The notes under the pieces: generated by a model
Databases searched by the model: none
What the model was told of the DNA's origin: nothing
The model's input: only the letters and a program-made list of their open reading frames with translations
In this document: positions 1 through 37,513 of the stretch, one piece after another
Layout of the letters: each line of letters begins with the position of its first letter
Position numbering within the stretch: position 1 is the first letter of the stretch
Position numbers and translations under genes: made by a program
Assembly (NCBI GenBank): GCA_937911345.1
Contig: CALDPP010000147.1
Coordinates: 1-37,513, forward strand
From: an uncultured euryarchaeote
GTDB taxonomy: Archaea; Thermoplasmatota; Poseidoniia; Poseidoniales; Poseidoniaceae
Direction: 5' to 3'
Length of the DNA stretch: 37,513 nucleotides

Positions 1-1
1 T

Positions 2-1927
2 GAAGATAAGAAAAAGGCACTGAAGAGTTGGTATTTTTTCGATTGGGCCAATCAAGCATACGCTTTGACGGTAATGACTGTTATCGCTCCAGCCTTGATG
101 GCTGCATTGTATAATACAGCAACTGGTACTCAATCTGGTGACACTTTCTATGCTTGGGTACTTACGATATCGATGATTTTTGTTGTAGTTACAGCACCAG
201 CACTTGGTGTTATTGCTGATAAAATGCCAATCAAAAAGAAATTACTCAAGTGGTATACTCTAGTTGGGATACTATTCACTGCGTTGATGGGTGCAGCACC
301 ATATTTCGGTTCACAAGGCTACATTATACTTGCATTGATGTACACAATTGGTACAATTGGTTTTACTGGCGGGAATGTAATTTACTATTCATTCATGCCT
401 TATTTGGCCCCACGAAAATGTCAAGATCATGTTTCAACATGGGGTTATGCTTATGGGTTCATTGGCGGTTCATCGATTCTTATTTTCCACCTAATTGTCT
501 TACTAGGATTTTCTTGGGATACCAATTTCAAAATGGCAGTAATTTTTGCTACTTCTGCAATATGGTGGTGGGGATTCGGTTTCTTGATGTTCAAGTGGAC
601 GCCAGAGCCTGATATTCCATCGACGATGGAATGGAAGGGATTTAAGGATGCCACAAAGGTTGCCTACAAGCAAGTTTTCCAAACCTTTAGAGAAATCAAG
701 AGATTCAAGGTTCTGGCATTCTTTTTACTTGCTTATTTACTGTTTTATGACGGAGTAAATACAATTGCAAGTATGGCAAGTGCATTTGGTGAATCTGTTT
801 TGAGATTAGACCAAAGTATGAATGTATTGCTACTGTTGACTGTCAATATCGTTGCGATACCAATGACTATCGTTTTTGGCAAATTGGCCGATATCAAAGG
901 AACAAAGTTTGCTTTGATGCTTGCCTTGCTGATTTACTGCTTTGTTGCTGTGGTTGCGGCAGGATTCGCACCTTTGGAGTTAGAGGGTAAGGAAGACGCT
1001 GAAAGATATGATTTCCAGTTTGAGTATAATGAGGAAACAGGAGAATACGAACTTCTAACTCTTTACGATAGAGGATATGAAAACTGGGTAGGAGAGACCT
1101 CCTCCGGTGATTCAGAATTTAGAGATAGTTTCCAACAGTATTTCCCAGATAACTCAACAGATTATCAAAAGGATAGTGCTGGTTCATCAACGCTTGGTGC
1201 TGGGCTATTAGCTTGTGTGATTATACTTGGTTTTGTTGCCATATTGGGTGGATTGATAATGTTCATCCAGAATAAAGAACTCGGCACTAAGGGCTTAATT
1301 GCGATAGTAATGGTTGTTATCGTTGGACTACTTGCCGCAACAATGCTAGCAGGCCAAGCAGACGCTAAAGATGAAGAGACCTTCAATATCTCACAATCCA
1401 ACGCTCAAGGAATTGTGACGGCGTTTGATAATGTCAGTGACCATAGATTTTCTATTATCTTCATTGGCGGTGAATATGATGGACAGAGCGAAATTGGTGA
1501 TAGGCATCCTACGATAGTCGACCAGGGCGGGCCAGTTGATGGTTGGGCTGAAACTATGAGAGACAAGGTTTGGGAACCGCTCAATCTCGGAGTTTCAATG
1601 CAATGGATTATTCTTGGAATGTTTGTTGGTGTTGCGATGGGTTCTGCCGGTGCACAAGCACGTTCTATGTTTTCACAATTAGTTCCTGAAACTAGGACAT
1701 CTGAGTTCTTTGGTTTCTTCGGATTCTTGGGTAAATCAGCAGCTATGATTGGAACTTTCCTCTATGGTATTGCAAGTTCTGCGTTCGACAGCAGGGTTGC
1801 TATTCTAACCATAACAATTGTAATATTGGCAGGAACTTATCTGACTAGTAAGGTGGATCTTGAGGAAGGAATCCGTGTGGCAGAGGAAGAGGATGCCAGA
1901 AACAGAGCCAAAATAGAATCAAACTAG
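2..1927 (+). CDS. UMF1-type MFS transporter, 5' end outside window
   Basis: Integral-membrane permease of the major facilitator superfamily, UMF1 (Atg22-like) branch; substrate unknown. The reading frame is open from base 2, upstream of a TTG at 65. That upstream part encodes the UMF1 N-terminal motif (SWYFFDWANQAYALTV), so the true start lies left of the window. The C-terminal half carries the other family hallmark, a GAQARSMFSQLVPE stretch followed by EFFGFFGFLGK. Between the two halves are two long polar, acidic loops (about 975-1180 and 1370-1590) flanking two extra hydrophobic segments (about 1185-1265 and 1290-1345). This makes it longer than a plain 12-helix UMF1 protein. The loops probably face outward, but this is inferred. 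The next gene starts 8 bases downstream, so they are likely co-transcribed. Confidence 0.85.
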   Translation, partial: EDKKKALKSWYFFDWANQAYALTVMTVIAPALMAALYNTATGTQSGDTFYAWVLTISMIFVVVTAPALGVIADKMPIKKKLLKWYTLVGILFTALMGAAPYFGSQGYIILALMYTIGTIGFTGGNVIYYSFMPYLAPRKCQDHVSTWGYAYGFIGGSSILIFHLIVLLGFSWDTNFKMAVIFATSAIWWWGFGFLMFKWTPEPDIPSTMEWKGFKDATKVAYKQVFQTFREIKRFKVLAFFLLAYLLFYDGVNTIASMASAFGESVLRLDQSMNVLLLLTVNIVAIPMTIVFGKLADIKGTKFALMLALLIYCFVAVVAAGFAPLELEGKEDAERYDFQFEYNEETGEYELLTLYDRGYENWVGETSSGDSEFRDSFQQYFPDNSTDYQKDSAGSSTLGAGLLACVIILGFVAILGGLIMFIQNKELGTKGLIAIVMVVIVGLLAATMLAGQADAKDEETFNISQSNAQGIVTAFDNVSDHRFSIIFIGGEYDGQSEIGDRHPTIVDQGGPVDGWAETMRDKVWEPLNLGVSMQWIILGMFVGVAMGSAGAQARSMFSQLVPETRTSEFFGFFGFLGKSAAMIGTFLYGIASSAFDSRVAILTITIVILAGTYLTSKVDLEEGIRVAEEEDARNRAKIESN

Positions 1928-1935
1928 GTGGTTTG

Positions 1936-2667
1936 ATGAAGAATTTTGCCTTAGCCCAAACCATTGGTTCAGGTATCCTATTAGTTTACACAATTGTGCT
2001 ATGGGGCCTTCCAGTTGCTCCAGCACTAGCAGTTTTTGATGCTGTAACAGACCAATTCTTGACTGATGACAAAGTTGTAAATTACGTCATTTATGGGTTA
2101 ACTATCGGCCTCTGTTTCATGGTCTATATATTGTCTCTATTATTCATGTCAGGAATGACTCAAAGGATAATTCACGTGAGAATACCTGCAGATAAGGACA
2201 AAATAGTTGACAAATTAGAATCATGGACTACCATAAGATGGGCTGTTTGTGCTCACCTACATCGCTGCACTCACCCAGTTTTAGTTCATACCATACCATC
2301 GCCGATTTGTAATGCTTATTACCGTCTTGCTGGCGCAAAAATAGGTAAAGGTGTGCAAATTAATTCCATCAATCTAAACGATCCATCTGTCATAACCGTC
2401 GACGACAAGGTAGTAATTGGAGGTAGGTCTGTAATCAATGGTCATCTTGTTGAGAAAGGCCAAATTGTCCTTGCTAGAGTCCATCTAAAAAAGGGTAGCC
2501 TAATCGGTGCAGGGACAACAATTCAGCCAGGTGTAACTGTGGGGGAAGGGGCCGTAATTGCGACTAATGGTTTGGTTGGTAAGTGGAAAAACATACCCGC
2601 TGGAGAGGTATGGGCTGGATTGCCGGTAAAGCAAATCAAAAAATCGTCTGACAGAAATGATGCTTAA
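1936..2667 (+). CDS. membrane-anchored hexapeptide-repeat (left-handed beta-helix) protein
   Basis: Start ATG 1936 follows a GGTGGT ribosome-binding site; the TTG one codon upstream is less likely. The 243 residues begin with two hydrophobic segments (about 8-30 and 48-73). After a linker comes a region of hexapeptide repeats rich in G, I and V (about 125-235), for example IGAGTTIQPGVTVGEGAVIA, ending in the AGLPVKQIKK-type tail common to hexapeptide acyltransferases. The repeat domain resembles the C-terminal module of Pls/NRPS-like membrane proteins and LbH acyltransferases. Substrate and even catalytic activity are unproven, and no classical catalytic His-containing loop is obvious. It directly follows the UMF1-type transporter and precedes the OPT transporter, so an envelope role is plausible. 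Confidence 0.75.
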   Translation: MKNFALAQTIGSGILLVYTIVLWGLPVAPALAVFDAVTDQFLTDDKVVNYVIYGLTIGLCFMVYILSLLFMSGMTQRIIHVRIPADKDKIVDKLESWTTIRWAVCAHLHRCTHPVLVHTIPSPICNAYYRLAGAKIGKGVQINSINLNDPSVITVDDKVVIGGRSVINGHLVEKGQIVLARVHLKKGSLIGAGTTIQPGVTVGEGAVIATNGLVGKWKNIPAGEVWAGLPVKQIKKSSDRNDA

Positions 2668-2759
2668 GTCGATAAAATATTGACATTTACAAGCGGAATA
2701 GTATTCAAGTGGCCGCGTACACAAGAGTATGTGCGGAAGCGCATTTGGGGGAGAATTTG

Positions 2760-5090
2760 ATGGGTGTCCAGAAATCTGCATATCGACAACCAGTTACTCC
2801 TGAAGGTCTAAAAGCCATAGAAGAGGGCAAACTGACATGGTTAGATGACGAGATGTATAACAATCTCAACACTGGTGTGCTTGAGCAATATCTCGAGGAA
2901 AAAAATCTAGAAGAATCATTTGAGGTATCTCATTGGAGTACTCCAAAAGTTCTCTATGGTATCGCCATTGGTGCAGTATTTTCAGGAGTTACAGCATATA
3001 TCGGTCTGAAACTTGGTTTGGCTATCTCAGCGGCTTGGTATATTGCATATTTGCTTGGAATGGCGCTAAAGTGGTCTCCTTCAGAAGTTAACATAGCTAC
3101 TTCTGCAACAACCGGTGCCACTCATGCTTCAACCGGATTTATCTTTACTTTCCCAGCAATTTTCCTGCTTGCCAGTGATGCTAGGTATGAACTGGCCAGT
3201 GGGCCACTGATTACCTTGGCAGACGGTGATGCATTCAATTTGGCATTCATTGGTATTGTAGCAAGTATGTTCGCTGGTTTCCTTGGTGTGATGTACTTCA
3301 TTATTTTCCGTAGAGTCTGGCTGGTTGAAGACCCACTACCACTACCTGGTTTTGAAGCAACCCTGAAGATGCTAGATATTGCTTCAGACGTAAACACAGG
3401 AGCAGTAGAGCACGCAAGAGAATCATTGCAAACCATTGGTATTTGGACAGCAGTGACAATGCTTGGTCTATTCTTAGTCGAGTATCCACTAATATGGATT
3501 GGTGACAAGAAACTTGCATTATTTGACTGGATCGCCCAAACTGCTCATATTGGTGATTTTGGACTGGCAACAATTTATTCCAAGGGTACCATTCACCAAC
3601 CATCAGGTACTGTTGATGGGGTCTCTCTTAGTTACACACAATGGAGTGCAGACACCGCATGGAATCCGTTTGCCTACACCTACATAGGAGTCTACCTTAC
3701 CCCATCTATGTTTGCTATTGGATGGTTCATGAAAACTAGAGTAGCATTCTTGGTTAACCTTGGTACCATAGTTGGCTGGTTCTTTTTGGTTCCACTTGTT
3801 GTATGGTTCAATTTCCCGATTTATGACGCAATTTCACAATCAAATGTACCGATACAAGATTATGCCGGTGAGACTGGTGCTGCCCTCCAAATGCTAGCTT
3901 TCAGCAAAGCAGTAAGAACAATAGCAATCGGTGCAATTGTCGGTGGTGGAATGTTTGGTCTTGCTAAGATGTACAAGACATTCTTGAACATATTCAGTGA
4001 CATTGGTGGTGCATTGAAAGGGGAAGGCAGTCAAGAGTATATGGAAGGTAAGGGATGGTATGAGTGGCCATTGAAGCACATCCCAATTTTCATGATTCTC
4101 ACGTTCTTCTCAATGATACTGATTTTCACAATCGGTGGATTCTCTATACTTGCTTCCCTAATCTTCGCTACAGTGTTGATCATGACAACATTCCTGCTTG
4201 GTGCAATTGCTGTAAGAGTAATGGGTGAGACAGGAATTGAACCAGTATCAGGTACTTCATTTATCGTTCTTCTAATGCTTCTCGGTGTATTTTTAAACGC
4301 CCAAGAACTGTTACAACTAACCACTCAAGATGCTATTCTGCTTGGCTTAGTGGGAACCACAGTATTCGGCTCAGCAATATCAATGTCTGGTACCGTAATA
4401 GGTGATTACAAAAACAGTTTGTACATCGGTAACAGACCATATCATATCTCTAAGGGTAACATAATGGGAGTTGTACCTGGTGCAATAATTGGGGCAGGTG
4501 TGGCGATATTCCTTTCCATACAGTTAGCAGACGGAACCATAGAATTATTGGCTCCTCAGGCAAACGCATTCGCAACTTTCTCGGTTATTTTTGCTGAGAA
4601 AGAAGGTGACTTGTGGTTACTATTCTTGGGATTCTTACTTGGAATGTTTGTCGAATGGGCAACTGGAATGGGAACCTCATTTGGACTTGGTATGTATCTA
4701 ACGGTACCTTACACACTACCAATGCTCATTGGTGGCTACGCTAGAGACCGATGGGAAGACAAGAAACTGAAGCCTAGAATTGATAAAATCAAGGAAGAGC
4801 AAGGTTCTACAGAAGCTGAAAAGCAGCGAGCATTGATTCTACTAAGTACTTTCATGGTCGCTGCAGGTCTTCTTACTGGTGAAGCATTCTTTGGCACAGA
4901 GTCTAGCATTCTCTCATTCATAGATACACTTGTAGACGATCCATTTGCTACGTCTTGGTATGTTGGCAGACTAGTAGGATTTGTTCTCCTAAATGTTACC
5001 ATTGGAGCTTTGATTTATTGGCTGTTCAAGAGAGCTGGTGTAATTGGTAGCGGTGGCGAGGAAGCAATCCTAGAAGCAGAAACCGCCTGA
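2760..5090 (+). CDS. OPT family oligopeptide (or metal-chelate) transporter
   Basis: A 776-residue polytopic membrane protein with many hydrophobic segments and OPT-family stretches: the GLKLGLAISAAWYIAYLLGM helix near the N terminus, MGETGIEPVSGTSF mid-protein, and a late FVEWATGMGTSFGLGMYL segment. OPT proteins use the proton motive force to import oligopeptides or metal chelates; the substrate here cannot be read from sequence. The frame extends upstream to a GTG at 2709, but ATG 2760 sits behind a GGGGGAG site at proper spacing, so I chose 2760. A 92-base gap separates it from the previous gene and contains an AT-rich stretch (about 2668-2690) that could be a promoter. A peptide importer fits a protein-degrading heterotroph. 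Confidence 0.9.
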   Translation: MGVQKSAYRQPVTPEGLKAIEEGKLTWLDDEMYNNLNTGVLEQYLEEKNLEESFEVSHWSTPKVLYGIAIGAVFSGVTAYIGLKLGLAISAAWYIAYLLGMALKWSPSEVNIATSATTGATHASTGFIFTFPAIFLLASDARYELASGPLITLADGDAFNLAFIGIVASMFAGFLGVMYFIIFRRVWLVEDPLPLPGFEATLKMLDIASDVNTGAVEHARESLQTIGIWTAVTMLGLFLVEYPLIWIGDKKLALFDWIAQTAHIGDFGLATIYSKGTIHQPSGTVDGVSLSYTQWSADTAWNPFAYTYIGVYLTPSMFAIGWFMKTRVAFLVNLGTIVGWFFLVPLVVWFNFPIYDAISQSNVPIQDYAGETGAALQMLAFSKAVRTIAIGAIVGGGMFGLAKMYKTFLNIFSDIGGALKGEGSQEYMEGKGWYEWPLKHIPIFMILTFFSMILIFTIGGFSILASLIFATVLIMTTFLLGAIAVRVMGETGIEPVSGTSFIVLLMLLGVFLNAQELLQLTTQDAILLGLVGTTVFGSAISMSGTVIGDYKNSLYIGNRPYHISKGNIMGVVPGAIIGAGVAIFLSIQLADGTIELLAPQANAFATFSVIFAEKEGDLWLLFLGFLLGMFVEWATGMGTSFGLGMYLTVPYTLPMLIGGYARDRWEDKKLKPRIDKIKEEQGSTEAEKQRALILLSTFMVAAGLLTGEAFFGTESSILSFIDTLVDDPFATSWYVGRLVGFVLLNVTIGALIYWLFKRAGVIGSGGEEAILEAETA

Positions 5091-5101
5091 GTGTGAGTTG
5101 A

Positions 5102-6091
5102 ATGAAAGCAGCAGTTGCCACCCCTAATTGGGTGTGGATGTTGCTTGTTGCAGCGATTTTTGGTGTATCAAGTGCCGGCGCATTGTTTCAACAAGTTGAC
5201 GATGTACCACCGCTGTTAAGAGCCTCATGGCGCTTACAATTAACCTCAGTAGTTCTAGCACCTCTAGCATTGATGCAATGGAAAAGTCACGGGCACTCTT
5301 TGAAGTCTAGGTTCATGGAGCGAAAAACAATCCTCTGGCTCCTTGCTGGGGGAGTTTTTCTTGCTTTACATTTCGGTGCATGGGTTGCTAGTTTAGACGA
5401 AACTTCATTGACTCATTCACTATTATTTGTTACTGCTCACCCACTAATCATTGTATTTGGTATGGCTCTAATTGCTCGTTTTTCGCTCTCATATTTCCGA
5501 AGCCCTAACCGCTGGGAAATCATTGGTGCGTGTGTTGGATTCCTTGGTGCAGCCTTGGCTTTGGTAGATTTAGGCGATGAGCAAGGCGGCAGAACCGTGA
5601 CTATGTGGGGCGATTTTCTGGCTTTCTTAGGTGCTGTATTTGTTGTAGGTTACATAGTAAGCGGAAGAGTATTGAGAAAATGGATGCCAATCTTCCTTTA
5701 TGCATTCCCAGTTACTTTGATTGGCGCATTAATTCTAATCCCAGCATCATATCTACTTGAGGATGATTTTTCCTCAATGGGAGCATTTGGATGGATTCAA
5801 GCAGAATATTTCTGGTGGTTTCTTGCTCTAGCATTGATCGCCGGATTATTAGGTCATACAGGGCTGAATACATGTTTACGCTACATGCCACCACTAGTTG
5901 TGTCCACAAGTGTCACAATGGAGCCAATTATTGGTTCAATAATTGGATTTGTTTTGTTTGATACAGGCTTGCCTGGGTTTTGGACATGGCTGGGTGGTCC
6001 AATTTTGATTAGTGGTATTCTAATGGTGATAATTGGCAGTTCACAGGAAAATACGAACAATGAAACGGTTGAAGTTTCCAATGAGGGATGA
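5102..6091 (+). CDS. EamA/DMT-family permease
   Basis: A 329-residue membrane protein with about ten hydrophobic segments in two tandem halves, as in EamA drug/metabolite transporters. The first half runs from about residue 12 to 150 and includes LALHFGAWVASLDETSLTHS, the pattern that marks the helix 3-4 region of DMT exporters. The second half (about 170-315) includes GLLGHTGLNTCLRYMPPLVV and SVTMEPIIGSIIGFVLF. The C terminus is short and acidic. Substrate is unknown; many relatives export amino acids or metabolites. It starts 11 bases after the OPT gene and is followed 9 bases later by SurE, so the plus-strand genes here look like one operon. Confidence 0.9.
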   Translation: MKAAVATPNWVWMLLVAAIFGVSSAGALFQQVDDVPPLLRASWRLQLTSVVLAPLALMQWKSHGHSLKSRFMERKTILWLLAGGVFLALHFGAWVASLDETSLTHSLLFVTAHPLIIVFGMALIARFSLSYFRSPNRWEIIGACVGFLGAALALVDLGDEQGGRTVTMWGDFLAFLGAVFVVGYIVSGRVLRKWMPIFLYAFPVTLIGALILIPASYLLEDDFSSMGAFGWIQAEYFWWFLALALIAGLLGHTGLNTCLRYMPPLVVSTSVTMEPIIGSIIGFVLFDTGLPGFWTWLGGPILISGILMVIIGSSQENTNNETVEVSNEG

Positions 6092-6100
6092 GGGAGTTAA

Positions 6101-7087
6101 ATGTCTAATGCAAAAAATCAAGGTTGGTTATTACTTACTAACGACGATGGTATCCAAGCAATCGGTATGAAGCTACTTGTTGAGTCACTAAACAGACGAG
6201 GTCACAAAGTCGTAGTTTTTGCTCCCAGTAACAATCAATCAGCCACCGGGATGCGTATTAATTTGATGACTCCATTGTCATGGCGATTTAGAGATGATCT
6301 GAAGCTAGAATGGGATGTAGAGGACAATAATTTACACCTAATTGAGCTAGATGGAACGCCTTGTGATACCATGATTGTAGCCTTAGACAAGGGGCTAAAC
6401 CATATCTTACCTGATATTACTCCAAGGCTAGTTGTTTCAGGGGTTAATCTTGGCCCTAATATGTCTCAAGATTCATACCACAGCGGTACCATGGGTGCAG
6501 CAAGAGAAGCTGGTCTGTATGGTATGCCTGCTATCGCATCTTCCTTATCATCATTTGAAGAAGAGGGCATGCAAAAGGCGGTAGACGCAACTGTTCAATT
6601 GATTGAATACGCGTTAGGTGTTCTACCAATAGAACCAGAGAACCTCAGGCGTCCAAGTGTTGATATTTCCAAGCCACATGTTAGTCGATGGCCTGTCATC
6701 GAAGATTATCCCGCATGGTCAAAAGATCCAATTGAAGCTCTAAGAACTGCGTTTAGACATGGTGAACTAATGCTAAATATCAACACACCACCAACTTGGA
6801 ACGGTAAATTCCAAACTACTCGCCTTGGTATGAGGTGGTACAGAGATGCGATTTCATTTGGCGAAACATCAGACAATGAGAATACTGCGACCTTCACCAT
6901 TGGGGCAGCAAGCATCGACCATACTCCGGTAGAGAACAGTGATTGTGATGCTGTAATGATAGATGAATCAAGCATATCTTGCTTGCCAACATGGCCACAA
7001 ACTCATCCTTTAGCGATTGACGATAGGTTGTTAACTTGGTGTCTAAAGACCGGTGAGGACAACTATCCAATTTGGTTAAAGGTTTAG
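6101..7087 (+). CDS. surE: SurE-family nucleotidase
   Basis: SurE hydrolyses 5'- and 3'-nucleoside monophosphates with a divalent metal. The metal site NDDG (residues 14-17), the PSNNQSATG motif (42-50), DGTPCD (84-89) and SGVNLGPNM (113-121) are all present. At 328 residues it is longer than the usual 250-265. Most of the excess is a stretch at about 176-222 between the catalytic core and the LNINTP strand. ATG 6101 is preceded by GAGGGATGAGGGAG. Its 3' end overlaps the opposite-strand trmY gene by 12 bases. Confidence 0.93.
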   Translation: MSNAKNQGWLLLTNDDGIQAIGMKLLVESLNRRGHKVVVFAPSNNQSATGMRINLMTPLSWRFRDDLKLEWDVEDNNLHLIELDGTPCDTMIVALDKGLNHILPDITPRLVVSGVNLGPNMSQDSYHSGTMGAAREAGLYGMPAIASSLSSFEEEGMQKAVDATVQLIEYALGVLPIEPENLRRPSVDISKPHVSRWPVIEDYPAWSKDPIEALRTAFRHGELMLNINTPPTWNGKFQTTRLGMRWYRDAISFGETSDNENTATFTIGAASIDHTPVENSDCDAVMIDESSISCLPTWPQTHPLAIDDRLLTWCLKTGEDNYPIWLKV

Positions 7088-7729
7088 GCTAACTCCTTCA
7101 TCTATCAAAAAGTGACAAATTGCTATTGCCATGTGTCCTTGAAGCCAAGTTTGGCCGATTGATCTTCTAATAATTCCATCATAATCATCTAAGTTTAATG
7201 TCTGGTCATCACTTAGAATGAATCCGATATCAATACCTGTGACAGTTAACTCTTCTTCGTCAATCAATTCAAATGAGTGTGGATTGCTTTCCATTGGAAT
7301 ATTTGCATTATCTGACCATAACCGTTCAGCGTTAGCATCTAATGCAACGATGGTTGAATCTCCCCATTCTCGAATTGTTTCTTGAATGCTACCTCCACTA
7401 TCGTAAATACCACTGGAACGCTTGGTCCAAGAACCAATTGGCGGAACTGGTTCGCGCAATACCTTAGCAATCTGTCCTGCGATAGAACGTTCCTCGGCAT
7501 GCAATCCTGTGACTTCATTGCCAACTATTTTCAATCTACGCTTAGGTCCTGGACCACCCCATAAATGTAGGATAATCTCAGAGTCTTTTCTAAAGCCATG
7601 ACTTGTCATTAGTGATGCCATTAGTGCTCTGATTAGTACATCCATGCGACCTGCACCACTTGCTAAATCACTCAATGGTAGTTTGCCAGAGGATTGAGCA
7701 CGGTGGCCAATAATTGCGAAGCGACGCAT
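7076..7729 (-). CDS. trmY: tRNA (pseudouridine54-N1)-methyltransferase TrmY
   Basis: SPOUT-class methyltransferase that converts pseudouridine-54 of archaeal tRNA to N1-methylpseudouridine, using S-adenosylmethionine. Starting at ATG 7729 gives 217 residues beginning MRRFAIIGHRAQ, the TrmY N terminus. An upstream TTG-type extension to 7753 is less likely because GGTGAG lies just before 7729. Family features include LPLSDLASGAGRMDVL, LHLWGGPGPKRRL, and the C-terminal knot region with GIDIGFILSDDQTL. It starts 4 bases after the coaBC stop, so the two are co-transcribed and probably translationally coupled. Confidence 0.93.
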   Translation of the reverse strand: MRRFAIIGHRAQSSGKLPLSDLASGAGRMDVLIRALMASLMTSHGFRKDSEIILHLWGGPGPKRRLKIVGNEVTGLHAEERSIAGQIAKVLREPVPPIGSWTKRSSGIYDSGGSIQETIREWGDSTIVALDANAERLWSDNANIPMESNPHSFELIDEEELTVTGIDIGFILSDDQTLNLDDYDGIIRRSIGQTWLQGHMAIAICHFLIDEGVSLNL

Positions 7730-7733
7730 ATAC

Positions 7734-8933
7734 TCACCGATTGCCTCTGTCAATTACTGTTGAAATTGCCTCACAAACATCTAACATTGATTCCAAGGTG
7801 AAATCTGCTCCTGTCTTGTCAACAAGATATGCCCTAGGTCTATTCTCATCTGTTAAATCCTCCAAGCGGTTAGCAATAACAGCAGTCATTCCGGCGTACT
7901 CAAGTTGGGCTACTGCTCTTCTAACCAATTCCTTTTGTTTAATTCCAGTTTCTAGTTTAAATCCAATTCTTACTGAATCTTTACATTTATCTTTTAATTC
8001 AAGAATATGCTTTGGGCTTTCAACTAATTTGACATTTAATGGCCCTTGTTGGCTTGCCAGTTTACCCTCTGCAGGTGACTCAACAACATAATCTAATACC
8101 GCTGCAGAATGTATCCATGCATCGATTTCATCATTACTTAATGCTTTTAATTCATTCAGCATTTTTTCTGGAGTATCTGAATAAATATCCAGTGGTAACC
8201 AACTTGGCTTAGGATATGTAGTAATTCCAGAAACACAGGTGACGTCATGACCGTGCCGATATAGATGGTCAGCGATTTGATATCCGGTGCTTCCACTGCT
8301 GGTATTTTGAATATATCTTATGTCATCAATGGGAGATCTTGTTGCGCCCAATGTTATCACTACAGATTTTCTCCTTGGTTTATTACTATTGATATAATTT
8401 GCAAACCGGGCAACGATTTCATCATGCGGAGGAGTTTTTCTTTTTCCTTCCTGCTCTTCTCCCCAGTGTACTTTAATCCCTAATTGCTCAACTTCAGACA
8501 CTAGTTCCGTAGTGACAGGGTCTTCAGCTAAATCAGCATGCATACTTGGAATCATCATAACTGGGCATTTTCTCGACCTCGCTGCACTTAATGCCATTAA
8601 AATCGGACCGTGCTGAAGACCATGCAGATAACTTGCTAATAAGTCTCTAGTTGCTGGTGAAATTAAGATTCCATCAACTTCATCAAGGGCAGATAAATCA
8701 CTTTCCCAATCAGTAATGACATTGGTTTGTGTAGCCCATTCAACGGCCAAAGGAGTGATTATTTTCTGAGCGGAATGAGTCATCATTACGCTAACTGTGG
8801 CGCCATGTCTCCGCAATTCACGGGCTAATCTAACAGTATCTACTGCGGCTATACCTCCACTTACGCCGAGTAATATTTTCTTACCAGAGAGGCTATCGCC
8901 ACGAATTTCAACATCCGTATCACGCATCGCCAT
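7734..8933 (-). CDS. coaBC: bifunctional CoaBC: phosphopantothenoylcysteine synthetase/decarboxylase
   Basis: CoaBC joins cysteine to 4'-phosphopantothenate (CoaB) and decarboxylates the product (CoaC, an FMN flavoprotein) in coenzyme A synthesis. The N-terminal half (about 17-160) has the flavoprotein motif GVSGGIAAVDTVRLARELRR. The C-terminal half (about 188-399) has the synthetase motif TLGATRSPIDDIRYIQNTSSG and the SAAVLDY segment. I chose ATG 8933 (399 residues); a longer frame to a TTG at 8996 would overlap the divergent gene. The decarboxylase half looks diverged: the usual PAMN is PSMH (129-132), the ATANT-type loop reads PATRDLL, and no His-Ile-x-Leu is seen before it. The overall assignment is firm, but the decarboxylase activity is less certain. 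Confidence 0.88.
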   Translation of the reverse strand: MAMRDTDVEIRGDSLSGKKILLGVSGGIAAVDTVRLARELRRHGATVSVMMTHSAQKIITPLAVEWATQTNVITDWESDLSALDEVDGILISPATRDLLASYLHGLQHGPILMALSAARSRKCPVMMIPSMHADLAEDPVTTELVSEVEQLGIKVHWGEEQEGKRKTPPHDEIVARFANYINSNKPRRKSVVITLGATRSPIDDIRYIQNTSSGSTGYQIADHLYRHGHDVTCVSGITTYPKPSWLPLDIYSDTPEKMLNELKALSNDEIDAWIHSAAVLDYVVESPAEGKLASQQGPLNVKLVESPKHILELKDKCKDSVRIGFKLETGIKQKELVRRAVAQLEYAGMTAVIANRLEDLTDENRPRAYLVDKTGADFTLESMLDVCEAISTVIDRGNR

Positions 8934-8950
8934 GGCCAACGGATAGGTCT

Positions 8951-9664
8951 GTGCAATTTGACACCTTCGATATTTTCGATGGGATATGGGATGCAATGTT
9001 TGAAAATAAATGGCGTATAGCGTGGGTCATGCAGCCAAACCGTGGAGACCAACTAGTGGTTGCAGGGATGAGTCCCAATAGTCTTGTTGCGAGGAATAGT
9101 GTATTCGATAGGATACATCGAGGAACTTCATTCATTGTGTTCATAGATGGGCTAATAGTGATGTGGTTATTTTGGGCCATTGCTTCATTGATATCTCCCG
9201 CAATGTCAAGTCTAGTGTTAGGCTTTGTAACCATTTTTTGTTTCATGACTTGGAATGCTTATCGTTCTAGAGCTGTTTGGGCTTATTGGCCAGCATCAAT
9301 ACTGATACTGATTGCGGCTCTATTTTTTGGCTTAAACGCTATAGAATCATTGGGACTTGTTTTCTCGGGAAATGTTGGTGCCTTGCTGTTCCTCTTCTTG
9401 ACTGGCTGGGCAACACTGGGCTCATTCAGGAGATTCATGTATCACTTCAATCCAATGTACAAGGCTGGATATTTCAATAGTGAATCAGATGGTATGGATT
9501 TCACACTTGAGCAGGGTGAAATGCTTGCTGCTTGCCCAAAGTGTATGGCCGTATTAGCAATTAGGCCATCAATGCTTAGTGCAAGTGATAGATGTCCACA
9601 CTGTCAAGCACCACTAATTGATCCGCAGTTAGCGGCCAAGTATGGCTTAACTGAGGAAGAATGA
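8951..9664 (+). CDS. four-helix membrane protein with C-terminal zinc ribbon
   Basis: No family recognised. The 237 residues have a soluble N terminus, then four hydrophobic segments (about 55-78, 80-98, 103-123 and 126-147). A cytoplasmic-looking tail ends in a zinc-ribbon motif, CPKC (about 195-198) and CPHC (about 214-217). The start is either GTG 8951, behind GGATAGGT, or ATG 8996 (222 residues). Only 17 bases separate GTG 8951 from the divergent coaBC start, so their promoters must overlap the other gene. The 3' end lies 2 bases from the convergent actin-like gene. The architecture suggests a membrane sensor or adaptor; this is inference. Confidence 0.75.
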   Translation: MQFDTFDIFDGIWDAMFENKWRIAWVMQPNRGDQLVVAGMSPNSLVARNSVFDRIHRGTSFIVFIDGLIVMWLFWAIASLISPAMSSLVLGFVTIFCFMTWNAYRSRAVWAYWPASILILIAALFFGLNAIESLGLVFSGNVGALLFLFLTGWATLGSFRRFMYHFNPMYKAGYFNSESDGMDFTLEQGEMLAACPKCMAVLAIRPSMLSASDRCPHCQAPLIDPQLAAKYGLTEEE

Positions 9665-9666
9665 AA

Positions 9667-10692
9667 TTAGCGAGATGCTAGTGTTAGGTTCTTCCACATT
9701 TCTTCTGGAACTTCCATTGCTAGTCTTAGACCACCCATAGCACCTAGTCGCACAGGGTCATCAACAACATGGACATTTACGTCGCCCAAATCGCTGAGTC
9801 TTCGCTCAATCATTGCACCAAGGCCGTTGATTCCAGAGCCACCGCCAGCTAGAATCATGTTTCTGCGGAATTGGTCATGGTATTCTGGGTTAGAGCCAGC
9901 AATTAATGTCTTGACATTTTCAACGATCGGGTCAACTATTGACTCACAGGCTTTTTGGATACAGTCAGTGATATCTAGAGTCATTGCTTTTCCTTCAATG
10001 GAGAAATCTACCATTACAGGAGAATCTGGGGTTGAAGTTCCAACAAAGGAATGCTGTTCTTTCCATCTTCGTGCCATATCCTTGGTAATTTGTGCACCAC
10101 TGTACTTAGATTGGACTTCTTCGATAATTTTCTTGTCAACCCAATCACCAGCATATTCAGTGTGCATTTGATCTTCTGGGCTTGGTATTGTACCGTAAAC
10201 ACGGCAAAGGTCAGTAGTTCCTGCACCGATATCAATGACTAATGTATGTTCTATCATGTCAAGGGCGTAGGCAACTGCGAAAGGCTCAGAGATAATCATT
10301 GCAGCATTCACGGTTCCGGCAGCAGCATCGAAAATTGCGGTCTTGTCAACATAGCTTGCTTCTGCAGGTGCACCAATTACTGCGACAACTCGGTCGTAGT
10401 CTTCTGGGTCTGAGAGTGAAATGAGGTGAGTAATAAAGTGAGCAATGAAGTCTCTATCTTCATTAGTATCTTTAATGACACCATGTTCAAGCGGCCTGAA
10501 CAGGTTCAATGCTAGTCGATTCTTTAGTGCTTCTTCGCCAAAAAGAACATCTCTTTTCAGGAAATTTCTAGCAATCGGGTCTTTTGGGGTTCCAATTACA
10601 GTTAGTTCTTCTTCTTCGTGACTATCAGAGGAAACCATTACCGAACGGAAAGTTCCTAAATCAATTCCAATATACAATACATCTCCAGCCAT
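9667..10692 (-). CDS. actin-fold ATPase of the MreB/MamK/ParM kind
   Basis: A 341-residue actin-superfamily protein with all the nucleotide-binding signatures: phosphate-1 IGIDLGTFRS (8-17), connect-1 SEPFAVAYALD (135-145), phosphate-2 LVIDIGAGTTDL (151-162), adenosine motif ILAGGGSGINGLG (280-292), and connect-2 DPVRLGAMGGLRLA (312-325). Length and spacing fit MreB/MamK filament proteins better than Hsp70, which is much longer, or eukaryotic-type actin/crenactin, which has larger insertions. MreB-like proteins form ATP-dependent filaments that set cell shape or position cargo; the role here is unknown. It has its own 127-base upstream gap, and no MreC, MreD or RodA gene is nearby. Confidence 0.85.
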   Translation of the reverse strand: MAGDVLYIGIDLGTFRSVMVSSDSHEEEELTVIGTPKDPIARNFLKRDVLFGEEALKNRLALNLFRPLEHGVIKDTNEDRDFIAHFITHLISLSDPEDYDRVVAVIGAPAEASYVDKTAIFDAAAGTVNAAMIISEPFAVAYALDMIEHTLVIDIGAGTTDLCRVYGTIPSPEDQMHTEYAGDWVDKKIIEEVQSKYSGAQITKDMARRWKEQHSFVGTSTPDSPVMVDFSIEGKAMTLDITDCIQKACESIVDPIVENVKTLIAGSNPEYHDQFRRNMILAGGGSGINGLGAMIERRLSDLGDVNVHVVDDPVRLGAMGGLRLAMEVPEEMWKNLTLASR

Positions 10693-10819
10693 ATGACTCG
10701 CCTAACTACCCGATTGCGACATACCTTATGAATAATCCCTATGCTGTGTGCTGAAAAATATAGCAATATGAGTCGTTAAAACATTCTATAGAATGGTGGC
10801 TTGTGAGGTATATTTGTGA

Positions 10820-11842
10820 TTAACACCATTCTTCGCAAGAATGACAATACCATGTACCATACTCAACATATAATTCGGCCATACCTGAACAGGTTGTACA
10901 CTCTTTGAGTGTTTGATCACCATAGATACTGACAACCATTTGAACATGATATGCGTCATCAATACCTAATTCTTGCCTAAGAGACCACAACAACTGATCT
11001 TCACTAGGAGAGATAATCCCATCTTCTAGCACCATTTCTACGACTCTTCTATAATCTTCAAAATCAGAAGCGTTTCTAGCATCTAAAACTACACCATTCT
11101 TCTCGGCAATTATGTCAGTACCTCCAGGGTCATCAACAAACAGAACTAGAGATTCTGGCTTCAAGTCTTTACTTTTTAGTTCAAATGATATTCTTGCACC
11201 ATCAACATTAGCAAAGACTAGATTGGAATTGTTGTTAATTACATTAGCGATAGATCTTGCAGTATCTTCTGCGTTGGCACCTCTTCTCCAACCCATTCCA
11301 TCATTGACATTGTAAGAATAAAATTCAGTACCTTTACCTGGGTACTCCAGTCGTATCTCTTCTCCACCATCAAAGCCATTTGAGACAATAGTTAGTGCAG
11401 CCACTTCTGTAGATACAATATTATCGTCATCATCAAACATGATCATTAATGGTTTCCTCTCCTCAGTTGCAGTATTAAATCTGCCCTGCATTCCACTCAT
11501 CCATTTATCTTCTAGACGTGCGAGAGACGCTTCTTGCTGCTCTGATAGATTCTTGTTGACTCCTAGAACGTTTGCTAAACTGCCAGATGCGACATCCTGC
11601 TTAAATTGTTCAATTAACTCTGCATCTCTATGATATGTTGGTATGTCGTTTACTTTTTTCTCCTCAACATAATCAGGATCAGCCCATTCGTGTGAGCAGG
11701 AAACACATGTAAGATAACCGGCCATAGTTGAAGGCTGAGCTTCACCACCGCATCTAGGGCAATCTCCCTCCTCATTGTAGGATAAGTTGTCTGATGCTTC
11801 GCGCCGACCTTTGCGAATCCCGCCAAATCCCGCCATAATCAT
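10820..11842 (-). CDS. unknown protein with zinc ribbons at both ends
   Basis: No family recognised. The 340 residues carry an N-terminal zinc ribbon (CPRC at about 28-31, CVSC at about 46-49) and a C-terminal one (CTTC at about 314-317, CHSC at about 333-336, then a final Cys). Between them lies a polar helical part (about 70-125), then a beta-rich part (about 130-265). The beta part includes AEDTARSIANVIN followed by alternating strands, which vaguely resembles repeats in flagellar-hook and phage structural proteins. Next is a helical stretch VVEMVLEDGIISPSEDQLLW (about 268-287), reminiscent of TerB-like or EF-hand-like helices. No signal peptide or transmembrane helix is seen. ATG 11842 and ATG 11836 are both possible; a GGGATGATT stretch precedes the second. 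Confidence 0.72.
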   Translation of the reverse strand: MIMAGFGGIRKGRREASDNLSYNEEGDCPRCGGEAQPSTMAGYLTCVSCSHEWADPDYVEEKKVNDIPTYHRDAELIEQFKQDVASGSLANVLGVNKNLSEQQEASLARLEDKWMSGMQGRFNTATEERKPLMIMFDDDDNIVSTEVAALTIVSNGFDGGEEIRLEYPGKGTEFYSYNVNDGMGWRRGANAEDTARSIANVINNNSNLVFANVDGARISFELKSKDLKPESLVLFVDDPGGTDIIAEKNGVVLDARNASDFEDYRRVVEMVLEDGIISPSEDQLLWSLRQELGIDDAYHVQMVVSIYGDQTLKECTTCSGMAELYVEYGTWYCHSCEEWC

Positions 11843-11877
11843 CCCAAAGCGGGTTTTTTCTATGAATGCTTTGCCAG

Positions 11878-12699
11878 TTATGAGCGATTTGTTATAATGG
11901 CTTTTGCTCCATATCGAATGAAACCTTCCTGTGCATACAACATTCGAACAACAATGTCAACCGAATCACCGATTTTTGGCGAAGTAGGTATGTCATCAAC
12001 AAGAAGGAAAACACCATTTGGACCATCATTGGTTTCGACCATGACTGTTGAGATTCCACCTAAGATTGGCGCCCTTATGGCAAATTCAGATGGTGCACCA
12101 GCAGCACTTAATTTAGTCCAAGAGGTGACGGTACCAGATGGTTCAATCTTAACGTATGATTGGCTGATATTTGTTCCTTCTGAATCCATTTGCCTTTGCG
12201 GCCAGATGATTCCTTGGTGATTTTGAGCCACTAAAGAAAGTCTGGATTCTAGAGACTCATCATATTGTTGTCCGGATATATATGCTCCCTGTGAGGTATT
12301 CATTATGTTTGACTCATTTTGCCATGCGTTAGCTATTTTGGAATATTTCTCTTCATCTATATCTTGCATGCTATCAAATGCCAGGTGAAAAACCCCTTCG
12401 TCACCAATGTAAACTTGTAATGACGCATCATCATTACATTTGATTTTGTAGCCACTTGGATTAACCTCTATTTGTGTTGCAGCAATTATGGTTTGTTGAT
12501 TTATTCTTTCATCAATTGATGACAATGACAGGTTGGATTTTTCTATAGAAAGATACCTTATTAGGGATATTGCCATAGTAGTGTAGTCACTATCATAGCC
12601 AAAAACACACTCATCCCCTAGTTTCCAAGGAGAATTGATAAAATGGTTATCTCCATTGGACTGAATTAAATAACCTTGCCACATTGTATTGTCTGTCAT
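11878..12699 (-). CDS. DUF35-like OB-fold protein, thiolase partner, zinc ligands missing
   Basis: The C-terminal part (about residues 170-270 of 273) matches the DUF35 OB-fold: SGTVTSWTKL, a central TVMVETNDGPNGVFLLVDD, then IGDSVDIVVR. In archaea a DUF35 protein bridges acetoacetyl-CoA thiolase and HMG-CoA synthase. The pairing here fits, because the upstream thiolase stop and this ATG overlap by one base (TAATG) behind a GGGAGGG site. The segment that normally forms the zinc ribbon (around WPQRQMDSEGTNIS) has no cysteines. The extra N-terminal 150 residues are not recognised; YDSDYTTMAISLIRYL faintly recalls the start of HMG-CoA synthase or thiolase-fold proteins. The frame extends to 12732, but the later ATG has the better site. 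Confidence 0.7.
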   Translation of the reverse strand: MTDNTMWQGYLIQSNGDNHFINSPWKLGDECVFGYDSDYTTMAISLIRYLSIEKSNLSLSSIDERINQQTIIAATQIEVNPSGYKIKCNDDASLQVYIGDEGVFHLAFDSMQDIDEEKYSKIANAWQNESNIMNTSQGAYISGQQYDESLESRLSLVAQNHQGIIWPQRQMDSEGTNISQSYVKIEPSGTVTSWTKLSAAGAPSEFAIRAPILGGISTVMVETNDGPNGVFLLVDDIPTSPKIGDSVDIVVRMLYAQEGFIRYGAKAIITNRS

Positions 12700-13868
12700 T
12701 ATTTGTCCCTCCCATAGACATGAACAGCACAAGTGGCTCCCGAACCACCGACATTGTGGCTCAATGCGACTTCAGCATCTCTAACTTGTCGCACAGATTC
12801 TACCTCTCCTCGTAACTGCTTGAAGATCTCCACAGTTTGTCCGGTGCCAGTTGCACCCAACGGATGACCTTTAGATTTCAGTCCACCACTTGGGTTGATA
12901 CAGACATCTCCTTCATTTCTACGACCTCTTCCTTCTCTTGCAAACAACCCAGCTTTGCCACGATTTGCGAACCCTAGGTCTTCAGTGGCTAATAATTCAG
13001 CAATGGTAAAGCAATCATGAACCTCAGCTAGATCAATATCTTTCGCAGTGATTCCTGCCATGCTATATGCCTTTTTGGCAGCCATTTGGGTCGCTATTAA
13101 CTGAGTTATCGAAGGCCTATCATGGAGGGCCAAATAGTCTGATGCTGCTGCAGAGGAGTTAATCCAAACCGGGTCATCAGTGAATTGTTTTACGACATGG
13201 TCAGCGGCTAATATGACGCATGACGCCCCATCTGATGTAGGACAGCAATCGTACAAAGTAAGTGGGTCAGCAACCATAAATCCACTTTTAGCCTTGTCAA
13301 AACTAACATCTTTGCGTATGTGTGCCACATTGTTTTCCAAGCCATGATGATGGTTTTTAACACTAATATGGACTAAATCATCATGCGTTGAATCAAATTC
13401 ATGAAAGTATCTTCTAGCCATAAGTGCATATGTTCCAGGGAAGGTTAATCCAGCCAAGCGCTCCCATTCAGTGTCACCTGATACTCCGAGCCAGAATCGC
13501 TTTCGTTCTGGAGTTAAATCATTCATTTTTTCAATCCCACCAGCAACAACGACATCTGCTTGACCGCTCTTGATTGCCATCCAAGCATCCCTTAGGGCGA
13601 AGCCCGACGATGCACATGCATTCTCAACTCTGCGAACTGGTTTGCCTTGCATTCCAGAATGTTCGGTCAATAAAGCAGCAGTATTACCTAATTGGCCGCC
13701 GCCAAATGCTACACTGCCAATGAACGCCTCATCGATTTGTTTAGGATGAAAATCTTTGTCAACACTGTCGAAGGCGCTTCTGGCTGCTTCAGCCCACATT
13801 CCCTTCATGCCGAGTTGGTGATTGCCGTATTTTGTCTGCCCGGCTCCAACGATGGCAACATCAACCAT
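12699..13868 (-). CDS. archaeal-type thiolase (acetyl-CoA C-acetyltransferase)
   Basis: A 389-residue thiolase of the archaeal/SCP2-like group, which lacks the long loop of bacterial degradative thiolases. The nucleophilic Cys lies in VENACASSGFALRDA (about residue 85), the His of the second active-site block in VHDCFTIAE, and the C-terminal block is GGLKSKGHPLGATGTG. In archaea such enzymes make acetoacetyl-CoA for the mevalonate pathway or act in acyl-CoA breakdown. The adjoining DUF35 gene favours the former. ATG 13868 is preceded by GGTGGGG; the frame extends to 13892. The divergent gene is kptA, and the 120-base space between them must carry both promoters. Confidence 0.9.
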   Translation of the reverse strand: MVDVAIVGAGQTKYGNHQLGMKGMWAEAARSAFDSVDKDFHPKQIDEAFIGSVAFGGGQLGNTAALLTEHSGMQGKPVRRVENACASSGFALRDAWMAIKSGQADVVVAGGIEKMNDLTPERKRFWLGVSGDTEWERLAGLTFPGTYALMARRYFHEFDSTHDDLVHISVKNHHHGLENNVAHIRKDVSFDKAKSGFMVADPLTLYDCCPTSDGASCVILAADHVVKQFTDDPVWINSSAAASDYLALHDRPSITQLIATQMAAKKAYSMAGITAKDIDLAEVHDCFTIAELLATEDLGFANRGKAGLFAREGRGRRNEGDVCINPSGGLKSKGHPLGATGTGQTVEIFKQLRGEVESVRQVRDAEVALSHNVGGSGATCAVHVYGRDK

Positions 13869-13988
13869 GTATGCCCCACCAGCAGGTAGCATTTGATTGA
13901 AGCGGTCATTTTTGTCTTGCTGTTAATGATTAGTGTTGTGTGGCAAATTTGCGTAGATACTAAGAACGAAGGCACGCCGCCTTGATTC

Positions 13989-14690
13989 ATGCTAAGACAA
14001 TGTAGAGACAATGGGTGTGAGACTAAATTCTTCATAGGTAGTAACTGCCCAATATGCAATCAGGAAGGCAAGTTCATCATGAGCGACCGTGAAGCACAAT
14101 CGCTCGGTAGAATCCTAGCGCTAGTTTTACGACACGCACCAGAAAAGTTTGGCGTTGATATGGACATCAACGGATGGGTTAACACAAGAGAATTATCAGA
14201 TGCAATATCTAACCAGAGGAGACATTACCATTGGTTGAGAGGTTGGCATTTTGAAGCAATCGCTAACTCAGATGAAAAGGGTAGATACCAAGTAGAGGGT
14301 GAAATGATTAGAGCAACATATGGACATTCGATCGAACTTGAACTAGATTTACCTACAGATGACATACCTGAAGCACTTTACTGGCCGTGTGAGCCTGACC
14401 AAGTTCCAACAATCCTAGAGTTAGGTATTACTGCTGGAGACAGGCAACATGTACATCTGTCTAGAACCATCAACAAAGCAATGGAAGCCGGTCACGTTAG
14501 AATCGATAGGCCAGCAATAATTGAAGTTGATACTACCAGAGCAATCGCTGATGGAAACACAATTTTCCGTGCTGGAAAGTCCGTCTTCTTGACTACTGAC
14601 ATGCCATCGGATTATCTGTATCAAGTTGAAGAGGATGACCCAGTAATTGTTGAGATGATTGCTAAGTGGGAAGCTGAAGAAGAAGAGTGA
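13989..14690 (+). CDS. kptA: RNA 2'-phosphotransferase KptA/Tpt1
   Basis: KptA removes a 2'-phosphate from RNA by transferring it to NAD+, releasing ADP-ribose cyclic phosphate. The 233 residues start with a cysteine-rich zinc-binding segment (C5, C10, C20, C23, with CPIC), as in some archaeal homologues. The two-lobed core follows: LALVLRHAPEKFG (43-55), NGWVNTRELSDAI (61-73), DEKGRYQV (95-102), IRATYGHS (107-114) and QHVHLSRT (153-160). The C terminus is acidic. No clear Shine-Dalgarno site precedes ATG 13989, which suggests a leaderless transcript. Its biological substrate in archaea is unsettled, because no splicing that leaves a 2'-phosphate is known there. Confidence 0.92.
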   Translation: MLRQCRDNGCETKFFIGSNCPICNQEGKFIMSDREAQSLGRILALVLRHAPEKFGVDMDINGWVNTRELSDAISNQRRHYHWLRGWHFEAIANSDEKGRYQVEGEMIRATYGHSIELELDLPTDDIPEALYWPCEPDQVPTILELGITAGDRQHVHLSRTINKAMEAGHVRIDRPAIIEVDTTRAIADGNTIFRAGKSVFLTTDMPSDYLYQVEEDDPVIVEMIAKWEAEEEE

Positions 14691-14692
14691 AT

Positions 14693-15058
14693 CTACTTCT
14701 GAATCATTCCACAGGCTGGACAGAAATCAAGATCGCTGTCCTGGGCAGCTCCACATTTTGGACAAGTAGTCATGCCAAGGGTAAGAGCTTGTGACTTTGT
14801 TGCAGGAGGTGGTGCTTCTTGTCCATCCTTTTGGCTAACTAAAACTAGTGGGTCAATCCCGTGACTCACAAGTTCATTGTACCTATTCTTGAAAATTATA
14901 GCCTCTTGAATGGCAATTTCTAATTGTAGAATCCTTTCGTGGCGTTCTAATTTATCTTCAATATCCATTGCCTCATCCAAACTAGCTTGCAGATGACGCA
15001 TGAATTCGTCTACCAAAGGACCCTCGGCCATGTCTACACTGTGCAGACCCTTGTTCAT
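14693..15058 (-). CDS. small coiled-coil protein with C-terminal zinc ribbon
   Basis: About 121 residues and no family recognised. The N-terminal two thirds (about 12-70) is strongly helical and charged, with a likely coiled coil around DKLERHERILQLEIAIQEAI. A linker with PPPA follows, then a zinc ribbon CPKCGAAQ-DLDFCPACG (about 99-118) at the very end. ATG 15058 has AAGGAT upstream; the frame also offers a TTG at 15061 and an ATG eleven codons in. Its stop lies 2 bases from the convergent kptA stop. It may be a protein-protein adaptor, but there is no direct evidence. Confidence 0.75.
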   Translation of the reverse strand: MNKGLHSVDMAEGPLVDEFMRHLQASLDEAMDIEDKLERHERILQLEIAIQEAIIFKNRYNELVSHGIDPLVLVSQKDGQEAPPPATKSQALTLGMTTCPKCGAAQDSDLDFCPACGMIQK

Positions 15059-15109
15059 CAATCCTTGTGAGTCACAATACTATTGAGGCAATAACTATTG
15101 GGAGTAGTA

Positions 15110-15925
15110 ATGGGAGATGTTGTAGTAATCAAGTTTGGTGGTGGACTTATCACTAACAAATCCCAAATGTGTACCCCTGAATTAGAAACAATCGATAACT
15201 TAGTTGGTGTTGTCAAACAGTGTATCGATACTGGATTGAGAGTTATAGTTGTTCATGGTGCAGGTTCATACGGCCACCTGAGAGCTAAATATTGGCGACT
15301 TAATGAAGGTCTTATCGATGATGGTAGTTTCACCCCGCAAGTAGATTGCAAGTCACAAAAAGAAGCGGTCAGCATAGTACGTAATGATATGCTTACTTTA
15401 AACAAGATTGTAGTTGATTCATTTCAAAAACACGGCTTATCAACCAAATCACTTCCACCTCATCAATGGGCAAAAAATACTGGGAGTAATTTTTCAGGAG
15501 ATGTCAAATCTATGTTCAATTCTGATTTTGATGTGATGATTTCATTTGGTGATGTCGTTGATTGTGATGTAGGAGAATTTGGCATCCTATCAGGTGATGA
15601 CTTGGTAGTAAGAATATGCAATGACATCTCCAATGTGAGGAAACTTGTGTTCGCTATCAAGGGTGTAGATGGTATTCTAAGAAGGCCACCTGATGAAGCA
15701 ACTGAAGATGATTTAATCGAGAAATGGTCGCCAAACGTCGAATTTTCTGGGGTTCATTACACGGAAATAGATGTCACCGGAGGCATTGGTTTGAAAGCAG
15801 CAAGAGGCGCTGAAGTGGCAGCTATGGGGATAGATGTGTTCATTGTCAATGGTGAATATCCTGAACGTTTGTTCAATGCCTGTAGAGGAGTTTCGACTAT
15901 TGGAACACAAATATTCAGCCAATGA
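15110..15925 (+). CDS. ipk: isopentenyl phosphate kinase
   Basis: Amino-acid-kinase fold enzyme that phosphorylates isopentenyl phosphate to isopentenyl diphosphate, the last step of the archaeal mevalonate route. Features are IKFGGGLITNK (7-17), the VVHGAGSYGH motif (47-56) whose His marks IPK against other amino-acid kinases, VMISFGDVV, LSGDDLVV and KGVDGIL, and a C-terminal GGIGLKAARGAEVA. Length is 271 residues, close to the family norm. ATG 15110 lies behind TTGGGAG. It is followed immediately by the IPP isomerase-prenyl synthase fusion, so the kinase product is also the substrate of the next protein. Confidence 0.94.
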   Translation: MGDVVVIKFGGGLITNKSQMCTPELETIDNLVGVVKQCIDTGLRVIVVHGAGSYGHLRAKYWRLNEGLIDDGSFTPQVDCKSQKEAVSIVRNDMLTLNKIVVDSFQKHGLSTKSLPPHQWAKNTGSNFSGDVKSMFNSDFDVMISFGDVVDCDVGEFGILSGDDLVVRICNDISNVRKLVFAIKGVDGILRRPPDEATEDDLIEKWSPNVEFSGVHYTEIDVTGGIGLKAARGAEVAAMGIDVFIVNGEYPERLFNACRGVSTIGTQIFSQ

Positions 15926-15970
15926 TTGGTTGATTACAGGGGAACTATTCATTTATCGAGTTCTAGTGCA

Positions 15971-17743
15971 ATGTATGGTGATGACTTGGCTGGATACCAG
16001 ATAGATGATGTTCCGTCGGTTGAAATCGATGATAAATTGAAGCAGATGCTTGTCGATAATTCAGCAGATTCAGAGCAAATTTCCTTAATGTCTGAGGCGG
16101 TTATTGTCGTTGATGAGAATGACGTGCAAATAGGTCCGGCATCAAAAGTAGCGGCTCACCATCAAGCCGGTATGCTCCATAGAGCGTTTAGCGTATTGTT
16201 ATTTGATAGCAATAACAGGTTGCTTCTTCAGAAGAGAGCAGGAGACAAGGTTACTTTCCCAAATGTTTGGGCAAATTCATGTTGTTCTCACCCACTTAAT
16301 TCCAAAGAAGAATCTGAGTTAGAAGATTCTCTGGGTGTAAAACGAGCTGCTATCAGGAAACTACACCAAGAATTGGGAATTGATCCGAACCAAGTCAAGT
16401 TGGAAGATTTCCATTTTATTACAAAAATGATGTACTCTGCTAGAATGAATGAGGATTGGATTGAGCGCGAGATTGACCATATATTGATAATTCAAGCAGA
16501 TGTTGACCTATCTATAAATCAAAATGAGGTTTCTGAAATCAAGTGGGTAACTAAAGATGAATTAGAAGCTATGCTTGTAGGAGAAGTTGAATTTGATGGT
16601 GAGATTGCTCCATGGTTTAGATGCATTGCAGGGCGTGTTATGACTGATGATTGGTGGGATTGCATAGGCAATCCGGAGAGATTGTTGGAACTGAGAGATG
16701 GCTTAATTCACGATATGGGTGATGTTTCTCATATGCTGTCATATGCTGAGGGTGCTGGGTTAACCACCTCAATTATGGAAGTAAAACCGCTAGTTGAGCA
16801 AAGAATTTCTGACAGTTTATGCGCTTCAAAACACTCACGTTTGAGTAGCGCAATGATGCATCTGATTGATGGTGGTGGAAAGAGGCTTAGAGCCACTTTA
16901 CCATGGTTAGTAGGTAAAGCCGTAGGTGATTCTCACTCCGGTTTGTTAGATGTTGGTGCTGCAATAGAAATTGTTCATAATTTTACTTTGGTCCACGATG
17001 ATATAATGGATGATGACGATACAAGAAGAGGGTTGAATGCAGTCCACATCGAATATGGTTTGCCAACTGCAATCAATGCAGGTGATGCAATGCTGGCTAT
17101 TGCATTTGAGAGATTAGTTGGTGCTAAGGGTCTTGAGCACAAGGATGTAGGCCCGATGGTAAATAGACTTGCTTGGATGGTTAGAAGAGTCAGTGAAGGA
17201 CAACAACTGGATATTGAATTCGAGGATAGAATTGCAGTCTCAGAAGCAGACTATTTCGAGATGATCGAGGGTAAAACTGCTGTTATGTTCCTTACTTGTG
17301 CAGAAGTCGGTGCACGAATGTCGGGAGCAGATGATGATACAATCGAGTGTATGGCAGAATGGGGTCTTGCAGTTGGACTATGCTTCCAGTTAATGGATGA
17401 CTTAATTGATGTTTTATCAGATTCTGACACATTAGGTAAGCCTGCAGGTTCTGATTTAGCACAAGGTAAGCGGACTCTCATGGTAATCCATGCTCTGTCA
17501 CAACCAGATTCCCCGGAACTTGATAATTTGAAAGCGGTACTTGGTAAAGGCGATTCTGCAACTCAAGCAGAAATTGATTTAGGTTTAGCAGCGCTTAATG
17601 AAATTGGTTCGGTAGATTACGCTCGGGAGAAGGCAGAAATGTATCATAAAAATGCCCATGCGTGTCTGGATCGGTTGCCAGAGAGCCCGGCATTGTTGGC
17701 TTTGAGGGAATTAACAGATTATCAATTGAAAAGAATTAGTTGA
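15971..17743 (+). CDS. fusion: type I IPP isomerase + geranylgeranyl-type diphosphate synthase
   Basis: Two enzymes in one 590-residue chain. Residues about 35-235 are a Nudix-fold type I isopentenyl-diphosphate isomerase: IVVDENDVQIG, LHRAFSVLLF, TFPNVWANSCCSHPL with the catalytic Cys, REIDHILI and PWFRCIAG. This half resembles eukaryotic IDI1 closely. Residues about 270-575 are a trans-polyprenyl synthase: GGGKRLRATLPW (301-312), first aspartate-rich motif DDIMD (343-347), RRG, GEGQQLD-like region, second motif DDLID (476-480). A Phe lies five residues before the first motif, as in Sulfolobus GGPP synthase, pointing to a C20 product. The frame is also open to a TTG at 15926, directly after the ipk stop; neither start has a good ribosome site. 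Most archaea use type II IDI, so this half looks acquired by transfer. Confidence 0.93.
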   Translation: MYGDDLAGYQIDDVPSVEIDDKLKQMLVDNSADSEQISLMSEAVIVVDENDVQIGPASKVAAHHQAGMLHRAFSVLLFDSNNRLLLQKRAGDKVTFPNVWANSCCSHPLNSKEESELEDSLGVKRAAIRKLHQELGIDPNQVKLEDFHFITKMMYSARMNEDWIEREIDHILIIQADVDLSINQNEVSEIKWVTKDELEAMLVGEVEFDGEIAPWFRCIAGRVMTDDWWDCIGNPERLLELRDGLIHDMGDVSHMLSYAEGAGLTTSIMEVKPLVEQRISDSLCASKHSRLSSAMMHLIDGGGKRLRATLPWLVGKAVGDSHSGLLDVGAAIEIVHNFTLVHDDIMDDDDTRRGLNAVHIEYGLPTAINAGDAMLAIAFERLVGAKGLEHKDVGPMVNRLAWMVRRVSEGQQLDIEFEDRIAVSEADYFEMIEGKTAVMFLTCAEVGARMSGADDDTIECMAEWGLAVGLCFQLMDDLIDVLSDSDTLGKPAGSDLAQGKRTLMVIHALSQPDSPELDNLKAVLGKGDSATQAEIDLGLAALNEIGSVDYAREKAEMYHKNAHACLDRLPESPALLALRELTDYQLKRIS

Positions 17744-18197
17744 TAACTTCAACTGAATCATCAATTTCTACCTTACCTTCTTTGATTACTTTCGCATACC
17801 AGCGGGTAAAATGTGGAAATTTTTTGTGTGAAATAGCATTGAAATAACCATCATTAAATGATTCTTTTATGGTTTTACAAGGTGGTGCATCTTGAGTAAT
17901 TACCAATTCTAAATTAGGAAACCTAACGATTGAACCAGGTTGAATTTGTCCCACCTCAATTCCTTCGATTAAGATATTTTCACCGGTGGTCCCAGGCGAT
18001 ATTGGGTGTCCATGTTGATTTAATTCGTTGATAATTTCTTGCTGGAAAATACAAACAGCTTTTTCAACTCCTCCATGATGTTTGAGATCATTTTGGCTAT
18101 CGCCTATACACCCATTAGTGGTAATTTCTAGAACTTCCACCGGAAGTTTTGGCACTCCGCCGTCAGAGGTGTGTAAGCCAGTAACTTTGGCTAGCAT
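17736..18197 (-). CDS. MOSC-domain protein
   Basis: A 153-residue stand-alone MOSC (molybdenum cofactor sulfurase C-terminal) domain. Family features are NGCIGDSQNDLKHHGGVEKAV (the GD and HHGG region), GENILIEGIEVGQIQPGSIVRF, and TQDAPPCKTI with the conserved Cys that is thought to carry or receive sulfur. MOSC proteins such as YiiM act with molybdenum cofactor in detoxifying N-hydroxylated compounds; the substrate here is unknown. It follows EF-2 by 5 bases on the same strand. Its stop overlaps the convergent prenyl synthase stop by 8 bases. Confidence 0.9.
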   Translation of the reverse strand: MLAKVTGLHTSDGGVPKLPVEVLEITTNGCIGDSQNDLKHHGGVEKAVCIFQQEIINELNQHGHPISPGTTGENILIEGIEVGQIQPGSIVRFPNLELVITQDAPPCKTIKESFNDGYFNAISHKKFPHFTRWYAKVIKEGKVEIDDSVEVIN

Positions 18198-18202
18198 AGT
18201 GC

Positions 18203-20410
18203 TCAGTCGGAGTAGTAGGATTCAGGATTTGGTTCTGGTTTGAGACCCTTTCTTGTTCTAATTTCACCAACCACTTTCTCAAATAGTTGAGGTGGTAGTG
18301 GTTCAAATCCTAGGTTCTCTGTATTCCAGACAGCTCTTCCTTGTGATGCGGCTCTAATGTCGTTGGAGAAACCGAAGGTTTCAGCGATTGGAATAATTCC
18401 AACAACAGTTGTTACATCGCCATCAGAAGGCATATCTTCGATGATACCTCTTCTGTTGGTGACTTCTCTAGTTACTTGTCCTAGCCAGTCATTTGGCACT
18501 GATACGAACGCTTTCTGCATTGGTTCTAGGATGATGGTTCTAGCTCTCATCATTGCACCCTTGATACCATTTCTTACTGCAGGAATTGTCTGTGCAGGTC
18601 CTCTGTGGATTGCGTCTTCGTGCAGTTTAGCATCGACAAGCCTGACGAACATACCTTGAACAGGTTCATCAGCAATTGGTCCCTTAACACACACTTCATT
18701 GAATGCTTCGATAATCAATTCTCTTGTTTCGTGCAGGTTTTGGATACCTTTAGTATCGTTAACTAAGACATTTGTTCCCTTGATGGCGTAAATCTTTCTC
18801 ATCAAATCTTTGTCCATGCCGTGTTCTCCGAATTTGTTTCCAACTTCTTTTGCATCTTTAGATCTAACAGGGCCGTCACCAAGTTCACCTGACTTCAATG
18901 CTTCAACAACTTCAACAGGTAACTGCTCAACTTCAAAGTAAAATCTGTTGTGTCTATTCGGTGATTTTCCTTCGAATGGTCTTCCATGATTATTGCCTTC
19001 GATACCTTCTCGGTATACCACGATTGGTGGACTTACTTTTACCTTGATGTTTTGTTCTTCTTCGATACGATAAACTGTAATTTCCAAGTGCAATTCACCC
19101 ATACCTGCTAATAGAGCCTCACCAGTTTCCTGATTGGTAGTTACTTGTAGAGATGCGTCAGATTTTGCTAAAGCTCTTAGTGCGTCAATAAATTTAGGCA
19201 GGTCTTTCATGCTCTTTGGCTCGACAGCGACAGTAACTACAGGTTCAGAATAGTGTCTAATCGCTTCGAATGGTGTGAAGTCTTTGTCTCTGGAAAGTGT
19301 TACACCAGCAGCAGCAGATCGAATACCTGTCAGTGCAGCAATATTTCCTGCTACAACCTTTGGTACAGTAATTCGGTCACCACCGACCATCATGCTGACT
19401 TGTTGCACTCTCTCTGGCTTGGCCGCACCGATAGCGAAAACAGATTCACCTTGGCTAATTGCACCAGAATAGATTCTACCAACTGCAACTTCACCAGCGT
19501 GAGGATCCATCCAAATCTTGGTAATCATCATGGCTAATTCTGCTTCAGGATCACAACCAATCATTGACTTTCCAACTGCAGAATCTAGGTCACCAGTCCA
19601 AATGTTTGGAATACGGTATGGTTGTGCTTCAACCGGACTTGGTAGTTTAGTAACTGACATGTCGAGAAGAACCTCGTGTACTGGTGCTTTTTGTGCCAAT
19701 TCCTTTTGTTGTTCATTATTACAATATTCAAAAATGTCTTTGAATGATATTCCGGATTTCTGCATGTAAGGTACAGTAATTCCCCAGTTGTGGTAAGCTG
19801 AGCCAAATGCCACAGTTCCATCTCCGACACTAACTTGCCAACTCTTTTTGAATTCAGCAGGTGCAAATTGCTTGATTAATTTGTTAACCTTGGTAATGGT
19901 ACCTTTGAATCTCTCCATCATATCTTCAGGAGTAACTTGTAATTCGTTGATAAGTCGGTCGACTTTGTTGATGAACAGAACAGGCTTAACTTTCTCTTTC
20001 AGTGCTTGCCTAACTACAGTTTCAGTCTGTGGCATAGGGCCTTCAACAGCACAAGCAAGAATAAAACAACCATCAACAGCACGCATTGCTCTTGTAACGT
20101 CTCCACCGAAGTCAACGTGACCTGGTGTATCGATTAGGTTGATTAGGTAATCAGTGCCTTCAACTTGGTGAACCATAGATGCTGATGCAGCGTTGATTGT
20201 GATTCCACGTGCTGATTCTTGCTCGTCAAAGTCAAGGACACGTGCAGCGCCGGCTAAATCACTAGACATCATTCCTGCGCCAGCAATCAGATTATCGGAC
20301 AGTGTTGTCTTTCCATGGTCAATGTGTGCAGCGATACACAGATTACGAATCTGTGGTAATACGTGCATTACTTCTGTTGCTTTCTTGATATTGTCTTCTT
20401 TTCGGCCCAT
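18203..20410 (-). CDS. fusA: translation elongation factor 2 (aEF-2)
   Basis: GTPase that moves tRNA and mRNA through the ribosome. At 735 residues it has archaeal EF-2 length. G-domain motifs are AAHIDHGKTT (27-36), RGITI (68-72), DTPGHVDF (94-101) and NKVD. The diphthamide target is His602 in DAIHRGPAQ (599-607, codon at 18605-18607), matching archaeal and eukaryotic EF-2. The diphthamide enzyme Dph6 is encoded elsewhere in the window. ATG 20410 is preceded by GGTGAACAC. An AT-rich GCTTAAGAA stretch (20452-20460) lies about 42-50 bases upstream. EF-2 near S12/S7 recalls the str cluster, with one gene inserted between. Confidence 0.97.
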   Translation of the reverse strand: MGRKEDNIKKATEVMHVLPQIRNLCIAAHIDHGKTTLSDNLIAGAGMMSSDLAGAARVLDFDEQESARGITINAASASMVHQVEGTDYLINLIDTPGHVDFGGDVTRAMRAVDGCFILACAVEGPMPQTETVVRQALKEKVKPVLFINKVDRLINELQVTPEDMMERFKGTITKVNKLIKQFAPAEFKKSWQVSVGDGTVAFGSAYHNWGITVPYMQKSGISFKDIFEYCNNEQQKELAQKAPVHEVLLDMSVTKLPSPVEAQPYRIPNIWTGDLDSAVGKSMIGCDPEAELAMMITKIWMDPHAGEVAVGRIYSGAISQGESVFAIGAAKPERVQQVSMMVGGDRITVPKVVAGNIAALTGIRSAAAGVTLSRDKDFTPFEAIRHYSEPVVTVAVEPKSMKDLPKFIDALRALAKSDASLQVTTNQETGEALLAGMGELHLEITVYRIEEEQNIKVKVSPPIVVYREGIEGNNHGRPFEGKSPNRHNRFYFEVEQLPVEVVEALKSGELGDGPVRSKDAKEVGNKFGEHGMDKDLMRKIYAIKGTNVLVNDTKGIQNLHETRELIIEAFNEVCVKGPIADEPVQGMFVRLVDAKLHEDAIHRGPAQTIPAVRNGIKGAMMRARTIILEPMQKAFVSVPNDWLGQVTREVTNRRGIIEDMPSDGDVTTVVGIIPIAETFGFSNDIRAASQGRAVWNTENLGFEPLPPQLFEKVVGEIRTRKGLKPEPNPESYYSD

Positions 20411-20451
20411 GTGTTCACCACTTCTCGATGTTGTTGGCCACTAAAAAGGGG

Positions 20452-20460
20452 TTCTTAAGC
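20452..20460 (-). promoter_or_regulatory. candidate TATA element for EF-2
   Basis: On the minus strand this reads GCTTAAGAA, followed by CCCC and an AT-rich stretch, about 42-50 bases before the EF-2 ATG. The position matches that of the candidate TATA element before S12. The CTTTTTAG at 20442-20449 is an alternative. Identified by eye only. Confidence 0.3.
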
Positions 20461-20496
20461 AACTCGCATGTAATGGTAATGTTACTTCATTCTAAA

Positions 20497-21333
20497 CTAA
20501 GTCCATATCCCATTAGCAATCTTTGTAGCCCCTTCAAAATCTCCGTTGTAAAAGTAACAAATTCCATATCTCAATTTCCCATCATCACATTCAACAGGAA
20601 TTATTCTACGTTGATATAATGGTGGATTTAGATCAGTTCCTTCAATCCTGTCAAGTAATCGAGCATCTTCAACTAGGTTCTCGGTTGAATAAACCTCACA
20701 AAAGACTCGGCCATTTCCATCAACCAAGCCCGGATATGGCCCTAAGTCATACAAATCTCCTTTGATATATCCATTACAAACAAAATCTCCAGGCATCAGC
20801 CCCTCCCTTAGTTGACCTTTTTTCAATGTTCCATACGCAATTATGAAACCAATGTTTGAATTATCAATGTCTTGCCGTGCCAAGTCAATTGCAGTAGTTG
20901 GCATGTGTCTATCCAACAGACCTGTGTGTATCAATCTATGATAATCGTCTTTGGGTAGGAAATATGAATCACCGTCATATTTACTTGAGATATATGTTAT
21001 TGCTTCAATATATTCGCCAGATTCCGCAATTACAACAACATCCATTCTACGATAGTGGCGTGGATGACCCTCTTTTTTGTCCAATAACTTTAGGCAATCT
21101 TCGTCAACCGTGAACAATACTCCATATGTCCCACAGAGGCCGTGGGTATTGTCATAGAGATTTGCAGCACCGCCTTCTCTCGAAACTGAATAGTGACTGT
21201 AACTGATATTATAACCCGGCAAAAATGCCCGCTGGTGCTCGACTAATCCGTGAGGTGCAGCGTCCCTCTTTGCACACCAGTCAGACCAGTCTTGAAAGTC
21301 TAGGTTAGAGCCGTATCCAAAATAAAATGTCAT
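20497..21333 (-). CDS. tandem gamma-glutamylcyclotransferase-like protein
   Basis: Two GGCT/AIG2-fold domains in one 278-residue chain. Domain 1 (about 1-150) starts FYFGYGSNL (3-11), has GAANLY and VLFTV, and keeps the catalytic-type Glu in LDKKEGHPRHYRR (Glu88). Domain 2 (about 160-278) starts AYGTLKKGQ (166-174), has GDLYDLGPYPGLV and keeps Glu in LDRIEGTDLNPPLYQRR (Glu231). GGCT-fold enzymes release 5-oxoproline from gamma-glutamyl compounds or gamma-glutamylamines. The first domain resembles true GGCT and the second the GGACT/AIG2 type. Both active sites look intact, so two substrates are possible. Substrate and pathway are unknown. It lies between S7 and EF-2 in what is usually a ribosomal cluster. 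Confidence 0.88.
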   Translation of the reverse strand: MTFYFGYGSNLDFQDWSDWCAKRDAAPHGLVEHQRAFLPGYNISYSHYSVSREGGAANLYDNTHGLCGTYGVLFTVDEDCLKLLDKKEGHPRHYRRMDVVVIAESGEYIEAITYISSKYDGDSYFLPKDDYHRLIHTGLLDRHMPTTAIDLARQDIDNSNIGFIIAYGTLKKGQLREGLMPGDFVCNGYIKGDLYDLGPYPGLVDGNGRVFCEVYSTENLVEDARLLDRIEGTDLNPPLYQRRIIPVECDDGKLRYGICYFYNGDFEGATKIANGIWT

Positions 21334-21391
21334 AGTCCGCAGTAGGCAATGAACTACTTAAATTTAAGCAGTAAATTATTGATGAATTTAA

Positions 21392-22021
21392 TCATCTTGC
21401 AGAGGCTGCAATTCTCTCCAATTCCTCTTTCTTGGAAACTGCAAAGGATGTTACATCGCCATTAGATGCCTTGGTAAGTTCATTGATAATACAACTTGTT
21501 AGTGTTCTCTTAGACTTGTGAGTGCCTTGTTGTGCTCCCTTAGCAAGGTTTCTCAAAGCTACGTCAAGTCTTCTTGAAGGAGATGAATCTACTGCTTTAG
21601 GTTGTGAAACTGCACCAAACTTAATTCTGGTGATTTCTTCCATCGGTGCGCCGTTACAAATAGCATCAACGAAAGTCTGCAGAGGGTTTTCTCCAGACTT
21701 CTCAGCAATACTGTCTAGAGCAGTTTCGAAAGCTTTCATTGCGCCTTGCTTCTTTCCAGTATATGGGCCTGTTCTCATCAATTTGTTGATATATCTTTCA
21801 ACGACGGATAATTTTGCTTTACCAAACCATGCATTTGCGTGTCTTCCACCAGTGTGTGGGACACCGACTGTTGTTAGGTTGATGTAAGGAGCTAGCCCTG
21901 GATCTTTGCAGGTTACTTCTGAAGCATCCCATTTTCCGAATACGAGGGTGCCGATTCCCGCAATAGGCTTGACTTCTTCTTGTTGTGTGGTAGTGTCTTG
22001 TTCCATTTCTGCTTCTGACAT
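21392..22021 (-). CDS. rps7: 30S ribosomal protein S7 (uS7)
   Basis: Small-subunit head protein that nucleates assembly on the 3' domain of 16S rRNA. ATG 22021 lies behind GAGGTG and gives 209 residues; the open frame extends to 22087 inside S12 but has no such site. The archaeal N-terminal extension is acidic. The S7 core is clear: INLTTVGVPHTGGRHANAWFGK, VERYINKLMRTG, KAFETALDSI, PMEEITRIKFG, and SPSRRLDVALRNLAKGA toward the C terminus. It starts 10 bases after the S12 stop. Confidence 0.96.
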   Translation of the reverse strand: MSEAEMEQDTTTQQEEVKPIAGIGTLVFGKWDASEVTCKDPGLAPYINLTTVGVPHTGGRHANAWFGKAKLSVVERYINKLMRTGPYTGKKQGAMKAFETALDSIAEKSGENPLQTFVDAICNGAPMEEITRIKFGAVSQPKAVDSSPSRRLDVALRNLAKGAQQGTHKSKRTLTSCIINELTKASNGDVTSFAVSKKEELERIAASAR

Positions 22022-22031
22022 AGTATACACC

Positions 22032-22460
22032 TCATCTAACAGGCTTCTCCTTTCTGCCTCTAACCATTTCGTCAAGGGATACTCCATTGACCTGAATTAC
22101 CTTGTATCTTACACCGGGGATGTCACCATATGAACGTCCCATGCGGCCACCAATACCTTCTACCATCACTTCATCATGCTCATCAATGAAGTTTATCGCT
22201 CCGTCTCCGGGTGCGAAAGCAGTTAATTTGTTACCGTTTTTTATTAATGAAATTTTAACAGCTTTTCTGATTCCTGAGTTAGGTTGTTTGGCTTCAATAC
22301 CAACTTTTTCTACTACAATGCCTTTAGCTTGTGTTGAACCTGCAAGGGGGTCATGCTTAGCTCTTGACTTTAGCATACGCTTCTTGTATCTTCGATCTGA
22401 CCAACGGAATTTCTGTCGGTCTTTAGCCATCTTAGCACCTGCGAATAGTCCTCTACCCAT
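22032..22460 (-). CDS. rps12: 30S ribosomal protein S12 (uS12)
   Basis: Decoding-centre ribosomal protein, 142 residues, start ATG 22460 behind GAGGTG. The open frame runs further upstream to 22559, but that part has no similarity and no ribosome site. Hallmarks are [23 protein letters not shown], with the conserved PNSGIRKAV loop of archaeal S12, then [21 protein letters not shown] near the C terminus. The S12-S7 order is the conserved str-operon order. Confidence 0.97.
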
Positions 22461-22500
22461 GTGATACACCTCATTGAAGCACTTCGCCGACTTGAAGCCC

Positions 22501-22509
22501 CTATTTAAC
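22501..22509 (-). promoter_or_regulatory. candidate TATA element for S12-S7
   Basis: On the minus strand this reads GTTAAATAG, an archaeal TATA-like octamer with flanking purines. It lies 41-49 bases before the S12 ATG and leaves room for a short leader that contains the GAGGTG site. No start-site data are available; identified by eye only. Confidence 0.4.
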
Positions 22510-22598
22510 AACGACCCTTGAACTAGCGAAAAGTCGCCAACTGGATTAATGTCACACAACTAATTTTCCTCTCCACAGGCTTCCATTTAGTATCAAAG

Positions 22599-22607
22599 GT
22601 TAAGCCA
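22599..22607 (+). promoter_or_regulatory. candidate TATA element for the UbiD-family gene
   Basis: GGTTAAGCC lies 21-29 bases before ATG 22628. That distance puts the transcription start at or next to the start codon, and no Shine-Dalgarno site is present. Together these suggest a leaderless transcript. Identified by eye only. Confidence 0.3.
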
Positions 22608-22627
22608 TTGATTAATGTGGCCTGTTT

Positions 22628-23899
22628 ATGGCCTTTAGAGACCATCTCGGTGCCGCTGAAACGATATCTCAGCCAATCAGTCTAATACACGGTATGTGGG
22701 AATACTCAAAAGCCAATCAGCATCCTCTTTTGGTTTTTGAAAATATCTTGGAAACTCCGGGCCACAAAGCGGCAGTAAATCTCCTTACCAGAGAGAGATT
22801 ATGTGCAGCAATAGGAATTTCACCGGAAGAGTACATTGATACACTTGCATGGGCAATGGAAAATCCTAGTGAACCTATCATAGTAGACGCAAAGGAAGCC
22901 GAGTGTTTTCAGAACCAACAAGACTCAGTTGACTTGGAAGCAATTCCTATACCGCATCATTGGCCACAGGATAGAGGTAGATATTCATCAGCTAGCGTTA
23001 TAATTGCCCAATATAATGGCATCAGAAATATGTCTTTTCACAGACAATTTCTGCGCGATAAAAATCATACAGTAGTGCGTTTAGTGCCGCGTCATTTGCG
23101 CACAATGATGACGACTGCAAGGGCAAACGGAGATACCGTCGACATTGCAGTAGTAAACGCACCAGATCCAGTAGTTCTCTTAGCAGCAGCAATGTCATTT
23201 GATGACAATATCGATGAATTAAGTATCGCAGCTGCATTGCATGAGAAATTGTACAACCAGCCACTTAGATTGACAAAACTGGCCAATGGTGTCGAAGTTC
23301 CAGCATCAGCAGAATATGTTTTCTGGGGTAAGATTACCCTTGATAATGATGATGAGGGACCATATGTGGACATAACTGGAACAGTAGATGATGTGCGTCA
23401 AGAACCAGTTATCAAATTTGATGGATTGGTTCACAGAGATAATCCAATATTCCATGCACTAATACCTGGTGAAGCAGAGCACAAGACATTGATGGGATTA
23501 CCAAGGTCGCCAACCATCAAAGATGCTGTTTCTAAAGTCTGTGAATGCATTGATGTTCATATGACAGAAGGAGGTTGTGGTTGGCTTGCTGCGGTAGTAA
23601 AAATTCGTAAAAAGAACCCTGATGATGGAATCAAGGCAATAGAAGCAGCACTCGCTGGTCACAGAAGTATGAAAATGGTCACAATAGTCGATGAGGATAT
23701 CGATATAGCTGATCCAGTACGTGTAGAATGGGCAATGGTTACTAGATGGCAACCAGACAAAGATACAATTATTCTGTCAAATCAAAAAGGTAGTTCACTA
23801 GACCCATCTAGAAATCCCGATGGTACTACATCTAAAGTTGGATTTGATGCTACTATTTCATTTGATGCAGATAAGTCCGGATTTATGTCAGTTCAGTAA
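22628..23899 (+). CDS. UbiD-family decarboxylase, possible anhydromevalonate phosphate decarboxylase
   Basis: UbiD-family enzymes decarboxylate unsaturated acids using prenylated FMN. This 423-residue protein has the family pattern: AIPIPHHWPQDRGRYSSASV, RNMSFHRQF, VRLVPRHLRTMMTTARANG, and VVNAPDPVVLLAAAMSF. Later comes an ASAEYVFWGKI block in place of the usual AEIVLEG. Length matches the archaeal UbiD homologues that convert anhydromevalonate 5-phosphate to isopentenyl phosphate, the substrate of the IPK encoded about 7 kb away. That specific role is inference; no aconitase X subunits and no UbiX are in the window. There is no Shine-Dalgarno site before ATG 22628, and a TATA-like stretch lies about 25 bases upstream, so the transcript may be leaderless. 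Confidence 0.85.
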   Translation: MAFRDHLGAAETISQPISLIHGMWEYSKANQHPLLVFENILETPGHKAAVNLLTRERLCAAIGISPEEYIDTLAWAMENPSEPIIVDAKEAECFQNQQDSVDLEAIPIPHHWPQDRGRYSSASVIIAQYNGIRNMSFHRQFLRDKNHTVVRLVPRHLRTMMTTARANGDTVDIAVVNAPDPVVLLAAAMSFDDNIDELSIAAALHEKLYNQPLRLTKLANGVEVPASAEYVFWGKITLDNDDEGPYVDITGTVDDVRQEPVIKFDGLVHRDNPIFHALIPGEAEHKTLMGLPRSPTIKDAVSKVCECIDVHMTEGGCGWLAAVVKIRKKNPDDGIKAIEAALAGHRSMKMVTIVDEDIDIADPVRVEWAMVTRWQPDKDTIILSNQKGSSLDPSRNPDGTTSKVGFDATISFDADKSGFMSVQ

Positions 23900-23910
23900 G
23901 GTGATTTGAA

Positions 23911-24909
23911 ATGGAGGACAGTAAGGACCTCTTACAGCATCCGAGGAGAAACTTAGGTAATAGGTACCGTTCTCAGGCAAGAAAATTTGCCAAGTTAGCA
24001 TCGATGGATGAAGGCAGATTCGCCGATAATATTGGTTGGGCTGAGCAAAGTGCACGCCAAGCAATATTGTATGATTTTACTGATGAAGAAAATTGGCGTT
24101 GTTTAGCAGACATTAAGCAGATTCTTGGCGATTCAGAAGGACTTAGTGCTGTTCTTGAAGACTTATTCTCCATATTGGGTAGAGATCCCGAGCAAGTCGA
24201 GCAATTGAAGGATGTAGATTTTCTCAAACTTGGTTTGGAATTATTAGAGGCCGCATTTGCGAGGGACCCTCTTAATCCCGATGTATGGTGGGACAAATTA
24301 AATTCACCAAGAGCGGAAATAGGCACCTTGGAAGAATTTGTTGAACGTTGCAAGCGACTAGATTTCAGAGATCAAAGAGCAAATATTATTTTCAGCAGAA
24401 GAATAGAACGTATTAGAGATTCTGGTCAAACAGAATTATTCATAGAACTTGCAAGGAATTTACTCGCTCACCGGCCACAGAACCATGAATTGTGGCATGA
24501 ACTTGGTCGGCTTTATGAACGCTTGAACAGGACGGAGGAAGCATGGATTTGTTACGATCATGTGCAAACATTACGCAGTCATAGTAATGTGAGAGATGAA
24601 TATATGAACCGTTTGACAAACAAAATGGATGGCAACAATAAGCAAGCATGGACTAAACCACCAATATCAAAACGAGAGGAATTTTTGTCTCAGATGGTTG
24701 CACTCGCCAGTAGAGTATCAATCCAAGAGACTACTGAAGTTGTAGAAGAGGTTAGTGACGATAATCTCAGTAAAGATGAACAGAATTTAATCCGCCTAAT
24801 AAATCAAAAAGACTACTCTGAAGCGTTCTTCGTCGCCAGAAGGTTGGTTGCTCAAGGTGAAGATTGGGCACTAGAGTACCTTAATGAAGCGAGACTTGGA
24901 TTGAATTAA
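23911..24909 (+). CDS. helical-repeat (TPR-like) protein
   Basis: No specific family. The 332 residues are almost wholly helical with TPR-like repeats: [34 protein letters not shown], and the clearest one, [26 protein letters not shown] (about 190-216). A charged linker follows (about 245-285), then a last helical hairpin with [21 protein letters not shown]. No membrane segment or signal peptide is seen. ATG 23911 lies behind AAGGTGATTT, 11 bases after the UbiD-family stop, and the Nudix gene begins 1 base after its stop, so the three form an operon. It is probably a scaffold or binding protein, by fold only. Confidence 0.75.
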
Positions 24910-24910
24910 G

Positions 24911-25309
24911 ATGATGCCAAAATTTGTCCTAGCATGGATTACTTCTAGCCTGGAAGCTTCTCAAACATTACAGACTGGAGGTCACGTAGTGTTTGTCAGA
25001 CATCCTGAACGGGGATGGGAAATACCAGGTGGCCATCTAAACTCGGGGGAATCTCCTGAGCAAGCACTAATTCGTGAGGTACTGGAAGAAACAGGACTTG
25101 ATGTTGAAATAATTACCTGGAATAAGGAATACTACCCAAATGGCTGGGTTGCTCATGCGGTGACAAATTCTAAACCAAACACCGAAAGTTGGAATGTGGC
25201 TGATGAAAAGGTAGATGAAATTGCTTGGTGGAATCGTGTTCCTCCTGTGATTATGTGGACTGAACAGGAGTTCATTGATTTGGATAATTGGCATAATTCA
25301 GTCAAATAA
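24911..25309 (+). CDS. Nudix hydrolase
   Basis: A 132-residue Nudix protein. The Nudix box is complete: [24 protein letters not shown] fits GX5EX7REUXEEXGU (about residues 40-63). Such enzymes cleave nucleoside diphosphates linked to another group; the substrate cannot be told from the sequence. The C terminus is rich in Trp. ATG 24911 is followed at once by a second ATG (24914). It starts 1 base after the helical-repeat gene, and its stop overlaps the next gene on the other strand by 8 bases. Confidence 0.88.
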
Positions 25310-26366
25310 GCGTCAGTACAGACAATCTTTCGCCCCATTTTTTGACATGTTCCTCGTCATCAATACAGACTTGAATCATTGCGGCTAAGGTTGCATCCTC
25401 TACTTCATCGGGTTCAGCAAATAGGCTGTTGAAACTATCTAATTTATCCAAATGTTTGGCAATACTAACCATCGCTCTCAAATCGGGTCTGTGTTCTCCA
25501 GAATTGGTTTTTGGCAGGTTTTCAAAACACCAGTTGAACACACCGTTGATGTCTTTGGGATTAACCAGAAGTTTTGGCTCAGGTTCCTCAACCTTTCTTG
25601 GCTTGGCATTCTTGACTTGTTCCATCATTCTTTCAGCGTCATCTTGGATATTACCTAACGATAGTTCAAGGAATAGGGTTCCAGCCTCTATCGCCATATT
25701 AGTTTGAAACGCTTTAATGGCATGTGCGTGAGCATTCCATGCATGTCTAGCAGCATCAAACATATGGCCAAGCGATGCTCTTATCCTTGAAGCACCTAGT
25801 CTTGAAATTGCAATTGTTTCATCTGCATGATCACCATCTCTGGTAATTTCTGAGTAGACATTCAAAGCCATTAGTGGTGCATTTGTTGCCATCAATAATG
25901 CAGCTCTATTTAGTAGCGATAAATCATGGTCTCGGCTAGCCTTAGCAACAGATTTTAGTCTTAATTCTGCCCACTCTAAATCATCTTTAGCGCCCTCAAT
26001 ATCACCGTTTTCAAATCTAGTCAATCCTCTCTCCATGCGAAGTCTACCCTCTAATTTTAAGTCTCTAGTTTCAGGCTCTTTGGCAATCTTGATCGCATCG
26101 TTAATAGCCTGTTCCAATTTATTATCGCCAAGCATTCTTCTTCTTACTAAACCAATTGTTGCAGTCTCAGCAGGCGACAAATTTGACGCAACTATATCGA
26201 ATAATTCAGCAGCATCAAGAAAGAGTGCAGCTTCTGCAATCATTAGCCATGATTCAATAGCCATCTCGTCTTTCCATTGGGATAAAGTGACTTGGTCTAC
26301 AGGGCCTTCAGAACGCCATTTAGATACTAATTTACCAGGTGTATTAGGAACTTCAATATCAGACAT
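25302..26366 (-). CDS. helical-repeat protein at the end of the exosome superoperon
   Basis: No family recognised. The 354 residues are nearly all helix with TPR-like character, for example [26 protein letters not shown] (about 108-133) and ALNVYSEI (about 170-177). The middle is a row of small-residue helices, followed by a charged linker [18 protein letters not shown] and a C-terminal helical domain. ATG 26366 lies behind GGGAGAG and 1 base after the DHH stop, so it is likely co-transcribed with the exosome genes. Its job there is unknown. Its 3' end overlaps the Nudix gene. Confidence 0.72.
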
Positions 26367-26367
26367 A

Positions 26368-27372
26368 CTACTTACTCTCCCGTGGAATTTTCGCTACATT
26401 GGAGATAAATGAACTCTCTGCTGTAATTCTGTCGACGTTTCCTGTCCATCCAGCGGCTCCTGCATGACCGCCTCCCTCGCCACCAATTTGTTGTGCAATA
26501 CTCGTCATTATCTCAGCGAGAGATATTCCTTGTGAAGTAGCATTTTTTGTTGCTCTTGCTGTAAGTCTAGTTTCCCCATTACGAGTTCTACTTACCAACG
26601 ATATGTCATGCCCTATCCCAAGCAATAGACCTGCAAGTCTGCCCTCAAGAGTACCACAGTACGAATGAATTATTGACCAATCTCCCGATTCAGTAGCCTT
26701 CGCACGTTGCATTCCATTTAGTAGGCTTCCACGTTCACTAGAATTAATTTCACTTGATTCCAACCATTCAACAAAACTGGCATATTCTATCTCTGAATCA
26801 CTGAGGATTTCATGTGCAGTAGTAAAGGAATGCTTCGTATTATGTTTGAATCTTCCACTGTCAGTAATTAGTCCAGCAAGTAACAATTTTCTGACAGGTT
26901 CAGTTAATGTAGTTGACGAATGGTTTATGAGATATCTTGCGATGATTTCAGTTGTTGCTGAAACGTCCATTTTTATCATCAAATCAGAATTTGAAAACTG
27001 CCAACTATTAGATTCATGATGGTCGATTATACACTTTGGTATGCCTTCTGGTAAATCAAAACCAATTTGGCTCTCTGAGGCCGCATCAACAATTATTATG
27101 CCACCAATATTACTTGGCAAATCAGAACTATTGCTTATTTTTCTAAATGGTGCGCCTAATTCAACGCATACCCGTTTTGAAATCCTGCCCAAATGCAAAC
27201 CGCAAGCCATCATGTTAGGATTTGATGCAGCTAGAGATATTGCAGAACCAACAGTATCCATATCCCCATTCATACCAGTTATTACTGGGACTGCTCCATT
27301 TGAGCATGCTTTCTCTATCCAGTCATTAAGAGTAACAAGGCTGTCACTTTCAGAACCAGTGTCTTGAATCAA
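26368..27372 (-). CDS. DHH/DHHA1-family phosphoesterase
   Basis: Member of the DHH superfamily, which includes RecJ-like nucleases, nanoRNases and pyrophosphatases. Motifs: GDMDTVGSAISLA (36-48), IIIVDAAS (about 92-99), IDHHES (about 113-118), a SGRFKHNT region, and the C-terminal DHHA1 glycine-rich GGEGGGHAGAAG. The first motif is unusual: the His expected before GDMD is not there (ITGMNGDMD). The start must be TTG 27372. It overlaps the prefoldin stop (TTGA) behind GAGGGAT, and the next ATG would cut into motif I. DHH genes are common beside the archaeal exosome/prefoldin block, which suggests RNA turnover. Confidence 0.87.
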   Translation of the reverse strand: MIQDTGSESDSLVTLNDWIEKACSNGAVPVITGMNGDMDTVGSAISLAASNPNMMACGLHLGRISKRVCVELGAPFRKISNSSDLPSNIGGIIIVDAASESQIGFDLPEGIPKCIIDHHESNSWQFSNSDLMIKMDVSATTEIIARYLINHSSTTLTEPVRKLLLAGLITDSGRFKHNTKHSFTTAHEILSDSEIEYASFVEWLESSEINSSERGSLLNGMQRAKATESGDWSIIHSYCGTLEGRLAGLLLGIGHDISLVSRTRNGETRLTARATKNATSQGISLAEIMTSIAQQIGGEGGGHAGAAGWTGNVDRITAESSFISNVAKIPRESK

Positions 27373-27683
27373 TTAGATCCCTCTAGAACTTTCTTTAGTT
27401 CTTCATATGAGTTCATCAAATCAGTTTCTCTTGTCTGCAGCCTTTCTAGGTGTTCGGAAATAGTTTTGATATCATTTTCGAGAACTTCAACGAGAGATTT
27501 CCTGTCAGCAACTTCGATTAAAACTCCACCTAGTTGTTGGTGAAGCGCTAGATCTTTTGGCTGATTTGATACTGCATCAGAGGTCGCTTTTAGTTCAAGA
27601 ATTTGAGCATTAAGACTTGCCATTTGCTGACGTGTAGCCTGTATCTCAGAAACGACGACTTGAAATTGTTCCATCTCACTCAT
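27369..27683 (-). CDS. pfdB: prefoldin beta subunit
   Basis: Chaperone subunit that forms the alpha2-beta4 prefoldin hexamer and hands unfolded proteins to the thermosome. The 104 residues are two long coiled-coil helices around a short beta hairpin (LHQQLGGVLIEVADRKSLVEV, about 47-67), as in archaeal PfdB. ATG 27683 has GGTGAG seven bases upstream. Position between pcc1 and a DHH gene is the usual archaeal order. Confidence 0.93.
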   Translation of the reverse strand: MSEMEQFQVVVSEIQATRQQMASLNAQILELKATSDAVSNQPKDLALHQQLGGVLIEVADRKSLVEVLENDIKTISEHLERLQTRETDLMNSYEELKKVLEGSN

Positions 27684-27702
27684 ATCTGCTCACCAATTAT
27701 TC

Positions 27703-27963
27703 TCAACCACTACTTGTTGATGAATCCTCGCTTAACTCTAGATTATCAATCATATTTATTAGAGAATCAACTGCAATCAATCCACGAACTCTAGTATTCC
27801 ACATTGCTCGCAAATCTTTTGCTTTTGATTCAACAATTTCGATAGAAAACGTATCACCATAGAAATTTATTTCACAATCTGTAATTAATGCAGCAGCTAG
27901 TGATTCAGTATTTTCCCTAGTGCTTGATTGTGCCTCTAAGATTAACTTCCATTCAGTGGACAT
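27703..27963 (-). CDS. pcc1: KEOPS complex subunit Pcc1
   Basis: Small dimerising subunit of KEOPS, which makes t6A at position 37 of ANN-decoding tRNAs. The 86 residues show the Pcc1 pattern: a first strand with WKLILEAQS, the FYGDTFSIEIVESKAKDLRAMWNT centre (about 35-58), and the C-terminal helix RVRGLIAVDSLINMIDNL, followed by a Ser-rich tail. Position between eL43 and prefoldin beta supports it. ATG 27963 lies behind GAGGGA, 18 bases after the eL43 stop; no rpoP gene fits in that gap. Confidence 0.9.
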   Translation of the reverse strand: MSTEWKLILEAQSSTRENTESLAAALITDCEINFYGDTFSIEIVESKAKDLRAMWNTRVRGLIAVDSLINMIDNLELSEDSSTSSG

Positions 27964-27981
27964 ATAGGTCCCTCTCTGGAA

Positions 27982-28332
27982 TCACTCTTCTTCAGACTCA
28001 GCCAAACTTCTCTCATAGTCCATTGCTGCTTGTTGTGCAATGTATGCCATGTCAGCAGTAGTAGCACCTTCAACAGATCTGCGCATAATTCTGCTGTTTG
28101 CGTCGGATGCACGGGTAAATGGCTCCCATGCGCCCCCTGCGAATGTGTAGTCACACTTACTGCATTGCCAAATGCCGACAGACTTTCTTGAAACTTTTTG
28201 ATATTGACAAACCGGGCAAGTATATTTCTTGCTCTTCTTTGCCATAGCCGATGCTGAGTTTCTTCTTACTGAAACACCGTATCTTGCACCGAATCTAGCG
28301 GTTGCTCCTGCCTTTTGGGTTCTTTTTGCCAA
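27982..28332 (-). CDS. rpl37ae: 50S ribosomal protein L37Ae (eL43)
   Basis: Zinc-finger large-subunit protein found in archaea and eukaryotes. N-terminal RFGARYGVSVRR is typical, followed by the zinc finger CPVC-19-CSKC (about residues 39-60) and the GGAW motif. The 116 residues include an acidic C-terminal extension ending in SEEE. Start codon is TTG 28332, directly after the rrp42 stop; it is supported by a full GGAGG site 8 bases upstream and by the complete family N terminus. The next in-frame ATG (residue 30) would remove conserved sequence. Confidence 0.93.
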   Translation of the reverse strand: MAKRTQKAGATARFGARYGVSVRRNSASAMAKKSKKYTCPVCQYQKVSRKSVGIWQCSKCDYTFAGGAWEPFTRASDANSRIMRRSVEGATTADMAYIAQQAAMDYERSLAESEEE

Positions 28333-29118
28333 TCAGTTCGCCTCCTTTTCTGCAACGATTTTTCTTAGTTCTGCACACTTTTCTTGGGCTACCTCGAATA
28401 TCTCTGCGAATTCTTGCGGCGTGAATACCCCTCTTAACCCCTTTTGTAGTGAGTGAAGGTGTCCTTCATCTCCAATAGTGATGTGAATTCGCTCATCTCC
28501 GCCCAATTCTTCCTCTTCACAAGGGTCGTAAATGTATCTTCCACCGACTCTAGTAAATGAAGCCATAATTGGAGTTCCGTTGACTGAAAGTGTGTAATCT
28601 TCACCCACATCAAACCTTTCAGCTGGGACAACTGCTGTGCGTAGGGCAGCGATTGCTGCAAGACCACATGCATCGAATATATTTCCACCATCAGACAGCA
28701 CATGGATGTCAATCATTACTCCCCAGACTTTTTCGCCGGGAATAATGCACAAACTGTTCATGTCAATGCATCCAGATTCTCTAATTCCTCGATCAACAAC
28801 TCTGCCAAGTTCAATGGATTCCGGTGAAGGTGGGCCAGGTTCATATTTTCGATGAGCCACTGGTCTCAACTCTGCTCCACACATTAGCGAACCTTCGGAT
28901 GGACGGTCAGGCCATGGAGTTCGAATTTCGAATTTAACTCCGGCGTAGACCACTGTTTTGCCCATTGTGACTTTTGCAGACCCTTCTGCATTGTACAAGC
29001 AATCAGTTTCGAGGATAATTTCTCTTCCTTCAAACCTTGCTCTGCCATCAATTCTAGCATCCTGTTCGGCAAGTCTGGCCATTTCTTGACGTAGTAAATT
29101 TGGGACTAGTTCAACCAT
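28333..29118 (-). CDS. rrp42: exosome subunit Rrp42
   Basis: RNase PH-fold subunit, inactive by itself, that alternates with Rrp41 in the archaeal exosome ring. The 261 residues contain DARIDGRARFEGREI, GKTVVYAGVKFEI, VVDRGIRESGCIDMNSLCI, and GGNIFDACGLAAIAALRTA. This last replaces the catalytic D-x5-D of Rrp41, as in other Rrp42 proteins. The ATG at 29118 overlaps the rrp41 stop (TGATG) and has GGAGGTGA eight bases upstream. Confidence 0.95.
   Translation of the reverse strand: MVELVPNLLRQEMARLAEQDARIDGRARFEGREIILETDCLYNAEGSAKVTMGKTVVYAGVKFEIRTPWPDRPSEGSLMCGAELRPVAHRKYEPGPPSPESIELGRVVDRGIRESGCIDMNSLCIIPGEKVWGVMIDIHVLSDGGNIFDACGLAAIAALRTAVVPAERFDVGEDYTLSVNGTPIMASFTRVGGRYIYDPCEEEELGGDERIHITIGDEGHLHSLQKGLRGVFTPQEFAEIFEVAQEKCAELRKIVAEKEAN
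28341..28345 (-). promoter_or_regulatory. strong ribosome-binding site for eL43 TTG start
   Basis: On the minus strand AAAGGAGGCG lies inside the end of rrp42, with the GGAGG core 8 bases before TTG 28332. It decides the start of rpl37ae, since there is no ATG at the family N terminus. Confidence 0.8.
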
Positions 29119-29846
29119 CAGTTGTCACCTCCATCGTATCTTGCTTTTAGTGCATCAACCATGATTTCATGAATTTCTTTCGCTGCTTTGAAATTATATT
29201 CCATGGCAAGGTCAAATTCTTCTGGAGAAAGATCTCCATCCATTTGTAAAAATGCGATTTCACCGGTGTTAGGTAAAATACCTGCAGGTAAGTCGGCTTG
29301 TCCATAGTTGTCTTCAGCCTTATCCAAGTCGAGAACCACGGTGTCTTCGATTTTACCAGATGCTACTCCCACAATCATATCTCTCATTGGAATGCCAGCA
29401 TCTGCTAGAGCCACAGAAGCGGCAGTTATTCCAGCACATCGAGTTCCTGCTTCTGCTGCTAGGATTTCAATTTCTACTCTGATTTTCGAGCGAGGAAATC
29501 TCTCGACTAAGACTACTGACTCCAGTGCTTCTGCAGTGACTTTAGAAATTTCTCTTGAACGACGATTAAAACCAGGTCTAATTCTATCACTAGTAGAGAA
29601 CGGTGCCATGTTGTATCGCACATCAATCACCGCTCTATCTTGTCGCTGAATTTTTCTAGGGTGTGCTTCCATTGGTCCATAAACCGCAGCTACTGCTACG
29701 TTTAGCCCGTGTGTGACAATAGCCGAACCGTCTGCAGCAGGTAGTATTCCCGCTTGAATCGAGACAGGTCTTGATTCATCCAATTTTCTTCCGTCTAGTC
29801 TAAGTCCATCATCTCGTAGTAATTGTACATCTCCATATCCGCCCAT
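29118..29846 (-). CDS. rrp41: exosome subunit Rrp41 (catalytic)
   Basis: Phosphorolytic 3'-5' exoribonuclease subunit of the archaeal exosome, RNase PH fold, 242 residues. Features are RLDGRKLDESRPVSI, VAAVYGPMEAHPRK, the RNA/phosphate-binding NRRSREI region (about 94-100), CAGITAASVALADAGIPMRDM, and the catalytic acidic stretch VLDLDKAEDNYGQAD (about 171-185). ATG 29846 overlaps the rrp4 stop (TGATG). The TTG one codon earlier is less likely. Confidence 0.96.
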   Translation of the reverse strand: MGGYGDVQLLRDDGLRLDGRKLDESRPVSIQAGILPAADGSAIVTHGLNVAVAAVYGPMEAHPRKIQRQDRAVIDVRYNMAPFSTSDRIRPGFNRRSREISKVTAEALESVVLVERFPRSKIRVEIEILAAEAGTRCAGITAASVALADAGIPMRDMIVGVASGKIEDTVVLDLDKAEDNYGQADLPAGILPNTGEIAFLQMDGDLSPEEFDLAMEYNFKAAKEIHEIMVDALKARYDGGDN

Positions 29847-30541
29847 CAAGCATCACCTTTTCTCGTAAAACTTCCTTCATGTTTTTTCATGATTGAATCA
29901 AAATTTTTCTTGTGTCCATGTTGCTTAGCAATCGCTAGAGCCTCTCTAGTCCAAGAAATCCCGTTGTCATCACCATCTATCCAAACACGACCATTTTCGC
30001 CAACAATGATTCTGCAATCACTGGTGTCTTTCATCCGGTCTAGATTAGAATTATTGTCTCCTCTTATTCTATCGAGGTGGTTAACTGGTACTTCAACGAC
30101 TGCACCTTGCGATAGTCTTCGTAATCCTACTCCCTTCATTGTTAGTACAACATTGTGACATTCATCCACTTCTTGGACACGAGCGAGTGCCGCATCGCCA
30201 ATATCCATGTGTTGACGCGCTTGTCCGAATTCAACTTTCCATGGTGCTAAAGACATTGGAAGTAATCCTTGGAATGAACCGTTGATATCCATAAACCATA
30301 GGTTATTTCTTACTTCAGCAACGTGAGCAATAACTAAATCTCCAGAGCGTGGTAAGTATGGACTGTTGATTGGGTCAACAGATACTGTTCCGTTTGATTC
30401 ACGAACCCAACCAAGTTTAGTTGCAATAATTTCGTCGTTTTGGCTGATTGCGCCACTTCCGACACGCATCCCGGACAATGACCCAATGGTCATTCCCGGG
30501 GTCACTAGGCGCTGCTCGGCGCCGCTTCGACCTTGGGACAT
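29846..30541 (-). CDS. rrp4: exosome RNA-binding cap subunit Rrp4
   Basis: S1- and KH-domain protein that sits on the exosome ring and guides RNA into it. The 231 residues start MSQGRSGAEQRLVTPGM. The N-terminal domain (about 10-60) contains GTVSVDPINSPYLPRSGD, the S1 domain follows (about 65-135, VIAHVAEVRNNLWFMDING), and the C-terminal KH domain includes CRIIVGENGRVWIDG (about 175-189). ATG 30541 lies behind GGAGAGAAAGAA; the frame extends to a TTG at 30571 with no better site. Confidence 0.95.
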   Translation of the reverse strand: MSQGRSGAEQRLVTPGMTIGSLSGMRVGSGAISQNDEIIATKLGWVRESNGTVSVDPINSPYLPRSGDLVIAHVAEVRNNLWFMDINGSFQGLLPMSLAPWKVEFGQARQHMDIGDAALARVQEVDECHNVVLTMKGVGLRRLSQGAVVEVPVNHLDRIRGDNNSNLDRMKDTSDCRIIVGENGRVWIDGDDNGISWTREALAIAKQHGHKKNFDSIMKKHEGSFTRKGDA

Positions 30542-30610
30542 TTCTTTCTCTCCGAACCGGCGACAAGCCAACCCATGATAAACTCAACCCTTTGTATTAG
30601 GTTCTAAGAT

Positions 30611-31297
30611 TTACATTTCCTTGACTTCTGTTTGCGAGGACACTTTCATTATTTGGCCAATCAAATCGCCTTTCATGCCAGCCGGAATTTCAACAACACT
30701 AGCCCACGAACCATCCTCTAACCATCCTTCCTTAATCTGGAACGGCCTCAGTATTCGCATAGCGCCACCATATCCCGAACCCGGGACTTTGAAAGCCAAT
30801 CTAGTTGTTTCGAATGAAAGAGGAATTAGCGGTTTGAGTTTATCGATTGCATCTTTAATTTGCTGATCTAAATTCTTGAATGGGTCGACAGAATATCTAG
30901 ATTCATCAAGAGCCAATTCAATTCTTGTTTTTGGGTGTGGGCTTTTGGTTTTTGGGTCTACAGCCTGGCTGTGTATGTGATGAACAATTTTTTGCCTCAT
31001 TCGTTCAACCATCGCCTTTCTTTGATTTGTTGTTAATTGAATACTACCTTTTTCGAAGATGACTGTGGCTATTTCGACTATGTCTTGTGTCCCAAACGTG
31101 TTCTCTATTGCATCTTCAGTAGGTCTTTCGCCACCTCTTGCATCGTGAAAAACCTCGTCCATCGCAAAGAAGTCATCAATTTTTACACTACTTGGGTCGG
31201 TCTTGAATTTGTCAACTAAGTCTGGGTCAACAAGAATTTCATATCTCTTGCCACCCTTCTCCATACGTGCTAGAACAGCATCATCTAAACTAACCAT
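30611..31297 (-). CDS. sbds: SBDS/Sdo1 ribosome maturation factor
   Basis: Archaeal orthologue of the Shwachman-Bodian-Diamond protein, which helps release the anti-association factor aIF6 from the large subunit. At 228 residues it has the normal three-domain length. The N-terminal FYSH domain (1-90) has MEKGGKRYEILVDPDLV and the conserved FHDARGGERPTE region. The central helical domain has TTNQRKAMVERMRQKIVHHI. The C-terminal ferredoxin-like domain has GYGGAMRILRPFQI and VVEIPAGMKGDLIGQI. It lies 69 bases upstream of rrp4 in the usual archaeal order. Confidence 0.95.
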   Translation of the reverse strand: MVSLDDAVLARMEKGGKRYEILVDPDLVDKFKTDPSSVKIDDFFAMDEVFHDARGGERPTEDAIENTFGTQDIVEIATVIFEKGSIQLTTNQRKAMVERMRQKIVHHIHSQAVDPKTKSPHPKTRIELALDESRYSVDPFKNLDQQIKDAIDKLKPLIPLSFETTRLAFKVPGSGYGGAMRILRPFQIKEGWLEDGSWASVVEIPAGMKGDLIGQIMKVSSQTEVKEM

Positions 31298-31346
31298 GGC
31301 CTTGCCTCATTTAGCCCATGGCATGGGCAACTATTGATTGTGACGG

Positions 31347-32069
31347 TCACTCTTCGAGTGGTTTTAATCTGTCAATTTGTTTGTTGACATCCTCACGGTC
31401 AAGGAATCTATAACCACTGGAGTCAATAACCGCTACTTCTACTGCGTCTCTATTTAGTTCAGCATCATTGGCGTTCCTAAGTGCCTCCAACCCTAATTTC
31501 ATAGCTGCATTTAGGGTGAGGTTTTCCTTCCAATTCTTTTCGAAGTATTCGATAACAGTGTTTCTGCCGCTACCGATCGCTCCAGCATGATATGACTGGT
31601 ATGCACCACTTGGGTCTGTTTCATAGAGGTGTATTCCATTATCGTCAACCCCGCCGATTAGCAGCGCTGTTCCAAATGGTCGTGAACCTCCGTATTGTGT
31701 GAATGACTGTTTAAAATCACATATTTTCTTTACTAGAACATCAACAGGAACAGTTGCTCCATAAGTGATTCGATTAATTTGGGCTTCTACTCTGGAGCGA
31801 GCGACTAATTGTCTTGCGTCAGCCATCAAACCAGAAGTTGCAACACCCACATGGTTGTCAATCTTGAACATTTTTTCAATAGATTCTGGGATGATTAATC
31901 TGCTTATAATTCTCTTATCGCAGACTAATACCACACCATCTTTGAATTTCAAACCTGCAGTAGTGGTACCTCTTTTGACCGATTCTCTAGCATATTCTAC
32001 TTGGAATAGTCTTCCGTCTGGGCTGAAAGTTGTGATTCCATGGTCATATCCTCTTCCACTTGGTTGCAT
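31347..32069 (-). CDS. psmA: proteasome alpha subunit
   Basis: Outer-ring subunit of the 20S proteasome. The N-terminal gate and helix H0 are typical: GRGYDHGITTFSPDGRLFQVEYA (about 5-27), followed by KRGTTTAGLKFKDGVVLVCDKR. Later come HVGVATSGLMADAR and RPFGTALLIGGVD. Length is 240. ATG 32069 follows CAGGTGAGATA. It appears to be the first gene of the superoperon. An AT-rich AAATATA stretch at about 32141-32147 on the minus strand is a possible promoter; the divergent dph6 shares this 153-base space. Confidence 0.96.
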   Translation of the reverse strand: MQPSGRGYDHGITTFSPDGRLFQVEYARESVKRGTTTAGLKFKDGVVLVCDKRIISRLIIPESIEKMFKIDNHVGVATSGLMADARQLVARSRVEAQINRITYGATVPVDVLVKKICDFKQSFTQYGGSRPFGTALLIGGVDDNGIHLYETDPSGAYQSYHAGAIGSGRNTVIEYFEKNWKENLTLNAAMKLGLEALRNANDAELNRDAVEVAVIDSSGYRFLDREDVNKQIDRLKPLEE

Positions 32070-32222
32070 TATCTCACCTGTATGTTCCTTCGGCCGACAC
32101 TTTATGAGTATGAGGGTAACAACTCATGCCGTGGCTTCGGTATATTTAGCAGATTTAGCGACCATTATAATCCCTACGAACACATAATCAAATTATTGAG
32201 TAATTAGATTTAGGGCCATTCA

Positions 32223-32885
32223 ATGCGAGTGGCAATACTCTCCTCTGGCGGTAAAGATTCTGCCGCAGCTTGGTGGTGGGCTATTTGCAAAGGATGGGAT
32301 ATTGCAGCATTGGTAACGATGAGAGTCGTAGGGGATGACTCGATGATGTTTCAGATTCCAGGCACTGAGATTGTCCAACATCAAGCTAAACTCGCCAAAA
32401 TCCCATGGGTATCGGTAGATACTGAAGGCAAAGAAGATGAAGAGATTAACGACTTGGAAAATGCAATTTCAAAATTAGCAATCGATGCACTAGTTTGTGG
32501 TGCCCTCAGAAGCGATTATCAAAAAAGTAGAATTGAGCGAATGTGTGAAAAATTAGGAATTATAAGTTACACTCCTCTTTGGCACCAGTCCGGTCTGAAC
32601 CATATTTCGGGATTGGTAAAACACGGATTTGGTGTCATGATAACAAGCGTAGCATGCGATGGATTAACCGAGGAATGGATTGGTAAAATACTCGATGAAG
32701 AATCACTTGAATTGATTATCCAGTTGTCGGAGAAGTACCGATTTAACGTTGATGGAGAAGGTGGAGAGTATGAAACTTTAGTTGTCTATGGACCACATTT
32801 TGATGGGAAGATAGTGGTCACTGGTTCTACTGAGTGGCATGGCAGAAGAGGAGAACTTAAAATCAGCAATATTAGTTCAAGATGA
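32223..32885 (+). CDS. dph6: diphthine-ammonia ligase Dph6
   Basis: ATP-dependent amidase that completes diphthamide on EF-2. The N-terminal PP-loop SSGGKDSAAAW (7-17) is an N-type ATP pyrophosphatase motif, and the family-specific GEGGEYETLV (178-187) is present, along with SVACDGLTEEWIG. At 220 residues it is the short archaeal form without the C-terminal RidA-like domains of the yeast protein. The EF-2 target His is encoded in the same window. Its stop overlaps the convergent purB stop by 9 bases. Confidence 0.92.
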   Translation: MRVAILSSGGKDSAAAWWWAICKGWDIAALVTMRVVGDDSMMFQIPGTEIVQHQAKLAKIPWVSVDTEGKEDEEINDLENAISKLAIDALVCGALRSDYQKSRIERMCEKLGIISYTPLWHQSGLNHISGLVKHGFGVMITSVACDGLTEEWIGKILDEESLELIIQLSEKYRFNVDGEGGEYETLVVYGPHFDGKIVVTGSTEWHGRRGELKISNISSR

Positions 32886-34229
32886 GATTGCTGAACGGGC
32901 TAATTCGACAGCTTCATCAACGATTTCACCCGATACTCCAATGTGGTTCATAGGGTCAAACATGGCCTCTAGTTCTTCTGCAGAAAATGCAGCAGCTATT
33001 TCTGGGGTTCTACTACATACATCAATTAGTTCTATTTTCTTGTCAACCGCCTCGAAGGATGCTGAACGAAGTATTTCATGGGCTTCATCCCTAGGTATTC
33101 CATATTCCACCAATTCAATCATAACTTTTTCAGCCATAACTAAACCGCGCTGAGATTTTATATTTTCAAGACATCTATCACTATCTACCCACATGTTAGT
33201 CAAAACTTGTCGAGTTTTGGAGACTACATCTTCACAGAGTGCTGATGCATGCGATAATGTGAATCTTTCACTACTTGAATTTGCTAAATCACGCTCATGC
33301 CATAATAATGCGTTTTCATAAGTTGGTATTATCATTGACCTAACTATTCTGGCTAAGCCGGAGGCATTTTCAGATTTTATTGGATTCTTCTTGTGAGCCA
33401 TGGTTGATGATCCAACTTGCTTCTTGATATCAAAGCCCTCACCAGCCTCTTGAATTTCTGAGCGTTGTAAATTCCTAATCTCTTGGAGAATCTTTTCACA
33501 AGATGCAGCAACATTTGCTAGCCAAGAAACATACTCAATATATCTGTCTCTACCTACAACTTGTGTTGTTGCTAAAGGCACGCCTAATCCCAAGTGAGTC
33601 AAAATAAGTCTCTGTAATTCTCTGGCATTATCTCCTTGAGCAGCCCCTGTTCCAACAGCACCCAAGAATTTCCCAACTGCTATTCTTGGTGATGCTTCAT
33701 CCAATCTAACTAGTTGTCTACGTAATTCGTCAAGCCATACTGCTGCTTTTAGTCCAAAAGTGATTGGTACAGCTGCTTGTCCATGTGTTCTACCTAACAT
33801 GACAGTATCTCTTTCCCGTTCAGCAACATCGGCACAAACACCGATTAGAGAGCATAGTTGCTTCCTTAGTAAAACAATACTGTCTCTCAGCTGCAAGGCC
33901 ACTGCAGTATCAACAATATCATTTGATGTTGCTCCGAGATGAATACACCACCCGGCTTCACCTGCCGCTTCAGCCATTGCTTTCGTTAGAGCCATTATGT
34001 CATGCCTAGTCTCAGCTTCAATTTCTGATACACGCTCTTTGGTAACTGAATTGGGGTTTGCTATTGCAGCAACAGCGTCATAGTCTTGTTTGGAAACTTT
34101 TCCTAGTTGCATATGAGCCCAAATTAGTGCTCTTTCTACTTCGAGTTGTCTTTCGTGTCTTCCGAGTTCTGACCAAATATGTTTGAAGTCTTCATCGCCG
34201 TATCGGTAATCTAGTGGACAAAAGGCCAT
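32877..34229 (-). CDS. purB: adenylosuccinate lyase
   Basis: Fumarase/aspartase-superfamily enzyme of purine synthesis; it releases fumarate from SAICAR and adenylosuccinate. The signature GSSTMAHKKNPIKSENASGL contains the flexible catalytic loop. The N terminus (CPLDYRYG) and the LGATSNDIVDTA and GRTHGQAAVPITFG motifs also fit. The family N terminus suggests the ATG at 34229 (MAFCPLDYRYG); an in-frame ATG at 34235 adds two residues. The only ribosome-binding site, AGGAGGT at 34248-34254, is 12 or more bases from both. It has ideal spacing only for an out-of-frame ATG at 34242. Confidence 0.95.
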   Translation of the reverse strand: MAFCPLDYRYGDEDFKHIWSELGRHERQLEVERALIWAHMQLGKVSKQDYDAVAAIANPNSVTKERVSEIEAETRHDIMALTKAMAEAAGEAGWCIHLGATSNDIVDTAVALQLRDSIVLLRKQLCSLIGVCADVAERERDTVMLGRTHGQAAVPITFGLKAAVWLDELRRQLVRLDEASPRIAVGKFLGAVGTGAAQGDNARELQRLILTHLGLGVPLATTQVVGRDRYIEYVSWLANVAASCEKILQEIRNLQRSEIQEAGEGFDIKKQVGSSTMAHKKNPIKSENASGLARIVRSMIIPTYENALLWHERDLANSSSERFTLSHASALCEDVVSKTRQVLTNMWVDSDRCLENIKSQRGLVMAEKVMIELVEYGIPRDEAHEILRSASFEAVDKKIELIDVCSRTPEIAAAFSAEELEAMFDPMNHIGVSGEIVDEAVELARSAISS

Positions 34230-34247
34230 GTGCATTGGTCATGAACA

Positions 34248-34254
34248 ACCTCCT
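34248..34254 (-). promoter_or_regulatory. Shine-Dalgarno site in the purB leader, displaced
   Basis: AGGAGGT on the minus strand. The gap to the out-of-frame ATG at 34242 is 5 bases, to the in-frame ATG at 34235 12 bases, and to the family-typical ATG at 34229 18 bases. The out-of-frame ATG opens a 16-codon frame ending with TGA at 34192-34194, inside purB. Confidence 0.5.
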
Positions 34255-34369
34255 ATAACATTTCGATTATCAAAACAATGCGTTCCGCAGATATTTTTGT
34301 ATGTCAAAACAAGATAATTTCTTGTGAATTTAACAAAAATTTGAAACCCCTGTTAACCAAATTGCAGAC

Positions 34370-34816
34370 ATGTCCGATAAGTCCGTGAATGTTGAAAGCA
34401 GAACTTCCTCACAAGACAAACGCTGGACAATAATGGCAGCTCTACTCGGGACTAACACTGCGGTGATGCTGTTTCAGGGGATTGAGCAAGAATCAGATCC
34501 CAAACAAATTCGTGAGATAGCACTTTCAATAATTGCCGCTACTTTACCATTTCAAGGAATCTACTTTCTCATTTACACCTATATGCTGGAGAATAATGGT
34601 AAATTGAGTGTTGAAGTGACTAACCGATTAGATAGAGCATCGGCTGTTTGTCAGTTAGTTGCATATCTCTCTCTAGTGGGAGTGGGGATGATGTGGTATA
34701 ATATCTCAAATTACGTGGGGATATTTTTCTTGGTATCAACAGTACTTGCTATTCTGTTCATTAGAATTGCAATGGCTCCAATTGAATCAGGAGAAATATC
34801 TTCAACGACTCAGTAA
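34370..34816 (+). CDS. small four-helix membrane protein
   Basis: No family recognised. The 148 residues have a polar Ser-rich N terminus and four likely transmembrane helices (about 19-38, 50-72, 92-111 and 114-134). A charged loop separates helix 1 from helix 2, and a Gly/Lys/Glu loop helix 2 from helix 3. No motif or conserved charged residue in the membrane was seen. It stands alone on the plus strand with a 134-base upstream gap, in which no Shine-Dalgarno site is visible, so it may be leaderless. Its stop overlaps the next gene on the other strand by 15 bases. Confidence 0.65.
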   Translation: MSDKSVNVESRTSSQDKRWTIMAALLGTNTAVMLFQGIEQESDPKQIREIALSIIAATLPFQGIYFLIYTYMLENNGKLSVEVTNRLDRASAVCQLVAYLSLVGVGMMWYNISNYVGIFFLVSTVLAILFIRIAMAPIESGEISSTTQ

Positions 34817-35047
34817 TTTTAGGGCTAACCCAGTGATAGTTGCCACAATTAGCAGTAAAATCATCATCGATACAGGCCCATACTGATTTTTGTCGTCCAT
34901 TGCGGTGCCAAGAAAACCGTCACGAGAAATTGCTTGTCCCAAACTATCTGCTTCTGAGTATTCACCCAAAGGCTTTCTTGGAATCCTTTCACCTTTTTTT
35001 ACAGTGAATTCAATCCCCTTGTCCGCCCCGTTATCTGACCCAGCCAT
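34802..35047 (-). CDS. small tail-anchored membrane protein
   Basis: No family recognised. The 81 residues have a soluble charged part (about 1-55) with GIEFTVKKGERIPRKPLGEY and one hydrophobic segment at the C terminus (about 58-77), ending in KLLSR. The layout suggests a tail-anchored protein facing the cytoplasm. ATG 35047 has no strong ribosome site. Its 3' end overlaps the previous gene by 15 bases. The two opposing genes could be a functional pair, but nothing in the sequence proves it. Confidence 0.55.
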   Translation of the reverse strand: MAGSDNGADKGIEFTVKKGERIPRKPLGEYSEADSLGQAISRDGFLGTAMDDKNQYGPVSMMILLLIVATITGLALKLLSR

Positions 35048-35130
35048 GGTTAGTGGTCATATTCATAGGTCAAATAATGTTACTATGAATTACCAAAATA
35101 GTCATTCACTATCGGCACTAGAGTTGATTT

Positions 35131-35724
35131 ATGCGATGGAGTGCAGATTCTGACTCAAACCGAATTCATTTGGCAGTTGAGGGCAGTGTGGGTGGGACGA
35201 CTTTAGGACTGCATATCTCTGCAGATGTAATTGAAAGTGGTGGCAGAGTATTATGGGTTGGATTAGATATGCCAAATCCGGATAGATTTCCTCAATTATT
35301 TAGTCATCTTTCGCCAGTTTCTTCATCGAGATTTCATGCCATGATGATTGCTGGAGCTTTAGACAAAGCGATTGAAGCGATAATATCTGCCGCCGCTACT
35401 TTACCATCTGTTGAACTTATCGTGTTAGATGATTGGTGTGAATCTAGTGGAAAAATACCAAAAAAGCAACTGGAACTGGTTTCAAATTTGAGCAAATCAG
35501 TCAATCCAAATATCAAAATCCTTCTGATTAGTAAGGGTAGTATTGACGCTAGTGGAAAAAGAGACGGGGATATTTTCGCTAGGGCTGAGGCATATTTTGT
35601 CAACAATGGATACGAAATCTGGACACTATCAAGGATTACTAGTGGCAATAACAGGAAACTGATATGTAATGGAGAAGTTACTAAATTGAAAATTATGGAG
35701 AATGGCTTGGAGTTGGCCGATTAA
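35131..35724 (+). CDS. RecA/RadB-like protein with degenerate P-loop
   Basis: The 197 residues follow the layout of a RecA-fold ATPase such as archaeal RadB. A first strand leads into a Walker-A position GSVGGTT (18-24), a helix and strand VESGGRVLWVGLDMPNPDRF follow (compare ViYIDTE in RadB), then a Walker-B-like strand VELIVLDD (94-101) and a KILLISKG strand (129-136). The invariant Walker-A Lys is replaced (GGTT in place of GKT), so ATP hydrolysis is doubtful. It may be a non-catalytic RecA paralogue or another P-loop relative. The assignment rests on pattern only. The upstream gap is 83 bases; no ribosome site is evident. Confidence 0.65.
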   Translation: MRWSADSDSNRIHLAVEGSVGGTTLGLHISADVIESGGRVLWVGLDMPNPDRFPQLFSHLSPVSSSRFHAMMIAGALDKAIEAIISAAATLPSVELIVLDDWCESSGKIPKKQLELVSNLSKSVNPNIKILLISKGSIDASGKRDGDIFARAEAYFVNNGYEIWTLSRITSGNNRKLICNGEVTKLKIMENGLELAD

Positions 35725-35966
35725 TCTTCGTCTTCCCCTAGAAGTTCTGCCATTTGTTCCAATGCATCATCGTCAGGTTCATCAAATTGTTGAGGGTTTT
35801 TTGCACCACCAGAAAGTTCGTCTGAACCAGCAATTTTCGGAGCATTTTCGTCAATCGATGTCAACCTATTCTCTCTTGCTTGCTTCGTGATAAAGTAGAT
35901 CATCACAAAAAATGAAATGGCAAAAATAATGTAAGCAACATTCTTTGTTGTATTCTCATCAACCAT
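35721..35966 (-). CDS. small single-pass membrane protein
   Basis: No family recognised. From ATG 35966 it has 81 residues: a short polar N terminus, one transmembrane segment (about 10-27, VAYIIFAISFFVMIYFIT), basic residues KQAREN, and an acidic tail rich in D and E ending GEDED. The positive-inside rule puts the tail in the cytoplasm. An alternative ATG at 36026 overlaps the tiaS stop (ATGA) and adds 20 residues; I could not decide between them from the ribosome sites, which are both weak. It is co-oriented with tiaS and probably co-transcribed. Confidence 0.62.
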   Translation of the reverse strand: MVDENTTKNVAYIIFAISFFVMIYFITKQARENRLTSIDENAPKIAGSDELSGGAKNPQQFDEPDDDALEQMAELLGEDED

Positions 35967-36022
35967 GATTGGCCTAAAGGTGGTATACTTTTGTAAATTG
36001 TGTTTGACAGAATTGATTATGT

Positions 36023-37213
36023 TCATTTCCAATCTATTGGTTTAGATAAATGCCTCATTGAATCACTTGGCGGCTGAACCCAATCGCTGAACGGTGGAAT
36101 TCGATTTACTTCTTCCCAAAGACTTGGACTACGTGTTTTACATTTCGGGCATCTAAGATCCTGATTTCTGCCCATAGATTTCAGCGTTACGTTGCATTTA
36201 CTGCACTTTGGACGCACTTTTTTTGGAGCACTCGACAAAACTCTTAATCGCTCCAAGTGTATTGTTTTGTCCATGGAAACTAAACCGTTGTACTCGATTT
36301 CATCGCCTTCTTCCAACCATTGCGCTAAATTTTTGATATCTCCAGATTCAGCAAATGCCATTAAATCAACGTCGTTGTTACAGCTTATTTTGACGGTTCC
36401 ACGTTGCTTTACTAAAATATGGTCCACAATGGCCGAAGAGTCGTGGCCAAGGTGGTCATCTGTTGCTTGATTGGTTTGGAATACCATATATCCCTTGACA
36501 GACTCAGTTATTGGTGAATCAAGTAGGTATTGAGCCGCTCTACTAGCAGCAAGCTCAGTTTTTGCTCTAACTCCAAATAATACCGGGCAATTACCTCTGG
36601 GTGAAATCAGGATTGAGTTAGATCTCAAATCTCTTGACATGAATGTATCAGGGTCGTTGTCTAACGTTGCAATTCTATCTAAATCAACCACTCTAGAATT
36701 GCCCGAATTTACAGAATCGTTAGTACGCCAACTTATGGCTTCAAAGGTAAATTCCCTACTTGGCCATGATACGGCTGCGGTTGCGCCAATTATACCGTGC
36801 CCTCCCCATGATTTGTCAGCATTTGGTATGTCGTTGATTGAAATCTCATTACGAACACAACTCCAATATGTATCTTCATTTGGTTGTAATTCAAACCATA
36901 CCATCCCTGGATCTGTAGGGCTTTGGGTTCTTGGATAATTTTCTGATTCCGTTAAATTCCCTTTCAATGGTTCAATTTTTTCATTCCACCACTTGTCTAA
37001 ATGGGCTAATAATTCAGTATAGTCATCTCCCTCAATTTTGATTGCTACAGCAGCATTTCCACGAGTCCTTTGCTTGGCAAACGGGTATAATCTAACTAAT
37101 CTCTGCGAACTGACTACATATTGTTTGGGAAGGTTTTGAATTAATTCGAACAAAGCATCTGTTGTGCAACCGCCCCCAATGTGGTCTGTATCGTCTAAAC
37201 CAAGCCAACCCAT
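36023..37213 (-). CDS. tiaS: tRNA(Ile2) 2-agmatinylcytidine synthetase TiaS
   Basis: Archaeal enzyme that joins agmatine to C34 of tRNA-Ile2 using ATP, so that the anticodon reads AUA. The 396 residues start with the TiaS motif GLDDTDHIGGGCTTDALFEL (5-24). An RLYPFAKQRTRGNAAVAI block follows. Later come an OB-fold-like domain (about 280-335) and a zinc ribbon with CSKC and CPKC (about 342-365). ATG 37213 has GAGGTGATT upstream and starts 4 bases after the preceding gene, implying one transcript. Confidence 0.94.
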   Translation of the reverse strand: MGWLGLDDTDHIGGGCTTDALFELIQNLPKQYVVSSQRLVRLYPFAKQRTRGNAAVAIKIEGDDYTELLAHLDKWWNEKIEPLKGNLTESENYPRTQSPTDPGMVWFELQPNEDTYWSCVRNEISINDIPNADKSWGGHGIIGATAAVSWPSREFTFEAISWRTNDSVNSGNSRVVDLDRIATLDNDPDTFMSRDLRSNSILISPRGNCPVLFGVRAKTELAASRAAQYLLDSPITESVKGYMVFQTNQATDDHLGHDSSAIVDHILVKQRGTVKISCNNDVDLMAFAESGDIKNLAQWLEEGDEIEYNGLVSMDKTIHLERLRVLSSAPKKVRPKCSKCNVTLKSMGRNQDLRCPKCKTRSPSLWEEVNRIPPFSDWVQPPSDSMRHLSKPIDWK

Positions 37214-37217
37214 CTAA

Positions 37218-37511
37218 TCACCTCACAGGTTGGAAAATGTCCCCATCATCTGTAAAATCAACAACTCTGTTTATCACTTGGGCCAAACCTATATTTGGAT
37301 TAACTTTGAAGAGTCTTATTCCTCTAGCCCAACCCGCACCAAGGTCACTTTTCCGGTCACCAACAATAAAATCAAGTTGATTTAATGGCAGTGGCTTATC
37401 TTTCCACCAATTTACCCGTGTAACTTGTTTTGGGATTGTTACATTGACATTCAATCCATCTTGAAGGGATAAATCACCTCGAAGTTGGGCATGACCCAAA
37501 TGCAACATCCC
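37218..37511 (-). CDS. C-terminal part of probable HAD-family phosphatase, cut by window
   Basis: The frame is open to the right edge of the window, so the start may lie outside; the first ATG inside is at 37508. The visible 97 residues contain WWKDKPLP (the KP of HAD motif III) and, a little later, FIVGDRKSDLGAGWARGIRLF, a typical HAD motif IV of the HisB-N/GmhB type (VGDxxSDxxAG). The nucleophile Asp motif would lie upstream, outside the window. The expected motif III-IV spacing fits. The annotation is by pattern only; substrate unknown. It sits 4 bases before tiaS. Confidence 0.5.
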   Translation of the reverse strand, partial: GMLHLGHAQLRGDLSLQDGLNVNVTIPKQVTRVNWWKDKPLPLNQLDFIVGDRKSDLGAGWARGIRLFKVNPNIGLAQVINRVVDFTDDGDIFQPVR

Positions 37512-37513
37512 TG

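Follow-up and report, generated by a model that had tools for sequence, protein, structure and literature searches.

The window analyzed here, a stretch of 37,513 nucleotides taken whole from the genome of an uncultured archaeon of the order Poseidoniales (Marine Group II archaea), carries on its forward strand an open reading frame (ORF) that starts with ATG at position 35131, ends with TAA at position 35724, and encodes a protein of 197 amino acids. The gene, the sites within it that concern us, and its neighbors are as follows.

32877 to 34235, reverse strand: adenylosuccinate lyase (PurB), a syntenic neighbor (PF00206, PF10397).
34802 to 35047, reverse strand: left neighbor, a small ORF of 81 amino acids with a C terminus that is hydrophobic by eye; no Pfam match.
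35131 to 35724, forward strand: gene for a probable RadB-derived RecA-core protein of 197 amino acids without an N-terminal domain, assigned from family searches, predicted fold, and kinship with RadB.
35176 to 35199, forward strand: degenerate P-loop VEGSVGGT, residues 16 to 23 (GEAGSGKT in RadB), by gap-free alignment.
35194 to 35196, forward strand: codon GGG (Gly22) at the Walker A lysine position (Lys in 19/19 RadB rows, Gly in 67/97 family rows).
35416 to 35433, forward strand: Walker B strand LIVLDD, residues 96 to 101, followed by the family-specific W102 (D100 in 84/97 family and 19/19 RadB rows, W102 in 95/97 family rows).
35533 to 35535, forward strand: Lys135, at the position of an invariant glutamine of RadB (Gln in 19/19 RadB rows, Lys in 57/97 family rows).
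35721 to 36032, reverse strand: right neighbor, a small ORF of 103 amino acids with a segment that is hydrophobic by eye (cluster c7, in 11/13 Poseidoniales loci); no Pfam match.
36023 to 37213, reverse strand: TiaS (tRNA-Ile2 agmatidine synthetase), a syntenic neighbor (PF08489, PF22641, PF23783).

Across 13 Poseidoniales loci, one of them that of the window, the common gene order was SBDS, proteasome alpha, a diphthamide-synthase family protein, PurB, a small ORF, the gene under study, a small ORF, and TiaS, so that the surroundings have tRNA, purine, ribosome, and proteasome functions; PurB and the proteasome gene were absent from one locus (L163) and the right small ORF from two (L156 and L157), and the left small ORF was variable. 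The window also holds, at 34370 to 34816, a 148-amino-acid ORF that looks membrane-like by eye and has no Pfam match, with kin (cluster c14) in other loci of the same family. Outside the order, a RadB gene (L154, G340:C2) lies one gene away from TiaS in a single case; the RadB loci of three genomes of the same class have other neighbors, and most RadB loci were seen with short flanks only.

Taken alone, the window protein reads as an orphan, because it gave no significant match in Pfam, NCBIfam, or PDB sequences. A search with the single sequence matched 48 of 59 genomes, its own included, and a search with the family profile matched 190 of 243 Poseidoniales genomes, or 189 after the removal of one false match, an unrelated 739-codon P-loop ORF (L099 in G106). 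Residues were counted in a family alignment of 97 rows, to which 16 rows were added later to give 113; the false match L099, the fragments L087 to L090, L097, and L098, the window itself (L001), two sequences with runs of N (L018 and L024), and exact duplicates were excluded before counting.

An AlphaFold2 model based on 17 sequences (pLDDT 87.9, pTM 0.87) has the strand-helix alternation of the RecA core. Judging by their titles, we take the 50 best PDB chains found by Foldseek to be RecA-superfamily proteins, with RAD51 paralogues on top and RAD51C-XRCC3, BCDX2, RAD51, RadA, RecA, KaiC, DnaB, FlaH, and Twinkle among them; within the 50 matches listed, RadB (2cvf) ranked 15th, with a TMq of 0.67 and 18% identity. 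VIA-align gave a Z score of 19.5 (194 residues, 2.6 Å) to a RAD51-numbered chain of a DX2-CX3-RAD51 complex and 18.4 to chain X of a BCDX2 complex, which is presumably XRCC2. Model residues 2 to 197 align to RAD51-type cores, and the N-terminal domain of RadA and RAD51 is missing; the window protein is thus predicted to be a RAD51/RadA-type RecA core without that domain. A ParA-like P-loop, which the spacing had suggested, was dropped on the grounds that the 50 listed fold matches are all of the RecA kind.

Within this superfamily, sequence comparison points most strongly to RadB. Outside Poseidoniales the family profile found at least 82 matches, and all 58 of the 82 listed that could be checked against RadB positions (24 could not) fell on RadB and none on RadA. 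With hhalign, the family aligned to a set of 19 RadB rows at an E value of 1.9e-19 over 183 columns, a full-length match, to two single RadB sequences at 4e-14 and 3e-8, and to one RadA at 2e-6; the alignment to a KaiC-like protein of the window's own genome (E 0.006, probability 6%, 29 columns) was worse than that to RadB, and the comparison with a second RecA-like protein of that genome, encoded on contig C140, returned nothing useful. An origin in another RecA-fold lineage (DnaB-like, KaiC-like, or like phage Sak4) that has grown RadB-like would nevertheless agree with several results. The NCBIfam RadB model TIGR02237 matched 12 of 18 family members at an E value of 1 or less (best 6e-6), all below its curated cutoff, and DnaB models did nearly as well in the same single-member scans (DnaB_C in 7/18 members, best 1.7e-5; TIGR00665, best 2.5e-5), matching some members about as closely as the RadB model; the window protein had no TIGR02237 match listed at an E value of 10 or less, and its genome had none over the cutoff. 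Against PDB sequences the family profile found DnaB (E 5e-4, positions 7 to 73 only) as the only RecA-family protein among its matches, with no RadB or RadA chain at an E value of 10 or less. The family also occupies one side of a branch in the tree and RadB and RadA the other, so that it is not nested inside RadB, in a tree whose single RadA row forms a long branch among the RadB rows and which the program flagged for long branches that meet. Against such an origin stand the 58 outside matches and the full-length RadB alignment, as well as the outcome of a search for viral relatives with the A2 patterns, in which none of 21 pattern matches was confirmed; we regard it as highly improbable. The likeness to Sak4, which is phage-borne, is drawn from published description: PMC5928155 presents Sak4 as RecA-core-only and RadB-like, which it would share with the window protein, and also as having Walker motifs and a need for ATP, in which it differs.

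The distribution of RadB is in keeping with the same kinship. A RadB over the TIGR02237 cutoff was found in 0 of 48 sampled Poseidoniales genomes versus 124 of 146 others in the phylum sample, and the family therefore stands where RadB should be. A single RadB-model match was present in 47 of the 48 Poseidoniales genomes, and in the window's genome this match is RadA (PF08423, 294.7 bits); one genome (G075) has a second match besides. Three genomes of the same class, from family f3, which is probably Marine Group III, have a RadB with GKT that scores 147 to 152 bits, below the cutoff of 172.4. On these sequence grounds RadB is the most likely ancestor of the family, which may be sister to RadB or nested within it and counts as a putative ortholog. 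The preliminary description, made from the letters of the window alone, had proposed a RecA-like core and hinted at RadB; the predicted fold is RecA-like, and the checked outside matches and the hhalign result agree with the hint.

That description had also noted the loss of the invariant Walker A lysine beside a GSVGGTT turn and a LIVLDD strand. The turn and the strand are where it put them, at residues 18 to 24 and 96 to 101, and the lysine is indeed missing, Gly22 standing in a column that holds Lys in every RadB row. The P-loop aligns without a gap (GEAGSGKT in RadB, AEPGAGKT in Lys-bearing relatives, VEGSVGGT in the window), and the idea of a one-residue deletion in GSVGGTT was dropped because Lys-bearing relatives (EPGAGKTT) need no gap either. 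Sequencing error does not account for the missing lysine, because one genus after another has Gly or a different residue at this position. Whether relatives keep the lysine, a check that the preliminary description had proposed, has a twofold answer: two genera hold Lys keepers, and it is gone from all the others that were examined. The 97 family rows have G in 67, A in 9, K in 8, S in 7, P in 2, R in 2, I in 1, and C in 1, and the 16 added rows have K in 6, G in 5, R in 3, A in 1, and S in 1, so that Lys is kept in 14 of 113 rows and lost in 99. All 14 come from genera g8 (family f2) and g18 (the window's own family), both of which also contain Lys-less members, with Arg in g8 and Ile in g18. 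Lys-bearing and Lys-less genes occupy the same place in the locus and are therefore taken to be the same gene.

With Lys assumed to be ancestral and never regained, a tree built without the P-loop columns requires 8 losses; under the assumption of ancestral Lys the number ranged from 6 to 12 in 300 bootstrap trees and was 8 in 190 of them. Undirected parsimony needs as few as 4 changes at this column, and three independent pairs on well-supported branches differ there. The lysine thus appears, from the aligned sequences, to have been lost repeatedly within Poseidoniales, about 8 times if it is ancestral. Elsewhere in the P-loop, Gly21 is found in 87 and Thr23 in 86 of the 97 family rows, and genus g2 and some members of g10 have a loop that is wrecked beyond the lysine.

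The loss of the lysine need not mean that the nucleotide is no longer bound if Lys135 stands in for it. The RadB glutamine column that Lys135 occupies, which we take to correspond to Gln194 of RecA, holds Lys in 57, Ser in 15, and Gln in only 2 of the 97 family rows, and WNK kinases provide a precedent for a relocated lysine. All 57 of these rows lack Lys22, Lys135 and Lys22 never occur together in the 113 rows, and the Gly22 rows of family f1 all have Lys135 (51/51); the tree has three separate gains of Lys135, each in a Lys-less background, and Gly21, Thr23, and the Walker B aspartate (84/97) are mostly conserved. Yet Lys22 differs in no more than 3 independent pairs, too few for a sign test to reach 0.05, and Lys135 occurs in just 4 of 41 rows of family f2, most Lys-less members of which do without it, and in none of the 16 added rows. 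A stand-in role for Lys135 in nucleotide binding therefore strikes us as improbable.

Other RadB hallmarks have gone with the lysine. The KHR motif, which we take to be a DNA contact of RadB, is present in 19/19 RadB rows and in 0/97 family rows, so that DNA contact may have been lost and the role changed; the Glu that follows strand 2 is found in 19/19 RadB rows versus 38/97 family rows. H13, W42, W102, G107, S134, and R151 are near-constant in the family, in Lys-bearing and Lys-less members alike; H13 and W42 are each present in 96/97 and W102 and R151 each in 95/97 family rows, and RadB has different residues at these four positions. Such a pattern would suit a RadB fold repurposed for a role other than recombination, with H13, W42, W102, and R151 as a new binding surface, and the loss of KHR in 97/97 rows, the retention of Gln in only 2/97, and a locus of housekeeping rather than repair genes would suit it as well. 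However, the 8 aligned Lys keepers already have these residues, which are therefore no marker of a change of role when the lysine was lost, and conserved tryptophans can reflect core packing; because H13, W42, W102, S134, and R151 are near-constant with or without the lysine, its loss did not obviously change the protein's job. We consider a wholesale repurposing rather unlikely. Set beside RadB itself (TIGR02237, PDB 2cvf), the family shares the predicted RecA core without an N-terminal domain, the P-loop register, the Walker B aspartate, and the C-terminal layout, and it differs in the loss of Lys (99/113), KHR, and the glutamine, in being about 30 amino acids shorter, and in scoring below the curated cutoff. 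We have filed it as a RadB-derived variant, and not as RadB, because it lacks the Walker A lysine and KHR and does not reach the TIGR02237 cutoff.

The family is under continued purifying selection in most lineages: dN/dS could be calculated for 20 pairs, in 18 of which both proteins are Lys-less, and it always lies between 0.03 and 0.29, although these ratios are rough, several dS values being high and one further pair of the 21 saturated. Conservation across genomes and these ratios rule out a chance ORF or a pseudogene. The gene has nevertheless disappeared from eight genomes of three genera (four of g6, one of g3, and three of g4; loci L179 to L186 in genomes G079, G108, G039, G044, G036, G041, G121, and G056), in which a single contig carries its neighbors and the locus is otherwise intact. 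In these genomes the flanking ORFs are no more than 90 bases apart (measured in G036 from the right small ORF to PurB), compared with 532 to 967 bases in the window and seven other gene-bearing loci, and the eight look like clean deletions, not assembly gaps; incompleteness may explain some of the other genomes without a match. The deletions, together with the wrecked P-loops of g2 and part of g10, could mean that RadB is falling out of use in Poseidoniales and survives as a decaying, Lys-less remnant of little function, but the low dN/dS of Lys-less pairs, the order-wide conservation of the tryptophan and arginine residues, and the presence of the gene in 189 of 243 genomes make this quite unlikely. 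The order-wide and repeated loss of the lysine, the additional loss of KHR and the conserved glutamine, and the deletion of the gene in some relatives all go beyond the preliminary description.

RadB is an archaeal paralogue of RadA/Rad51 with a mediator role in recombination. On balance, we lean toward the view that the window protein is a Poseidoniales descendant of RadB that acts as an ATP-independent recombination mediator. In this reading, computation supplies the fold, the ancestry, the lost residues, and the selection, and the lack of nucleotide binding, the contact with RadA, and the mediator action are what we infer. ATP hydrolysis would be abolished and the protein would have a regulatory role. 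It would contact RadA with the same surface as RadB and help RadA filaments to form or persist, acting passively, by its shape, as a cap or primer, much as the yeast Csm2-Psy3 pair may do for Rad51; at a later stage the gene would have become dispensable in some lineages and been deleted. RadB promotes RadA polymerization, as reported for Haloferax (PMC5480776, PMC7776575), and its ATPase is described as weak (PMC4080772), so that loss of the ATP site may have cost little; according to PMC5928155, citing Komori 2000, RadB binds single-stranded DNA with or without ATP. A RadB-type protein could plausibly keep a structural role without its ATP site by analogy with the yeast Shu complex proteins Csm2 and Psy3, Rad51 paralogues that are reported to lack ATP sites, to be kept for recombination, and still to act with Rad51 (PMC4999836). 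Csm2-Psy3 differs in being eukaryotic, in working with Shu1 and Shu2, and in its demonstrated DNA binding. Human XRCC2, a component of BCDX2, the chains of which are among the best structural matches of our model, is likewise a RAD51 paralogue without an N-terminal domain and is reported not to promote ATP hydrolysis, but it keeps Lys54 and holds ATP through it (PMC7614784), which counts against an ATP-free reading.

More tentatively, the mediator may have kept its job while its ATP site was repeatedly dismantled, in a series that runs from Lys kept through Lys to Arg and Lys to Gly, Ala, or Ser to an erased P-loop and a deleted gene, possibly with Lys135 as a stand-in in some lineages. Genetic and biochemical data on the role of RadB disagree, as PMC5480776 relates, and its need for ATP is unsettled; in Poseidoniales a single locus provides a natural experiment in steps, with the lysine retained in some genomes, lost in others, and the whole gene deleted in a few. 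Should RadA still be helped by the Lys-less proteins, the mediator step needs no ATP, and archaeal RadB would be tied to the yeast Shu proteins. The literature that we searched, in which subscription journals were scarcely covered, yielded, among the papers listed, no report of a Lys-less RadB of Poseidoniales. Against the mediator reading we count the near-equal DnaB models, the PDB sequence search that found DnaB but no RadB or RadA chain, the absence of KHR, the housekeeping neighbors, and the looseness of an association with RadA to which we now turn.

RadA was present in 30/30, 29/30, and 29/30 genomes in the three sets searched. Its elbow residue was provisionally placed through an equivalence with A132 of the Pfu protein, drawn from PMC5480776, and through the Pfu and Haloferax sequences. 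In Haloferax, S101 of RadA is tied to RadB, and S101A was possible only with RadB present (Wardell 2017, PMC5480776). In our initial set the elbow residue was Ser in 4/4 Lys-bearing genomes and Ala in 16/17 without Lys, P-loop, or gene, the exception being G050. After the addition of 58 genomes there were 9 Ser and 3 Ala in Lys-bearing, 19 Ser and 40 Ala in Lys-less, and 0 Ser and 8 Ala in gene-deleted genomes, with 1 Ser and 2 Ala in genomes without a match (n = 3) and 4 Ser and 2 Ala in those with a canonical RadB (n = 6), counts that leave out the second RadA piece of G210. We do not claim a covariation between the elbow residue and the lysine: it weakened with more genomes, phylogeny may explain it, and its direction is opposite to that of Haloferax S101A. 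In G210 itself, RadA is in two pieces (L267 and L269, G210:C16:5903-7260) with overlapping query ranges of 2 to 213 and 162 to 345, as would follow from a duplication, an insertion, or a frameshift.

The second RecA-like protein mentioned above (L067, G000:C140:2794-3534) is encoded by a 256-codon ORF. It was rejected as a constant partner of the family, being found in only 48 of 115 Poseidoniales genomes. It has an intact GSGFAGKT P-loop, and its ORF adjoins a 414-codon ORF that, by eye, resembles a DNA polymerase relative.
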